NCBI GenBank assembly: GCA_902765225.1
Contig: CACWYV010000001.1
Coordinates: forward strand, 124,001-188,000
Reading direction: 5' to 3'
Source of the DNA: Candidatus Avelusimicrobium intestinale
Lineage (GTDB): Bacteria; Elusimicrobiota; Elusimicrobia; Elusimicrobiales; Elusimicrobiaceae
Length of the DNA: 64,000 nt
The position numbers and the translations under genes were made by a program. The notes below the pieces were generated by a model. The model saw only the letters and a list, made by a program, of their open reading frames with translations, was not told where the DNA came from and searched no databases. This document shows positions 1-64,000 of the stretch, in pieces (position 1 is the stretch's first letter; the number at the start of each line of letters is the position of its first letter).

Positions 1-695
1 CTGATATCAATGTCCGATATACCCGAAGACCACTCGTTGCGCAACACCATTTGAGCCGTAAAATGAGAAAGTTCATTGAGCCGCAACCGTTCAAAAAACA
101 TATTCAGCCCATACACCGCGTGCGTGACCCCGCTGCCCAAATCTTTATAACTGAGCACCCCGTCTTTTAACGTCCAGTTTTCCACACTTACCGCCAACCG
201 GCTACCGGATTGCGCGTCCGTATATACGGGCGGATTTTTGGTCTTTAACTGCGGCAAATTATAAACACCATCCGCACGGCGCACAATGTTAAACCGCGGC
301 GCGTGCAGGGATACTTCATCAATCACCAGTTGTTTCTTTAGTAGCGGCAACAGCTCAAAACGGAGTGTGACGGATTCGGCCGATACCAAGTCCTGCCCCG
401 GAATGCCCTCGGTATCTAAAATGCGAAAACCTTTTAGTTCCAGCGTGTTAATAAATTTCAAATCCAAGGAAGAGATAGCCACCGGCCGTTGCAAACGTGT
501 TTGTAATTCCGTGGTGATGACTTCGCTTACGCGCTGGGCATTGAAGGTTTTAAGAAACACAATCCAAGCCACGCTGGCCAGGAACATCCCTATCATCACC
601 AACAGCAACCCCCACCGCAGGGCAAATTTCAGCCCTGTTTTTAGGTATTGCCAAAAACGGTTTTTCCGTGCGGATGTTGGCGGCTGTGTAGTCAT
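1..695 (-). CDS. AsmA family protein, partial (N-terminal part)
   Basis: The gene runs off the left edge; 231 codons are visible. It starts at an ATG at 695, four bases after the stop of the M50-like gene, with an AAGG Shine-Dalgarno overlapping that stop. One hydrophobic membrane anchor lies at about residues 25-47, followed by the beta-rich periplasmic type of sequence seen in AsmA proteins (LQRPVAISSLDLKF, then LKGFRILDTEG). AsmA-like proteins are inner-membrane-anchored and act in outer-membrane assembly or lipid transport. Third gene of a tightly coupled operon with the lipoate ligase and the protease. The family call is by sequence character only; the C-terminal part is not in the window. 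Confidence 0.75.
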   Translation of the reverse strand, partial: MTTQPPTSARKNRFWQYLKTGLKFALRWGLLLVMIGMFLASVAWIVFLKTFNAQRVSEVITTELQTRLQRPVAISSLDLKFINTLELKGFRILDTEGIPGQDLVSAESVTLRFELLPLLKKQLVIDEVSLHAPRFNIVRRADGVYNLPQLKTKNPPVYTDAQSGSRLAVSVENWTLKDGVLSYKDLGSGVTHAVYGLNMFFERLRLNELSHFTAQMVLRNEWSSGISDIDI

Positions 696-699
696 ACAA

Positions 700-1380
700 T
701 TACCTTAACAAGCGTGCTCCTATATAGTTTACTAAAATTCGCCCCACATTTAAGGTTTCTTTTAGTATACGCAAAGCCGCCTGTTGCAGAGAAACTTCCC
801 CCGGGAAAATCCCCTTGAGCACTAAGGCCAATACAATTAAATTGGCCAGTATAATTATTACGATGGAAAAAACCGTTCCGCCGGCCAATTTCAAATCGGG
901 TTGGCGGGCTTCCGATAACGTCTTAAAAGTTTGAATTAAGTGAAACGCCGTAAAAAACCCGATAAGAAACAGAAAAACCGGCCGTAACGGAGCCACAGAG
1001 ATAAACAAATCACCCGTCATATACAAAAAAGCCGTGACCAATACGTACCCCGGCACAAAGTAGGGGGCCAACGCAATAAACACATTGGATTTATCCATTT
1101 TTACGTATCCCGTATTTTTCCGCACGGAAATATCGGCCACCCGCCCCCCGCATAACAAAGCCGCCAAGGCGTGTGTCACTTCGTGCATAAATACATACAT
1201 CCGGGAAAAATTATAAACGGTGTAATGCAGCGTTACGTAAACAGTTGCCCCTAACCAAAACGTCCACCCGGCCCGAAAAGAACCTAACACCCGCAGCAAA
1301 ATATGCCCCGTTTCCAATAACGCAAAAAAGATGACCGGTAGCAAGATAAGTGCAAGAAGAAATTTAAGAAATTTATACAT
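700..1380 (-). CDS. M50-like integral membrane metalloprotease
   Basis: A 226-residue membrane protein with about five hydrophobic segments. The zinc motif HEVTH lies at residues 66-70 next to a membrane segment (MHEVTHALAALLCGG), as in site-2-protease-like or DUF-type M50 peptidases, which cut substrates in or near the membrane. The start is taken at the ATG at 1380 because it overlaps the stop of the lipoate ligase (TAATG), a coupling arrangement; the longer reading frame to 1398 would run into that gene. I do not see a classical NPDG motif, so substrate and exact subfamily are unknown. It could also be a non-proteolytic relative. Confidence 0.65.
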   Translation of the reverse strand: MYKFLKFLLALILLPVIFFALLETGHILLRVLGSFRAGWTFWLGATVYVTLHYTVYNFSRMYVFMHEVTHALAALLCGGRVADISVRKNTGYVKMDKSNVFIALAPYFVPGYVLVTAFLYMTGDLFISVAPLRPVFLFLIGFFTAFHLIQTFKTLSEARQPDLKLAGGTVFSIVIIILANLIVLALVLKGIFPGEVSLQQAALRILKETLNVGRILVNYIGARLLR

Positions 1381-2078
1381 TAAAATTTCTCCACCCACGC
1401 GCGTTGTTTATAGATAGAAACGGCTTGCTCCCGAGCAGCAGCCAATGTGGCCGCTTCACAAGAAACAGGCCGTAAATCCGTAGCCAAGAAAAAGCGCACG
1501 GCTTCTATGACCGCCCGTTTGAAAAGGGGATTTTTCCGTGCGCCGGGTTGTTGCAATGACCCTTGGTACAAAACAGTCGTACCAAAACGTCGGATCGCCC
1601 CGCCGAGCATTTTTCGTCCGTCGGCTGCCAGCAAATCATTTTCTACCGGACGGATAAAACACGCGCTGGCTTGGTGGTTAGAACTGGGAGCATATGCCGC
1701 GGCGGGCAAAACCGTATCAACCACCCGTCCGCCTACTCCTGCCCTGTCCAACTGTGCCCAGATTGCCGTATGCAACTGACGGTAAATTTCCGCCGGACGG
1801 CCCGGGAAAGAAAACACCAACGAAAATGTTAAATCGTCCGTATGGAACACCACCCCGCCGCCCGTAGGACGACGCGTATAATCTCCGGCAAACGATTGCG
1901 CAGACAAAGTATGGCGAACTTCGCTGACAAACTGGGCATAGCCAAACGTTACTGCGGGAGCAGACGTCCAGTTGTAAAAACGCAGCATAATTTCTTGCGG
2001 ATACCGGATTACCCATTGTTCGTCTAATGCCATCTGTTCATATACGTTTAAAGCAGGCGTATGCAGTAAAACCGACAT
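1380..2078 (-). CDS. lplA: Lipoate-protein ligase A family protein
   Basis: A 232-residue member of the biotin/lipoate A/B ligase family, cytoplasmic. The signature RRPTGGGVVFH lies at residues 69-79 and the conserved lysine in GRKMLGGA is K156; both bind lipoyl-AMP in this family. It attaches lipoate or octanoate to carrier proteins. The length fits the catalytic domain without the C-terminal accessory domain found in E. coli LplA, so it may work with a partner or as an octanoyl/lipoyl transferase. GcvH, encoded about 4 kb away on the same strand, is a likely substrate. The ATG has a GAGGGGA Shine-Dalgarno and a promoter with an extended -10. First gene of a three-gene operon. Confidence 0.85.
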   Translation of the reverse strand: MSVLLHTPALNVYEQMALDEQWVIRYPQEIMLRFYNWTSAPAVTFGYAQFVSEVRHTLSAQSFAGDYTRRPTGGGVVFHTDDLTFSLVFSFPGRPAEIYRQLHTAIWAQLDRAGVGGRVVDTVLPAAAYAPSSNHQASACFIRPVENDLLAADGRKMLGGAIRRFGTTVLYQGSLQQPGARKNPLFKRAVIEAVRFFLATDLRPVSCEAATLAAAREQAVSIYKQRAWVEKF

Positions 2079-2101
2079 AAAAATCCCCTCTACCGTCTAA
2101 A

Positions 2102-2110
2102 ATTATATCA
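2102..2110 (-). promoter_or_regulatory. Promoter of the lplA operon (extended -10)
   Basis: On the minus strand the bases read TGATATAAT, an extended -10 box (TGnTATAAT), followed about 20 bases later by a Shine-Dalgarno and the lplA start. The -35 region is poor, as expected for an extended -10 promoter. Confidence 0.55.
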
Positions 2111-2159
2111 AATTCCCTGGGGGATCACAGGCCGGATTCGGCATAGGATCAGTAAAAGC

Positions 2160-2189
2160 AAAATCCCCGATAATAACCGGGGATTTTTT
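2160..2189 (-). terminator. Terminator after the radical SAM gene
   Basis: A 10-bp stem AAAATCCCCG / CGGGGATTTT with an 8-base loop. On the minus strand it ends in a T4 run and lies just downstream of the radical SAM gene. It also has T6 on the plus strand, so it can act in both directions. Confidence 0.7.
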
Positions 2190-2208
2190 GCGTATACCAA
2201 AGATTTTG

Positions 2209-2262
2209 CTAGCGCTCTAGCCAGTTGATACGATAAGTATTAGTACCAAAACAATCCTTACA
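2209..2262 (-). repeat. Diverged duplicate of the radical SAM gene's 3' end
   Basis: Read on the minus strand, these bases encode CKDCFGTNTYRINWLER and a stop codon. The annotated gene ends with CKDCFGTNTCRVHWLKRNV. The two copies differ at about ten bases, and the changes are synonymous or mostly conservative, so both were once under selection as protein. The second copy is out of frame with the gene and follows its stop directly. It looks like the leftover tail of a homologous gene after recombination. Confidence 0.75.
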
Positions 2263-3274
2263 CATTCCGTTTTAACCAATGAACACGGCAGGTATTGGTA
2301 CCAAAACAATCCTTACATGTTTTGAAATCCTTTAGGGAGTCACTTAAATGGATTTCTCTTATGCGATTATACGCCTCGGATTGCCAGGTTTCCCAAATCG
2401 GGTCCGTCAAAATGTTTTTGTGTATCATACCCTCGGCATCTTGGCAACATAGAGCGAAATCGCCATTGCTCAAAATAGGCATACGGTCAAAAAGATCCTC
2501 ACAAGGATACATAACTCTTGTAGAGCGTTTCCCTAGCAAATTAAATACGCTGACTGTATTGGTCCAGGTGACCGCTCTTTGCAGACGGACAGAGTCGGCC
2601 TTAAAGGCCCATTGAAACAAGAATTTAATTACATCCCTCAGTTTTTCATTGTTGTAAATAACCATGGATACGCAAACTTTCAATTTCTTTTTCCTTTGTT
2701 TCTTTTGCGCAATTAAATTATTTATATTGGCCACTGTTTTTTCGTAGTTCAAACCCATGATCTCTTTATAGCGTTTACTATTGGCAGCATTGAGACTGAC
2801 GTTTATAAAATCTATATCTGATTCAACTATTTGTTTTACGATAGCATCATCACTAACACTAAAATTGGAAATGATTTGGATACGGCTATTCGGGAAAGAC
2901 TCTTTTAATGTGCGGATTCTTTCAAAAATCTTTTTATCCAGAAAAGGTTCCCCTATCATAAATAAATCAAAAACTTGAGGAATAATTCCTTCCTCTTTAA
3001 TTCTATGTACGATCTTATTAAAGATTTCGTCGCTCATAGGGATATGTGGCCTTTTCATATTCGGATAGGGGCAGAATACACATTTGGCATTACATATTCC
3101 TGTTGTTTCAATCATAAACCGCATATGTTTACGGGTCTTAAGATAAGTGATTTTTTCCTTAATTCTGTTATCCATCCACTTTCTTACGGGCTTAAGAGAA
3201 AAAACAAAATCGTACGCGTAAGAACAGAAACGATTCATTTCTACTAAGTTTTTACACAATTCCGGAATAGTCAT
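2258..3274 (-). CDS. Radical SAM protein with SPASM-type C-terminus
   Basis: A 338-residue cytoplasmic enzyme. CNAKCVFCPYP near residues 60-70 is the CxxxCxxC motif that binds the SAM-cleaving 4Fe-4S cluster. Further cysteines in YPCEDLFDRM, FALCCQDAEG and KTCKDCFGTNTC fit a SPASM domain that holds auxiliary clusters. SPASM enzymes modify peptides, sugars or other groups; nothing in the neighbourhood identifies the substrate. It is a single-gene unit. The ATG at 3274 has no Shine-Dalgarno but lies exactly at the expected transcription start of a strong promoter, suggesting a leaderless mRNA. A duplicated 3' tail follows the stop codon. Confidence 0.85.
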   Translation of the reverse strand: MTIPELCKNLVEMNRFCSYAYDFVFSLKPVRKWMDNRIKEKITYLKTRKHMRFMIETTGICNAKCVFCPYPNMKRPHIPMSDEIFNKIVHRIKEEGIIPQVFDLFMIGEPFLDKKIFERIRTLKESFPNSRIQIISNFSVSDDAIVKQIVESDIDFINVSLNAANSKRYKEIMGLNYEKTVANINNLIAQKKQRKKKLKVCVSMVIYNNEKLRDVIKFLFQWAFKADSVRLQRAVTWTNTVSVFNLLGKRSTRVMYPCEDLFDRMPILSNGDFALCCQDAEGMIHKNILTDPIWETWQSEAYNRIREIHLSDSLKDFKTCKDCFGTNTCRVHWLKRNV

Positions 3275-3280
3275 AAAATG

Positions 3281-3309
3281 ATTATACTAAAAATAAAGTA
3301 GATTCTCAA
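3281..3309 (-). promoter_or_regulatory. Near-consensus promoter giving a leaderless radical SAM mRNA
   Basis: Minus strand: -35 TTGAGA (3304-3309), a 17-base spacer, then -10 TATAAT (3281-3286). The -10 starts 12 bases before the A of the ATG at 3274, so transcription should begin at or next to the start codon. Confidence 0.75.
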
Positions 3310-3315
3310 AAACAG

Positions 3316-3353
3316 GATCCTCCTTGACTTTCCGTCAAAGAGGATCGTTTTTT
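3316..3353 (-). terminator. Terminator of the gcv operon (bidirectional)
   Basis: GATCCTC and GAGGATC pair, extended by TTGAC/GTCAA after one mismatch. The stem is followed by T5 on the minus strand and T6 on the plus strand. It lies just after gcvPB and just before the promoter of the radical SAM gene. Confidence 0.8.
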
Positions 3354-3380
3354 GATTCCTTGGCGTTACCCTACAGGGAA

Positions 3381-4814
3381 TTACCACTTTAAATTAGGTT
3401 GGCGTGCGGCAGACACCTCGTCAATACGGCTTACCGGTTGGTTGTGCGGAGCGTCGTGCACTAACTGCGGGTTGGAAAAAATCTCCTCGTAGATTTTTTC
3501 CAGCGCCCCTACAAACGCGTCCAACATCTCTTTACTCTCCGTTTCCGTCGGCTCTACCATCATAGCTTCCGGCACAATGAGCGGGAAGTAAATGGTCGGT
3601 GCGTAAAACCCGTAGTCCAGCAGCCGCTTGGCTACATCCGCCGTATGCACTCCGTTCATTTTAGACGGATCAATAGACAAAACGCATTCGTGCATACAAT
3701 TTACGTCAAAAAACGCATTGAATTTTCCTTGGAGTTTTGCACGCACGTAGTTGGCATTTAAAATGGCCTTTTCGGCGATGTTTTTAAGCGTACCGGCGTC
3801 AAACTGGCGCAAGTAGCAATACCCACGCAACGCAACCGCGATATTGCCGTAAAACGCTTTCATTTTGCCCAAACTTTGCGGCATTTTGCCACGCAACGTG
3901 TACACATCACCTTTCTTTTCCACCAGCGGTTTAGGCAAAAACGGCGCCACGTGCGCAGCCGCCCCGACCGGGCCGCTGCCCGGACCGCCACCCCCGTGCG
4001 GAGCCGCAAACGTTTTGTGTAAATTCAGGTGCATCACATCCACCCCAAAATCAGCCGGCTTGGCCAGGCCGATAAGTGCATTAAAGTTGGCTCCGTCCAT
4101 ATACAATAGCGCACCGGCTTTATGCACCATGGCGGCAATTTCCCGGATGTCCTTTTCAAAAAGCCCCACCGTATTGGGAACCGTCAACATAACAGCCGCT
4201 GTCCTGTCCGACAAGGCCTCCTGTAAAACCGCTTTATCTACACATCCGTCGGGGGCCGATTTGATATTGACCACCGTATACCCTGCCATATTGGCCGTGG
4301 CGGGATTGGTACCGTGGGCGGTATCGGGTACAATTACTTCTGTACGCATATTGTTTTTGTGGGCATCGTGATAAGCCCGGACCGTCAAAATACCGGTAAG
4401 TTCCCCATGCGCTCCGGCAGCCGGTTGCAACGTAAACGCGGCCAACCCTGTAATTTCTTTCAGCATTTCCTGCAATTCATACAGAATTTGTAACGTACCT
4501 TGCACCGCACTTTCCGGCGCAAACGGGTGTGCCCGGGTAAACGGTTCCAACGCGGATAATTTATCGTACGCTTTGGGATTGTATTTCATCGTACAGGACC
4601 CAAGCGGATAAAATTGCCCGTCCAACGAATAATTTAGTTGTGACAAGCGCGTAAAATGGCGCACCGTGTCAAATTCGCTCATTTCCGGCAAGCGCGGTTT
4701 ATCCGTACGTAACAAATCGTCCGGTAAATACGCGGTAGCGGGCTGTTTCGTTTTTTCAAACCGCACGCCGCGGCGACCGGAGCGGGATTTTTCAATAGAC
4801 AGTAAATTTTCCAT
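3381..4814 (-). CDS. gcvPB: Glycine dehydrogenase (decarboxylating) subunit 2
   Basis: A 477-residue subunit of the two-part P-protein of the glycine cleavage system. With GcvPA it decarboxylates glycine using pyridoxal phosphate and passes the aminomethyl group to the lipoyl arm of GcvH. The PLP-binding lysine is in NLHKTFAAPHGGGGPGSGP (about K267). The glycine-rich segment after it is typical of the family. The length is normal. It starts one base after the gcvPA stop, so the two are coupled. It is the last gene of the operon and is followed by a strong terminator. Confidence 0.96.
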   Translation of the reverse strand: MENLLSIEKSRSGRRGVRFEKTKQPATAYLPDDLLRTDKPRLPEMSEFDTVRHFTRLSQLNYSLDGQFYPLGSCTMKYNPKAYDKLSALEPFTRAHPFAPESAVQGTLQILYELQEMLKEITGLAAFTLQPAAGAHGELTGILTVRAYHDAHKNNMRTEVIVPDTAHGTNPATANMAGYTVVNIKSAPDGCVDKAVLQEALSDRTAAVMLTVPNTVGLFEKDIREIAAMVHKAGALLYMDGANFNALIGLAKPADFGVDVMHLNLHKTFAAPHGGGGPGSGPVGAAAHVAPFLPKPLVEKKGDVYTLRGKMPQSLGKMKAFYGNIAVALRGYCYLRQFDAGTLKNIAEKAILNANYVRAKLQGKFNAFFDVNCMHECVLSIDPSKMNGVHTADVAKRLLDYGFYAPTIYFPLIVPEAMMVEPTETESKEMLDAFVGALEKIYEEIFSNPQLVHDAPHNQPVSRIDEVSAARQPNLKW

Positions 4815-4815
4815 A

Positions 4816-6141
4816 TTAAATTTCCTCCAACGCGCGAGTATAAGCCGCGATATCTTCTTCGGTGCGCATTTCGGTCGCGCAGACGAGTAAGGCGTTTTTC
4901 ATAGTTTCGCACGTTTGACCTAAATCGTATCCGGCGGCAATACCTTCCTCGGCCAGTTTATCAATTACTTGGGCAGCCGGTACCGGGCAAGTGACCACAA
5001 ATTCGTTGAAAAAGGGAGCCGCGGTGTTTACGCTAAAGCCGGGCACCCGGCTAATGCGCGCCGCTAATTGGTGGGCACGCTCCAAGTTTAGTTCGGCGAC
5101 TTCTTTTAATCCTTCCGGCCCTAAAAGTGTTAAATAAATCACAGCGTTTAACGCACACAGGGCCTCGTTGGAGCAAATATTGGAAGCGGCTTTTTCGCGC
5201 CGGATGTGTTGCTCGCGCGCTTGTAACGTCAGTACAAAGGCCCGTTTTCCGTTTTTATCTTTGGCAACACCCACCATCCGGCCGGGTAATTGACGCAAGT
5301 AGGCTTTTTTCGCCGTCATAATACCGAGCCCGGGCCCGCCGAAACTAATCGGATTACCGAGCGGTTGCCCTTCGGCTACGGCGAAATCGGCCCCGTAAGA
5401 GCCGGGAGCAGATACCACCCCCAGGGAAATAGGATTTACTTGCGCCACCAAAAGCGCACCTTTTTCGTGTGCCAGCCGGGAAATAGCTGTCACTTGTTCC
5501 AAATACCCCAAAAAATTCGGCTGTGCCACTACCACGCATGCCGTAGCGGCGGAAATTTGTTTTTCCAAAGCAGGGATATCCAATATTCCGGCATCAGTCG
5601 GGCAGGCTTCTACCAATTTTACCCCCATATGATGCGTATAAGTTTGTAAAACCTCTTTGTAATGAGGATATAACAGAGAAGAAATAATAACTTCCGCCCG
5701 GCCCGTTATACGCTTGGCGGCCAAAACAGCCTCAGCCAGTGCAGTAGCCCCGTCGTAATGGGAAGCTGTAGCCACGTCCATTTGGAACAACGCGCAAATG
5801 CAACTTTGAAATTCATAAATCGTTTGCAAAGTACCTTGGCTGGCTTCGGCTTGGTAGGGCGTATACGCGGTTAAAAATTCGCCGCGCCCCGACAAGGCCG
5901 GCACCGCTGCTGGAATAAAATGTTCATACATCCCTGCCCCGATAAAACTGGTAAGCGGCTTATTTTTTGCCGACAAAGATTGCATATGAGCGGTTAATCT
6001 TTGTTCGGTCAAAGCGGCGGGCAAATGCAAGGCGGGATATAGCAACTCCGCCGGGATTTGGGACAGTAATTCTTTTACGGAAGAAACACCGACAGCAGCC
6101 AGCATTTCTTTTTCATCTTGCGTAGTATGTGGGGTAAACAT
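4816..6141 (-). CDS. gcvPA: Glycine dehydrogenase (decarboxylating) subunit 1
   Basis: A 441-residue partner of GcvPB, together forming the split P-protein found in many bacteria (E. coli has a fused GcvP). Family features include IGAGMYEHFIPAAV near residue 85 and the conserved stretch YTPYQAEASQGTLQ that follows. This subunit resembles the PLP fold but lacks the PLP lysine, which GcvPB supplies. The ATG at 6141 is 12 bases after a strong hairpin that separates it from gcvH, so its expression may depend on read-through or on RNA processing. Confidence 0.96.
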   Translation of the reverse strand: MFTPHTTQDEKEMLAAVGVSSVKELLSQIPAELLYPALHLPAALTEQRLTAHMQSLSAKNKPLTSFIGAGMYEHFIPAAVPALSGRGEFLTAYTPYQAEASQGTLQTIYEFQSCICALFQMDVATASHYDGATALAEAVLAAKRITGRAEVIISSLLYPHYKEVLQTYTHHMGVKLVEACPTDAGILDIPALEKQISAATACVVVAQPNFLGYLEQVTAISRLAHEKGALLVAQVNPISLGVVSAPGSYGADFAVAEGQPLGNPISFGGPGLGIMTAKKAYLRQLPGRMVGVAKDKNGKRAFVLTLQAREQHIRREKAASNICSNEALCALNAVIYLTLLGPEGLKEVAELNLERAHQLAARISRVPGFSVNTAAPFFNEFVVTCPVPAAQVIDKLAEEGIAAGYDLGQTCETMKNALLVCATEMRTEEDIAAYTRALEEI

Positions 6142-6152
6142 AAAATCCTTAT

Positions 6153-6180
6153 AAAATCCCCCGCGGATGCGGGGGATTTT
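6153..6180 (-). terminator. Hairpin between gcvH and gcvPA (attenuator or processing site)
   Basis: A perfect 12-bp stem AAAATCCCCCGC / GCGGGGGATTTT with a 4-base loop, followed on the minus strand by T4. It lies inside the operon, so it may reduce expression of gcvPA-gcvPB relative to gcvT-gcvH, or protect the 3' end of the upstream mRNA. Confidence 0.65.
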
Positions 6181-6184
6181 GCAA

Positions 6185-6565
6185 TTATTTTTGAATAGTC
6201 GCTTGATAAGCTGCCAAATCTAACAACGCATCAAATTCGGCAGGGTTTGTCATTTTGATTTTAAAGAGCCAACCGCCCGCGTGCGGTTCGCGGTTGACCA
6301 ACGCCGGGTCACCGGTAAGGGCATCGTTAACGGCCACAATCTCCCCGGAGACGGGGGCGTAAATTTCAGATGCAGACTTGACCGACTCAATCACGCAGCA
6401 ATTCTCGCCTACTTTGACCGTGCGGCCGACTTTCGGCAAATCTACAAATACAATATCACTAATCTCTTCTTGTGCGTGATTAGAAATACCCACCACGGCG
6501 GTGTCGCCCTCTTTATAGGCCCATTCGTGTGTTTTTAAAAAACGGCAATTTTCTTCGTTATACAT
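6185..6565 (-). CDS. gcvH: Glycine cleavage system H protein
   Basis: A 126-residue lipoyl carrier protein that moves the aminomethyl group between the P, T and L proteins. The lipoylated lysine is K63 in ESVKSASE, in the usual lipoyl-domain setting. The start is taken at the ATG at 6565 (MYNEENCRF), which has an AAGGAG Shine-Dalgarno 7 bases upstream. The longer reading frame to 6646 would overlap gcvT and add 27 residues absent from the family. It follows gcvT by 13 bases. Confidence 0.96.
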
Positions 6566-6578
6566 AGTACTCTCCTTA

Positions 6579-7661
6579 TTAAACTCGGTTTTTATAAAAC
6601 GGCGGTTTGACCACTTCGGCCGGTAAACGGCGACCGTGAATTTCAATTTCTACTTCAGCACCGACGGGTACTTTGCTGTTTAGATACCCAACGGCTATCC
6701 CTTTAAACAAAGGGGAAAATGTACCGCTGGTTACATAACCGGCTTCTTGTCCGTTTGCAAAAATTTTACATCCCGCGCGCGGTACGCCGGGAGATTTAAG
6801 AACAAATCCGACCAAACGATTTTCAAATCCGGCCTGTTTTTTGGTTTCCAAAGCCGCTTTGCCGATAAAATTTTCCTTGGAAAGTTTGACCACCCAACCG
6901 CAGTTGGCCTCGTAAGGAGTTCGGGTTTGATTGGCATCCTCGCCATTGAGCAGATACCCGGCCTCCAACCGCAACACATCCCGCGCCCCCAGCCCGCACG
7001 GCTTAATACCCAACTGCAACAGCACGTTCCACAGATCGGTAATTTGGGCGTTGGGAAGCATAATTTCCACCCCGTCCTCACCGGTGTAACCTGTACGGGT
7101 AACGTATCCGTCCGCGCCAAACATCGTGAGCGGCGAAATGTGAAACCGCGGTAAATCTTTTACGCCGGGTAAAATTTGGTCCAGCGTTTGAACGGCCTTG
7201 GGACCTTGCACCGCCAACATACTCCACGCGGCACTTTCGTTACGTACCGTGACGTGAAAAGCGGATGCGTGCTTTTTGAGCCACGCAAAATCTTCGTCCA
7301 CACACGCCGCATTCACCACGACTAAAAATTTTTCGGGCGACAAACAAAAAGCAATGGCATCATCAATAATCGTCCCCTCGTCCGTTAAAATGTGAAAATA
7401 GGTGCCTTCGGCCGGACCGTTCTTAATGTTATTGCAACTGATTTGTTGTAAGAAAGGCCACGCGTTTAACCCTTCTACAAAGATCTGGCCCATGTGGGAC
7501 ACATCAAACATGCCCGCACTTTCGCGCACGGCCTTATGTTCGGCCAAGATACCGTCAAACTGCACGGGCAAAAGCCACCCGTGGAAATCCACCATTTTGC
7601 CGCCGGCTTTCCGGCAGGCCTCGCACAAGGCGGTCGTTTTTAAATTGCAAGTTGTGTGCAT
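6579..7661 (-). CDS. gcvT: Glycine cleavage system T protein (aminomethyltransferase)
   Basis: A 360-residue enzyme that transfers the methylene group from the H protein to tetrahydrofolate and releases ammonia. Family motifs include [13 protein letters not shown] near the N-terminus, [15 protein letters not shown], and [12 protein letters not shown] in the middle. The length is normal. The ATG has an AGGAG Shine-Dalgarno. It is the first gene of gcvT-gcvH-gcvPA-gcvPB. I found no glycine riboswitch in the 200 bases upstream. The L protein (dihydrolipoamide dehydrogenase) is not in the window. Confidence 0.96.
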
Positions 7662-7868
7662 GGATAATTCTCCTATTACGGTTATTGTATAAAATATTAT
7701 CCCCGGGGGCAGAAAAATGATGTCCTAATTTGGTCTATTTTGGGGCAATGGGATGATCATTTACCGTATGCCGCCGGAAAACCGGGCAAGAGACCCCCGC
7801 TTTTACACGTTCTTCTCATGATTATTATGAATACAGTTACTAGCTGCCGGGGGTACCTGCAAGTTTAG
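7662..7868. other. Intergenic region between divergent gcvT and the YgjP-like gene
   Basis: About 200 bases between two divergent genes. It holds the gcvT promoter area and several GC-rich patches (for example a TGCCCGG...CCGGCGGCA imperfect hairpin on the minus strand). The conserved cores of the glycine and THF riboswitches are not present. I cannot assign a function to the patches. Confidence 0.4.
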
Positions 7869-7880
7869 TATAATTTAAAT
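7869..7880 (+). promoter_or_regulatory. -10 box for a leaderless YgjP-like mRNA
   Basis: TATAAT at 7869-7874 starts exactly 12 bases before the ATG at 7881, so the predicted transcription start is the start codon. There is no Shine-Dalgarno. The -35 region is not recognisable. Confidence 0.5.
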
Positions 7881-8519
7881 ATGGCAGATACGCAAAGCGT
7901 CGTCAGCGACGTTAAATTATTTTTGGAACGGTTAAAGAAGGAAATGCCGGAAATTTTCGGCCCCGCCGCTCCCTCATCTTCTTCGCAACAAACCGCCGCC
8001 CCGGTAACCGGGGAAAACAAAGTACTTTACAACGGGGACTTAGCCGAGGCCCGTGTATACATCACCCCGGACCAAGAAGAAGGCGTTGCGTTTGACGGAA
8101 ACGTTTTTCACATCTATTTACAAACCAAAGAAGGCAATCCGTCTGCTTTAGTTACCCAGTGGCTACGCGACAAAGCAGCCGAGGTCTTGCCCGAAAAAAC
8201 AAAAACATGGGCCGAGAAAATCGGCGTTGCGTACAACCGCGTGGTACTCAAAGACCAACGCACCTTGTGGGCCAGTTGTTCGGCACAGAAAAATATCAAT
8301 TATTCCTACCGCATTATTAAAATGCCGCCCGTGGTGCAAGACTATTTAATTATTCATGAATTGTGCCACTTGGTACATATGAATCACGGCGCGGAATATT
8401 GGCAGTTGGTGGAACAGTTCAGCCCCGATTACAAACTGCACCGGCGTTGGCTTAATGATAACAAAGACGCTATTTTTGAGGAAGTGCATATTACCGTCCC
8501 TCCATCCGGCGAGGAATAA
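7881..8519 (+). CDS. YgjP/SprT-like metallopeptidase domain protein (DUF45)
   Basis: A 212-residue protein. The C-terminal half carries the zinc motif HELCHLVHMNHGAEYW, preceded by RTLWASCS and followed by the LHRRWLNDN tail, the pattern of the YgjP/DUF45 family, related to SprT and WLM metallopeptidases. The first 80 residues are variable and rich in Ser, Ala and Gln near residues 30-50. There is no signal peptide, so it is probably cytoplasmic. The physiological role of the family is poorly known. It is a single gene with a predicted leaderless mRNA, followed by a strong bidirectional terminator. Confidence 0.8.
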   Translation: MADTQSVVSDVKLFLERLKKEMPEIFGPAAPSSSSQQTAAPVTGENKVLYNGDLAEARVYITPDQEEGVAFDGNVFHIYLQTKEGNPSALVTQWLRDKAAEVLPEKTKTWAEKIGVAYNRVVLKDQRTLWASCSAQKNINYSYRIIKMPPVVQDYLIIHELCHLVHMNHGAEYWQLVEQFSPDYKLHRRWLNDNKDAIFEEVHITVPPSGEE

Positions 8520-8550
8520 TCTTTTCCGGTAATAGAAAGAATTTTAGCAA

Positions 8551-8583
8551 AACTGCCGTCAGACGTTTTGTCTGACGGCAGTT
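8551..8583. terminator. Bidirectional terminator between convergent genes
   Basis: A perfect 14-bp stem AACTGCCGTCAGAC / GTCTGACGGCAGTT with a 5-base loop, flanked by short T runs on both strands. It lies between the plus-strand YgjP-like gene and the minus-strand trypsin-fold gene. Confidence 0.8.
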
Positions 8584-8612
8584 TCCCATATGTGGCTTTT
8601 GTTACCCCAAAT

Positions 8613-9356
8613 TTAGTCTAGGGAACGCACTAGGGCAAAAGCTCTTTCGGACACGTTTCCCCAAAGGTTTCTGTAAGTCGGAACACGGTTCTTCACTAAA
8701 GCCACCAAGTATCCCCGATAGAATAACGGCTCGCCTATTTCTAATTGCGGTTCTCCGTGCAAATGTCCTATCCGGTAGCGGTGTTTCGGGGCAACCCCAC
8801 GGGCCCGAAACCACTGTTCTAAAAAAGCAGTCATCGGTTCCCCATACATCTCCTGCAGAGTCCTTCCTTTATCTATTTCCCCGATTACCGCACTTTTCAA
8901 CCCGTTTACAACACGCGTATTTATCGTAATCCAAGCGACATCCTCTTTTAAGGCGACGTTTCGTAAATCTGTCTGGTATTCTTGCCCATTGGCAAAATGT
9001 AATACCAGTTGCGAAACGGCAAATTCCCCATGCGCTAAACAAACGGACGGAACCACTACTTGTTCACCTTTATTCACCAATACCCCCCGGCATTGTTTTT
9101 GGGCGTGTTCCACCCGGAGTATTTGGTTAGGATTGGCCGGACGGCGCGGCGTGCGCAGCATACGTTCGCGCAAATAGATTGTTTTTTGGAAGTGCGTTGT
9201 TACTTGCACTTGATAGGCCGGAACCATTTGGGCCGCGGCTACCGCGCGTGCTATTTTTAATTCCAGCGTGGAATGGGCCGAGGCAGAAGTGCCGATAAGC
9301 ACTCCCAAAACCGCGGCCAAGAAACTACGGATATGTTTTGTTTGTCTTATTTGCAT
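8613..9356 (-). CDS. Secreted protein with a degenerate trypsin-like fold
   Basis: A 247-residue protein with a signal peptide (about residues 1-27, ending SASAHS). I do not know a named family, but its layout matches an S1 trypsin-like domain. CRGVLVNKGEQVVVPSVC at 89-106 keeps the two cysteines that flank the catalytic histidine in trypsin, but the histidine is Val105. EDVAWITI (D139) matches the catalytic aspartate strand. LEIGEPLFYRG at 205-215 matches GDSGGPL, with Ile in place of the catalytic serine. If the alignment is right it is an inactive pseudoprotease, perhaps a binding protein. The start at 9356 has an AAGGG Shine-Dalgarno; the frame upstream of it lacks one. Confidence 0.55.
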   Translation of the reverse strand: MQIRQTKHIRSFLAAVLGVLIGTSASAHSTLELKIARAVAAAQMVPAYQVQVTTHFQKTIYLRERMLRTPRRPANPNQILRVEHAQKQCRGVLVNKGEQVVVPSVCLAHGEFAVSQLVLHFANGQEYQTDLRNVALKEDVAWITINTRVVNGLKSAVIGEIDKGRTLQEMYGEPMTAFLEQWFRARGVAPKHRYRIGHLHGEPQLEIGEPLFYRGYLVALVKNRVPTYRNLWGNVSERAFALVRSLD

Positions 9357-9397
9357 ATTTTTACCCTTTAATAATAGGATAATTATATTATACAAAA

Positions 9398-9413
9398 GTT
9401 AGTCAAAACTAAC
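9398..9413 (-). promoter_or_regulatory. Palindromic operator candidate, copy 1
   Basis: GTTAGTCAAAACTAAC, with 5-bp arms GTTAG/CTAAC. On the minus strand it lies just upstream of a TATAAT box for the trypsin-fold gene, where a repressor or activator would act. A second, partly matching copy lies about 75 bases further upstream. Confidence 0.45.
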
Positions 9414-9472
9414 AAATATTTTTTTAACATTATTCTTACGATAATAATATTTATTATTATTTATAAAATAAA

Positions 9473-9487
9473 GTTAGTTAAAACTAT
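9473..9487 (-). promoter_or_regulatory. Palindromic operator candidate, copy 2
   Basis: GTTAGTTAAAACTAT repeats the left arm and core of copy 1 (GTTAG, AAAACTA), with a weaker right arm. The copies are 75 bases apart, about seven helical turns, in an AT-rich stretch. Confidence 0.35.
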
Positions 9488-9491
9488 ATTT

Positions 9492-10016
9492 TTAAAACAG
9501 CCAAAACCCCGCACCCGCACTTAACAACAACGCTGTAACCGGCCCGGCTTTACGCGCTCCGACGAGCACAAAGGTGAGTAAGAAAAGGAACACGCTTCTA
9601 TAATCCGCCAGATTTTCGCTATTACATAATACCAGGGCAGCGGCCGCAATCAGCCCCACCACCGCCAGACGTAAAATGTGTAATACTCCCTGCATACGCC
9701 GTGTATGCCGATACCGCAGGAAAAAATTTCCCAACCATACCAACAGAAAAAATGACGGCAAACAAACCGCTACCGTTGCCACCAATGCCCCCCACACGTC
9801 CCCCGCAGCCATATACCCTGTGTAGGTAGCCATATTGATACCCACCGGGCCCGGCGTAACCTGGCTGACGGCTACCATGTCGGTAAATTGGGAAGTCGTC
9901 AGCCAACTTTGTTTGAAAACTACTTCGTTTTGCAGAAACGAAATCATAGCGTATCCGCCGCCAAAATTAAACAGACCGATTTTTAAAAAAGTAATAAACA
10001 ACCGTAAATAAATCAT
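9492..10016 (-). CDS. chrA: Chromate transporter ChrA half, second subunit
   Basis: A 174-residue membrane protein of the short-chain ChrA type. The signature FNFGGGYAMISFLQNEVV and VSQVTPGPVGINMATYTGY occur near the N-terminus, and about five membrane segments follow. Short ChrA proteins act as heterologous pairs in the inner membrane to export chromate; in non-contaminated habitats the real substrate may be another anion. The start overlaps the stop of the partner gene by four bases (ATGA), so the two are coupled. Confidence 0.9.
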   Translation of the reverse strand: MIYLRLFITFLKIGLFNFGGGYAMISFLQNEVVFKQSWLTTSQFTDMVAVSQVTPGPVGINMATYTGYMAAGDVWGALVATVAVCLPSFFLLVWLGNFFLRYRHTRRMQGVLHILRLAVVGLIAAAALVLCNSENLADYRSVFLFLLTFVLVGARKAGPVTALLLSAGAGFWLF

Positions 10017-10552
10017 TTATTCTCCCGACGTACCGCATACCAATACCCGCCCATACACGCAGCCAAAATAATATACACCGGCGAAACCCGCCCCAACCAC
10101 ACAAGTAATGCCGCCGTGACCGGCAACCACATGGTTTTCCAATGGACGCGGGCTTCTTGGGCCAGACGGAAAACCGGCACGGCAATCAAAGCAATCACCG
10201 CCGGACGAACGCCCTTAAAAATACGGAGGATGACAGGGTTATCTTGGTAATTATGAAAGAAAACGGCAATCAGTAAAATGATCAAAAATGACGGTAACGC
10301 CGCCCCCAAGGCCGCAAACAAACTGCCTCCCCTGTGCGCCCGCCGATACCCCACCAGGATAGCCACATTCATAGCCAGAATTCCGGGAGCCACCTGCGCC
10401 AGCGCCAACACATCCAAAAAATCGCGGCGGGATAACCACCTCCGCTTATCTACAATTTCCTGTTCCATCAGCGGCAACATGGCATATCCGCCCCCTAATG
10501 TGAACAATCCGATTTTGGCAAACACGTAAAAGAGAGAAGCATATGTAAACAT
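10013..10552 (-). CDS. chrA: Chromate transporter ChrA half, first subunit
   Basis: A 179-residue membrane protein homologous to its partner, with FTLGGGYAMLPLMEQEIV and LAQVAPGILAMNVAILVGY near the N-terminus. In this family the two halves insert in opposite topologies and work together. It follows the XRE regulator gene by 12 bases on the same strand, so the regulator and the pair may be one operon. No chromate-specific regulator (ChrB) is seen. Confidence 0.9.
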   Translation of the reverse strand: MFTYASLFYVFAKIGLFTLGGGYAMLPLMEQEIVDKRRWLSRRDFLDVLALAQVAPGILAMNVAILVGYRRAHRGGSLFAALGAALPSFLIILLIAVFFHNYQDNPVILRIFKGVRPAVIALIAVPVFRLAQEARVHWKTMWLPVTAALLVWLGRVSPVYIILAACMGGYWYAVRRENK

Positions 10553-10564
10553 ACGTCTATTGTA

Positions 10565-10831
10565 CTATTTAACAGGAAAATCCAACAATTGGCCAGGGGA
10601 AATATGAAGACCCTCCGCTATTTTGCGGATATTCAGAAGGGCCAGGTTGCGCTCGCCGCGCTCCACTCCACCCATATATGTACGGTCCAACCCCACTTCT
10701 AATGCAAAATCCTCCTGGGAAAACCCAGCTTCCTTGCGCAACTGCCGCACACGCGTGCCAAACGCTTGCAGATATTTTCTGTCCTTGCGGGAATAGGTAT
10801 TTTTCATACCTAAAAAATACCTGTTTGACAT
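10565..10831 (-). CDS. XRE-family helix-turn-helix regulator
   Basis: An 88-residue DNA-binding protein made almost only of one Cro/C1-type HTH domain (residues about 24-80: [20 protein letters not shown], then [12 protein letters not shown]). There is no ligand domain. It lies upstream of the two chrA genes and divergent from a pilin gene. Two direct repeats sit directly in front of its start and may be its own operator. The start could be the ATG at 10831 or one at 10807; neither has a strong Shine-Dalgarno. Confidence 0.85.
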
Positions 10832-10855
10832 CTATAAGTACACGGACTATAAGTA
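10832..10855. promoter_or_regulatory. Direct-repeat operator candidate between XRE gene and pilin
   Basis: CTATAAGTA occurs at 10832-10840 and again at 10847-10855, a 15-base period, in the 63-base gap between the divergent XRE gene and the pilin. The second copy overlaps the -35 region expected for the pilin promoter. The XRE protein is the natural candidate binder. Confidence 0.45.
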
Positions 10856-10866
10856 TCATTTTATGA

Positions 10867-10889
10867 TATAATATTTCTGTCTTGAGGAG
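10867..10889 (+). promoter_or_regulatory. -10 box and Shine-Dalgarno of the pilin gene
   Basis: TATAAT at 10867-10872 is preceded by a small palindrome ATCAT/ATGAT. A GAGGAG Shine-Dalgarno at 10884-10889 precedes the ATG at 10895. The -35 region is weak, consistent with a need for activation. Confidence 0.55.
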
Positions 10890-10894
10890 AAAAA

Positions 10895-11437
10895 ATGGAA
10901 AAGGGATTTACGTTAATTGAACTATTGGTGGTGGTACTGATTATTGGAATTTTGGCCTCTATTGCCGTGCCGCAATACCAAAAAGCGGTAGAACGGTCCC
11001 GCGCCACCCAAGCCCTTACCCTCTTGGCTACTGTTTCAAATGCTTACGCGGCCCATCACATGGCCTCCGGCACGTGGGCTACTTCTTTTGATGAATTGAC
11101 TGTAGATATCCCCTGGACAGGACGCACTAAATTTTTACCTGCTGAAAGAGACACCCGCTCCAACGGCACATGGTCTTTGGGCCTAGAGAATAGTTCTAAT
11201 TATGTGATTATTCGCGTAGGAAGAATTAACGGCAAGTACAAAGGGGCTGAATTTCACACCGTCTTTGTGAACCCCAACGGCATTCTCTCATCTCCGCATA
11301 CCTGGTGCGTTGAACGCAAAAGCGGTGCTAATTTTGTTTTTGATACAAATTTACCTCACGGTACCTACTGTGAAAAAATCATCAAGGGGACGTATCACAG
11401 TGAAGACGCGTGGAGCCGCATCTATAATTTACCCTAA
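10895..11437 (+). CDS. Type IV pilin-like protein
   Basis: A 180-residue prepilin. The leader is very short (MEKG), cleaved before Phe in KG/FTLIELLVVVLIIGILAS, with the conserved Glu5. The hydrophobic N-terminal helix runs to about residue 30, and a variable globular domain with two cysteines follows. The middle segment FDELTVDIPWTGR is shared with the pilin at 38,225. The product would be a subunit of a type IV pilus or a related secretion pseudopilus at the cell surface. It is a single gene facing the amidase gene, with only six bases between the stops and no visible terminator. Confidence 0.9.
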   Translation: MEKGFTLIELLVVVLIIGILASIAVPQYQKAVERSRATQALTLLATVSNAYAAHHMASGTWATSFDELTVDIPWTGRTKFLPAERDTRSNGTWSLGLENSSNYVIIRVGRINGKYKGAEFHTVFVNPNGILSSPHTWCVERKSGANFVFDTNLPHGTYCEKIIKGTYHSEDAWSRIYNLP

Positions 11438-11443
11438 AAACTG

Positions 11444-13111
11444 TTAGTTTATCCAACCTTCTTTTTGGGCGTAGTTGTGAATGCCGTTGTAGATCCCTTG
11501 GGCCATTTTTTTCTGCACGGCTTTTTGCACGAGCCGTTCGCGGTCGGCCTGGTTACTCAGATACCCCAATTCCACCAAAATAGCCGGGCTTTGTACCCCT
11601 TTGAGCACATAAAAGTTGGCCTGCCGCACGCTGGTATTTTTGATGGCAATACCCGTGCCGGATTGTTTCTCAATAGAATTACGCACATATCCGGCCAGTT
11701 TGGAACTCTCATTGACGTATTCGTTTTTGGCTAACGATTGCAACAACGCTTCCACAAAATTGTAGTGTACTTCTTCGTACTGCATAGCTTCGTTTTCCAA
11801 GGCAGCTGTATCGGCGGCTTCTTTATCGGTTGCTTTTTCGGAGCGGAAATACACCTCAAACCCGTGGGCGGTGCGGTTACGCGCAGCGTTGGCATGAACG
11901 GACACAAATAAGTCCGCCTTGAATTTGTTGGACATTTTGGAACGGTCCGATAAGGGAATAAAAACGTCAGTCGTGCGGGTCATTTTTACTTGAAAGCCGT
12001 TCTTTTTAAGCAGTTCCGTCAGCTCTTTGGCTACGGCCAAATTGATGTCTTTTTCGCGCACACGCACACGCACGGCTCCGGAATCTTTGCCCCCGTGCCC
12101 CGGGTCCACCATGATACGCATTTTTTTATGCACGGCAGAGATTTTGGTTTCCGGAGCTGCGCTGACAGACAGGGCCGTTGATTGACCGGCGGATTTAATT
12201 ACCGGACCTTGCTTAGCTGAAATAACCGCTCCCGCCGGCACTTCCATTTCTTCAAATCCGTCATCTACTTCTTCGTCCAACACAGACGGATTGGCAGCTG
12301 CTAACTCTTCCGTGGCATTCTCCGGCTCTTCCGGGAGATCCATCGCAGAAGTTAAATCGGTTTCGGCAGTCAAAATGGGCGCCAGCGGTTTAGCCGACAC
12401 GCGGAACAAAAGCCGTTTGTCTTGGCTTTCTACCGTCCACTTTTTCCCCTGTTTACCCAATACCGCCCGCAACACCGCCCCGCGCGGTTCTTGCCGCACG
12501 GAAGCAGAAGCCAGAAAGTCCGTCTTGAGCCGTAAGTTTTCATCCCGCTTGACGACAAAGTCCGGGAATACCACTTCCACCGTGTGGCCGTTGGGTTGCG
12601 AAGCCCGCCACAAGATTGTCCGGCGGGCATCAAATGCTAGCTGGGTTTCCTCGGTTGTAGAAATAGCATCCGTCCGTTCAAAGTCAAACGTGCGTTCCGC
12701 TTGCAACGCGGTTCCCGTCCACGAAATTTCTTTGGAAACGGCTTGTTGGAAAGATGGCAACAAGAAGAAATCCACCGGTACGAACAAGCGGTTTTTCACC
12801 GCTTGCACCGGCCCCGTCAATTGGGTCGGCTGCCCGTTGAGCATATAATCAGCCGAGTCAGCCGTAAACAACGCCGTAAAACCGGGCGCGGAAACTTTGG
12901 TCTGTTTGGAGCGGGCAAATACTACCACGTTCGCCCCTAACTTGCGCGCTGCTTTTTGAACGTCCACATACGTTACTTCGTCCTTAGATAGGGTATCTAT
13001 CGTGCCGGCACGGTCGCCATATATTTGCAATGATGCCCGCTGTTGGCTATATCCTGTTTGAGCCAACATCCCTAATATAACGGCGAAAAAGAACGGTACA
13101 AGTCGTTTCAT
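11444..13111 (-). CDS. N-acetylmuramoyl-L-alanine amidase
   Basis: A 555-residue periplasmic cell-wall hydrolase. It has a signal peptide (residues 1-22), an N-terminal region like copper-amine-oxidase-N domains (about 30-120), a beta-rich AMIN-like region (about 150-245), an acidic Ala/Glu/Pro linker (about 250-320), and a C-terminal Amidase_3 domain (about 330-550). The zinc-binding start IMVDPGHGGKDSGA and the FVSVHANAA and ILVELGYLSN motifs are present. It cuts the amide bond between MurNAc and the stem peptide, usually at division or remodelling. It is the last gene of the long run that begins with ribosomal protein genes. Confidence 0.92.
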   Translation of the reverse strand: MKRLVPFFFAVILGMLAQTGYSQQRASLQIYGDRAGTIDTLSKDEVTYVDVQKAARKLGANVVVFARSKQTKVSAPGFTALFTADSADYMLNGQPTQLTGPVQAVKNRLFVPVDFFLLPSFQQAVSKEISWTGTALQAERTFDFERTDAISTTEETQLAFDARRTILWRASQPNGHTVEVVFPDFVVKRDENLRLKTDFLASASVRQEPRGAVLRAVLGKQGKKWTVESQDKRLLFRVSAKPLAPILTAETDLTSAMDLPEEPENATEELAAANPSVLDEEVDDGFEEMEVPAGAVISAKQGPVIKSAGQSTALSVSAAPETKISAVHKKMRIMVDPGHGGKDSGAVRVRVREKDINLAVAKELTELLKKNGFQVKMTRTTDVFIPLSDRSKMSNKFKADLFVSVHANAARNRTAHGFEVYFRSEKATDKEAADTAALENEAMQYEEVHYNFVEALLQSLAKNEYVNESSKLAGYVRNSIEKQSGTGIAIKNTSVRQANFYVLKGVQSPAILVELGYLSNQADRERLVQKAVQKKMAQGIYNGIHNYAQKEGWIN

Positions 13112-13141
13112 ACAGTTACCTTCCCGGCCAAAGCCGGGCCT

Positions 13142-14596
13142 TTATTCCAGTACAATTTTGTAATCTTCCCACACCAACTGCGGATCGGCCTGAATTTTCA
13201 ACGCACGGTGAATATTCTTTTCAATTTCATCTTGCCGCTGTTTAATGGCTTCGGCCAATGTCGGGTGAAGGACCAAGCGTAAATTCCCACCGGGGCGCCC
13301 GTTGGTCAAATCGTAAATTTCACGCTGGATTTTAATGCGCATACTTTCAGCCGACAAGACCCGCCCCGAACCGTGACATTGGGGGCATTCTTCGCTGATA
13401 AAACTGCCGGTACTGGCACGCTTGCGCTCGCGTGTCATCTCCACCAGGCCCAACCGCGTAATGGGCAAAATACGGATTTTGGCCCGATCCCCGCGAACGG
13501 CTTCGGAAAGAGCCTCCACCACCCGGTGGCGGCTGGATGCTTTGCGCATATCAATAAAGTCAATCACAATAATCCCGCCGATATTGCGCAAGCGCAACTG
13601 GTGGGCAATTTCCCGCGCGGCTTCAATATTCGTTTGGGTGACGGTTTCTTCTTGGGATTTACTGCCCGTAAATTTACCCGTATTCACGTCAATCGCGCAC
13701 AAAGATTCCGCCTCTTGGATAATGATACTTCCGCCGTTGGGAAGGGGCAATTTAATTTTACGCAGGTTATCAATTTCCTGCTCCACGTTGTAGGCCTCAA
13801 AAATCGGTGTTTTGCCTTTGTATAATTTAACACGGTCAACTAATTCCGGCGAGTTTTTGCTGACAAACTCATACACCCGCTCGTAATCTTTTTGATTATC
13901 CAGCAGATACACCTTGGCATTTTCGGATAATACGTCCCGGGCAATTTGAAGCACGGCATCCATATCTTCGTGCAACAATTTGGGCGAATGGGAAGATTTA
14001 AATTTTTTAACGATAGATTGCCATTGGCGGTACAGATATTTTACTTCCCGTTCCAGTTCGTCTTTGCTGGCCTCTTCGGCTTCCGTACGGACAATACAAC
14101 CCATCCCGTCTAAATGTTTTTCGGCCAGGTCCTGCATAATATCGTTGAGTTTATGGCGCGCTTCGGAATCTTCAATATGCTTGGAAACTCCCACAAAACT
14201 CTGATACGGAGTTAACACCAAATAACGCCCGGGCAACGTAACATCCATCGTTACTTTCATCCCTTTGGTGCTGATTGCATCTTTCACCACCTGCACCATA
14301 ACTTCCTGTCCTTTGTGCAAGGCCTTATCAATGTTCTTTTTATCTCCGCCGACAACGTCCGAAATATACAAATACGCGTTCTTCTCATACCCGATGTTCA
14401 GAAATGCGCTGGAAATGCCCGGCAATACATTTTCTACCGTACCTTTGTAGATATTTCCCACAATGTTTAGTGCCCCGCGGCGTTCCCATACCAGTTCATT
14501 AACACGCCCGTCTTCCAAAATAGCGACGCGCGTTTCTTCAAACGAGGTATTTACTAATACTTCTACCGACGGAATTTCCTCAACGTTTTTACTCAT
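13142..14596 (-). CDS. rng: Ribonuclease G/E family protein
   Basis: A 484-residue endoribonuclease. The S1 RNA-binding domain occupies about residues 40-120, followed by the catalytic region with CAIDVNTGKF and VIDFIDMR, and a zinc-link-like CPQCHGSGRV near residue 405. The length fits RNase G (no long C-terminal scaffold as in E. coli RNase E). It processes rRNA and mRNA. The ATG at 14596 has an AGAGGA Shine-Dalgarno; an upstream in-frame TTG lacks support. It follows the TIGR03936-type gene, an arrangement common in bacteria. Confidence 0.94.
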   Translation of the reverse strand: MSKNVEEIPSVEVLVNTSFEETRVAILEDGRVNELVWERRGALNIVGNIYKGTVENVLPGISSAFLNIGYEKNAYLYISDVVGGDKKNIDKALHKGQEVMVQVVKDAISTKGMKVTMDVTLPGRYLVLTPYQSFVGVSKHIEDSEARHKLNDIMQDLAEKHLDGMGCIVRTEAEEASKDELEREVKYLYRQWQSIVKKFKSSHSPKLLHEDMDAVLQIARDVLSENAKVYLLDNQKDYERVYEFVSKNSPELVDRVKLYKGKTPIFEAYNVEQEIDNLRKIKLPLPNGGSIIIQEAESLCAIDVNTGKFTGSKSQEETVTQTNIEAAREIAHQLRLRNIGGIIVIDFIDMRKASSRHRVVEALSEAVRGDRAKIRILPITRLGLVEMTRERKRASTGSFISEECPQCHGSGRVLSAESMRIKIQREIYDLTNGRPGGNLRLVLHPTLAEAIKQRQDEIEKNIHRALKIQADPQLVWEDYKIVLE

Positions 14597-14629
14597 ATTC
14601 AAATCCTCTCTTGGGGACGGCTGCCCCGG

Positions 14630-15337
14630 TTACATTGGGTGAAATTCGCCTTGCGAATCTTGCCAATATAAAGTTTGCCGTGTAAAAATAAGTTCTTCCA
14701 ATTGAAACGAATCTCCCGGCGCGGGGACCTCAATCCCCAACCACGCCGCAATTACCCACTGCGCAGGCACCCACTTGTTTTTTACCGGCACCAACGTCAG
14801 TGCAACTTCCTGTGGGGAAAGGGTAACGGCTTCCCGCACGAACGGCCTAAGAGATTGTTGGTTCACAATCCCGTTGTCCGCCCGCAGCGAAACGTATATA
14901 TCCTTCGCCCCAGCCCATACTTCTATGGGCACCAACTCCCGCCCGGTTTCAGCCAGCGATACAAAATCGCCCTGTACCCGGTACCTGGCCGCGGCTGCCA
15001 AGTTCTGCACGGAAGGCAAGGGATAAGGGACTCGCACCACTTGCAAAATTTCCAGCCCCGGCGGGGCTCCTTGCACAAGGGCGCGGGTTACTTCTTCCCG
15101 GCTGTAGCGTTTGCGCAGATAAATGTCCACATACTCGCGTTCGGTTCGCATATCTTGGGCGGCGGCCGGCCCGTAGGCAAACCGCGGCCAGTGCGGATTT
15201 ACTTTGGCAGGCTCTGTAGCCAACCCCGAAGCAAGTATCATTTTCCGTACCGCGTTAAAAATGTTCAAGTGTTTCGCCGGATCTTGAGCCCACCGGAACA
15301 CTATACGCATTTTATAAATTTTTGGCGTGTTTATCAT
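14630..15337 (-). CDS. TIGR03936-type radical-SAM-linked protein (DUF2344)
   Basis: About 235 residues. The N-terminal KMRIVFRWAQDPAKHLN, followed by a helix-strand pattern, resembles the family that often sits next to or is fused with a radical SAM protein (TIGR03960) and near rng and rplU. No radical SAM partner is adjacent here. The start at 15337 overlaps the end of rodA little; the longer frame to 15526 lies inside rodA and is unlikely. Function is unknown; the family has been linked to RNA modification by context only. The family call is moderately sure. Confidence 0.6.
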   Translation of the reverse strand: MINTPKIYKMRIVFRWAQDPAKHLNIFNAVRKMILASGLATEPAKVNPHWPRFAYGPAAAQDMRTEREYVDIYLRKRYSREEVTRALVQGAPPGLEILQVVRVPYPLPSVQNLAAAARYRVQGDFVSLAETGRELVPIEVWAGAKDIYVSLRADNGIVNQQSLRPFVREAVTLSPQEVALTLVPVKNKWVPAQWVIAAWLGIEVPAPGDSFQLEELIFTRQTLYWQDSQGEFHPM

Positions 15338-15342
15338 CTTTT

Positions 15343-16683
15343 TTATGCCCTCAAACGGCGCGCATGAACCGATTGCACTACCCCCAATGCCCATAAACTG
15401 GCCACCAGGTTTGAACCTCCGTAAGAGATAAACGGTAACGGAATGCCCGCCACCGGTACAATACCGATAAGCATCCCGTAATTTACCAACATGTAGGTGA
15501 AGAACATCCCAAAGATGCCGGCACATACCAAATAACCGTAACGGTCACTGGATGTATAGGCTATGGCAACAATACGCCATAACACTATCAAATACAACCC
15601 CAGGACCACTAGCGTACCCAACAACCCCAGTTCCTCTCCTACTACCGCCAAAATAAAATCGGTGTGGCGCTCCGGCACAAATCCTAAGCGGGATTGTGTG
15701 CCCGAAAACAGCCCTTTCCCCGTCATACCGCCTGCCCCCATGGCAATCTGCGCTTGCAATACGTTATACCCCGCCCCGCGCGGATCGGATTTAGGGGCCA
15801 AAAACGCTTCCACCCGTTTACGTTGGTGTGGCTTCATTTGGTGCTCTACAAAAATTCCTCCGCCAAGCCCCATTAACACCACTAAGGAAGCCAATACAAA
15901 ATAAAACGAGGGCAAAAATACACGCAAATACCTAAAAAACCACCAAAGTACATACCCCAACAGTATAACCGATACGGCAAACCCCGCTATATACCAAGCG
16001 TTATGGGCCAGCCCGTGGAAAACCCGTACCCAGGCATAATCCAGTAATTCCGGGTGTAAATAGATATACGTCCACGAAATGGTAAAAAACCCTGACACAA
16101 AAACCAATAACGCAATCATGGACAAATAAAATACATTGACCCCGGCACAATACAAAAGCACCATCAACGCCGGCAGCGTTACCACAACGGAAGAAAAATC
16201 CGGTTGCATCATAATCAGCCCGAACACCGGGGCCAATAATAATCCCAAACTAAATAACGAAGAAATATCCCGGCTACGCCGGCCGCGCAGATTCAGAAAG
16301 GCCGCCGCCACTAAAATCAAACACACCCGGCAAATTTCAGAGGGCTGCATGGAAAAAAACGGGAATACAAACCACGAGCGCGATCCCCGTTGGTACGACC
16401 CGAACAACAACACGCCCACCAATAAGAGCAAGATAAAACCATACATGTACTTCCACTGTTCCCCAAAAATTTGGTAATTAAAACTCCAACCGATAAAAAA
16501 CGCCAATGCCCCCACCGGTAAAGCCACCAAATGAGTACGCACAACCGGATTGCTCCAGGATATACTGTTCACGGCCGACATGATGCAACACGCCCCCAAC
16601 AATACGAGTGCCGCCATGGCCCCAAAGAGCAGATAATCCATCCGGCTCCGGCTGGCGCTTAACTGCTTAAAACTAGGCATCAT
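15343..16683 (-). CDS. rodA: Rod shape-determining peptidoglycan polymerase RodA
   Basis: A 446-residue SEDS-family membrane protein with about ten membrane segments. The C-terminal signature PFISYGGSNLVASL and GEELGLLG are present, as is the extracytoplasmic region between about residues 265 and 330. It polymerises glycan strands in the elongasome with PBP2. It is longer than the usual 370-380 residues, with extra hydrophobic sequence near residues 195-250. It overlaps the mrdA stop by 11 bases, so the two are coupled. Confidence 0.95.
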   Translation of the reverse strand: MMPSFKQLSASRSRMDYLLFGAMAALVLLGACCIMSAVNSISWSNPVVRTHLVALPVGALAFFIGWSFNYQIFGEQWKYMYGFILLLLVGVLLFGSYQRGSRSWFVFPFFSMQPSEICRVCLILVAAAFLNLRGRRSRDISSLFSLGLLLAPVFGLIMMQPDFSSVVVTLPALMVLLYCAGVNVFYLSMIALLVFVSGFFTISWTYIYLHPELLDYAWVRVFHGLAHNAWYIAGFAVSVILLGYVLWWFFRYLRVFLPSFYFVLASLVVLMGLGGGIFVEHQMKPHQRKRVEAFLAPKSDPRGAGYNVLQAQIAMGAGGMTGKGLFSGTQSRLGFVPERHTDFILAVVGEELGLLGTLVVLGLYLIVLWRIVAIAYTSSDRYGYLVCAGIFGMFFTYMLVNYGMLIGIVPVAGIPLPFISYGGSNLVASLWALGVVQSVHARRLRA

Positions 16684-18502
16684 GGTTTTCTCCCCCTTGC
16701 AGTGCTTGTTTCCGCGCCCGTTTACGCGCGGCGGCTGCTTCCCGCAAAGTATCTGCGAAATAGGCCTCTAACATCATGCGGGCAATAGGACCGGCAGCAG
16801 AACTGCCCCCCTCTCCAAATTCTACAAATACGGCTACCGCAATGGAAGGAACCTCGCCCGGCCGCGCTGCAAAAGCCATAAACCAACCGTGATCTTCCCC
16901 ATGCGGGTTTTGGGCTGTGCCCGTCTTGCCATATACATCTAATCCATTAATCTTTACGCGGCGCGCCGTCCCGTTATCCACCGTATGTTTCAGAGCTTTA
17001 AAAAGCAAATCGTATGTTTCCGGTTTGAGTTCGGCCCGTTGTAAAATTTCCGGCTGGCCCACGGTCTGCGTTTTGCCGGTTTGGTTACTTACAATTTTTT
17101 CTACATAGTATGGCCGATACACATTGCCGCGGCTGGCTACCGCCGCCCCCAATTGCGCCAGTTTAATGGGTGTAACCAACAGTTCCCCCTGTCCGATAGA
17201 TAAATTCAACGTATCCCCAATAAACCAGTATGTTTTATTACGCGCCCGGCGGGTAGGACCGTACAAGTTGCCGGCTTTTTCGCCGGGCAAATCAATGCCG
17301 GTTTGGCGCCCGATCATAAACATACGCTGTACCCGTTCTATCGCAGCCGAACCGATTTGGGCCGCAATTGTGTAAAAATAAACGTCGCACGAATTACTCA
17401 TCCCGTCAAAAAAATCCACCGGGCCGTGTTTCCCCCAACACTTAAAAATACGCGGGCCGGAATCGTATTTGCCGGTACACGTTACCTTGCGGTTGACATC
17501 AATCATGCCACTTTCCAACGCAGCTGCCCCGGTAATAATTTTAAACGTAGAAGCCGGCGGATAGACCCCTTGGATGGCCAAATTGTACTCGTTGATTTTT
17601 TTGGAGGGATTTTCCTGTGCCTCATCACTGTACGGAACAAAGATATTCGGGTCAAAAGCCGGGGCACTGGCCAGGGCTAACACGGCCCCCGTACGCGGAT
17701 CCAAGGCCACTGCCGCGCCGCGGCCCGTTTTAGAATTTCTTAACCCTTCTTCCGCGGCCCGTTGGACAGCAAAATTCAGCGTTAAATATACATCGCTGCC
17801 GGCGGCCCATTTTTTATCTTCAATAATACTTTTTACACGGCCGCGGTAATCTACTTCCAAATATACCCCGCCGTCTTTGCCTTTTAATTCTTTTTCAAAC
17901 TTTTTTTCAATGCCGTTTTTCCCCAGTTTACTGGAAAGAAGATATCCTAACTTTACATCCCGCTTGCGCCAATCCCGCTCGTCCATACTCCCCAAATATC
18001 CCAGCAAATGGCTGGCAAAAATTCCGTAGGGATAATTACGTTTCGTTTCTTCCACCAAATATATCCCCGGATAATAAAACTGTAACTCCTGCAAAGCTAC
18101 GGTACTTTTGGTGGACAGATTATCCGCCAACAGTAAGGCCCGGCCCGTGGAAGCCCCCGTTTGCAATTTACTCAACAAAGTTTCTTCCGGCACGTGCAAA
18201 TGCGGAGCAAAATCACGCGCCAAGCGGGTCAAATAGGAAATATCCTTGGTACCTCCTAAATAATACAAACTAAACGAAGGCGCATTTGACGCCACCGCTA
18301 TCCCGTCCGCCGTAAACACACGCCCGCGCGGCGCATTTTGATAAATGACTTGCGTACGGTTACGTTCGGCCATTTCCAAGTAATCGTCGTGGCGGAGAAT
18401 TTGGATATCTATCAACCGCACGGCAATCACGCCACACGCTACTAACGCAAGCGTCAGCATGACTTTTAACCGGCTGTTTAATGATATTTTTCCCACCGCC
18501 AT
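16673..18502 (-). CDS. mrdA: Penicillin-binding protein 2 (transpeptidase)
   Basis: A 609-residue class B PBP anchored by one N-terminal membrane segment (about residues 13-33). The PBP dimer domain (RGRVFTADGIAVA) precedes the transpeptidase domain, which has the serine motif STFK (S318), SNSCD near 365, and KTGTAQ near 530. It crosslinks the peptidoglycan made by RodA during elongation. The C-terminal tail is lysine- and arginine-rich. It lies between mreD and rodA in an operon. Confidence 0.96.
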   Translation of the reverse strand: MAVGKISLNSRLKVMLTLALVACGVIAVRLIDIQILRHDDYLEMAERNRTQVIYQNAPRGRVFTADGIAVASNAPSFSLYYLGGTKDISYLTRLARDFAPHLHVPEETLLSKLQTGASTGRALLLADNLSTKSTVALQELQFYYPGIYLVEETKRNYPYGIFASHLLGYLGSMDERDWRKRDVKLGYLLSSKLGKNGIEKKFEKELKGKDGGVYLEVDYRGRVKSIIEDKKWAAGSDVYLTLNFAVQRAAEEGLRNSKTGRGAAVALDPRTGAVLALASAPAFDPNIFVPYSDEAQENPSKKINEYNLAIQGVYPPASTFKIITGAAALESGMIDVNRKVTCTGKYDSGPRIFKCWGKHGPVDFFDGMSNSCDVYFYTIAAQIGSAAIERVQRMFMIGRQTGIDLPGEKAGNLYGPTRRARNKTYWFIGDTLNLSIGQGELLVTPIKLAQLGAAVASRGNVYRPYYVEKIVSNQTGKTQTVGQPEILQRAELKPETYDLLFKALKHTVDNGTARRVKINGLDVYGKTGTAQNPHGEDHGWFMAFAARPGEVPSIAVAVFVEFGEGGSSAAGPIARMMLEAYFADTLREAAAARKRARKQALQGGENHDA

Positions 18503-18512
18503 ACTTTTTTAC

Positions 18513-19007
18513 CTAGTCGTATTCCTCTACCGGCGGAGCCCAACAACGCCCCACTATCCAAAACACAAACGGGGCCAATAACGCTCCCACAGCCGCGCTG
18601 CCCAGCAAACTCCACACTCCGGGCCACGGCACCGCAGAAACAAACCAATCTAAGAGTAACAAGTTCAGCAAACTGACTCCGCACGTTAACACAAAAATGC
18701 CAAACACTTGCGAAACCACACTGTCAAAATTAATCCGTTCCCGCGCCGCATACACTACCAAGGCCGCCGCAGTGAAAGAAAAGGCGTTGTTTCCAAATAA
18801 TTTGGCACCGAAAAAATCTAAAAATAAACCACACAAAAACGCCACCGGATAACCGATCTCTAACGAGGAAAAAGCACAAAAGGCCGCCGCAAATACCAAC
18901 ATAAAATTGACGTTCAGCCCCCAAAAAGAAAACAAGGTGGCAAACCCCCAATGGCATACCGTAGCAAATACAAAAAGTAAGATCAATTTAACGGTCTTCC
19001 ACATCAT
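18513..19007 (-). CDS. mreD: Rod shape-determining protein MreD
   Basis: A 164-residue protein with five or six membrane segments, small and hydrophobic as MreD usually is. The sequence itself is weakly conserved; the call rests on position between mreC and mrdA and on the WGLNVNFMLVFAAAF and LCGLFLDFFG stretches. It links MreC and MreB to the wall synthases in the inner membrane. The start is placed at the ATG at 19007, which overlaps the end of mreC by 20 bases. Confidence 0.88.
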   Translation of the reverse strand: MMWKTVKLILLFVFATVCHWGFATLFSFWGLNVNFMLVFAAAFCAFSSLEIGYPVAFLCGLFLDFFGAKLFGNNAFSFTAAALVVYAARERINFDSVVSQVFGIFVLTCGVSLLNLLLLDWFVSAVPWPGVWSLLGSAAVGALLAPFVFWIVGRCWAPPVEEYD

Positions 19008-19866
19008 GGGTCTTTTTCTCCTGTTGTAAAATAACAAATACTTCCTTGACCGCAGAAGAACGCACCTGCGGTTCCACTTCTACCGTCTGAGCCGTTTGAA
19101 AACTGCCGTCTCCCTGCACGGCACGCACCTTCCCCACTAAAATCCCCGCCGGGAAAATACTGCTGGTAGCCGAAGTAAATACTTTATCCCCTTTGGCAAT
19201 GGGAGTTAACAACGGCAAGTATTTTACCCGTACCGGTTGCACGCCACCGCCGACCAATAACCCTTCTTCTTGACCGTCGCCAAGCATTACCGCCGCTGAA
19301 AAATTTTCATCCCGCACCAAAAGCACCTTGGCTGTATTTTCGGTTACTTCTACCACCACACCCGCTAATCCTTCTTCGCCTTGCTCTAACGATAACACCG
19401 CACTACGCGGAGAAATTCCATCCACTGAACCTTTATCAATAATGACGGTATTCCATTGACTGGGTTCCCGGTACGCCACTTTGGCCCACGTACCGTGCCA
19501 CCGGTCAACCGGACGCAGTTGCAGGGCTTTCGTCAAGCGTTCATTTTCTTTAAACACCGTTTCCGCTTGTGCCGTAAGTAACCGGTCCATTTCAATTTGT
19601 TGCTTGAGTTGGCTGTTTTCGTGATGAGCATTGAGGAGTTCCTGTACCGTTTTGGAAACCCCTTGCACATATTTTACAGTTCCATGGGCCGTACGCACCT
19701 GTGGAATAAAAACATAGGAAAGCACCGTTTTTACCGACGAAACAAAACCCTCTAACGGTAAAATCATAAGCAAAAAAGCCAATAATAAAAACGCCGCCGG
19801 GAAAAGAACCCGCCGCCGGTTAGTCATGCTTGGTTGTTTTTTTGTAGTTTTTTGTTTAACAAACAT
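18988..19866 (-). CDS. mreC: Rod shape-determining protein MreC
   Basis: A 292-residue bitopic inner-membrane protein. One membrane segment lies near residues 24-42, followed by a coiled coil (about 70-110) and a beta-barrel periplasmic domain with KVAYREPSQWNTVIIDKGS, typical of MreC. MreC activates PBP2-RodA. It lies downstream of a terminator-like hairpin after mreB, so it may be less expressed than mreB or have its own promoter; I see no clear one. Confidence 0.94.
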   Translation of the reverse strand: MFVKQKTTKKQPSMTNRRRVLFPAAFLLLAFLLMILPLEGFVSSVKTVLSYVFIPQVRTAHGTVKYVQGVSKTVQELLNAHHENSQLKQQIEMDRLLTAQAETVFKENERLTKALQLRPVDRWHGTWAKVAYREPSQWNTVIIDKGSVDGISPRSAVLSLEQGEEGLAGVVVEVTENTAKVLLVRDENFSAAVMLGDGQEEGLLVGGGVQPVRVKYLPLLTPIAKGDKVFTSATSSIFPAGILVGKVRAVQGDGSFQTAQTVEVEPQVRSSAVKEVFVILQQEKKTHDVEDR

Positions 19867-19898
19867 AATACTTTAGGTGAACTTCTTTCTGCATTCGG

Positions 19899-19937
19899 CA
19901 AAAAGCGGACACGGCTTTTAAAATAGCCGCGTCCGCT
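19899..19937 (-). terminator. Terminator-like hairpin between mreB and mreC
   Basis: AGCGGAC..CGGCT pairs with AGCCG..GTCCGCT around one mismatch, and on the minus strand the stem runs into T5. It would end, or partly end, the long ribosomal-protein transcript after mreB. Confidence 0.7.
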
Positions 19938-19959
19938 AAATGATACGTTGGCAAGTGTG

Positions 19960-21000
19960 TTAGAAAGATTTGCCGCCGGAATGGAAAAGGCGGAATTTCT
20001 TTTCGTTGAGTTGCTCCAAAAACTTACCCGTTCCCAACGCCACACAACTAAGCGGATCGGCCGCACGGTGCACCGGGATGTCGGTTTCCTTGCGGATCAG
20101 TTCCGTGATGCCGCGCAGCAAACTGCCGCCACCGGCCACCACTAAGCCCCGGTCCACCAGGTCAGCCGCCAACTCCGGCGGAGTTTCTTCCAAGGTGCTC
20201 TTAATAACGTCCAGGATGAGCCGCACCGGTTCCATCAGAGCCTGGCGGATTTCTTCCGACGTTACCGTCAAGGTGCGCGGCAAACCTTGCGTCTGATCAC
20301 GCCCTTTGACTTCCATGGATTTTTCTTCTTTGAGCGGATACACCGAGCCCAAATTGATTTTTACTTCTTCCGCGGTCGTTTCACCAACGATTAAATTGTA
20401 TTTCTTGCGGAAATACTGCACAATGCACTCAGTTAATTCGTCTCCGGCCACATCAATGGACTTCGCTACTACCATCCCGCCGAGAGAAATAACCGCCACT
20501 TCCGTTGTTCCGCCGCCGATATCTACAATCATACTGGCATGCGGTTCGGCAATGGGCAAATCGGCCCCCATGGCAGAGGCCATAGGTTCTTCTATCAAGT
20601 ACACTTCCCGGGCACCGGCTTGGCGGGCGGCATCGTCCACGGCACGGCGCTCCACGCCCGTAATGTCCGACGGAATACCAATCACAATACGGGGCCGCGA
20701 TAAACTGCTGCGGCTATGCACTTTGCGAATGAAATAACGGATCATTTCTTGGGTCACTTCAAAGTCCGCAATGACACCGTTTTTCATCGGACGTACGGCA
20801 ATAATATTGGCAGGAGTACGGCCCAACATTTGTTTAGCCTTGGCTCCTACGGCTTTTACTTCGCCGGTTTCCCGTTCCACCGCGACTACAGACGGCTCCC
20901 GCAGCACAATGCCTTTGTCTTTGACGTAAATCAAACAGTTGGCTGTACCGAGGTCCATCCCCAAGTCCGATGAAAAAAGCCCTCCCAGATAGTCAAACAT
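19960..21000 (-). CDS. mreB: Actin-like cell-shape protein MreB
   Basis: A 346-residue cytoskeletal ATPase. The phosphate-1 motif [11 protein letters not shown] near residue 17 and [18 protein letters not shown] (phosphate-2) are clear. It forms membrane-bound filaments that guide the elongasome. The ATG has an AAGAGGG Shine-Dalgarno. It starts 10 bases after the rplQ stop, so it is probably transcribed with the alpha ribosomal operon. Confidence 0.97.
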
Positions 21001-21010
21001 GCGTGCCCTC

Positions 21011-21355
21011 TTAATCTACTAATTTTACAATCGCTACTTCAGCGTTATCCCCTTGGCGCAAACCCGCACGATAAATGCGGCAGAAACCGCCGGGACGGTT
21101 GGCGTAACGAACCGCCAATACTTCAAATAATTTTTTGCAAGCAGCCGCATCTTTCAATGTGTCTTTGGCCGCACGGGCGTCATTGGCTTTGGCCAACGTA
21201 ATCAGCCCTTCTACCACGCGGCGTACTTCTTTGGCTTTTTGCAGCGTCGTCTTGACTTCTTCGTGCAAGATAATGCTGGTGGCCATATTGTTGAGCATCG
21301 CTTTGCGGTGAGATGCAGTCTTGCCTAATTTCCGGTATCCGGTATTCTTAATCAT
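21011..21355 (-). CDS. rplQ: Large ribosomal subunit protein L17
   Basis: A 114-residue L17, recognisable from [20 protein letters not shown] near the N-terminus and the [20 protein letters not shown] tail. It binds 23S rRNA near the exit tunnel. It directly follows rpoA, as in most bacteria, and closes the alpha operon before mreB. Confidence 0.97.
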
Positions 21356-21369
21356 ACAAAATTTACTCC

Positions 21370-22365
21370 TTACAGTTTCATGCCCAGCGTGAGGTTCATC
21401 TCGGCCAGTCTTTCTTTAATTTCGTCCATGGATTTGGCCCCGAAATTTTTGATCATTTTCAAATCATCTTCGGTCATTTTGACCAAATCACGCACGGTAT
21501 GAATGTTTTCCGACTTCAAACAATTGATGGAGCGGGAAGACAATTCAATAAATTCTACAGACTGGTTGAGCATTTCCTCTTGCTTGGAAGCGGCAGTATT
21601 TAGATTGGCCGCCGTGTTCGTTACCGGGGGTTCGGCCGCTTCCGTACCGGAAGTAGCCACACAACCCTCTTCGCCTTCAATGGTGAAGATGTGCAAAGAC
21701 CCCGACAACAGCACAGCCGCACGGTGTAATGCCCGGGCCGGCTCTAACGTGCCGTCGGTGGTAATTTCCAAAATTAAGCGGTCGTAGTCGGTCTTTTGTC
21801 CGACGCGGGCCGGTTCTACGTCGTAATGCACTTTAACAATCGGCGAATACAACGCGTCCACCGGGATAAATCCGGCCGGCCGTTGGGCTTTGGCCAAATC
21901 TTCCGCCGGAACGTACCCTTTACCACGGGTAATTTCAATTTCCATATCCAACGTTCCGCCTACTTCCAACGTAGCCAGCACCAAATCTTTGTTGACAATT
22001 TCAACTCCGTCAACTTCTTCAATGTCGGCTGCGGTTACCACACCGGGTTTGGAAGCATGTAATTGCAAATATTCACGGGTTTTGCCTTCCATTTTCACAC
22101 GCAAGTGTTTGAAGTTCAGCAAGATATTAATGACGTCTTCGCGCACGTTGGGGACAGCACTAAATTCATGCACAGCCCCCGCAATGCGTACGGCACTGAC
22201 GGCGGCCCCTTCCATACCGGAGAGCAAAATCCGGCGCAGGGAATTCCCTACCGTGTGTCCGTAACCGCTTTCGTACGGTTCGGCAATAAATTTGCCGTAA
22301 AAATCAGACGCAGTTTTTTCTTCCAACTGAATTTTTTGAGGAAGGACCAATTCATTAAAAGCCAT
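21370..22365 (-). CDS. rpoA: DNA-directed RNA polymerase subunit alpha
   Basis: A 331-residue subunit. The N-terminal domain (about 1-225) has YGHTVGNSLRRILLSGMEGAAV, which dimerises and nucleates polymerase assembly. The C-terminal domain (about 265-325) has SINCLKSENIHTVRDLV and the helix-hairpin-helix that touches DNA and activators. The linker between them is Ala/Thr/Glu-rich. Normal length. It lies between rpsD and rplQ. Confidence 0.98.
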   Translation of the reverse strand: MAFNELVLPQKIQLEEKTASDFYGKFIAEPYESGYGHTVGNSLRRILLSGMEGAAVSAVRIAGAVHEFSAVPNVREDVINILLNFKHLRVKMEGKTREYLQLHASKPGVVTAADIEEVDGVEIVNKDLVLATLEVGGTLDMEIEITRGKGYVPAEDLAKAQRPAGFIPVDALYSPIVKVHYDVEPARVGQKTDYDRLILEITTDGTLEPARALHRAAVLLSGSLHIFTIEGEEGCVATSGTEAAEPPVTNTAANLNTAASKQEEMLNQSVEFIELSSRSINCLKSENIHTVRDLVKMTEDDLKMIKNFGAKSMDEIKERLAEMNLTLGMKL

Positions 22366-22382
22366 TATAAGCCTCCAACCTA

Positions 22383-23012
22383 TTATTTAGAATAGTATTC
22401 TACAATCAGCTGCTCATTGACAGGGTAGGACATTTCCGCTCTGTCGGGCCATCTTAACAATTTGCCGGTCATCTTTTCGCTATCGTATTCCAAGAAACTC
22501 GGGCGTTGATTGCGTTTTTCGGCTTCTGTAAGCCCTTGCTTGACCATTACGTTCTCCGCCAAAGATTTATCTAAGGCAACTTTGTCGCCGATACGCAATT
22601 GGTAAGAAGGAACGTTGACGGCTTTCCCGTTCACCGTTACATAACCATGCAAAACGATTTGGCGCGCCGCTTTGAGTGAAACGGCAAACCCTAACCGGCG
22701 GACGATATTGTCCAAGCGGGTTTCCAATTTCTTGAGGAAATTTTCACCGGTTTGTCCTTCGGCTTTGGCAGCGGCACCGAACAAATTGCGGAACGGAATT
22801 TCCGACATGCCGGACTGCCATTTGGCTTTCTGTTTTTCTTGCAAGCGGATACCGTATTCCGAAACTTTGGCTTTGCGCACTTTACCGCCCCGTTTGGTAG
22901 CGGCGGCCAACTTGTCCATGACACAGTTGGTATAGCATTTTGTTCCTTTCAAGAACAATTTGCAATCTAATTTTCTGCATTTTTTGCAGGCGGGTCCTGT
23001 ATATCTAGACAT
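22383..23012 (-). CDS. rpsD: Small ribosomal subunit protein S4
   Basis: A 209-residue S4. It has an N-terminal zinc-binding pattern (CKKCRKLDCKLFLKGTKCY) and the S4 RNA-binding domain with ETRLDNIVRRLGF. S4 starts 30S assembly and in E. coli represses its own operon. Here rpsM-rpsK-rpsD-rpoA-rplQ are in the standard order. Confidence 0.98.
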   Translation of the reverse strand: MSRYTGPACKKCRKLDCKLFLKGTKCYTNCVMDKLAAATKRGGKVRKAKVSEYGIRLQEKQKAKWQSGMSEIPFRNLFGAAAKAEGQTGENFLKKLETRLDNIVRRLGFAVSLKAARQIVLHGYVTVNGKAVNVPSYQLRIGDKVALDKSLAENVMVKQGLTEAEKRNQRPSFLEYDSEKMTGKLLRWPDRAEMSYPVNEQLIVEYYSK

Positions 23013-23017
23013 AAAAA

Positions 23018-23440
23018 TTATACTCTCCTGGCTTTAGGCGGTCTGCATCCGTTATGCGGGATGGGGGTAATGTCTTTAATGGAAGACACGGTAAGTCCGG
23101 CTTGTTGGACGGCACGAACGGCCGTTTCACGGCCTTGGCCCGGTCCGCAAACCTTGACGGCTACTTCACGCATACCCAAAGCATACGCTTTTTCAGCGGC
23201 TTTGTTGCTGGTGATTTGCGCCGCAAACGGGGTAGACTTCTTGGTACCTTTGAAGCCGTGAGAACCGGCGGTAGACCAAGCAATGGTGTTGCCTTTATCA
23301 TCAGACACGGTGACAATGGTGTTGTTGAACGAACAATAGATGTGTACAACACCAAACACCGGGGCTTTTGCATTTTTCTTTTTTGCTTTCGCCGCGGGCG
23401 CTTGAGCCGGCGCGGACGTTGTTTCTTTTTCTTCTGCCAT
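23018..23440 (-). CDS. rpsK: Small ribosomal subunit protein S11
   Basis: A 140-residue S11 with [20 protein letters not shown] and [12 protein letters not shown], located in the 30S platform. The first 28 residues form an extra Ala/Glu/Lys-rich extension ([13 protein letters not shown], then AKAKKK) not present in E. coli S11; similar tails occur on other proteins of this cluster. Confidence 0.97.
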
Positions 23441-23459
23441 AATAAATTCCTTCTAAAGA

Positions 23460-23834
23460 TTATTTAGTTTTGGAACCCACGGTTTTTCTTCTGCCGCGGC
23501 GGGTCCGGCTATTGGTTTTGGTGCGCTGGCCGCGTACGGGCAAATTGCGGCGGTGGCGCTGCCCCCGGTAGGAGCCGATTTCAATCGTGCGGTGAATATT
23601 CTGCGCGACTTCCCGGCGTAATTCCCCTTCCACTTTGTATTCTTTCTGCAAAATGGTGTTGAGCAAACCGGCTTGTTGTTCGGTCAAATCTTTCACACGT
23701 GTGGCGGGATCAATTTGGCCCTCTAATTTAGCAAGCACTTCTTTGGCGTTTTTCTTGCCGATACCATAGATGTATTCCAACGCAACATCTATTCTTTTGT
23801 TTTTCGGTAAATCAATACCTGCGACTCTAGCCAT
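23460..23834 (-). CDS. rpsM: Small ribosomal subunit protein S13
   Basis: A 124-residue S13 ([20 protein letters not shown] at the start and the basic [18 protein letters not shown] tail). It sits in the 30S head and contacts the 50S subunit and P-site tRNA. It follows rpmJ by 22 bases. Confidence 0.98.
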
Positions 23835-23856
23835 ATTCCTTTAGAACTCCTATAAA

Positions 23857-23970
23857 TTAACCTTGGCGTTGTTTGTGTTTTGCGACTTCACACACTACAC
23901 GGACGACGCCGTTGCGTTTAATAATTTTGCATTTTTGACATATCTTCTTTACACTGGCTCTGACTTTCAT
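23857..23970 (-). CDS. rpmJ: Large ribosomal subunit protein L36
   Basis: A 37-residue protein, [20 protein letters not shown] and on to KHKQRQG. The three cysteines and one histidine (C11, C14, C27, H32) make it the zinc-binding form. Its ATG follows the infA stop with no gap (TAA then ATG), so the pair is coupled. The position between infA and rpsM is standard. Confidence 0.97.
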
Positions 23971-24183
23971 TTATTTCTCCCTATAAGTTATTCTGCCACG
24001 TGTCAAATCATACGGAGATAACTCCAATCTGACATTGTCGCCGGGAAGAATTCTTATATGATGAACTCTCATCTTGCCGGATATGTGTCCTAAAATTGTC
24101 CGTCCGCCTGCAATCTCTATTTTAAACATCGCGTTGGGCAACGCTTCTAGGACTTTACCCTCAACTTCTATTTTGTCACTCAT
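23971..24183 (-). CDS. infA: Translation initiation factor IF-1
   Basis: A 70-residue OB-fold protein ([20 protein letters not shown], then [17 protein letters not shown]). It binds the 30S A site during initiation. It lies between map and rpmJ as in many spc operons. The length is typical. Confidence 0.98.
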
Positions 24184-24258
24184 ACAACTCCGAGTTCGGT
24201 TTAAATCACCAGAACAAACACCCGGCCGCGTTTTATCCGTCTAAACGCACCGAAAGTG

Positions 24259-25011
24259 TTATTCAAAAGCAGTAAGGATTTCACTGCCGTTAGCGGTAAC
24301 GGCTACCGTGTGTTCAAAGTGGGCCGCATAACTGCCGTCCAACGTTACCACCGTCCAACCGTCATCCAACTCCCTGACTTTATAACTACCCGCAGTCAAC
24401 ATGGGCTCTATGGCCAACGTCATCCCTACCTCCAACACCGGCCCTGTACCGGGAGTGCCGAAATTTGGGATGCTCGGTTCCTCGTGCATATTGCGGCCGA
24501 TTCCATGCCCGCAATAATCACGTACGACGCCCATATTATGTTGCATAGCAAAAGTTTCCACCGCGTGCTGCGCATCTCCCAGACGGCGGCCGGGTTTGAT
24601 TTGCCCGATGGCTTTGTATAACGATTTCTTCGTTACGTCCATCAATTTTTGGGCTTCCTCAGAAACTTTTCCTACACCGAGGGTGATTGCGGCATCCGAA
24701 CAGAAACCGTCAAGGCGGGCTCCTGTATCGATACTGATAATATCACCACTCTTTAATATTCTATCTTTTTTTGGGATTCCGTGCACGACTTCTTCATTCA
24801 CAGACGCACAAATACTTCCCGGAAACCCATAATAGCCCAGAAAAAGCGGTTTCGCCCCAAAGGAACGGATCGTCTTTTCTGCGGCTTGATCTAGTTCCAG
24901 CGTGGAAATGCCCGGCTTAACAAGTTCGGTCATTTTCTTGAGCACGGCCGCCGTTACTTTACCGGCAGCCCGCATACGCTGTAATTCTTGTTCGTTTTTT
25001 ACTTCAATCAT
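24259..25011 (-). CDS. map: Methionine aminopeptidase, type I
   Basis: A 250-residue dimetal enzyme that removes the initiator methionine. Metal ligands are visible in SIDTGARLDGFCSDAAITLG, GHGIGRNMHEEPSIPNF and the AIEPML region near the C-terminus. Normal length for type Ia. It starts two bases before the adk stop, in the adk-map-infA order. Confidence 0.97.
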   Translation of the reverse strand: MIEVKNEQELQRMRAAGKVTAAVLKKMTELVKPGISTLELDQAAEKTIRSFGAKPLFLGYYGFPGSICASVNEEVVHGIPKKDRILKSGDIISIDTGARLDGFCSDAAITLGVGKVSEEAQKLMDVTKKSLYKAIGQIKPGRRLGDAQHAVETFAMQHNMGVVRDYCGHGIGRNMHEEPSIPNFGTPGTGPVLEVGMTLAIEPMLTAGSYKVRELDDGWTVVTLDGSYAAHFEHTVAVTANGSEILTAFE

Positions 25012-25013
25012 AC

Positions 25014-25646
25014 CTACTTCTGGAGGATCTTTGCGATATCCTCAAAAACTTTTTCCGGCGTTTGATTGCCGTTGATCTCCGTATATTTACCACCGCCTTG
25101 GTAGTAATCTTTCACCGGCAATGTACTCTGCCGATATACGGACAAGCGGTGTTTTGCACGCTGCGGGGTATCATCCGGCCGCGTGTACAATTCCCCGCCG
25201 CAAGACGGGCAAGAAACAACCGGTTTTTCTGCGTCTACACGCAAAATAGCCCCGCATTTTTTGCACTGCTTGCGCGAACAAATTCGGTTGACTACTTCCT
25301 CTTCCGGCAAATCAATCATGAGCACGTGCGTAATGGAACGGTGCAAACGCGCCAACATCTCATCCAACGCTTGTGCTTGTCCGACCGTGCGCGGAAAACC
25401 GTCAAAAATAATACCTTTGTCGGTAGAACGGACAATCCCTTCTAACATGGAAATCATCAATTCATCAGGCACCAAATTACCCTGATTGACAATTTCTCCC
25501 AGTTTTTTGCCCAATTCCGACCCGGATGCAATCTCCGCCCGCAACACATCTCCCGTTGAAATATGATACAACGGAAACGCTTGCTGTAATTTGGCCGATT
25601 GCGTACCTTTACCGGCTCCCGGACAACCCATTAACACAATGTTCAT
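25014..25646 (-). CDS. adk: Adenylate kinase
   Basis: A 210-residue enzyme that interconverts ATP + AMP and 2 ADP. The P-loop MGCPGAGKGTQSA is at the N-terminus, FDGFPRTVGQAQAL holds the AMP-binding part, and the lid carries four cysteines (CSRKQCKKCG and CPSCGG), the zinc-binding lid type. It follows secY with about 180 bases between them that hold a large hairpin. Confidence 0.97.
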   Translation of the reverse strand: MNIVLMGCPGAGKGTQSAKLQQAFPLYHISTGDVLRAEIASGSELGKKLGEIVNQGNLVPDELMISMLEGIVRSTDKGIIFDGFPRTVGQAQALDEMLARLHRSITHVLMIDLPEEEVVNRICSRKQCKKCGAILRVDAEKPVVSCPSCGGELYTRPDDTPQRAKHRLSVYRQSTLPVKDYYQGGGKYTEINGNQTPEKVFEDIAKILQK

Positions 25647-25731
25647 AAAATGACTCTTCTAACTTTAATTGCAGAATAATCTTTTCTGCAACAACCGAAA
25701 TAATTTGTGGAATTTTGCATCCACGCTTTTT

Positions 25732-25823
25732 GTGAGATTTTGTGGAGATTGCTATGCGTATAGCGGCGAAACTTACTTCGTTAAGCGAGCCGCGTAACAA
25801 CAACGCAATCTCCCAAAATCACG
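25732..25823 (-). repeat. Large imperfect inverted repeat between secY and adk
   Basis: The arms GTGAGATTTTGTGGAGATTGC and GCAATCTCCCAAAATCAC pair over about 18 bases with small bulges; an inner GCGGC/GCCGC stem adds to it. The GAGATTGC...GCAATCTC ends and the CTTCG/GCCGC-like core resemble palindromic intergenic repeats (REP-like) of other genomes. It could also be an mRNA processing or regulatory hairpin in the spc transcript. Confidence 0.6.
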
Positions 25824-25830
25824 CAAAAAT

Positions 25831-27168
25831 TTATTGACCGACGTTGAACCAGCGGCCTTTAATGCGTTTGGATCCCTTCAGCAACGGTTCGTAGTTGCGG
25901 GCCAACAGATGGGCCTGCACTTGGCTGACCGTATCCAAAGCCACACCGACTACAATTAACAAAGCCGTACCGCCGAAGTAAAAATCTACATTAAAATAAG
26001 CGCGGAAAAAGTCAGGGAGTACCGCAATCAAACAAACAAAGATGGCACCGCAAAACGTCAAGCGGTTCATGACCCATTCAATGTAGTTCTTTGTCGGTTC
26101 GCCCGGACGAATCCCGGGAATAAAACCACCCCATTTTTTCATGTTGTCGGCTAAATCGGCCGGATTGATCGTCATAGAGTTATAAAAATAACAGAAGAAG
26201 ATAATCAACGCCGAGAAGAACAACATATACCAAACGCTGCTGTGGTTCATCCAACCCAGTAACGTTTGCGCCCACGGGGCATCTTGGTTGAAACTGGCAA
26301 TTGTCAACGGCAGCGAAATAACGGAAGAGGCAAAAATAACTGCGATTACCCCGCTCTGGTCAATTTTAAGAGGCAGATAACTTGTCTGCCCACCATACAT
26401 CTTATTGCCCATTTGCCGCTTGGCATATTGCACCGGAATTTGACGCTGAGCCGTTTCCAACCAAACTACTAACGCGGTAATCACCGCCACGGCGGCTACG
26501 ATTACAAGGAGTAAGAAAAAGTCCATTTCACCGGTTTGCACGCGCTGGTACAATTCCCAGCAGGCAGCCGGTAAACGGTCCACGATACCCGCAAAAATGA
26601 TGAGCGAGATACCGTTTCCAACCCCTTTTTCGGTAATTTGTTCTCCAAGCCACATGACAAACATCGTCCCCGCGGACAAGGTAATCACGGTAGAAATGAA
26701 GAACATCACCGTAGCATGTTCCACTGCCGGCACATTGCCAATACCGGTCACCCGGGTAATGGCAAAGGTCATCATGGAACCTTGCAAAACAGCCAAACAC
26801 AGCGCAAAAATACGGGTAATCTGGTTTTCTTTTCTTCTGCCGGATTCCCCTTCTTTATGCATACGGTCTAATGCCGGGAAAATGTGTGCCCCGCGCACCA
26901 ACCCCATGATAATGGAGGCGTTAATGTACGGCATGATACCCAACGCCAAAATGGAAAAACGCCCCAACGCGCCGCCCGAGAAGATATTCATAAAACCTAA
27001 AATACCGTTCTGGTGGGCTTTGAACAATTGGGAAAGTACTTCCGTATTGATACCGGGTATAGGGATTGCCGCAGCAACCCGGAAAACAGCCAACGCCCCG
27101 AACACAAAAAGAAGTCTCTTTCTGAGTTCGGGAGCGTTAATAATATTTGCAACTGTATTATTTGCCAT
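25831..27168 (-). CDS. secY: Preprotein translocase subunit SecY
   Basis: A 445-residue protein with ten membrane segments, the pore of the Sec translocon. Family motifs include IPIPGINTEVL in the plug region and LGIMPYINASIIMGLV. It overlaps rplO by one base (ATGA-type coupling). This is the standard place at the end of the spc genes, before adk. Confidence 0.97.
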   Translation of the reverse strand: MANNTVANIINAPELRKRLLFVFGALAVFRVAAAIPIPGINTEVLSQLFKAHQNGILGFMNIFSGGALGRFSILALGIMPYINASIIMGLVRGAHIFPALDRMHKEGESGRRKENQITRIFALCLAVLQGSMMTFAITRVTGIGNVPAVEHATVMFFISTVITLSAGTMFVMWLGEQITEKGVGNGISLIIFAGIVDRLPAACWELYQRVQTGEMDFFLLLVIVAAVAVITALVVWLETAQRQIPVQYAKRQMGNKMYGGQTSYLPLKIDQSGVIAVIFASSVISLPLTIASFNQDAPWAQTLLGWMNHSSVWYMLFFSALIIFFCYFYNSMTINPADLADNMKKWGGFIPGIRPGEPTKNYIEWVMNRLTFCGAIFVCLIAVLPDFFRAYFNVDFYFGGTALLIVVGVALDTVSQVQAHLLARNYEPLLKGSKRIKGRWFNVGQ

Positions 27169-27629
27169 TAGTTGGCCTTCTGTTCCAGCACAGTTACGGT
27201 GCCGCCGGCTTTTTCAATCGCCGCTTTTGCGGTGGCTGAAAAACCATGGGCGGACACTTTAAAAGCCTTGGTCAACGTACCGTTTGCCAATACTTTGACA
27301 CGCGTAACATCATGAATGATGCCGGCCTTTTTGAGCGCTTCGGGGGTTACTTCCGCACCCGCGGCAAAGCATTTTTCCAACGAGCCCACGTTTACATAAT
27401 CGTACCGTTTGGCAAAATCTTTATTGGAAAAACCGCTTTTCGGCGTGTGGCGGATGAGCGGCATTTGACCGCCTTCTTTGCTCTCTTTGCGCGTGTTACC
27501 GGAGCGGGAAGTCTGCCCTTTCATACCTTTGGTGCAGTAGTTACCCAAACCGGAACCCGGGCCGATACCCAAGCGTCTTCTTTCTTTTCTGGACCCATGT
27601 TTAGGGAAAAGCGTATTTAAATTTACCAT
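27168..27629 (-). CDS. rplO: Large ribosomal subunit protein L15
   Basis: A 153-residue L15 (GSRKERRRLGIGPGSGLGNY and GQTSRSGNTRKESKEGGQMP), a late-assembly 50S protein. It directly follows rpsE; the gene for L30 (rpmD), which normally lies between them, is missing. Confidence 0.97.
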   Translation of the reverse strand: MVNLNTLFPKHGSRKERRRLGIGPGSGLGNYCTKGMKGQTSRSGNTRKESKEGGQMPLIRHTPKSGFSNKDFAKRYDYVNVGSLEKCFAAGAEVTPEALKKAGIIHDVTRVKVLANGTLTKAFKVSAHGFSATAKAAIEKAGGTVTVLEQKAN

Positions 27630-27646
27630 ATTCTCTCTCCTTTACC

Positions 27647-28249
27647 CTATTCAGCCGTGGCAACCGGGGCGGGTTCTTCCGCCTTGGGAGCTTCGGCCGG
27701 AGCGGCAACCGCTTTACCGCGCAACACGTTAACGGCTTCTTTGTTCTTCAATTGCTTGAAGGCCTCCAACGTGGCATAGGCCAAATTGCACGGGTTGGTG
27801 CTGCCTAAACTTTTAGCGAGCACGTCTTTGATGCCGGCGGCTTCAAAAAGGAGCCGTACGCCGCTGCCCGCGATAACCCCGGTACCGGGTGCCGCCGGTT
27901 TCATCCAGACGGACGCTGCACCGAATTTACCAATCGTTTCGTGCGGGATCGTTTCCCCGACAATCGGGAAAGAGATCATATGTTTACGCGCATGAGATTC
28001 AGCTTTGGCAATCGCCAACTGAACCTGATTCGCCTTGCCAATAGCAACGCCCACTTTACCCATGCCGTTTCCAACGACAACGAGCGCGCGGAAGCCAAAG
28101 CGTTTACCGCCTTTGACTACCTTGGCCGTACGGGCAACGTGGATGACCGTGGTTTTTCCTTCTACCGCCGGTCTTGCTTTTTGAAACTCGGCTCTTTTGC
28201 CTTTCGCTTCTTTTCTGTTTTCGCTTTTCACGAGCGTTTCATTGGACAT
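27647..28249 (-). CDS. rpsE: Small ribosomal subunit protein S5
   Basis: A 200-residue S5 with [19 protein letters not shown] and the [20 protein letters not shown] region. It helps decoding accuracy and mRNA unwinding. The start is the ATG at 28249, six bases after an AGGTGA Shine-Dalgarno; an in-frame GTG at 28258 is less likely. The C-terminal tail is Ala/Pro/Glu-rich ([16 protein letters not shown]), an extension beyond the usual domain. Confidence 0.97.
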
Positions 28250-28265
28250 TAACTTCACCTGTGAA

Positions 28266-28631
28266 TTAGAATTTCAATCCTGCTTCTCTGGCGGAATCGG
28301 CCAACGCCTTAATTCTGCCGTGGTAAACGCGTCCGCCGCGGTCAAACATCACTTCATTGATGCCTTTTTCCAACGCTTTCTTTGCAATAGCAGCCCCTAA
28401 CGCTTTAGCGGCTTCAATGCTTTTGGCGGACGATTCAAACTTGCCTTCAAATTCTTTGGACAACGTCGTAGCAGACACCAATGTGCTGTGGGTGTTGTCA
28501 TCAATAATTTGGGCATAGATGTATTTCAAACTTCTATACACCGAAAGACGCGGCCGATGGGCACCGTTCTTCAACAAATGCGCACGGCTGCGGTCCTTAC
28601 GGAATTGATATCTTGCTTGTTTAGTGGCCAT
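28266..28631 (-). CDS. rplR: Large ribosomal subunit protein L18
   Basis: A 121-residue 5S-rRNA-binding protein ([20 protein letters not shown] and the [20 protein letters not shown] end). Normal length. It lies between rplF and rpsE as expected. Confidence 0.97.
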
Positions 28632-28633
28632 AA

Positions 28634-29185
28634 TTATTTGCCTCCTGCCGCAGTCTTACCGGCCTTGCGGGTGATGTGTTCGCCCTGGTATTTAATACCG
28701 CTGCCTTTGTAGGGCTCCGGAGGTCTGATTCTGCGAATTTTGGCGGCAAAATCACCGACTTTAAACTTATCGCTGCCTTTTACCGTAACCGCACCGGATT
28801 TGGGATCTACTGCTACTGTTAATCCTTCGGGAATATCCAAGTTCACCGGGTGCGAGAAACCCAATTCCAAATTGAGTTTTTTGCCGGCTACCGACGCGCG
28901 GTATCCCAGCCCGTTGATTTCCAACACTTTGGAAAATCCGTTCGTCACGCCTTCAATGATGTTGAATACGTTGGCGCGGGTGGTGCCATGCAAGGCATTG
29001 AGTTCTTTGGCCCGGTTTTCCGGAATGGAAAAGGTCAAAGCACCGTCTTTCATTTCCGGGGTAATACCGGCCGGAACCGTGTAAGACAACGTGCCTAATG
29101 CACCCGTAGCTGTGATGATATTTTCTTTAATTTCCACTTTGGTTTTAGCGGGAATGTTGATGACTTTTTTACCAATTCTGCTCAT
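28634..29185 (-). CDS. rplF: Large ribosomal subunit protein L6
   Basis: A 183-residue L6 with two similar alpha/beta domains ([20 protein letters not shown] at the start, and [19 protein letters not shown] near the end). It supports the sarcin-ricin region of the 50S. Its stop is two bases from the rplR start. Confidence 0.97.
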
Positions 29186-29194
29186 ATTCCCCCC

Positions 29195-29587
29195 TTACCA
29201 AACCTGACACAGCAACTCGCCGCCGATTTTTTCGGCCTTGGCTTGTGCGTCCGTCATAATCCCTTTGGAGGTGGACAAGATCGTCACCCCAAACGCACCG
29301 CGGACTTTCGGGATATTGTTATACGCACTGTAAACGCGCGAACCCGGTTTGGAAATACGTTTCAACCCTTGGATTACACATTCGTTTTCCGGCGTATATT
29401 TCAAAAATACCCGCACGACGCCGCCTTTAGTTTCGTTATGAACGGCTTTGAAATTGGCGATATATCCTTCTTCTTTAAGAACGCGCGCAATCTCGGTTTT
29501 AATTTTAGAAAAAGGGATGTCCACTTTTTCTTTCTTTTTCATATTGGCATTTCTTATTCTGGTTAAGAAATCTGCAATTGGATCCAT
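29195..29587 (-). CDS. rpsH: Small ribosomal subunit protein S8
   Basis: A 130-residue S8 ([20 protein letters not shown] and [20 protein letters not shown]). It binds the 16S central domain and in E. coli represses the spc operon. Order here is rpsN-rpsH-rplF. Confidence 0.97.
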
Positions 29588-29658
29588 ATCGTTAAGTTAT
29601 CGTCCCGAACCACTTTCCGTACCGGAGTTGGCCCGAAAGCGACAGCTCCTCCTGTAAA

Positions 29659-29844
29659 TTACCAGCTTGATTTTCTAAGACCCGGGATTAATCCCTGGTG
29701 TGCCATCTTTCTCAGGCAGATACGGCAAAGGCCGAAGTCGCGGTAATAACCACGCGCACGCCCGCAGATTTGACAGCGGTTGTGATAGCGTACAGCGAAC
29801 TTTTGGTCTTTCGCCATTTTTGCAACCCATGCTTTAGTAGCCAT
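29659..29844 (-). CDS. rpsN: Small ribosomal subunit protein S14, type Z (zinc)
   Basis: A 61-residue short S14. The two CxxC pairs ([11 protein letters not shown] and [12 protein letters not shown]) bind zinc, as in the C+ paralogue of other phyla. It follows rplE by 17 bases. About 70 bases of non-coding sequence separate it from rpsH. Confidence 0.97.
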
Positions 29845-29861
29845 AAAGTTTTTTGCTCCTC

Positions 29862-30458
29862 TTATTTAGCCGTGGCCTTGCGGAACGGTAAGCCCATGTA
29901 ATCCATGAGCATGCGGCCGCTTTGGTCGTTTTTAGCAGTGGTAACGAACGAAATGTTCATACCATGGGCTTTGGGTGATTTTTCCACGTCAATTTCCGGG
30001 AAAATATAATGTTCTTTAATCCCCAAGTTCAAGTTGCCTTTGCCGTCAAAACTGGCATTAAAGCCCTGAAAGTCGCGAATGCGCGGGCAGGCAATGCAGA
30101 TAAAGCGCTCCATGAACTCATACATCTTGGCCCCGCGCAACGTCACACGCACCCCAATCGGCATCCCTTCACGCAACTTAAAGTTAGAGATGGATTTTTT
30201 GGCACGGCGCACTTGCGCGGCTTGACCGGCAATAGCCGTCAAGTCTTCTTTGGCCACTTCCAGGGCTTTGATGTCCTCGCGGGCATCTTTAACGCCGATA
30301 TTGATAACAATTTTCGTCAATCTCGGCACAGCCATCGGACTTTTGACGTTCATGTCTTTGAGTAAAGCCGGAAGCACTTTTTCTTTGTAAAGCGTTTGCA
30401 ACCGGGGTTGGTATCCCTCGGGAGCTTTCGTTACAGTTGTTGTTTCTTTCTTAGTCAT
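29862..30458 (-). CDS. rplE: Large ribosomal subunit protein L5
   Basis: A 198-residue 5S-rRNA-binding protein ([37 protein letters not shown], and [13 protein letters not shown]). It contacts the P-site tRNA. The N-terminal 12 residues ([12 protein letters not shown]) are an extra low-complexity extension. Confidence 0.97.
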
Positions 30459-30472
30459 TTGATTTACCTAGA

Positions 30473-30781
30473 TTAAATGATCGGCTCATTGCATTTGCGG
30501 CAAACACGCGTTTTCGTGCCGTCATCCGCAATGCTGATTTTAGGCGTCATGGCCTTTTTGCACTTAGGGCAAACGACCGCTACATTGGACGCGTCCAGCG
30601 GGGCTTCCCTCTTAATGATGCCGCCCTGCTTATTCTGGGAAGGCTTCACGTGTTTGGAAATCATGTTAATTCCAACTACCACTACTTCGTTTTTAGACGG
30701 ATTAACCGATTTCACTTCGCCTTTCTTGCCCTTGTCTTTACCGGCCAGGACTAAAACGGTATCTTGTTTCTTAATAATCAT
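30473..30781 (-). CDS. rplX: Large ribosomal subunit protein L24
   Basis: A 102-residue L24 with the KOW motif ([20 protein letters not shown]). The C-terminal tail has CPKCKKAM and CRKCNEPII, a zinc-ribbon-like extension found in some bacteria but not in E. coli. It starts 50S assembly. The neighbours are rplN and rplE, as usual. Confidence 0.97.
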
Positions 30782-30783
30782 AA

Positions 30784-31152
30784 CTATACCACCTCAGGCG
30801 CCAGCGAAATAATCTTCAGGAAGTTTTTTTCGCGCAGCTCTCTGGCAATCGGGCCGAATACACGGGTACCTTTGGGTTCGCCATTATCGTTGATGATACA
30901 AACAGCGTTATCGTCAAACCGAATGTACGAACCGTCTTTTCTTCTCTTTTCACGCGCCACACGCACAACCACCGCGCGGACGACGTCGCCTTTTTTAATG
31001 GCAGAGGTAGGGATCGCATCCCGAACGGAACACATAATAACATCTCCTAAGGTTGCGATATCCCGGTGGTGGCCGCCGCGCACTTTAAAGCATTGCACTT
31101 TACGCGCGCCGGAATTATCGGCCACATTCACGATGCTTCTTAATTGAATCAT
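30784..31152 (-). CDS. rplN: Large ribosomal subunit protein L14
   Basis: A 122-residue L14 ([20 protein letters not shown] and the [20 protein letters not shown] end). It contacts 16S rRNA at a subunit bridge. It lies between rpsQ and rplX. Confidence 0.98.
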
Positions 31153-31180
31153 ACTTTTCTAACTCCGTAGTTTTTACCAA

Positions 31181-31450
31181 CTAAACTCTGGCTTTTTCCA
31201 CAATTTTGGAAATGCGCCATTTCGTCGTTTTAGAAACGGGACGGGTGCTCATAATTTCCACTTTATCGCCGATTTTGCTTTCGTTGGCCGCATCGTGCGC
31301 GTGGAATTTGGCTGCTCTTTTGAGCGTTTTGCCGTAACGGGCATCATGCACCAACCGTTCCACGGTAACGGTGCGAGTTTTGTCCATCTTATCGGACACA
31401 ACGACGCCAGTCAGCACTTTTCTTTTGCCACGAACTTCTTGATTTTCCAT
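31181..31450 (-). CDS. rpsQ: Small ribosomal subunit protein S17
   Basis: An 89-residue OB-fold S17 (RGKRKVLTGVVVSDKMDKTR and VEIMSTRPVSKTTKWRISKI). It is an early 16S binder. It follows rpmC by 11 bases. Confidence 0.97.
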   Translation of the reverse strand: MENQEVRGKRKVLTGVVVSDKMDKTRTVTVERLVHDARYGKTLKRAAKFHAHDAANESKIGDKVEIMSTRPVSKTTKWRISKIVEKARV

Positions 31451-31461
31451 GGTTCAAACCT

Positions 31462-31665
31462 CTATTTTTGCTCTTTCTTCTGGTTAATCAGCGTTTGCAA
31501 AAGAGCAATTTCGCGTCTTACAGCGCGGATTTCCATCGGGTTAGCAATGGGCGTCGTGCTGTGTTTGAAAAGAAGGTTGAATTTCTTTTCTTGGGCTTTG
31601 CTAAGCGCCTCGCTCAGTTCGGCCAACGTTTTGTTCTTTAGGGCTTGCTTTTCTTTCGTCTTCAT
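31462..31665 (-). CDS. rpmC: Large ribosomal subunit protein L29
   Basis: A 67-residue helical protein at the exit tunnel (KTLAELSEALSKAQEKKFNL and IRAVRREIALLQTLINQKK). It follows rplP by 4 bases. The lysine-rich tail is normal. Confidence 0.96.
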   Translation of the reverse strand: MKTKEKQALKNKTLAELSEALSKAQEKKFNLLFKHSTTPIANPMEIRAVRREIALLQTLINQKKEQK

Positions 31666-31669
31666 AAAA

Positions 31670-32074
31670 CTACCTTCTCGTTACTAATTTGGTTTTGATG
31701 GGCAGTTTGTCGGAAGCCAAACGCATCGCCCGTTTGGTATCTTCTTCAGAAGCCCCTTCCAGTTCAAACAAAATCCGGCCCGGTTTCACAACGGCAGCCC
31801 AATACTCGGGCGCGCCTTTCCCTTTACCCATACGGGTTTCGGCCGGGTGTTTGGTGATGGCTTTATCCGGGAAAATGCGAATCCACAATTTCCCTTTCTT
31901 TTTAATAAAGCGGGATAAGGTTACACGCGCCGCTTCAATTTGGCGGGCGGTAATCCATTTGGGTTCCAATGCTTTCAACCCATATTCGCCAAAAACCACT
32001 TCCGTGCCGCGTTTGGCGTTGCCTTTGATGCGCGGCGCGCTGAAAGGTTTGCGGTATTTAACTCTTTTCGGCAT
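31670..32074 (-). CDS. rplP: Large ribosomal subunit protein L16
   Basis: A 134-residue L16 ([20 protein letters not shown] and [20 protein letters not shown]), which places A-site tRNA at the 50S. The start is taken at the ATG at 32074, since MPKRVKYR is the usual L16 start; a second ATG two codons upstream is possible. Confidence 0.97.
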
Positions 32075-32093
32075 CAACATAAGTCAAATTCCT

Positions 32094-32828
32094 CTATTTG
32101 GCTTCCGCAACCGGGGTTACCTCTTCGGTAACGCCTTCGGTAGCAGTAGCATTTTCCATATCGCGGTGTTTCTTGAGTTCATTCATAATCTCTTTGGGAG
32201 ATTTGGCGAAGTGAGTTCTCTTGAAAATCCAAACCTTGATACCGATTTTACCGCTGACGGTGTTCGCCTCGGTAAAACCGTAATCAATATCCGCACACAA
32301 CGTATGCAGCGGAACACGGCCCTCACGTTTCCATTCGGTGCGGGCGATTTCCGCTCCGCCCAAACGGCCGGATACCATAATTTTGATACCCAACGCTTTG
32401 CCGGACAATGCTTTTTCAATGGCTTTCTTGATAGCGGCACCGTAGTGGGCACGTTTTTCAAGTTGCATAGCAATGTTTTGGGCAACCAATTGGGCATCGG
32501 TTTCCGGGCTCTTGATTTCCACCACGTTGACAAAGGTTTTGCTGCCCGTATAGGCCTCTAACTCTTTGCGCAGGGCTTCAATGTCAGCACCTTTTTTGCC
32601 GATAACCACACCGGGGCGAGCCGTATGAATGTTGACGCGCAGGAACGCACCGGCTCTTTCAATGCCCACGTAGCTGATAGCAGCCATGGTAAATTTATTG
32701 TCAATAATCTTGCGAATTTCAAAATCTTCGCGGATTAACGCCGGCATATTCTTGGGGGCGAACCATCTGGAGCGCCAGTCTTGAATATATCCTAAACGGA
32801 TAGACCGGGGGTGAATCTTATGTCCCAT
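32094..32828 (-). CDS. rpsC: Small ribosomal subunit protein S3
   Basis: A 244-residue S3 (MGHKIHPRSIRLGYIQDWRS, the KH-domain GVVIGKKGADIEALRKELE, and MVSGRLGGAEIARTEW). It lines the mRNA entry site. The last 25 residues are an Ala/Thr/Glu-rich extension (ENATATEGVTEEVTPVAEAK). Confidence 0.97.
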   Translation of the reverse strand: MGHKIHPRSIRLGYIQDWRSRWFAPKNMPALIREDFEIRKIIDNKFTMAAISYVGIERAGAFLRVNIHTARPGVVIGKKGADIEALRKELEAYTGSKTFVNVVEIKSPETDAQLVAQNIAMQLEKRAHYGAAIKKAIEKALSGKALGIKIMVSGRLGGAEIARTEWKREGRVPLHTLCADIDYGFTEANTVSGKIGIKVWIFKRTHFAKSPKEIMNELKKHRDMENATATEGVTEEVTPVAEAK

Positions 32829-32831
32829 AAA

Positions 32832-33191
32832 TTAGCGACCTCCCTTTTTTTCGTCGGTGACAATCACCGTTAAGTGGCACATGCTCTTGCGGTAGGGCAT
32901 CGCACGGCCTTGCGGGCCGGGTTGCACTCTTTTCAAGTGGCCGCTGGGGCCTAAGTTGGCAAAGGCTTCTTTGATGAATACTTTGCTGAAATCCAGTTTT
33001 TTGCCGGCTTTTACTTCTAAGTTAGCAGCAGCGCTGTGAAGCGTCTTGGCTACCAAATCCGCCGTACGTTTGGCTACAAACGGAAGAACATCCTCCGCCG
33101 CCTTTACGTTTTTTCCGCGGATTTGATCCAACACCAGGTTCACCTTGCGGCTACCAAACCGTTGAAATTTCGCTTTTGCACAAGCTTCCAT
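32832..33191 (-). CDS. rplV: Large ribosomal subunit protein L22
   Basis: A 119-residue L22 whose loop forms part of the exit tunnel ([20 protein letters not shown] and [19 protein letters not shown]). Macrolide-related changes usually lie near that loop. It starts with MEACAKAK, normal for the family. Confidence 0.97.
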
Positions 33192-33207
33192 ATCAAATCC
33201 TCAACTC

Positions 33208-33492
33208 CTATTTCAAGGCGGTGGAATCTTTCGTCATACCACCATGGCCTTTGAACAAACGTGTGAACGAAAATTCACCCAGTTTGTATCCTACCATACG
33301 TTCGGAAACGTAGATGGGAAGGAACTTGCGGCCGTTATGCACCAGGAACGTATGTCCGACAAATTCCGGTACAATCGTGCAGGCTCTTGCCCACGTTTTA
33401 ATAGGTTTCTTTTCATTGGAAGCGTTCATTGCTTGAACCTTTTCCAACAGGTTTAAATCCACAAACGGACCTTTCTTAGTTGATCTTCCCAT
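33208..33492 (-). CDS. rpsS: Small ribosomal subunit protein S19
   Basis: A 94-residue S19 ([20 protein letters not shown] and [20 protein letters not shown]). It sits in the 30S head with S13. Its start is two bases before the rplB stop, so the pair is coupled. Confidence 0.98.
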
Positions 33493-33494
33493 AA

Positions 33495-34334
33495 TTACTT
33501 AACCTTGTTTTTTCTTCTGTCGCTGACAATCATCCAACCAAAAGCCTTCTTGGTGGAGCGTGTCTTCAAACCGCGGGTCTGCTGGTTCCACGGAGAGCGC
33601 GGAATGTTTCCGCCTTTACCGTGTCCGCGTCCGCCACCCATCGGGTGGTCTACCGCGTTCATCGCGCTACCGCGCACGGTCGGCCGTTGGCCGCGGTGGC
33701 GGTTGCGCCCCGCGTTCCCCATAACGATATTGCCGTGATCTACGTTGCCCACTTGGCCAATCGTTGCACAGCAATCGCAGGGTACCAACCGGATTTCACC
33801 GGACGGCATCTTAATATGGGCATAGTCCGCTTCTTTGGCCATAAGTTGCGCCTGGCTGCCGGCACTGCGCGCTAACTGCGCACCTTTGCCGACTTTCAGT
33901 TCAATCGCGTGGATAAAAGTACCTTCAGGAATGTTTTTAAGTGCAAGGCAGTTACCCACTTTAATATCTGCGGCCGGGCCGGACATCAATTCGTCGCCCA
34001 CTTGTACGCCGAGCGGATGCAAGATATATCTCTTGTCGCCGTCGGCATAGTTTAACAAGCAAATACGCGCGCTGCGGTTCGGATCGTATTCAATGGATAC
34101 GACTTTGGCAGGCACACCGTATTTTTCACGCTTGAAATCAATTTGTCTATAGGCACGCCGGTGCCCACCGCCAATATGGCGGACCATAATCATACCGGTG
34201 TTGTTTCTACCGCCGGTTTTGCGAAGACCTTTCGTTAAGCGCTTCTCGGGCGCGGTCTTGGTAATATCGGAATAATCCGACACCGTGATCGTGCGGCGGG
34301 AAGGGGTATAAGGTCTAAATGACTTAATAGGCAT
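33495..34334 (-). CDS. rplB: Large ribosomal subunit protein L2
   Basis: A 279-residue L2 ([20 protein letters not shown] and the [20 protein letters not shown] end). It supports subunit association and peptide-bond formation. The [13 protein letters not shown] segment near residue 230 includes the conserved histidine at the peptidyl-transferase centre. Normal length. Confidence 0.98.
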
Positions 34335-34355
34335 AGTTAGTAGTTTCTCCTTTCT

Positions 34356-34649
34356 CTACTTAGAAGCGGCTTCCACCATTTCTATTTTATCGCCTTTTTT
34401 CAAGGTGACAAAGGCCTTTTTATAGTCCGGCCGTTTGCCCTCAAAACGACCCATCCGGTGGGTCTTACCCGTGACGGAAATCGTGTTAATCTTAGTAACG
34501 GTTACGTTAAAGACTTTTTCCACCGCGGTTTTAATTTCGCCTTTGGACGCGTTGGCCGCTACGATAAACCCATAGCGGTTATGCGTATCGCGCTCTACCA
34601 GGCTTTTTTCCGTTAAGAGCGGTTTCTTTAAGGTTGTATAGGTGGTCAT
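34356..34649 (-). CDS. rplW: Large ribosomal subunit protein L23
   Basis: A 97-residue L23 at the exit tunnel, the docking site for trigger factor and SRP (KKPLLTEKSLVERDTHNRYG and KTHRMGRFEGKRPDYKKAFV). It follows rplD with one base between them. Confidence 0.97.
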   Translation of the reverse strand: MTTYTTLKKPLLTEKSLVERDTHNRYGFIVAANASKGEIKTAVEKVFNVTVTKINTISVTGKTHRMGRFEGKRPDYKKAFVTLKKGDKIEMVEAASK

Positions 34650-34650
34650 A

Positions 34651-35289
34651 TTACTTGGCCTCCTTGGCGAACGTGTTCGTCAACTTTTCTACCGCTTCTT
34701 GCGTCAAGATGACTTTGGTGCTGTTGAGCACGGCATACGCGTTGGCATCTTGCGGCAACATCCGGGTCAATCCCGCAAAATTGCGGCTGGCCAAAGCGGC
34801 ATTTTTATCAGCGAAATTATCCATTACCAGCGGTTTGCGCCCGGCAGCCAATACATCCATCACGGCTGCAAACGCATGCGTCTTGGGTTCTTGGAGTTTC
34901 AGCGTGTCCAACACCACCACATTGCCTTCGGCCATTTTGGCAGAAAGAGCCATCGCTAAAGCGGCGCGGCGTTTAGCAACGGGCAAGTATTGGCGGTAAG
35001 AGTGCGGCGTCGGCCCGAAGGCGATACCACCGTGGCGGAATTGCACGGCGCGCAAAGACCCTTGACGGGCGCGGCCGGTGCCTTTCTGTTTCCACGGTTT
35101 CTTACCGGTACCGGAAACTTCACTGCGGGTTTTGGTATCCGCGGTACCGCGTCTTTGGTTGGCCAAAAAAGCGGTGATGACTTCGTGCAAGAAAGTAGGA
35201 TTGGGTTTCACACCGAACAAACTATCCGGCAGATTGCAGGTCCCTTTCTCTTTACCTTTGATATCTAAAACTTTCGTTTCCATGGTCAA
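34651..35289 (-). CDS. rplD: Large ribosomal subunit protein L4
   Basis: A 212-residue L4 (KPWKQKGTGRARQGSLRAVQ in the tunnel loop, and VVLDTLKLQEPKTHAFAAVM). In E. coli it represses the S10 operon; no proof of that here. The standard rplC-rplD-rplW order is kept. Confidence 0.97.
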   Translation of the reverse strand: MTMETKVLDIKGKEKGTCNLPDSLFGVKPNPTFLHEVITAFLANQRRGTADTKTRSEVSGTGKKPWKQKGTGRARQGSLRAVQFRHGGIAFGPTPHSYRQYLPVAKRRAALAMALSAKMAEGNVVVLDTLKLQEPKTHAFAAVMDVLAAGRKPLVMDNFADKNAALASRNFAGLTRMLPQDANAYAVLNSTKVILTQEAVEKLTNTFAKEAK

Positions 35290-35294
35290 AGTCC

Positions 35295-36086
35295 TTATTT
35301 CTTGTTAGCAGCCTTGGAAGCAGAAATCTTGGTCTGCTGCGGCGCCACATAGTGTTTTTTGTATTTGGAAGTTTCCAAGACGGATACGATGGAACCTTTC
35401 GCTCCCGGAACGGAACCTTTTAAGAATAAAAGGCCGTTTTCATTATCTACCTTGATAACTTCAATTTTGGCTACCGTGTGGGTGGTGGTGCCGTAGTGCC
35501 CCGCCATACGTTGGCCGGACAATACTTTACCCAAAGAGCGGCGGGAACCCAAAGACCCCGGAGCACGCGACCGGTCCGATTGACCGTGCGAATCCGGTTG
35601 GCCCGCAAAGCCGTGGCGCTTCATGGCGCCGGCGAAGCCATGCCCTTTGATTTTACCCTGAACGTCCACATAGTCGCCGGGTTTAAAGATTTTTTCAAGT
35701 GAAATGACTTGACCGATTTCAAAGCCGGTTACGTCGTTGACCCGGCATTCTTTCATGTGTTTGACCGGGGCCACGTTGGCTTTTTTGAAATACCCAAGTT
35801 CGGGTTTATTCAGTTTACTTTCTTTCACTTCGCCAAAACCCACGCAAACGGCGTTGTAGCCGTCTTTTTCCTGAGTTCTGACACGCACAACCTTGCACGG
35901 GCCCGCTTTTACAACGGAAACACCATACAGATTGCCTTTTTCATCAAAGAGTTGCGTCATACCGATTTTTTCGCCGATTACAAAGCGGAAAGTTTCGGGG
36001 GCCTCTTTGACAGTTTCTGCTTTGGCCGGTTCAGCAACGGGAGTTGCCTCTTGGGCACCAGCAGCATTTTGCATTTCTTCTGTCAT
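35295..36086 (-). CDS. rplC: Large ribosomal subunit protein L3
   Basis: A 263-residue L3, longer than the usual 205-215 because of an N-terminal extension of about 30 residues (MTEEMQNAAGAQEATPVAEP and on). The conserved part starts near RFVIGEKIGMTQLFDEKGNL and includes GHGFAGAMKRHGFAGQPDSH and SGQRMAGHYGTTTHT. L3 initiates 50S assembly near the catalytic centre. Confidence 0.96.
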   Translation of the reverse strand: MTEEMQNAAGAQEATPVAEPAKAETVKEAPETFRFVIGEKIGMTQLFDEKGNLYGVSVVKAGPCKVVRVRTQEKDGYNAVCVGFGEVKESKLNKPELGYFKKANVAPVKHMKECRVNDVTGFEIGQVISLEKIFKPGDYVDVQGKIKGHGFAGAMKRHGFAGQPDSHGQSDRSRAPGSLGSRRSLGKVLSGQRMAGHYGTTTHTVAKIEVIKVDNENGLLFLKGSVPGAKGSIVSVLETSKYKKHYVAPQQTKISASKAANKK

Positions 36087-36104
36087 AGTTTTTGTCAGTT
36101 CCTA

Positions 36105-36449
36105 TTAATTACTTTTAATGGCCACATCTACACCGGCGGGCAAATCTAATTTCATTAGTTCGTCCACGGTTTTAGAGGTGGGGCTTTTCAAGTCAATGAG
36201 ACGTTTGTGAATGCGCATTTCAAACTGTTCTCTGCTCTTTTTATCGGTATGGGGAGAGCGAAGTACGGTGTACTTTTTAATCCGGACCGGTAACAGAACA
36301 GGACCCGCTACTAACGCACCCGTTTTTTGCGCGGTTTCTACGATACGCGCAACCGAGGCGTCCAGCATGCGATGGTCATAAGAACGCAATTTAATGCGGA
36401 TTCTTTCTTGGCCAATTACGTTGGCTTTTTTTGCTGTTTTTTCTGCCAT
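36105..36449 (-). CDS. rpsJ: Small ribosomal subunit protein S10
   Basis: A 114-residue S10 ([20 protein letters not shown] and [20 protein letters not shown]), which also acts with NusB in antitermination. The ATG at 36449 has an AAGGA Shine-Dalgarno; an in-frame GTG at 36467 would add six residues. It is the first gene of the S10-spc-alpha run. The first 14 residues are an extension. Confidence 0.96.
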
Positions 36450-36584
36450 TTTTAGTTTTTCCTTCACTATTTTTTACAAAGTTTTTTACAAAAAATTTAT
36501 CGGCAGAAAACCCCTTTCCGGTCCGCGTTCTCCGTCGGGCCGGTTAGGAATTTTTTGCCTTCACTACTAATTCTAGTACACTCT

Positions 36585-36593
36585 ATTGTACCA
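36585..36593 (-). promoter_or_regulatory. Promoter candidate for the S10 operon
   Basis: Minus strand TGGTACAAT, an extended -10, giving a leader of about 130 bases before rpsJ. A hairpin with CCGG arms lies in the leader at 36521-36546 and could serve regulation. The -35 is weak, so this is a tentative call. Confidence 0.4.
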
Positions 36594-36717
36594 AATTAGC
36601 GGGCTTTTGTGCACGTTATTTTTAGCGGTTTCACCTGTGCGCCTGAAACAACGCCGCACCAAAATCCTGATGGATATATTGTATAATAAAAACGGAGAGT
36701 TGTAAATAGGAAAATAA

Positions 36718-37320
36718 ATGGAAAACAACAAATTTAGAAATGCGGATGCAACATTCTTAATAACATCCTTAATAGAAAAAATTCGCAAAAAAGGGAAAGA
36801 ATACCTCTCCCTCCGTTTTTTCCTTTGGGGGATTTTTCTATGCCTGTTAGCCCTGTTGGGATCCCTTGTTTTTATCTGGAAAGGCGTGTTTTCGCAGGAG
36901 CCCGATTTTGAATTTATATCCATTGGGTTGGTGATGCTAATCTGGGGTCTCGCTGTAGGGATAATTCTATATAAAAATCGGAAAGGATTTTATAAAACTT
37001 GCTCTTCCAACAAAAAACAAAACGAGGATTCTTCTCCCTCGGCATTAACCTCTACCCACTTGCTGGATAGCACTGCTACCGGGGATCCGAGATGGATCCG
37101 TGCTGCGCTGGCCGCACACCCGGAACATCTTAACACCGCGTACGAACAAAACGGCAATACGCCGCTGCACGTGGCCGCCTTGAACGGATACGCCGAAATC
37201 GTGCGCTTGCTTTTGCAACAACCGGGTATTGATAAAACCCGTAAAAACAAAGACGGAAAAACCGCCTTGGACCTGGCTCAAGAAAAGAATTTCACGGAAA
37301 TTGCAGAATTATTAAAGTAA
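36718..37320 (+). CDS. Membrane-anchored ankyrin-repeat protein
   Basis: A 200-residue protein with two hydrophobic segments (about 36-58 and 68-86), then a charged linker, then two ankyrin-type repeats (NTPLHVAALNGYAEIVRLLL near 145-165 and KTALDLAQEKNFTEIAELL at the end). Ankyrin repeats bind other proteins; the partner is unknown. There is a TATAAT box and a GGAG-like Shine-Dalgarno upstream. It lies in the group of plus-strand genes inserted between rpsJ and fusA. Confidence 0.75.
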   Translation: MENNKFRNADATFLITSLIEKIRKKGKEYLSLRFFLWGIFLCLLALLGSLVFIWKGVFSQEPDFEFISIGLVMLIWGLAVGIILYKNRKGFYKTCSSNKKQNEDSSPSALTSTHLLDSTATGDPRWIRAALAAHPEHLNTAYEQNGNTPLHVAALNGYAEIVRLLLQQPGIDKTRKNKDGKTALDLAQEKNFTEIAELLK

Positions 37321-37422
37321 AATGTCATCTGATACGGAAATGACACAAACTGCCAGATAGAAGGTGTTACCTCCTCTACGTTTTCTTGCAAAATTTGCTA
37401 TACTAATGCGGGAGACAATATT

Positions 37423-37656
37423 ATGAAAAAAGGATTTTCACTGATTGGGATGTTACTGACATTAATCATCATCGGCATTTTGCTCAAACTAATGATTGCC
37501 CCGTACAAACAGGCCGCAACTAAACCGGGCCAGGCACAACACATTCAAACGCAAAGTCAGGCCAAACAGACCGTGGACAATGTACGGGCCCAACTAAAAC
37601 AAGCGGAGCAAGCCGCCCACAGGCGTGCCAACGCTTTTGAAAACGGAAATTATTAA
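37423..37656 (+). CDS. Small pseudopilin-like protein lacking Glu5
   Basis: A 77-residue protein with a prepilin start, MKKG/FSLIGMLLTLIIIGILL, a hydrophobic helix and then a short Gln/Ala/Lys-rich helix with no globular domain. Position 5 of the mature protein, normally Glu, is Gly. Loss of Glu5 is known in the tip minor pseudopilin GspK, which caps the fibre. It has TATACT and GGGAG signals upstream. It is followed one base later by apt. It could be a minor pilin or a decaying pilin gene. Confidence 0.65.
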   Translation: MKKGFSLIGMLLTLIIIGILLKLMIAPYKQAATKPGQAQHIQTQSQAKQTVDNVRAQLKQAEQAAHRRANAFENGNY

Positions 37657-37657
37657 T

Positions 37658-38200
37658 ATGACTAAAAAGCTCTCTTTTTCGCTTAACGTAATTAAAGATT
37701 ACCCCAAACCGGGGATTAACTTTTTGGATATTAATCCGTTGCTTGCCCGGCCGGAGCAATTTCGGGCCGTGATAGATGCGTTTTGTTCGGCCATCCAAAC
37801 AGCCTTGCCGGACAAGGTACGTGCCCGGGCAGCCGTTATTACTCCCGAATCGCGCGGATTTATTTTTGCCGCACCCGTGGCGCATACGCTGGGATTACCG
37901 TTGGTGCTTATCCGCAAAAAAGGCAAAATTCCCAATCGTCCATATGCGTTCCATATTACTAACGAATATACCAGTTACGATATGGAAATTGATGAAGATT
38001 TATTGCAAGCCCATAATCATTACATTTACATGGATGATATTTTAGCCACCGGGCAAACGTTGGCCGCGGTGCGTAAAGCGCTGCAAGAAAAAGGCAAGGA
38101 ACTTGTTTTTTCTCTCCATGTTACGGACGTGGCCGATTTAAAACCTATGCGCGACAACAATCCGGCCTTGCACGGTTTAGCCGTAGAAACCGTTTTGTAA
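37658..38200 (+). CDS. apt: Adenine phosphoribosyltransferase
   Basis: A 180-residue purine salvage enzyme that makes AMP from adenine and PRPP. SRGFIFAAPVAHTLGLPLVL and the PRPP loop YMDDILATGQTLAAV (about residues 122-136) are typical; the usual ATGGT is ATGQT here. It starts at the ATG at 37658, one base after the pseudopilin stop. It lies between two pilin-like genes, probably as one operon, with no obvious functional link. Confidence 0.9.
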   Translation: MTKKLSFSLNVIKDYPKPGINFLDINPLLARPEQFRAVIDAFCSAIQTALPDKVRARAAVITPESRGFIFAAPVAHTLGLPLVLIRKKGKIPNRPYAFHITNEYTSYDMEIDEDLLQAHNHYIYMDDILATGQTLAAVRKALQEKGKELVFSLHVTDVADLKPMRDNNPALHGLAVETVL

Positions 38201-38224
38201 TGTTACTTTAGGAGCCATTGCCCT

Positions 38225-38824
38225 ATGTCCAAAAAGGAAAATTTTGTTTTATACCCCCCTCGACAAAAAATGTCTTCCTGCATAGGCTTTACCCTTATTG
38301 AATTATTGGTCGTCGTGCTCATCATAGGCATTTTGGCCGGTATTGCTCTGCCCCAATACAAAAAAGCGGTGGAAAAAAGCCGCGCCACGCAAGCTATCGC
38401 CTTGTTGCGTTCCGTCTATGAAGCCGAAAAAATATACTACATGGCTAACGGATCCTATACCACAGATTTTGATTCATTAAGCGTCAACATCCCTTGGACG
38501 GGAAGGGTTAATTGGTATGGCTCAAACGTTTCCGCCGCGCGTTCCAACGAAACGTGGTCCCTTACACTCAGTGTGGGCAATGCCGGAACGGCTGTAACTA
38601 TCGGACGGTTAACCGGACCGTATGCAGGCACCGGGTTTTTTATGTACTTAGACCCGCAAGATGACCTGAACCGTATCAAAGAAGGTATTTTGTATTGCGG
38701 AGAGTGCATTGGAAGTGCTTGTACCCCCAGATGGACCGGCGTTCGGGGAGGATACTGTCAAAAAATTTTTAAAACCTCTACCCGAAAATACCCCGGAGCC
38801 GCTGAACTTTTCCAAATGCCTTAA
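38225..38824 (+). CDS. Type IV pilin-like protein with long leader and C6 tract
   Basis: A 199-residue prepilin. The leader is about 21 residues (MSKKENFVLYPPRQKMSSCI, then G/FTLIELLVVVLIIGILAG), much longer than in the pilin at 10,895. A run of six C residues at 38254-38259 lies in the leader and is in frame. The same leader DNA, with nine C residues, is found in the pilin gene at 52,931. The globular part has the FDSLSVNIPWTGRVNW segment and four cysteines near the C-terminus. It has an AGGAG Shine-Dalgarno 10 bases before the ATG. Third gene of the pseudopilin-apt-pilin operon, closed by a strong terminator. Confidence 0.85.
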   Translation: MSKKENFVLYPPRQKMSSCIGFTLIELLVVVLIIGILAGIALPQYKKAVEKSRATQAIALLRSVYEAEKIYYMANGSYTTDFDSLSVNIPWTGRVNWYGSNVSAARSNETWSLTLSVGNAGTAVTIGRLTGPYAGTGFFMYLDPQDDLNRIKEGILYCGECIGSACTPRWTGVRGGYCQKIFKTSTRKYPGAAELFQMP

Positions 38825-38840
38825 CCGAACGCTCCTTATA

Positions 38841-38876
38841 AAACACCCCCGCTCTTCATGTAGAGCGGGGGTGTTT
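38841..38876. terminator. Bidirectional terminator between pilin and fusA
   Basis: A perfect 15-bp stem AAACACCCCCGCTCT / AGAGCGGGGGTGTTT with a 6-base loop and T runs on both sides. It ends both the plus-strand pilin operon and the minus-strand rplJ-fusA operon. Confidence 0.9.
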
Positions 38877-38893
38877 TAAACTTTCTGTGAGCC

Positions 38894-41002
38894 TTACGCG
38901 GCGACGGCAGCTTTGTCGGCAGAGCGTTTTTCAACAATCGCTTTGGCAACGTTAGCCGGCACTTCGGCGTAGTGGCTCGGTTCCATGGTAAACGAAGCGC
39001 GGCCTTGTGACAAGGAGCGCACGTTCGTGGCATAACCGAACATCTCGGCCAGCGGAACTTCGGCACGGACGTAGCGAACGTTTCCGCGTACACCCATTTC
39101 GCCGATTTGACCGCGGCGGGAACTCAAATCCCCGATGATATCCCCGAGGTTGGCTTCCGGCGCCACGACTTCCACTTTCATAATCGGTTCCAAAATGACG
39201 GGTGCGGCTTTCTTAGCCCCGTCTTTGAGGGCCATAGAAGCAGCAATTTTAAACGCCATTTCGGAAGAGTCCACTTCGTGGAACGAACCGTCAAACACGG
39301 CTACTTTAATATCTACTAAGGGGTAACCCGCCATAGCACCGCTGTCCAGCGCTTCGCGGCAACCCTTTTCAATAGCCGGGATATATTCTTTGGGAATGCG
39401 GCCTTGGGTGATTTCGTTAACGAACTCAAACCCTTTGCCTTTCTCTTGCGGTTCCAAGCGCAAGAACACGTGCCCGTATTGCCCACGACCACCGGACTGG
39501 CGAACGAACTTGGTTTCCTGTTCCACCGTTTTGGTAATCGTTTCGCGGTACGCTACTTGCGGCGCACCCACGTTGGCCTGCACGTTGAACTCGCGTTTCA
39601 TGCGGTCCACGATAATATCCAAGTGCAATTCACCCATACCGCTAATAACGGTCTGGCCGGTTTCTTCATCCGTGCGGACGCGGAAAGTTTGGTCTTCTTC
39701 GGCCAACCGCGCCAAAGCATTGGACATTTTTTCTTCGTCGGCTTTAGATTTCGGCTCCACAGCAATAGAGATTACCGGTTCCGGGAAGGTGATACTTTCC
39801 AACACAATCGGGTGATCCGGCGCGCAGATGGTTTGACCTACGCGGGAGTTCTTAATAGCCACCGTAGCGGCAATTTCCCCGGCGGAAAGTTCCTTTACTT
39901 CTTCGCGCTTATCGGCCATCATACGCATCATACGGCCAAAGCGTTCCGTGGCGTTTTTACCCGGGAAGAATACCGCATCCCCGGCTTTAATCGTACCGGA
40001 GTAAATGCGGAAGAAACTGAGTTTTCCTACAAACGGGTCCGTCTGCACTTTAAAGATTAACCCGCAGAACGGCTCGCTGTTGGACGGTTTGCGGAACGTT
40101 TCTTCACCCGTGTTCGGGTTCGTACCTTTGACGGCGGGGACATCTACAGGAGAGGGTAGATAGTCGTTTACGCAGTCTAACAAAGGTTGTACCCCTTTGT
40201 TCTTGTACGAAGAACCACAAATCACCGGGAAGAATTTACCCGTTAAAGTACCGCGGCGGATAGCTTTTTTGATTTCTTCTACGGTAAATTCTGTTTCGCC
40301 GTTTAAGTAGCGTTCCATAATGGCTTCGTCAAAATCGGCGAGTTTTTCAATCATTTCCGTGCGGTATTGTTTGGCCTGATCCACAAGGTCTGCCGGGATA
40401 TCTACTTCGTTAAAGGTGGCACCGTTGTGGTCGCCGTCCCAGATAATCCCTTTCATTTTGACGAGGTCAACTACGCCAACAAATTTGTCTTCCGCGCCAA
40501 TAGGCAACTGAATCGGACAGGCGTTTCCGCCCAATTTTTCTTTAATGGAGTTAGCAGAACGGATAAAATCCGCACCGATACGGTCCATCTTATTGATGTA
40601 AGCAATCCGCGGAACGTGGTATTTGTCTGCCTGGCGCCATACGGTTTCGGATTGAGGTTCCACCCCTTGCACGCCGTCAAAGCAGCACACAGCACCGTCC
40701 AACACACGCAAAGAACGTTCCACCTCGGCCGTGAAGTCCACGTGGCCGGGAGTGTCAATAATGTTGAGTTGGCAGTCTTTCCACACGCAGTAAATAGCGG
40801 CCGAGGTAATGGTGATACCTCTTTCGCGTTCCTGTTCCATCCAGTCGGTTACGGACGCACCATCGTGCGTTTCGCCAATCTTATGCACTTTTCCCGTGTA
40901 GTACAAAATGCGTTCGGATGTGGTGGTCTTACCCGCATCAATATGCGCGATAATACCGATATTGCGGATTTTCTCTAACGGATAGGTTTTAAATTCAGCC
41001 AT
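38894..41002 (-). CDS. fusA: Elongation factor G
   Basis: A 702-residue translocase GTPase. The P-loop [19 protein letters not shown] is near residue 19, DTPGHVDF is G3 and [10 protein letters not shown] is G4; domains II-V follow. Standard length. It is last in rpoC-rpsL-rpsG-fusA. The tuf gene that often follows is absent, and the plus-strand insert comes next. Confidence 0.98.
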
Positions 41003-41016
41003 ATCTTAGTTCCTGC

Positions 41017-41496
41017 TTACCATTTAAAATGGGCAAAAGCGCGGTTGGCTTCGGCCATTTTATGCACGTCTTCGCGTTTTTTGAACGCCGTGCCTTCTTT
41101 CTTGGCACCCAGGATGATTTCCTCGGCCAATTTTTCCGCCATCGGGCGGCCTTTGCGGCTTTGGGCCGCGCCAATCAACCAACGCATCGCTAACGAGGTG
41201 CTGCGCAACGGTTTGACTTCCGTAGGAACCTGATAGTTGGCACCCCCTACGCGGCGGGCCTTTACTTCCACGAGCGGGCGGACGTTTTCAATGCATTTGG
41301 TGAATACATCAATTGCATTTTCTTTCGTTTTTTCCGCAATAATCGCCATGGCATCATCTAAAATGCGCTCAGCGGTGGAAGTTTTACCTTCAAAATTTAA
41401 TTTGTTAATAAACCGGGCCACAAGGACGGAATTATATTTGTAATCCGGCGCGGGCTGCGGTCTTCTGTCTCTGGGTCTTAAACCTTTTCTCGGCAT
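41017..41496 (-). CDS. rpsG: Small ribosomal subunit protein S7
   Basis: A 159-residue S7 (MPRKGLRPRDRRPQPAPDYK and VEVKARRVGGANYQVPTEVK). It nucleates 30S head assembly and in E. coli regulates the str operon. It lies between rpsL and fusA. Confidence 0.97.
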   Translation of the reverse strand: MPRKGLRPRDRRPQPAPDYKYNSVLVARFINKLNFEGKTSTAERILDDAMAIIAEKTKENAIDVFTKCIENVRPLVEVKARRVGGANYQVPTEVKPLRSTSLAMRWLIGAAQSRKGRPMAEKLAEEIILGAKKEGTAFKKREDVHKMAEANRAFAHFKW

Positions 41497-41519
41497 ACTG
41501 TATTATTTCACTCCTAAAA

Positions 41520-41900
41520 TTATTTACCGGCTTTGGGGCGTTTTACGCCGTAAAGCGAGCGGCCTTGTTTTCTGTTTTCTACGCCCGACGCATCAAGCGC
41601 ACCGCGGATGATGTGATAGCGCACACCCGGCAAGTCTTTCACACGTCCGCCGCGCACGAGCACGATGGAGTGTTCTTGCAAGTTGTGTCCCACACCCGGA
41701 ATATAAGCGGTTACTTCCATCTTGGAAGTCAGTTTTACACGGGCGACCTTTCTCAACGCCGAGTTCGGTTTTTTAGGGGTCGTGGTATAAACACGGGTGC
41801 AAACACCGCGCCGTTGGGGGCAGGATTGCAACGCCGGGGATTTCGTCCGGTTGGACTCTTTCGCCCGTCCGTATTTCACTAATTGATTTACTGTTGGCAT
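41520..41900 (-). CDS. rpsL: Small ribosomal subunit protein S12
   Basis: A 126-residue decoding-centre protein. [20 protein letters not shown] holds the position equivalent to K42/K43 (lysines present, so wild-type for streptomycin), and [17 protein letters not shown] holds the K87/K88 equivalent. It overlaps the rpoC stop by one base (TAATG), so it is coupled to rpoC and not led by its own promoter. Confidence 0.97.
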
Positions 41901-44900
41901 TACTTCTCTCCTGTTTGTTTTTCTTTGCGTTTTGCTTCAAAATCACGGGCCATGTGCCGGGCGGAAATACCTGTTCCCGCCGGGATCAAATGGCCTACAA
42001 TGACGTTTTCTTTCAAACCGGCCAGTTCATCAACCTGTCCGGTAATCGCGGCATCCGTTAAAACCTTGGTGGTTTCTTGGAACGAAGCCGCGGAGATAAA
42101 TGATTCAGACGCTAAGGAGGCCTTGCTGATACCCAAAAGGATCGTCTCGGCTTCCGCCAAACGTTTGCCGGCCGCTTTCATTTTGGCGTTTTCACGCAGC
42201 CAACTGGCCCGGCTCAACACTTCTCCTTTCAGGAAGTGGGTATCCCCCGCATCCAGAATTTTTACGTTCCCTAACATTTGACGGACAATAACCTCAATAT
42301 GTCTGTCGTTAATAGTTACGCCCTGCAAGCGGTACACTTCTTGGATGGCGTTTAACAGGAACTCTTGTGCTTCTTTTTCACCCTTCACGCGCAGCACGTC
42401 GTGGGGGTCAATGGCTCCGTCGGTCAGGGCTTCCCCTACACCGACGTGGTCCCCTTCGTACACGACCAGGTGCTTCCCTTGCGGGATGCTGTATTGTTTA
42501 ACCTGGTTGGTTTCTTCGTTGCGCACCACAACTTCAATGAGCCCTCTGGGGGACGTTTCCAAACTGACAATCCCTTCAAATTCGGAAATAATAGCCGGAT
42601 TTTTGGGGCGGCGCGCTTCAAACAATTCCGCAATACGAGGCAGACCGCCGGTGATATCCTTGGTGCCGCCGGCTTCGCGCCCGATTTTAGCGAGCACATC
42701 CCCGGGTTCCACTTCTTCACCGTTATCTACCATCAGAATCGTATCAATCGGCAACGGGAAATTGATTTTCTTCTCTTTGCCTTCAATGCTGATGCGCGGG
42801 TTTTTCTTGCCCACGCGGCTGGCGGTAATTTTGCGTTCAATAACGCCTGTTACTTTGTTGCGTTCTTCCTGCAAGGTAGTACCTTCTACTACGTCGGTCA
42901 AACGCACCGTACCGGGCACTTCAGCCAACACCGGAACGGAGTGCGGGTCCCATTCCGCCAACAACGAACCCTTTTTGACAGTCTCTTTATCTTTTGTATA
43001 GATAGAAGCACCGTACTGAATCTTGTATTCTTTTATTGTACCATTTCCGGCGGTTACAAAAATAGAACCGTTGCGGGAGATACAAATCTTGTTATCATAG
43101 CGGTTGGTGATGACTTTAATATCTTTAAACGTCACCTTACCGTCAATTTCGGCCACTGCTTGGCTGCGGGACAGCACGCGCGAGGCCGTACCACCGATGT
43201 GGAACGTACGCAACGTTAACTGCGTACCCGGTTCCCCAATGGACTGGGCGGCAATGATACCCACCGAGTCGCCGGGGTTACTCTTGGCGGAAGTCGCTAA
43301 CGATAACCCGTAACACTTGGCACATACACCGTAGGGGGCTTCACAAGTCAATACGGAACGGATCCGGACGGATTCCACACCGTATTTCTTGACTTGTTTG
43401 CATTGCTCCAGCGTAATCAAATCGCCTTCTTTAATAATGGTTTTTTCTTCTTCGGACCCGTCAGATTTCTTGACCTTGACTACCACGTCTTCCAACGCGG
43501 TGCGTCCTAAAATACGTTCGTCTAACGGTTCCACCATTTCTTCGCCACTCATCAAGGATTTAACCACGATACCGTTATGCGTACCGCAGTCTTCCTGGGT
43601 GATAACCACGTTGTGTGCAACGTCCACCAAGCGGCGGGTTAAGTAACCGGCATCGGCCGTTTTTAATGCCGTATCGGAAAGACCTTTACGTCCGCCGTGC
43701 GTGGAAATAAAGTATTCCAGTACGGACAGCCCTTCACGGAAGTTAGCGGTAATCGGGTTTTCAATAATTTCACCCTGACCGCCGGTCAATTTCTTTTGCG
43801 GTTTAGCCATCAAACCGCGCATACCGGCAAGCTGCCGCACCTGTTGGCGCGAACCGCGGGCACCGGAATCCGCCATCAAATAGACGGAGTTAAAGCGTTG
43901 GCCGCTGTGTTCTTTGTTGGTCGGATCAAATTTGGCTTCCTCAAACTTTTTCATTTCTTTGAAAAGTTCGTTGGCCACATCATCCGTCACACGCGTCCAA
44001 ATATCAATTACTTTATTATAACGTTCGCCTTCCGTGATGATACCGGCTTCGGCCTGCGCTTGAATTTGTTTAACTTGCTTTTTGGCGTCGTCAATGTATT
44101 TTTGTTTGACGGACGGAATAGTCATATCGGCAATGGAGATAGACAAACCGGACAGGGTAGCATAATGATACCCCATCTTCATAATCTTATCCAAGAATTG
44201 GACGGCTTCATAGCGGCCGTATTTTTTGCTCTTATAGCATTCGTCCACAAGCGTAGCCAATTCTTTTTTACCGATCGTCTTGTTGATATATTCCCACCCT
44301 TTGGGCAAGATTTGGTTAAAAATGATGCGTCCCACGGAAGTATAATCTTTCCACTTGGAAACATCTTTCGCTTCTTTTGCGCTCAAGCCCGGTTCCGGGA
44401 TTGCATTAATACCGCGTACTTTGATTTTGGCATGGTAAGAAAGCTTGCCATATTCCAACGCCACCAGGGCATCCTCTTTACTGCCGAAGATGCACCCTTC
44501 GCCGATATCCCCGTCTTTCACTTTGGTTAAGAAGTTAATACCCAATACCATATCGTGTGACGGAGCCGCAATCGGTTTACCAGACGCCGGCGACAAAATA
44601 TTGTTAGACGCCAACATGAGCGTGCGGGCTTCCATCTGGGCTTCCAAAGACAACGGCACGTGTACAGCCATCTGGTCACCGTCAAAGTCGGCGTTGAAGG
44701 CCGCACAAGTGAGCGGGTGCAACTGAATGGCTTTCCCTTCAATAAGTACAGGTTCAAAGGCCTGAATACCTAACCGGTGCAAGGTCGGCGCGCGGTTAAG
44801 CATAACCGGATGGGATTTGGTAACTTGTTCCAAAATATCCCAAATTTCCGGGCGGACACGCTCCAACATCTTTTTAGCAGATTTGAGCGTTACGCCTTCT

Positions 44901-46081
44901 TTTTTCATGAGTTCGCCGATGATAAACGGTTTGAAAAGTTCCAAGGCCATCAGTTTGGGCAGACCGCACTGGTGCAACTTTAAGTTCGGCCCGACCACAA
45001 TAACGGAACGGCCGGAATAGTCTACGCGTTTACCAAGTAAGTTCTGGCGGAAACGACCGTGTTTACCTTTAATGTTATCCGATAAAGATTTTAAAGGCCG
45101 GCCGCCGGCACCAATGAAGAATTTACCGCGGGCACCGTTTTCAATCAGTGCGTCCACCGCCTCTTGCAAGAGGCGTTTTTCGTTGTAAATCATCACTTCT
45201 GGCGCGCGGAGCGATTCAATATGTTTCAAGCGGTTATTGCGGTTAATAATGCGGCGGTACAAATCGTTCAAGTCCGACGCTGCAAACCGTCCGCCGTCCA
45301 ACGCCACGAGCGGCCGCAAATCCGGCGGGATGACAGGCAATACGCTTAAAATCATCCATTCCGGGCGGTTGCCGCTTTCTTTAAACTCTTCCATCGTTTT
45401 CACGCGGCGGATAAGTTTCGTGCGTTCCACTTCGCTTTGCGTGTTTTTAAGTTGTTCGTGCAAAGCGGGAATTTCTTTATCAAAATCAATGCCTTCCAGC
45501 AACGTGCGGATGGCGGGAGCCCCGATGCCCACTTTCAAGCGGGTACCGTGTTTTTTGCGGGCTTCGCGCACTTGCACATCGGACAGCAAGGTTCCTTTTT
45601 TGAAATCTACGCGGCCGGTTACACTATCTACGCAGTCTTCAATTACTACGTACGAGGCATAATAAACGACACGTTCCAAATCGCTCGTGCGCATATCCAA
45701 CAAAATACCAATGCGCGACGGATTTTTGCGCAAAAACCACACGTGCGCCACCGGAACGGCCAGTTCAATATGGCCCATCCGTTCGCGACGAACTTTAGCT
45801 TCCGTGATTTCCACACCGCAGCGGTCGCACTTAATGCCTTTGAATTTCACCCAGCGATATTTGCCGCAGGCACATTCATAATCTTTCGTCGGACCAAAGA
45901 TACGTTCGCAGAATAAACCGTCCCGCTCTGGCTTAAGCGTGCGGTAATTGATGGTTTCCGGTTTTTTTACTTCCCCATAAGACCAACCCAAGATTTGCTC
46001 CGGGCTGGCAATCCCTAACTTGATTGCATCAAAGTCAAAGAAATTTAATTCGCTCAATTGTTTTACTTTTTTCGTTTGCAT
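41900..46081 (-). CDS. rpoC: DNA-directed RNA polymerase subunit beta'
   Basis: A subunit of about 1,393 residues. The zinc-finger part ([20 protein letters not shown] near residue 68), the catalytic [20 protein letters not shown] near residue 460, and the late part with the trigger-loop region are clear. The ATG at 46081 gives the best fit to the family start; an in-frame GTG at 46090 is also possible. It follows rpoB by about 18 bases and is coupled to rpsL. Confidence 0.98.
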
Positions 46082-46099
46082 GGTTTTCACATCCCCGGC

Positions 46100-49000
46100 T
46101 TATTTAGCGGCCGCCTCTTTCTTTTCCGCTTTTTCGGCGGGTTGTTCTTCGGTCTTTTCGGCCGGTGCAGATGCATCGCCGATGTTCTTAAGCAAATCTA
46201 CGCTTAAACCCAGTGCCTGCAATTCTTTCACGAGCACCTTAAACGATTCCGGCACACCCGGTTGGGCAGGCGCATCACCCTTGACGATAGATTCATACAT
46301 TTTCGTCCGTCCGGCGAAATCGTCTGACTTAACCGTCAAGAATTCCTGCAAGGTGTAAGTCGCTCCGTAACCTTCCATGGCCCACACTTCCATTTCCCCG
46401 AAGCGCTGGCCACCGAACTGGGCTTTACCGCCCAGCGGTTGGCGCGTAATCATACTGTACGGCCCGGTAGAACGGGAGTGGACTTTATCTTCCACCAAGT
46501 GGATCAGTTTCATCATATACATGTAACCGATCGTTACCTTTTCTTCAAAAGGTTCCCCGGTGCGGCCGTCGTAAAGCGTAATGCGGCAATAATCGTCGGG
46601 CAAGTATTTGGCTGCGTATTCTTCGCGCGCTTTTCCTTTCAATCCTTTATCATCCAAGATTTTCTCTTTGGCTTTGCGGACCTCATTGACCACTTCGGCT
46701 TCGCTCGGCCCGTCAAACACAGGCGTGGCGGCGTTGTAATGCAAGTAATGAGCCGCCCAACCGAGCATGGTCTCCAACAACTGGCCCACATTCATACGGG
46801 AGGGAATACCCAACGGGGAAAGCACAATATCCAAGGGGGTTCCATCCGGCAAGAAAGGCATATCTTCTTCCGGCAAGATACGCGCAACCACCCCTTTGTT
46901 CCCATGGCGGCCGGACATCTTATCACCGACGTGCAATTTGCGTTTGGAAGCAATATATACCTTGACAGACTTGTTGACGGTTACCGCCAATTCGTCCCCT
47001 TGCTTGGAGAACTCAATCTCACGTTCATAGTGTTCCACTGCCTTCTTTTCCATCAACTTATACAAGGCCGTAATGCGGGCGGTTTCTTGTTTCAGTTCCG
47101 ATTCTTTCTTAATCGTATGCTTGGCGTAGTCCAACGCGCGTTTGCGTTGCTCTTTTAACAATTCCAAAGTGGAATTTTTCTCGTCTTCCAAGGCCTGTAA
47201 GCGGGCTTTTTCTTCCGCTTTCGTGAGTTTTTCCTTGCGTACAAATACGCGGGTACCTACCACTTTGCCGCTGGTACCGGGCGGAACACGCAAGGAAGCA
47301 TCTACTACGTCATCGGCCTTCTTTCCGAAAATCACCTTTAACAGCCGTTCTTCCGGCGTGAGTTGTTGTTCCCCTTTAGGAGTCACTTTCCCCACCAAAA
47401 TATCACCGGGCTCTACCACCGTGGCCGGCAGTACGATACCGTCGTTATCTAGGTGAGAAAGTGCCTCAGCCCCGATATTGGGAATATCGCGGGTAATTTC
47501 TTCCGCTCCCAATTTCGTGTTGCGGGCATCTAAGGTAAATTCGTGCAAGTGGACGGAAGTAAATACATCTTCTTTTACTAACCGGCTGGATACCAAAATA
47601 GCGTCTTCGTAGTTGTACCCTTCCCAGCACATAAAACCAACGAGCATATTGCGCCCTAAAGCCAAGTAGCCGTTATCCATGGACGGACCGTCGGCAATTA
47701 CTTGACGGGCTTTGACATTATCACCCGTTTTGACGATAGGATGTTGGTTGATACACGTATCGGAGTTGGACCGTTTAAACTTTAACAGGTCGTATACATC
47801 CACCGAGCCGTCTTTCGCTTCCACAATAATCTTGGTCGCATCGGCGAATTGAACCCGTCCGTCACGCTTGGCTACCATGGAAGTACCCGAATCGCGCGCG
47901 ACTTCATGTTCAATACCCGTTCCCACATAAGGGGCTTCCGGCATGAGCAGCGGCACACCCTGACGTTGCATGTTACAACCCATCAAGGCACGGTTCGCGT
48001 CATCATGTTCCAAGAACGGAATAAGTGCCGCAGAGACGCTGATGACCTGCAACGGAGAAACGTCCATATAATTGACGTTCTTGGGAGAAACCATCGGATA
48101 GTCCGAGCGGACACGGCAAGAGACCAAGTCCGTACCGATAGTACCGTCGCTCTTGAGCGGTGTGTTGGCCTGGGCCACAAATTTATCGTCTTCCGTATCG
48201 GCGGTCAAGTTTTCAATTTGGTTGGTAACTTTACCGTTGACAACTTTGCGGTACGGCGTTTCAATCAGCCCGTACTTGTTCACTTTGGAATAACAGGCCA
48301 AAGAAGTGATCAACCCGATGTTCGGTCCTTCCGGGGTTTCAATCGGGCATACGCGGCCATAGTGCGTATAGTGCACGTCGCGCACTTCAAAGCCGGCACG
48401 TTTACGGTTCAAACCACCGGGCCCCAGGGCGGACAAACGGCGTTTGTGCGTCAGTTCCCCCAGCGGGTTAATCTGGTCCATAAACTGTGATAATTGGGAT
48501 GTACCAAAGAATTTGCGGACAATCGCTTGTACCGGCTGCGCATTAACAAGCGCACGCGGCGTAAACGAAGTAAGTTCGCGGTTCATGCGGTCGCGCACGG
48601 TTTTTGCCATTTGACTTAAACCGATGCGGATTTGGTTTTCCAACAGTTCGCCAATTCCGCGAACACGGCGGTTACCCAAGTGGTCAATGTCGTCCACTTT
48701 AAACGAGAAATTTTCCCCGTATGATTTTTGGACATCTTCCCCGGCGTTGAGCGCGAGCAAATATTTTACGGCCACGATTACATCTTCCGGGGCCAAGGTG
48801 CGGCGGTTATCCGACGGTTTTTGGAATTTTTTGAATTTGTATTTGCTAATCAAATCAAACATGTTGGCAAATTTTTTGTTGATTTTATAGCGGCCCACAA
48901 AACTCAAATCATACCGGCGGATGTTGTCAAACACTAAATTATTGAGGTACGATTCCGCTTGTTCTTTGACTACGAAATCTTGCCCTCTCATCTTTTTGTA

Positions 49001-49951
49001 AATTTCGGCTTGGGCCTCGGCAGCGGTACGGATGGAATCTTTGCGGTGTTCCAACGTAGCCAAGATACCGGGATCATCCTGACGCGGTTTGCCGGAAATT
49101 ACTTTAATCGTTTTGACGTTCTTTTCAATTAAGGTTTTAAAGAGTTTATCATCAATCGGCAGAGCGGCTTTTTCATCTAAGTTCCAAAGCACTTCGCCGG
49201 TAGACGGATCATAAATATCGTCAGCGGCATAACGACCGATAATGGAATCAATACTGCTGGGTTTGACGGTAACATCTTCGCAAGGATAGAAGGTTTGGAT
49301 AATTTGTGCGTTAGTCTCCAAACCGCACGCGCGCAGGAAGGTGGACGCGAGTACTTTTTTCTTGCGGTCAATGCGAACCCACAAAGCGTTCATCAAGTCA
49401 AACGAAAATTCAATCCACGCTCCGCGGTACGGAATAATCCGCGCAACATACAGACGTTTACCGAAGGTGGACTGTTTCTTTTCTTCGTCTTCTTCAAAAA
49501 TAATCCCCGGGGAACGGTGCATCTGGCTGACCACTACACGTTCTGCTCCGTTAAACACAAAGCATCCAGCTTCCGTCATCAACGGCAAATCACACAAGTG
49601 GACATCCTGGTCTGAGGCCTCTTTCATTTTCCCGTTTTTCTGTTTGACGTACAAGCGTAACCACGCTTTCAACGGAGCGGAATAGGTGCTATCGCGCACG
49701 GTGGCTTCTGCCGGCGTAGCGTAACGCGGCGTGCCTAACTCGTACTTTAAAAATTCTAAGCGCATGCTTCCGTCGGGGGCTTCAATGGGGAATACATCTT
49801 CAAAAGCGGCTTGCAAACCTTTCAATTCCCGTTTAGAGGGGGACACATCCAATTGCAAAAAGTCCACAAAAGATTGCTTTTGCATATCCAATAAATCCGG
49901 TAACGGAAGTTTGGTGGAAATTTTGCCGAAATTCGTCTGTTTTTCAATCAT
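46100..49951 (-). CDS. rpoB: DNA-directed RNA polymerase subunit beta
   Basis: A 1,283-residue subunit. The rifampicin region reads GTSQLSQFMDQINPLGELTH; relative to E. coli, Asn518 is Ile and Ser522 is Gly, while Asp516, His526 and Ser531 are kept. The C-terminal part with GGKAQFGGQRFGEMEVWAME is normal. It ends in an Ala/Glu/Lys-rich tail (APAEKTEEQPAEKAEKKEAA). A hairpin lies between it and rplL. Confidence 0.98.
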   Translation of the reverse strand: MIEKQTNFGKISTKLPLPDLLDMQKQSFVDFLQLDVSPSKRELKGLQAAFEDVFPIEAPDGSMRLEFLKYELGTPRYATPAEATVRDSTYSAPLKAWLRLYVKQKNGKMKEASDQDVHLCDLPLMTEAGCFVFNGAERVVVSQMHRSPGIIFEEDEEKKQSTFGKRLYVARIIPYRGAWIEFSFDLMNALWVRIDRKKKVLASTFLRACGLETNAQIIQTFYPCEDVTVKPSSIDSIIGRYAADDIYDPSTGEVLWNLDEKAALPIDDKLFKTLIEKNVKTIKVISGKPRQDDPGILATLEHRKDSIRTAAEAQAEIYKKMRGQDFVVKEQAESYLNNLVFDNIRRYDLSFVGRYKINKKFANMFDLISKYKFKKFQKPSDNRRTLAPEDVIVAVKYLLALNAGEDVQKSYGENFSFKVDDIDHLGNRRVRGIGELLENQIRIGLSQMAKTVRDRMNRELTSFTPRALVNAQPVQAIVRKFFGTSQLSQFMDQINPLGELTHKRRLSALGPGGLNRKRAGFEVRDVHYTHYGRVCPIETPEGPNIGLITSLACYSKVNKYGLIETPYRKVVNGKVTNQIENLTADTEDDKFVAQANTPLKSDGTIGTDLVSCRVRSDYPMVSPKNVNYMDVSPLQVISVSAALIPFLEHDDANRALMGCNMQRQGVPLLMPEAPYVGTGIEHEVARDSGTSMVAKRDGRVQFADATKIIVEAKDGSVDVYDLLKFKRSNSDTCINQHPIVKTGDNVKARQVIADGPSMDNGYLALGRNMLVGFMCWEGYNYEDAILVSSRLVKEDVFTSVHLHEFTLDARNTKLGAEEITRDIPNIGAEALSHLDNDGIVLPATVVEPGDILVGKVTPKGEQQLTPEERLLKVIFGKKADDVVDASLRVPPGTSGKVVGTRVFVRKEKLTKAEEKARLQALEDEKNSTLELLKEQRKRALDYAKHTIKKESELKQETARITALYKLMEKKAVEHYEREIEFSKQGDELAVTVNKSVKVYIASKRKLHVGDKMSGRHGNKGVVARILPEEDMPFLPDGTPLDIVLSPLGIPSRMNVGQLLETMLGWAAHYLHYNAATPVFDGPSEAEVVNEVRKAKEKILDDKGLKGKAREEYAAKYLPDDYCRITLYDGRTGEPFEEKVTIGYMYMMKLIHLVEDKVHSRSTGPYSMITRQPLGGKAQFGGQRFGEMEVWAMEGYGATYTLQEFLTVKSDDFAGRTKMYESIVKGDAPAQPGVPESFKVLVKELQALGLSVDLLKNIGDASAPAEKTEEQPAEKAEKKEAAAK

Positions 49952-50038
49952 TGCTTATCTTCCTGGATTTGCAGGGATTTTATTCGTTCCGCGCGCACCC
50001 GCGGCTACGGCCCTGCGATATTACCCTTTTGGGGTATA

Positions 50039-50070
50039 TATCCCAATCCCCGGATTCGGGGATTGGGATA
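50039..50070 (-). other. Hairpin between rplL and rpoB
   Basis: A perfect 14-bp stem TATCCCAATCCCCG / CGGGGATTGGGATA with a 4-base loop. There is no T run, so it is more likely a processing or stability element than a full terminator. In E. coli the same junction has an attenuator and an RNase III site that keep rpoBC below rplL. Confidence 0.65.
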
Positions 50071-50087
50071 ATAATGCGTCGTTTGAA

Positions 50088-50474
50088 CTATTTGAGTTCT
50101 ACGGTACCGCCGGCTTCGGTGATTTTCTTCTTGAGTTCTTCCGCTTCGGCTTTGGCAACGTTTTCTTTTACGGCTTTCGGAGCGCCTTCTACCAAGTCTT
50201 TGGCTTCTTTCAAGCCCAAGCCGGTGATTTCGCGCACGACTTTAATGACGCCGATTTTCTTGGCGGCATCTACCGCAGTCAACACGACGTTGAATTCGTC
50301 TTTTTCTTCAGCGGCAGCGCCCGCAGCGGGGGCAGCGGCAGCAGCTACGGCTACGGCCGGAGCAGCGGCTTTTACGCCGAATTTTTCTTCAATCGCTTTC
50401 ACGAGTTCGGACAATTCCAAAACGGTGAGTTCAGCGATTGCATTTACTAATTCATCTTTGGTCATTTTTGCCAT
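50088..50474 (-). CDS. rplL: Large ribosomal subunit protein L7/L12
   Basis: A 128-residue stalk protein. The N-terminal dimerisation part ([19 protein letters not shown]) is followed by an Ala-rich hinge and the C-terminal domain [20 protein letters not shown] and [20 protein letters not shown]. It recruits translation GTPases. It follows rplJ with about 150 non-coding bases between. Confidence 0.98.
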
Positions 50475-50602
50475 TTTTACTTTTTCCTTTTATTATTGAG
50501 TAGCGGCCTTCTGCTTAACCCAGTTAAGCCCGTACCTTTACCCCTTGCGGGACTACTACCGCTCTTGGCGGGTTTAGATTTTACCGGGCATCAGTTGGCC
50601 GA

Positions 50603-50626
50603 AACCAACTGATACCTTTTTGCGTT
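50603..50626 (-). other. Hairpin after rplJ
   Basis: Around 50590-50613 ATCAGTTGG and CCAACTGAT pair (9 bp). It is downstream of the rplJ stop on the minus strand, with no clear T run. It may set the rplJ:rplL ratio or be an RNA processing site. Position is approximate to a few bases. Confidence 0.45.
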
Positions 50627-51146
50627 ATTTTTGCTTATCTTCCAAAGCTTTGATAACGTAGGCAAAATCCCGTATCGGAGCTTGCAATACTTGCGCCGAT
50701 TGGGCAACCGCGTTGTACAACGCGCCGGCCAATTTGGACAAGTTTTCTTCTTTCGTACCAATGGTAGCGAGTTGTTTAACTTGTGCCTCGTTGTACCAGA
50801 CACCCTCTGAATAGCAAGCACGCAGCTTCAAAGCCGCATTCTTTTTCTGAAAGTCCACCAATGCTTTGGCTACCGCAGCAATGTCACCGCCAACGGCGAT
50901 GGCAGTCGGCCCTTGAAAGAGTTTCGTATCGGCTCCTTCAATTTTGGCCTGGCTGACGGCATGTTCCACAATGGCGTTGCGGGCCACGCGGAATTTGGCT
51001 CCCGCGGGGGCTACCGCTTGGCGCACGGCTTCCATTTCGGTAAACTTCAGGCCTTGATAAGCCGTGAAGAACACCGTGCCGCCGGTGGTAATTTCAGAAG
51101 CAAGGTCTTGCGACTTTTGTTTCTTTTGGTCTTTTGTCAGGTTCAT
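50625..51146 (-). CDS. rplJ: Large ribosomal subunit protein L10
   Basis: A 173-residue stalk base protein (MNLTKDQKKQKSQDLASEIT and KFRVARNAIVEHAVSQAKIE), which binds L7/L12 dimers through its C-terminal helix. It is the first gene of rplJ-rplL-rpoB-rpoC-rpsL-rpsG-fusA. The genes for L11, L1, NusG and SecE, which usually precede it, are not here. The leader is about 140 bases and holds a stable hairpin, fitting L10 autoregulation. Confidence 0.96.
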   Translation of the reverse strand: MNLTKDQKKQKSQDLASEITTGGTVFFTAYQGLKFTEMEAVRQAVAPAGAKFRVARNAIVEHAVSQAKIEGADTKLFQGPTAIAVGGDIAAVAKALVDFQKKNAALKLRACYSEGVWYNEAQVKQLATIGTKEENLSKLAGALYNAVAQSAQVLQAPIRDFAYVIKALEDKQK

Positions 51147-51214
51147 TTTCTTGCCTGTTTTTTAACCGAAAACCGCTGTTGTTTGGACCGCTTTTAGAGC
51201 AGAGAAAACGACAG

Positions 51215-51256
51215 CCACAGATCCCCCTTCCTCCGTTTTCCGTCGGAGGGGATCAT
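51215..51256 (-). promoter_or_regulatory. rplJ leader hairpin (L10 leader candidate)
   Basis: GATCCCC / GGGGATC with TCCG/CGGA further in, in the middle of the 140-base leader between the rplJ promoter and its start. In other bacteria L10 with L7/L12 binds such a leader and represses translation. I infer the role from position and structure only. Confidence 0.5.
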
Positions 51257-51292
51257 GGTTCTCGTTAAAATCGGTTCAATTACTTCTACTTT

Positions 51293-51321
51293 ATTTTATC
51301 AATAAAAGTTGCCCATTGCAA
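51293..51321 (-). promoter_or_regulatory. Promoter of the rplJ-fusA operon
   Basis: Minus strand: -35 TTGCAA (51316-51321), a 17-base spacer, -10 TAAAAT (51293-51298). Predicted start about 51286. The -35 lies inside a repeated element also found at the promoter of the LPS-kinase-like gene. Confidence 0.65.
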
Positions 51322-51331
51322 ACATTTTTGC
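51304..51331. promoter_or_regulatory. Composite element, copy 1
   Basis: AAAAGTTGCCC, then GCAAACATTTTTGC 14 bases from its start. A second copy lies at 52053-52082. This copy overlaps the -35 of the rplJ promoter. Confidence 0.4.
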
Positions 51332-51411
51332 AAACGTCTTATCCGCAACTCTTAAAAATATTATAACAAAATCCGCCAACCCCCGCAAGCGAATTTTGAG
51401 CCCCCACAGGA

Positions 51412-51960
51412 TTAGGGCTTAAAGTTGCAGTATTGCCCGCTTGCGTTACTGCACCCCAAACTTTTGCACAACCGCTGCCCGCGGGCCGTACCACCTGGGT
51501 AACATAACCAGTAATCTCTTTCAAACGCCCAATAAACGCGCGGTTTTGTTTGCTCTGCCCCAAAAGGCCACCAAAAAACGTGGCAGTATGTTCCCTCGCA
51601 AGAGAGCGAATAAACTTCTGCGTTTGCGGCGTTACCCGCCGATACCAACATGTAATGATTGTTGTTTATTACCCGCGCACCCGGGAAATCAACCGCCAAT
51701 TCCGTAAAATCGGTGGTGTAAGTGCCGTTAGCAATCTTGTACGCCTCTTCCGCATCCCGGATATGGCGCATTTGGGGAAAGCCGGATTTGATTTTCGCCT
51801 TGTCTACCGCCAACTGGTACTGCGGCACGGCAATAGAGGCCAATATGCCAATGATGAGAACAACGACCAATAATTCTATGAGCGTAAAACCGGAAAGTTT
51901 TACGATGACATTATTTTTATGGTTTGGGGTGATACCATTTTTGTGATAGTTGTTTTTCAT
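51412..51960 (-). CDS. Type IV pilin-like protein with T11 promoter tract
   Basis: A 182-residue prepilin. The leader is about 23 residues (MKNNYHKNGITPNHKNNVIV and on to SG/FTLIELLVVVLIIGILA). The globular domain has NGTYTTDFTELAVDFPGA and several cysteines; its C-terminus (GQYCNFKP) is cysteine-rich. The apparent promoter has a T11 tract in its spacer, so expression may vary by slippage. It is divergent from the LPS-kinase-like gene and near a second pilin with a C9 tract. Confidence 0.85.
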   Translation of the reverse strand: MKNNYHKNGITPNHKNNVIVKLSGFTLIELLVVVLIIGILASIAVPQYQLAVDKAKIKSGFPQMRHIRDAEEAYKIANGTYTTDFTELAVDFPGARVINNNHYMLVSAGNAANAEVYSLSCEGTYCHVFWWPFGAEQTKPRVYWAFERDYWLCYPGGTARGQRLCKSLGCSNASGQYCNFKP

Positions 51961-51969
51961 ATATAAAAG

Positions 51970-52003
51970 ATACTATCAAAAAAAAAAAGTTTTGAAAAGT
52001 CAA
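51970..52003 (-). promoter_or_regulatory. Pilin promoter with homopolymer spacer
   Basis: Minus strand: -35 TTGACT (51998-52003), a 22-base spacer that includes T11 (51978-51988), and -10 TAGTAT (51970-51975). A spacer of 22 is too long for good use; loss of five T would give 17. This is the layout of phase-variable promoters. Confidence 0.5.
51978..51988. repeat. Homopolymer A11/T11 tract
   Basis: Eleven A on the plus strand, in the promoter spacer of the minus-strand pilin. Homopolymers of this length are prone to slipped-strand change. Confidence 0.9.
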
Positions 52004-52052
52004 CGACGATAAACTTGTATTAAATATGTTGGGTAAAAAAACAAAAGTTCAC

Positions 52053-52082
52053 AAAAGTTGCCCCCACGCAAACGTTGTTTGC
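52053..52082. promoter_or_regulatory. Composite element, copy 2, with perfect palindrome
   Basis: AAAAGTTGCCC (52053-52063), then the perfect palindrome GCAAACGTTGTTTGC (52068-52082), which fills the space between the -35 and -10 of the LPS-kinase-like gene. It looks like an operator. Confidence 0.45.
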
Positions 52083-52088
52083 TAAAAT
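52058..52088 (+). promoter_or_regulatory. Promoter for a leaderless LPS-kinase-like mRNA
   Basis: -35 TTGCCC (52058-52063) and -10 TAAAAT (52083-52088), spacer 19. The -10 starts 12 bases before the ATG at 52095, and there is no Shine-Dalgarno. Confidence 0.5.
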
Positions 52089-52094
52089 ATATAT

Positions 52095-52871
52095 ATGCAA
52101 ACTACAAGCGAAGTATTTCAAAACCCGCAAGCCCCTTTGCCCGCAGATTTTACAGCCCGCCTGCCGGAAACGTTTACGGCCGGGGGAGAAATCATCCACA
52201 ACGCACGCAACCAAATCCGCGTGTTTGACGTTGGCGGACGTAAAATAAACGTAAAAAAATTTTGTATCCCGCCCATTGTCAACCGCATTTTGTATTCGCT
52301 GGGGTGGCGCACACCCAAGGCAAAAACTACTTTTTTAAATGCGCAACAAATTCTAAAACGCGGTTTCCACACACCCACCCCGTACGGATACCGCATTGAA
52401 CGCAAAGGAGGGCTGATTAATTTTTCCTATTTTATAAGTGAGCAGGTGGAAAACATGCGCCCCATACGTCAGGCCCAAAGCGATGCGGCACTTATTCGGG
52501 CGCTGGCTAAATATACAGCCGATATGCACGCAAAAGGATTGTGGCACAAAGATTTTACGCCGGGGAATATTTTATATCGGGCGGAGAACGGACAATATCA
52601 CTTTTTATTGGTGGACATTAACCGTTTCCGGTTTTTTAACGGACCGGTACCTGCCCGTATTGTGCGGCAAAATTTAATCCAACCATTTTACGAAGATACC
52701 CATTTGCGCGCATTTGTGGAAGAATATGCCCGCTTCGCCCGTTGGCAAGGCGATTTGGTGCGCGACGTATTGCGGCGCAAACACCTACGTAACGCATATG
52801 ATAAATTTAAACGCGGATTGAAAAAATTGCCCGGCGCGTATATCTTCTTAAATAAGCCGCTGAAGAAATAA
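52095..52871 (+). CDS. Lipopolysaccharide-kinase-like protein (WaaP/Kdo kinase fold)
   Basis: A 258-residue kinase-fold protein. The catalytic loop HKDFTPGNILY lies at residues 151-161 (D153 as base, N158 metal) and VDINRF at 173-178 takes the place of DFG. A lysine pair near residue 54-55 (NVKKF) may be the ATP lysine. The pattern fits the Kdo/WaaP/RfaY group that phosphorylates sugars in the LPS core at the inner membrane face. The basic C-terminus (KHLRNAYDKFKRGLKKL) may bind membrane. It lies between two pilin genes. The predicted mRNA is leaderless. Confidence 0.7.
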   Translation: MQTTSEVFQNPQAPLPADFTARLPETFTAGGEIIHNARNQIRVFDVGGRKINVKKFCIPPIVNRILYSLGWRTPKAKTTFLNAQQILKRGFHTPTPYGYRIERKGGLINFSYFISEQVENMRPIRQAQSDAALIRALAKYTADMHAKGLWHKDFTPGNILYRAENGQYHFLLVDINRFRFFNGPVPARIVRQNLIQPFYEDTHLRAFVEEYARFARWQGDLVRDVLRRKHLRNAYDKFKRGLKKLPGAYIFLNKPLKK

Positions 52872-52891
52872 ATTTTCGGCCACAAATTTTG

Positions 52892-52925
52892 TATAATCTT
52901 GTTGTACAATTACCATTTTTAGGAG
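52892..52925 (+). promoter_or_regulatory. -10 box and Shine-Dalgarno of the C9 pilin gene
   Basis: TATAAT at 52892-52897, then AGGAG at 52921-52925 five bases before the ATG at 52931. These intact signals argue that the gene is still meant to be expressed even though it is out of frame as read. Confidence 0.6.
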
Positions 52926-52930
52926 AAACT

Positions 52931-53505
52931 ATGCTACAGCCTATAAGGAAAACTTTATTAGTACCCCCCCCCTCGACGGTAGAAATTCTTCCGGCGTAAA
53001 TAAAACCGGTTTTACTCTCATTGAACTTCTAGTTGTTGTACTCATCATTGGTATTTTGGCAGCTATAGCCGTACCGCAATATAAATTAGCCGTAGACAAA
53101 ACCCGCTTGAAGACTTATATGCCCATTGTACGAAGGTTGGCGGATGCGCAGGAATTGTTTTATGTAACAAACGGGAGATATGCCTCTAGAGATGAGCGGG
53201 AAGCACTTGATTTATCTTTCCCTTCAGATTGTACCGCAGATTCCTCGCATAACTCCCTGTTAAATTGCGGGAACCATGTTTCGTTTGGCATATATTCTGA
53301 CAGTCTTGCTATATTCTACTGTATGAATGACTCAAGTCCTTGTAGACATAATAATTATGACGTGGCACTCTTAAAAAGATATGAAAACCAACCTGCAGGC
53401 GGCCAATTTGAAGATATGGCCGGCAAGTGGGGATGTTCGTACCAAAATAACACTACGTACGAAGAAAAGCTTTGTAAAGCCCTAATGAAAGGAATAAACC
53501 AATAA
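52931..53505 (+). CDS. Type IV pilin-like protein, out of frame at a C9 tract (phase-OFF candidate)
   Basis: The ATG at 52931 has an AGGAG Shine-Dalgarno, but the frame (MLQPIRKTLLVPPPSTVEIL, PA) stops at 52997-52999. The pilin frame, GVNKTGFTLIELLVVVLIIG and onward, is open to 53505 and gives a normal globular domain with six cysteines. The two frames are separated by nine C residues (52964-52972). C10 or C7 would join them into a 191- or 190-residue prepilin with a leader of about 29 residues. No alternative start is seen in the pilin frame downstream of the tract. The leader DNA is homologous to that of the pilin at 38,225. A true pseudogene or a miscalled homopolymer are the alternatives. 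Confidence 0.75.
52964..52972 (+). repeat. Homopolymer C9 tract in pilin leader
   Basis: Nine C residues within the coding leader, flanked by GTA and TCGAC. The matching place in the pilin at 38,225 has six. Poly-C tracts in 5' coding regions switch surface genes in several pathogens. Confidence 0.9.
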
Positions 53506-53536
53506 ATAAGACCCCGAGTTTCCGCCCGGGGCTTAT
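53505..53536 (+). terminator. Terminator 1 after the C9 pilin gene
   Basis: AATAAG-CCCCG pairs with CGGGG-CTTATT around one bulged base. It overlaps the stop codon of the pilin frame. Confidence 0.6.
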
Positions 53537-53552
53537 TACAAATTGTAAATTT

Positions 53553-53580
53553 AACCCCCTCAAAATCTTTTGAGGGGGTT
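53553..53580. terminator. Terminator 2, bidirectional
   Basis: AACCCCCTCAAAA and TTTTGAGGGGGTT pair perfectly (13 bp, 2-base loop). It lies between the pilin and the rrn operon, which are convergent. Confidence 0.8.
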
Positions 53581-53676
53581 TATTGTGGTAGATTAAGATT
53601 TAGTAACCCGGGTCACCGCAAGAACAGACATATTTCCACACTTATCTCTTTATGTTTTAGTATAACGTAAGTTAAA

Positions 53677-53709
53677 ACAAAAAAGGAGCCCTTTGCATAG
53701 GACTCCTTA
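53677..53709 (-). terminator. rrn operon terminator
   Basis: Minus strand: AAGGAGTCC pairs with GG-CTCCTT and is followed by T6, just after the 5S gene. Confidence 0.85.
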
Positions 53710-53732
53710 TAAACGGATAAAGGCTTTGATGA

Positions 53733-53852
53733 GACCGACATCGATCTACTCTCTCAGCGCCGAATTGGGCGCCAATACCATCGACCCTTACGAGCTTAAC
53801 TGCCGTGTTCGGAATGGGAACGGGTGTGACCTCGTCGGAATTAATATCAGTC
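53733..53852 (-). rRNA. rrf: 5S ribosomal RNA
   Basis: About 120 bases. The conserved stretch GGTCACACCCGTTCCCAT and CCGAACACGGCAGTTAAGC is present, and GACTGA / TCGGTC forms helix I. The ends are set from that helix. The flanking 15-base arms (53721-53735 and 53850-53864) pair to form a long processing stem. Last gene of the rrn operon. Confidence 0.93.
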
Positions 53853-54030
53853 TCATCAAAGCCTCTACCTGTAAAAGAACAAATTGGAAGGAACCGTCGC
53901 TACAACAATTCCTTTCACGTTGAAATCTTGCTCGCCGTTTACTAGACGGGTCATCGCGTACTTTCAACTTCAGATAACTAGAAAAGCGCAAGTGTTTCCA
54001 CTTACTATTCTCTATTGGATTAAAGAATAT

Positions 54031-57042
<3,012 letters not shown>

Positions 57043-57310
57043 ATATTCTTTAATCCTACAGATTTTGGTCATTTCAAATGCTAGATATTGCTATCTATAT
57101 TTTTAGGTATGATAACCATTAACTTTTCAGTTAATTGTCTCATGCATCATTGTGTAAGTGTAAGTATATTTTTATCACATATCAAATATACAAACGCTTG
57201 GCTTTTCTAAAATATACTATCATTCTCTTTGCTACCCGCCGGACTTCTTATTAGTTATAAGCCCAACTACTGGAGACTTACAAGAGAAGAGTGAGTATAA
57301 GTTATCTGAT

Positions 57311-57322
57311 TGTCAAAGAACA
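57311..57322 (-). promoter_or_regulatory. boxA antitermination site in the 16S-23S spacer
   Basis: Minus strand TGTTCTTTGACA, close to the boxA consensus TGCTCTTTAACA, upstream of 23S. NusB and S10 bind boxA RNA. Confidence 0.65.
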
Positions 57323-57375
57323 ACAAATTTGACGCAACATTGTTGTAAAGTTGCAAGGTTGTATCAGAAGATTAT

Positions 57376-57448
57376 TGGAGCTGATCGGGTTCGAACCGAC
57401 GACCCCCTGCTTGCAAAGCAGGTGCTCTCCCAACTGAGCTACAGCCCC
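57376..57448 (-). tRNA. tRNA-Ala (TGC)
   Basis: A full cloverleaf on the minus strand. Acceptor GGGGCTG, D arm AGCTCAGTTGGGAGAGC, anticodon TGC in CTTTGCAAG, T arm GGTTCGAACCC. It lies in the 16S-23S spacer. CCA is not encoded as such at the end. Confidence 0.97.
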
Positions 57449-57460
57449 ATATAAGTGCTG

Positions 57461-57534
57461 TGGGCCCGGAAGGAATTGAACCTTCGACCTCACGCTTATC
57501 AAGCGTGCGCTCTAACCAGCTGAGCTACGAGCCC
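57461..57534 (-). tRNA. tRNA-Ile (GAT)
   Basis: A full cloverleaf on the minus strand. Acceptor GGGCTCG, anticodon GAT in CTTGATAAG, T arm GGTTCAATTCC, discriminator A. The Ile-Ala pair in the spacer is the common bacterial arrangement. Confidence 0.97.
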
Positions 57535-57656
57535 AAGCTATTAAAAGCATAAACTCTATCAACCTTGCTATGTGCGAGTGGCCGACCTGAACCAGATAGC
57601 GCTTTCGCGCACCAGTTTATGACTACCGACCTATCCTATCTCCGAAGAAATAGAAT

Positions 57657-59168
<1,512 letters not shown>

Positions 59169-59462
59169 AATTAATTACCTTTAAATCGCAAGCGGTTTAA
59201 AGGCAACCAATCGCTAACATCGAGCTGTTGACTTTTGACTCTACTTGTTTGAATTAACTTGGTGTCCTATTTTTGAAAAGTATAGGACTTAACTTAATGA
59301 GCCATGAACTGTAAAACTTGCGTTTTTCCGGTTCAAATCGCCCATTCGCACATTGCTGTCAAATTTTCACAGAGCGAAAATTCCTCGTTGCTTTTTCTTT
59401 ATTTCAAAAAAGCAATGGAATTTTTTAACTTCTTTCTTACAGTCTTCCTCGACTGTAAGTAT

Positions 59463-59491
59463 AGTATAGCAAAAAATTTTAACTTTGTCAA
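59463..59491 (-). promoter_or_regulatory. rrn promoter, most proximal (P5)
   Basis: Minus strand: TTGACA (59486-59491), 17-base spacer, TATACT (59463-59468). The -35 is consensus and the -10 differs by one base. Confidence 0.75.
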
Positions 59492-59549
59492 GCTATTTTT
59501 AAAATTCTTTATCAACGGCCCAACTTGTCAAATTTCTTACTACCCTTAT

Positions 59550-59578
59550 ATTAAAGCATATTTTTGAAAGTTTGTCAA
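59550..59578 (-). promoter_or_regulatory. rrn promoter P4
   Basis: Minus strand: TTGACA (59573-59578), 17-base spacer, TTTAAT (59550-59555). Confidence 0.6.
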
Positions 59579-59884
59579 GCCTTTTTTTGCTTTTCCTTTC
59601 AACCGCCTGCTTTGGGGCTTTTAAACACAACTTAAATATTTAATCTTTTTTGTACCGCTTGGATATTCAAGCCGGTCATGGCCGCCAGGGCCGAAGGGAT
59701 AGATTAAATGGTACTTAATAAATGTTTGTAAACTGCAAAACTAACTTGATTGGCTCGGCTCAGTCCATCGGCTGCCTTTTATAATATAAGGAGATGTTTC
59801 GCTGCCAAAAAGTTTTCTGTTTGCTGCTTACTTACTACTAGAAGTTTTTGTTTCTTACAAAGATCAATTTAAGACTACCTAATT

Positions 59885-59913
59885 AGTCTATCAAAAAAAG
59901 ACAGAAATGTCAA
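59885..59913 (-). promoter_or_regulatory. rrn promoter P3
   Basis: Minus strand: TTGACA (59908-59913), 17-base spacer, TAGACT (59885-59890). Confidence 0.65.
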
Positions 59914-60001
59914 GGCCCTGTTTTCTTGTTTTTCAAAAACTTGAAAAGGGCTCTTGAAAACTTCCGCGGAAACAAAACCTTTTTTGTTTCCTTATATAAC
60001 T

Positions 60002-60030
60002 AGTATAGCAGTTTTGCTAAAAGTTGTCAA
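60002..60030 (-). promoter_or_regulatory. rrn promoter P2
   Basis: Minus strand: TTGACA (60025-60030), 17-base spacer, TATACT (60002-60007). Confidence 0.75.
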
Positions 60031-60107
60031 CTCTTTTTTTGTCCGTCAGAGAAACGGCTTCGTTAAACTCGGTTTAACAAAATCAGCGCGTACTCTTTAT
60101 ATAAATA

Positions 60108-60136
60108 ATTTTATCATAATAACAGGGGCTTAGCAA
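60108..60136 (-). promoter_or_regulatory. rrn promoter P1 (most distal)
   Basis: Minus strand: TTGCTA (60131-60136), 17-base spacer, TAAAAT (60108-60113). Weaker than the others. Confidence 0.55.
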
Positions 60137-60180
60137 GATTTCGGACCTCTTTTGCCCGCACAATTCCGCAAGCGTGGGCC

Positions 60181-60208
60181 AAAAGACCTAGATGCACCTA
60201 GGTCTTTT
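60181..60208. terminator. Insulating hairpin upstream of the rrn promoters
   Basis: AAAAGACCTAG and CTAGGTCTTTT pair perfectly (11 bp, 6-base loop) with T4 on either side. It lies between the divergent rrn and protease promoters, where it may insulate them. Confidence 0.55.
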
Positions 60209-60213
60209 GACTC

Positions 60214-60242
60214 TTGTTGTGTTTTTCCAATCCCGTTATACT
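60214..60242 (+). promoter_or_regulatory. Promoter for a leaderless protease mRNA
   Basis: -35 TTGTTG (60214-60219), 17-base spacer, -10 TATACT (60237-60242). The -10 starts 12 bases before the ATG at 60249; no Shine-Dalgarno is present. Confidence 0.6.
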
Positions 60243-60248
60243 ATAAGT

Positions 60249-61757
60249 ATGAAAAGAGCAGATATGGTAAAAATGTTGCTTTGCTTTTTGTTCTTGATGG
60301 CTTCCGCCGGTAATGCCGGGGCATGGGGCATTTTGAACGAAGTGAGAAGATCGGAAGATTTCGGTGTGGACAGGTTGGTGGACAACGTACCTATCCGGTA
60401 TGTAATTTCGCCGGAAATTACTCCCCAAGAAGAAAAAATTCTCGTTGACAACCTGCACATGTGGCCGGCAGAAACGTTACGTCAAATCCGGCAAAACCAC
60501 CGGGAAAAGGAATTTGCCGATATTGTCCCGCTGTTGCGACGCAATGTTAGAACAATGAAAGTGGACAGAAGTACGCCGTATGACCTCTTCTTTTCTTTTC
60601 ATCCTACTCTCTCATCCAGAGGGGTTTACCGCCATAAAACACACGAAATTTTCGTCCATACAGAGTTACGCCCCTATTTCAGAAAGATTTCATTACACGA
60701 AATTGGCCACTACTACGGCATGGCAGACCAATACGAATCTGCCCGCGTCCACGCCAACACCAACCACTCCAGCGATCCCAATAACGAGGCGGGCAGTATC
60801 ATGAATTCTTTTGAACAAACCGATTCTATGACGTGTGATGACGTGGACGGATTTATCAATTTGATTGACTTCCGCTTGGCCCAACGACAAGGCCACTTTT
60901 CCGAAAGAGCCCTGCGCGGATGGACCAGTTTTTGCCCCAACAGCAAAAACCTTTACCGGCAAGCTTATACCGTCAACCGAAACCCGCACGACACGATTCA
61001 ATTGGATAGTCTCCTCGCCAAGGAAAACACTTTTGATGAAGGGAAAGCCATCCGGCAAGAATGGGTTGTCCACACGCAGGAAGATTTGCTGTCTTTATTT
61101 TTAATCACACCAGGGGATGCCGTCCTGCGCGATCCGCAAAGCAATCTCGTTCGTCAAGTGCTTTCTTTCCACGGGGTACCTCTGTGCCCACTCGCTAAAA
61201 ACGGGAAGAAAACTTTGCGGAAATTCTTTTATGAACAGACCAAAGAACATGTTTATAATATTTATATTCAATGTTTCCAAGACCATGTTTTCCGACACGA
61301 ATACGTTTTGCCTGTAGGCGGAAAGTTTCCTTGGACTATCCACTGGGCTGCTTCTTCCCCCAAGACGCACGGATTTTCCCCGGAGGATTATTCCCTGTCG
61401 GCCAGATTCACCAACGAAGCAATTGATAACGTGCAAATTATCGGAACCCATACCTTACCTGACGGCAGTTCTATCCACATCCGTTGGACACATTCCTTTG
61501 CCAATAACGATTCGCACGTGGAATGGGATAACGGCCAAACAATGGTATATCCTACGTTGCAAAGACATTTTGCCACCCTTTCCGTGCAAGAAGCACTCAC
61601 TTCGGAAAATATGAATCTTTTACTAAAAACCAAACAAGTGTATGATTCCCAAATTCCGGCCGTCCATAGTTTGTACGAACACTTTTATGTACCTTTGTTT
61701 CCTACACAAAAAGAAAGATTACGACGAGCCATCAAAGAAGCACTCTCCAATTCCTAA
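60249..61757 (+). CDS. Secreted metzincin-like zinc protease
   Basis: About 502 residues. A signal peptide (1-25, ending NAGAWG) precedes a domain with the zinc motif HEIGHYYGMAD at 150-160, using Asp160 as third ligand as in some metzincins such as snapalysin. A Met-turn candidate (GSIMNSF) follows about 35 residues later. The C-terminal 280 residues show beta-rich patterns and match no family I recognise. The start is the ATG at 60249, which sits at the predicted transcription start; a longer frame to 60192 has no start signals and overlaps the promoter. It is probably exported and may cut host or bacterial proteins. Confidence 0.75.
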   Translation: MKRADMVKMLLCFLFLMASAGNAGAWGILNEVRRSEDFGVDRLVDNVPIRYVISPEITPQEEKILVDNLHMWPAETLRQIRQNHREKEFADIVPLLRRNVRTMKVDRSTPYDLFFSFHPTLSSRGVYRHKTHEIFVHTELRPYFRKISLHEIGHYYGMADQYESARVHANTNHSSDPNNEAGSIMNSFEQTDSMTCDDVDGFINLIDFRLAQRQGHFSERALRGWTSFCPNSKNLYRQAYTVNRNPHDTIQLDSLLAKENTFDEGKAIRQEWVVHTQEDLLSLFLITPGDAVLRDPQSNLVRQVLSFHGVPLCPLAKNGKKTLRKFFYEQTKEHVYNIYIQCFQDHVFRHEYVLPVGGKFPWTIHWAASSPKTHGFSPEDYSLSARFTNEAIDNVQIIGTHTLPDGSSIHIRWTHSFANNDSHVEWDNGQTMVYPTLQRHFATLSVQEALTSENMNLLLKTKQVYDSQIPAVHSLYEHFYVPLFPTQKERLRRAIKEALSNS

Positions 61758-61796
61758 AAAATTCCGCACCGGCAACTAACCGGTGCGGAATTTTTT
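61756..61796 (+). terminator. Terminator after the protease gene
   Basis: A 17-bp perfect stem AAAAAATTCCGCACCGG / CCGGTGCGGAATTTTTT, 7-base loop, T6. Confidence 0.9.
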
Positions 61797-61825
61797 GTGT
61801 ACCTATCTCATCTTGCAAAAATTGA

Positions 61826-61883
61826 GGGAGGCCGTACCCCTTAGCGGGGCTTCCCCACAAAGCGTGGGCTCGGTGGCACTCCC
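61826..61883. ncRNA. Candidate structured RNA (three-way junction)
   Basis: Bases 61826-61833 (GGGAGGCC) pair with 61875-61883 (GGC, bulged A, CTCCC). Inside are two hairpins, CCCC-ttagc-GGGG (61837-61849) and CCCAC-aaagc-GTGGG (61854-61868). All parts are intergenic, after a terminator and before tRNA-Cys. I do not recognise the fold as SRP, 6S or a known riboswitch. The strand is unknown. Confidence 0.45.
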
Positions 61884-61985
61884 TATCCACAGTATAAACA
61901 TTTTGTGTAAAATTTCAAGACCTAATTTTAGTTTTGTTTAACTCTCTTTTTTTGCTATAATAAAAGTAATAATTGTGATGTTTAT

Positions 61986-62057
61986 GGTGCGGTGGCCAAG
62001 TGGTAAGGCGTCAGTCTGCAAAACTGATATTCGTGGGTTCGATTCCCGCCCGCACCT
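61986..62057 (+). tRNA. tRNA-Cys (GCA)
   Basis: A cloverleaf with acceptor GGTGCGG/CCGCACC, anticodon GCA in CTGCAAA, T arm GGGTTCGATTCCC, and discriminator T. The upstream AT-rich stretch holds a TATAAT (61957 area) that may be its promoter. Confidence 0.95.
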
Positions 62058-62103
62058 GATTTTATTGTCTAATAGACGACAAATCCCCGTATTGTAAGAG
62101 AAA

Positions 62104-62137
62104 AAATCCTTCTAGTGCTGCGGCATCCATAGGATTT
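62104..62137 (-). terminator. Terminator of the LTA-synthase-like gene
   Basis: Minus strand: AAATCCT pairs with AGGATTT across a long loop, followed by T6. It overlaps the stop codon. Confidence 0.55.
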
Positions 62138-64000
62138 ATTTTTTCTTCCAAGTGTTGTTGCTCAAGCTCTTATAAATAGCCTCGTTGAAGCGAATGGCCT
62201 CTTGTATCGGGATCGGCAGAGTTAATATGTCTTCTGCGGTTGCTTCGGATGCCACCTGTTGTGTTTTCGGACCGACAACATGTACCGTATTGTCATGTTC
62301 TTCATAGATACATTTATTTTGGGTTCTGTAAGGATCTAGCAAACTCTGCCCGCTTGAAGCATAATTTTCTGACGAATTTAGCAAGTCCAACAAAGTAGGC
62401 AAAACATCTTCTTGGGTACCAAAAATATCCTCAACTTTGTTTGGTATACCTGCCCCATACATTAATAAAAATGATTGAAATTTATCTTGCGTGATATTTG
62501 TCCCTTTCTTACGATTCGCCAGCGGCGCACGGTGATCCGGAAAAAACAAGAAAATAGTATCCTTAAACCAGGTTTCCTTCCGGGCTTTCTCAAAGAAATT
62601 TGCTAATGCCGCATCCGTATAAGAGGCCCGATTTAAAAATTGATGCTCCTCTGTGTCCATGGGGTACAATTGATGTTCTTTGCTTACCAGAATATCATAC
62701 GGAGTGTGTAAGGTAGAAGTATAGAAATAAGCGAAAAATTTACCCTCTCCCGCATTAATTTGCCGCAATAAAAACTCTAACCCCTCATAATCAAACCCCT
62801 TATGAAACATGGGATATTGATGAGTTAATGGGATATTTGGTTTAGCAAAAAATTGTTCAAAACCCATATATTCCGCCATCAAGTTTGCGTTATCCGATGC
62901 CGCCTGGTCCGTAATAATATTTAAGGTTCGGTAGCCTTTGTGACGATAATAAGTGGCCAAACGGCTAAATTCTTTCTCTCCCAAGCCATTTTTCATCGTA
63001 GGCAATCCCCATACATAGGGAACGGAAAACAATGTCGCAGTTACTCCAATAAGAGAACGGTTCCCGGACGATAGAAAATTTTTATAATAAGTTCCCTGTT
63101 TTTTAAGTTGCATAAAAAATGGGATTACTTCGGGATATTTATCTATGAGAACCGGATCAAAACTCTCTAGCACAAACAACACAAAATTATAATTGTTGTT
63201 TTTCTTATTAAAAACCAACCGTTGCCTCTCAAACGGGAAAGAAGGATCGGACTGTTTTTCTTGCGCGGTAACAATGTGTAAATTTTCTGTAGGATTATCA
63301 AAGTACAATCTTCGTTTTTGGTGTTTACGCACCGCATTCATAGTTGTATACAGACCATTTAAAATTAAATCTTTACTCTGCGCATTCCCCAAAACCTGCG
63401 CGTCCATTATACTAAGATTACGACCATGAAATTGCAATTTCCCTTTTACCATTAAAAAAGTAAGGGGCATCAACAGTATTAACACGATAACAGATTTCGT
63501 GATGAAGCGTTTTTCTTCCATCGTTGTTGGGTAACAGCGGATATACCGGCATATTAAATACACGCCGAAGCCCAACAATATAAATAACGGTATGGTGATG
63601 TAATAATAAACTTGAAAAGCCATTTGCACAAAAAAACCTAAGTGTGTAAAACTGGTAAAAATTTCCACTCCGATGTGATTATTAAAAATACTGAAAAAGA
63701 TAACATCTGCCGTCAAAAAAATAGCAAACGCCACAAAGATAAAAACAAATATCGTACTAAAAATTTTAATAATAGTTTTGTTTCTATAAGGCAACATAAA
63801 CAATGCTACCAGCGGACAAAAAAGTAACCCCAATACATGTAAATCAAAACGTGTGCCATGTAAAAAAGAAAATAAAATATCATGGCTATTTAAATTTTCA
63901 AAATAATTAGAAGCCATGACTAAAACCGCTACCCGAGCCAATAAAAAAAGAAGAACAAAGCAAAGAAAAAACACAACACTAATTTTAACTTTTAAACGAA
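62136..64000 (-). CDS. LTA-synthase-like sulfatase-fold membrane protein, partial
   Basis: The frame is open to the right edge, so the start is outside the window; at least 621 residues are visible. About five membrane segments (first 200 residues visible) precede an extracytoplasmic sulfatase-fold domain. LFVLESFDPVLI holds the metal-binding Glu, SSGNRSLIGVTATLFSVP the nucleophile region, and FLFFPDHRAPLANRKKG the late metal site. The family transfers glycerol phosphate or phosphoethanolamine to cell-surface polymers. The nucleophile appears to be Ser in NRS where Gram-positive LtaS has Thr, and DHR replaces the usual DHG. The substrate is not known. Confidence 0.75.
   Translation of the reverse strand, partial: RLKVKISVVFFLCFVLLFLLARVAVLVMASNYFENLNSHDILFSFLHGTRFDLHVLGLLFCPLVALFMLPYRNKTIIKIFSTIFVFIFVAFAIFLTADVIFFSIFNNHIGVEIFTSFTHLGFFVQMAFQVYYYITIPLFILLGFGVYLICRYIRCYPTTMEEKRFITKSVIVLILLMPLTFLMVKGKLQFHGRNLSIMDAQVLGNAQSKDLILNGLYTTMNAVRKHQKRRLYFDNPTENLHIVTAQEKQSDPSFPFERQRLVFNKKNNNYNFVLFVLESFDPVLIDKYPEVIPFFMQLKKQGTYYKNFLSSGNRSLIGVTATLFSVPYVWGLPTMKNGLGEKEFSRLATYYRHKGYRTLNIITDQAASDNANLMAEYMGFEQFFAKPNIPLTHQYPMFHKGFDYEGLEFLLRQINAGEGKFFAYFYTSTLHTPYDILVSKEHQLYPMDTEEHQFLNRASYTDAALANFFEKARKETWFKDTIFLFFPDHRAPLANRKKGTNITQDKFQSFLLMYGAGIPNKVEDIFGTQEDVLPTLLDLLNSSENYASSGQSLLDPYRTQNKCIYEEHDNTVHVVGPKTQQVASEATAEDILTLPIPIQEAIRFNEAIYKSLSNNTWKKK

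What the first reader, a model, noticed from the sequence alone, without database searches (positions are those of the whole stretch)
3272..3309. Leaderless mRNA pattern, clearest at the radical SAM gene
TTGAGA-17-TATAAT is followed by six bases and then the ATG, with no Shine-Dalgarno. The same 12-base distance from the first -10 base to the ATG recurs at 7,881 (TATAAT), 52,095 (TAAAAT) and 60,249 (TTGTTG-17-TATACT). Four unrelated single genes with the same geometry are unlikely by chance. Other genes in the window have normal AGGAG sites, so two initiation modes appear to coexist.
Basis: partly seen in the sequence, partly recalled or inferred. Interest (0 to 1): 0.65.

Follow-up and report, generated by a model that had tools for sequence, protein, structure and literature searches.

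The report
Widespread leaderless genes in a gut bacterium
About one gene in eight in this small bacterium (probably family Elusimicrobiaceae) has its promoter placed so that the messenger RNA should start on the A of the start codon, with no ribosome-binding site; leaderless genes are known in other bacteria, but their extent in this lineage was not found described.

Summary
All four promoters have the stated geometry. Among 277 transcription-unit-first genes without a Shine-Dalgarno (SD), -10-like hexamers pile up exactly 12 bases before ATG (54, against about 3 per other offset; Poisson P about 3e-46), with a shoulder at 13 (24). SD genes and operon-internal genes lack the peak or nearly so. 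A mixture model puts about 13% of genes (22% of first genes) in the leaderless class, 99% with ATG. At offset 12 the base before ATG is a pyrimidine in 60 of 61 genes. Leadered promoters share the architecture and favour a purine at that same distance, so transcription most likely starts on the A of ATG. The geometry is kept in 28 of 28 genus orthologues of the 7,881 gene. It is strong across the family, weaker in the order and nearly absent in other classes of the phylum. Leaderless genes are an established bacterial category, so this is a new lineage for a known kind. The radical SAM gene fits but, as an orphan gene, is the least independently supported example. RNA 5'-end mapping is still needed.

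The parts
3304..3309 (-). -35 element TTGAGA of the radical SAM gene
   Evidence: sequence, 17-base spacer
3281..3286 (-). -10 element TATAAT, first base 12 before the A of ATG; predicted transcription start 3274
   Evidence: sequence; genome-wide peak at this offset
2258..3274 (-). radical SAM/SPASM protein gene, predicted leaderless
   Evidence: PF04055 and PF13186; later in-frame ATGs in the first 54 codons have no SD; no genus orthologue
7869..7874 (+). -10 element TATAAT, 12 before ATG
   Evidence: geometry kept in 28 of 28 other genus members
7881..8519 (+). YgjP-like metallopeptidase-domain gene, predicted leaderless; best supported case
   Evidence: PF01863; conservation
52083..52088 (+). 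extended -10 element TGC-TAAAAT, 12 before ATG
   Evidence: kept in 9 of 12 orthologues
52095..52871 (+). Kdo/WaaP-family kinase gene, predicted leaderless
   Evidence: PF06293; leadered paralogues as contrast
60214..60219 (+). -35-like TTGTTG
   Evidence: sequence, 17-base spacer
60237..60242 (+). -10 element TATACT, 12 before ATG
   Evidence: sequence
60249..61757 (+). gene for a secreted-type protein without Pfam match; start at 60249 preferred over the longer frame at 60192
   Evidence: hydrophobic signal-like N-terminus at 60249, homologues align from residues 1-10, no SD at 60192
10559..10564 (-). -10 element TACAAT, 12 before ATG of the next part (fifth candidate)
   Evidence: mixture-model posterior 0.98
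10013..10552 (-). chromate transporter gene, candidate leaderless start 12 bases behind the upstream gene
   Evidence: PF02417; conservation not tested

Best explanation
These are housekeeping-sigma promoters of extended -10 type, placed so that the normal start point, 12 bases downstream of the first -10 base, coincides with the A of the ATG. The transcript then has no 5' leader. Translation most likely begins by direct binding of the ribosome with initiator tRNA to the 5'-terminal AUG, while most other genes use SD-led initiation. Shown by computation: position, sequence, absence of SD, near-restriction to ATG, pyrimidine at -1, conservation in relatives. Inferred: the actual 5' end, the sigma factor and the mode of ribosome binding.
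For: Sharp peak at offset 12 (54) and 13 (24) in SD-less first genes, absent from SD genes (5 of 310) and nearly so from operon-internal genes (8 of 508), under two start rules. Pyrimidine at -1 in 60 of 61. Leadered promoters have the same architecture and a purine (77%) 12 bases from the first -10 base. Geometry kept in 28 of 28 genus orthologues of the 7,881 gene; leaderless state kept in 24 of 39 genus orthologue pairs against 4 of 137 for SD genes. Same peak in other genus members and in the 1,643,562-base family member. TGNTATAAT-N6-ATG against N10: 452 to 40 in 33 family genomes.
Against: No RNA 5' ends are available. The offset-13 class has purine at -1 in 8 of 25, so some transcripts may carry one extra base. 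The mixture model has false calls (the gcvP-type gene at 6141). My gene caller is home-made.
Confidence: 0.9

Rival explanations
1. The -10-like hexamers are chance or compositional (A/T-rich bases before starts), and the genes are leadered from promoters further upstream.
For: Upstream regions are A/T-rich; over all ATGs in the genome the excess is modest.
Against: The excess is confined to offsets 12-13, to SD-less first genes, and is kept in orthologues whose other upstream bases differ.
Confidence: 0.03
2. The transcripts carry a very short leader (1-5 bases) rather than none, and are translated in the same SD-independent way.
For: Shoulder at offsets 13-14; at offset 13 the -1 base is a purine in 8 of 25 genes.
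Against: The offset-12 class dominates, with a near-invariant pyrimidine at -1 followed by the A of ATG.
Confidence: 0.1
3. Start codons are mis-assigned: the real starts lie further downstream and the genes have short SD-bearing leaders.
For: For the radical SAM gene, homologues align only from about residue 52, so its N-terminus has no comparative support.
Against: For 7,881 and most 52,095 orthologues the ATG and the following residues are conserved from residue 1; downstream ATGs of the radical SAM gene have no SD.
Confidence: 0.05

Closest known systems
Leaderless ('TA-led') genes of bacteria (Zheng et al. 2011, PMC3160421)
   Same: TATAAT-like signal about 12 bases before the start, no SD, coexisting with SD-led genes; share of about 13% lies within their range
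   Different: Elusimicrobia are not named in the text; 'Other Bacteria' are pooled as 8 of 20 genomes
-10 motif next to ORFs in Deinococcus-Thermus (PMC12340547)
   Same: -10 region directly before ORFs, -35 often absent, leaderless transcripts
   Different: There about 30% of ORFs and tested with reporters; here about 13%, computation only, and with an extended TGn and A/T stretch
Leaderless transcriptome of mycobacteria (PMC3898074, PMC4633059)
   Same: Leaderless genes as a substantial class beside SD-led genes
   Different: Mapped by 5'-end sequencing there; from my own knowledge GUG is also common at leaderless starts there, here ATG makes up 99%

Membership tests
bacterial leaderless genes | -10 element so placed that the start point falls on the start codon | tested here: met
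bacterial leaderless genes | no Shine-Dalgarno before the start | tested here: met
   four named sites read directly; peak confined to SD-less genes
bacterial leaderless genes | start codon AUG (or GUG) | tested here: met
   99% ATG in the class
bacterial leaderless genes | gene is first in its transcription unit | tested here: met
   130 first against 21 internal; 10,552 is a possible internal case
bacterial leaderless genes | mapped RNA 5' end at or within a few bases of the start codon | not testable with these tools
   no RNA data
bacterial leaderless genes | translation initiates at the 5'-terminal AUG | not testable with these tools
   needs ribosome profiling, N-terminal proteomics or a reporter

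The most novel reading that the evidence does not exclude
Leaderless expression is a lineage-defining, selectively maintained mode of initiation in Elusimicrobiaceae (about 13% of genes, 22% of transcription units, including predicted pheS, def, clpP, era, recG, mnmE and nadK homologues), expanded or lost within the phylum, since other classes show almost none; the phylum would be a new comparative system for how initiation modes switch.
Probability: 0.55. Interest if true: 0.45.

Novelty: new member of a known kind. Interest (0 to 1): 0.36.

Why it matters
It adds a well-supported lineage to the bacteria with many leaderless genes, shows a gradient within one phylum (family about 11-fold enrichment, order 3.5-fold, other classes 1.3-fold), and gives orthologue sets in which the leaderless state is either fixed (YgjP) or switches (Kdo kinases, secreted proteins). 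Gene callers that expect an SD may misplace starts in these genomes.

Tried and rejected
Gene-agnostic counts over all ATGs give only a weak signal (221 and 235 at offsets 12 and 13 against about 160), so gene starts were needed; exact TATAAT or an extended -10 pattern restores contrast without gene calls. The mixture call at 6141 (gcvP-type gene) was rejected: an AAGGA-type SD is read as a -10, and orthologues of a gene of this kind (LL_253) carry SD. The mixture fit was not used as primary evidence because it chooses starts using the signal; the fixed-start histograms are. The genome could not be named with the tools; Elusimicrobiaceae is inferred from a family member of 1,643,562 bases (from memory the size of E. 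minutum Pei191), a single-contig 1.6 Mb phylum member consistent with Endomicrobium proavitum (1,588,979 bp, PMC4505116), and 35 pilin-like N-termini.

Full report
Setting. The window is positions 124,001-188,000 of contig 1 of a 1,408,682-base, 7-contig genome that is 98.9% complete. It belongs to a family of 1.1-1.8 Mb genomes that includes a single-contig genome of 1,643,562 bases, which from memory is the size of Elusimicrobium minutum Pei191. The phylum also contains a single-contig 1.6 Mb genome consistent with Endomicrobium proavitum (1,588,979 bp, PMC4505116). I therefore take it to be a member of Elusimicrobiaceae; this is an inference. I fetched the whole genome (72 kb of contig 5 is masked) and joined it.

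Check of the four sites. All four are as described: the first base of the -10 hexamer lies 12 bases before the A of ATG, with no SD. Radical SAM: TTGAGA-17-TATAAT-CATTTT-ATG on the minus strand. 7,881: TATAAT-TTAAAT-ATG. 52,095: TGC-TAAAAT-ATATAT-ATG. 60,249: TTGTTG-17-TATACT-ATAAGT-ATG. A -35 is recognisable only at the first and last. A fifth site with the same geometry precedes the chromate-transporter gene at 10,552 on the minus strand.

Genome-wide test. I called 1,162 genes with a codon-usage model that does not look at upstream signals and counted -10-like hexamers (at least 5 of 6 of TATAAT, with A2 and T6 fixed) at every distance from ATG. In 277 first genes of transcription units without SD there are 54 at offset 12 and 24 at offset 13, against a mean of 3.2 at offsets 17-59 (Poisson P about 3e-46 and 9e-14). 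First genes with SD have 5 in 310 at offset 12 and operon-internal genes 8 in 508. Taking the 5'-most ATG instead gives the same result (59 and 26 in 258). A mixture model that also chooses starts puts 151 of 1,161 genes in the leaderless class, 130 of them among 602 first genes, with ATG at 99%. That model uses the signal to choose starts and has some false calls, so the proportion is an estimate.

Where transcription starts. At offset 12 the base before ATG is a pyrimidine in 60 of 61 SD-less genes, against 813 of 1,097 ATG genes overall. Bacterial polymerases prefer pyrimidine at -1 and purine at +1 (established knowledge). Aligning 233 leadered, SD-bearing promoters on their own -10 gives the same architecture as the leaderless ones: A/T from -20 to -16, T at -15, G at -14, TATAAT, A at -6. 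In the leadered set a purine (A 52%, G 25%) is enriched exactly 12 bases from the first -10 base. The leaderless genes put the A of ATG at that point. A TGn extended -10 is present in 37% of leaderless and 31% of leadered promoters, and a -35 match of at least 4 of 6 in 24% and 23%. Both classes therefore look like the same housekeeping-type promoter, and only its distance to the gene differs.

Conservation. The YgjP-family gene at 7,881 has TATAAT or TACAAT 12 bases before a conserved ATG in 28 of 28 other genus members whose N-terminus was shown, although the flanking sequence differs between subgroups. The Kdo/WaaP-family kinase at 52,095 keeps the geometry in 9 of 12 orthologues, whereas its paralogues carry the -10 some 40-50 bases upstream with a leader. 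The gene at 60,249 belongs to a family of secreted-type proteins found only in this genus among the genomes searched; several homologues and its own-genome paralogues are leadered, so here the state switches. The radical SAM/SPASM gene has no genus orthologue, only about 28%-identical relatives in another family of the order and in one MAG, so it has no comparative support; its next in-frame ATGs have no SD. Over all mapped pairs the leaderless state is seen in 24 of 39 genus orthologues of leaderless genes against 4 of 137 of SD genes; 8 of the 15 losses come from one gene that was probably misclassified. In the 1,643,562-base genome it is 12 of 25 against 7 of 97.

Spread in the phylum. In 389 kb from 17 other genus species the peak is 20 in 111 SD-less first genes at offset 12; in 400 kb of the 1,643,562-base genome it is 24 in 91; in 383 kb from another family of the order it is 8 in 81. 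A gene-free count of TGNTATAAT-N6-ATG against the same with N10 gives 452 against 40 in 33 family genomes, 101 against 29 in 12 order genomes, 38 against 14 in 11 other class members, and 282 against 223 in 64 genomes of other classes. The feature is strong in the family and fades outward. This pattern sees only extended -10 sites, so other classes could have leaderless genes of another form.

Which genes. Among the best leaderless calls are homologues of pheS, def, clpP, nadK, miaA, era, rnhB, recG, mnmE, a tyrosine recombinase and an Asp/Glu racemase. These are ordinary housekeeping functions, not a special regulon.

Known or new. Leaderless genes recognised by a -10 about 12 bases upstream are described for 207 of 953 bacterial genomes (PMC3160421) and are prominent in Deinococcus-Thermus (PMC12340547) and mycobacteria (PMC3898074, PMC4633059). 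A full-text search for 'leaderless' together with 'Elusimicrobi' found two papers; the one I read tabulates anti-SD types, and the other is on a mycobacterial chaperone by its title. The library misses most subscription journals, and large gene-finder surveys may already have classified E. minutum. I file this as a new lineage for a known kind.

What is not shown. No 5' end has been measured, and initiation on a 5'-terminal AUG is inferred from other bacteria.

Noticed in passing
window 3304-3354: On the minus strand a terminator-like hairpin with a T-run (probably ending the gcvP-type gene 3381-4814) runs straight into the promoter of the radical SAM gene; the T-run overlaps its -35 TTGAGA.
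   Followed up: partly
window 2258-3274: The radical SAM/SPASM gene sits downstream of a glycine-cleavage cluster, has a low codon-usage score and is missing from the 36 other genus genomes searched (only one marginal hit): probably acquired. A short stretch at 2212-2265 resembles its C-terminus again.
   Followed up: partly
L006:18506-19835: Two divergent genes with only 49 bases between their start codons, both called leaderless with TATAAT 12 bases before ATG: back-to-back leaderless promoters.
   Followed up: no
window 60249-61757: Member of a multi-copy secreted-type protein family (about 500 aa, five matches in this genome) with no Pfam match, found only in the genus among the genomes searched; leaderless here, leadered in paralogues.
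   Followed up: partly
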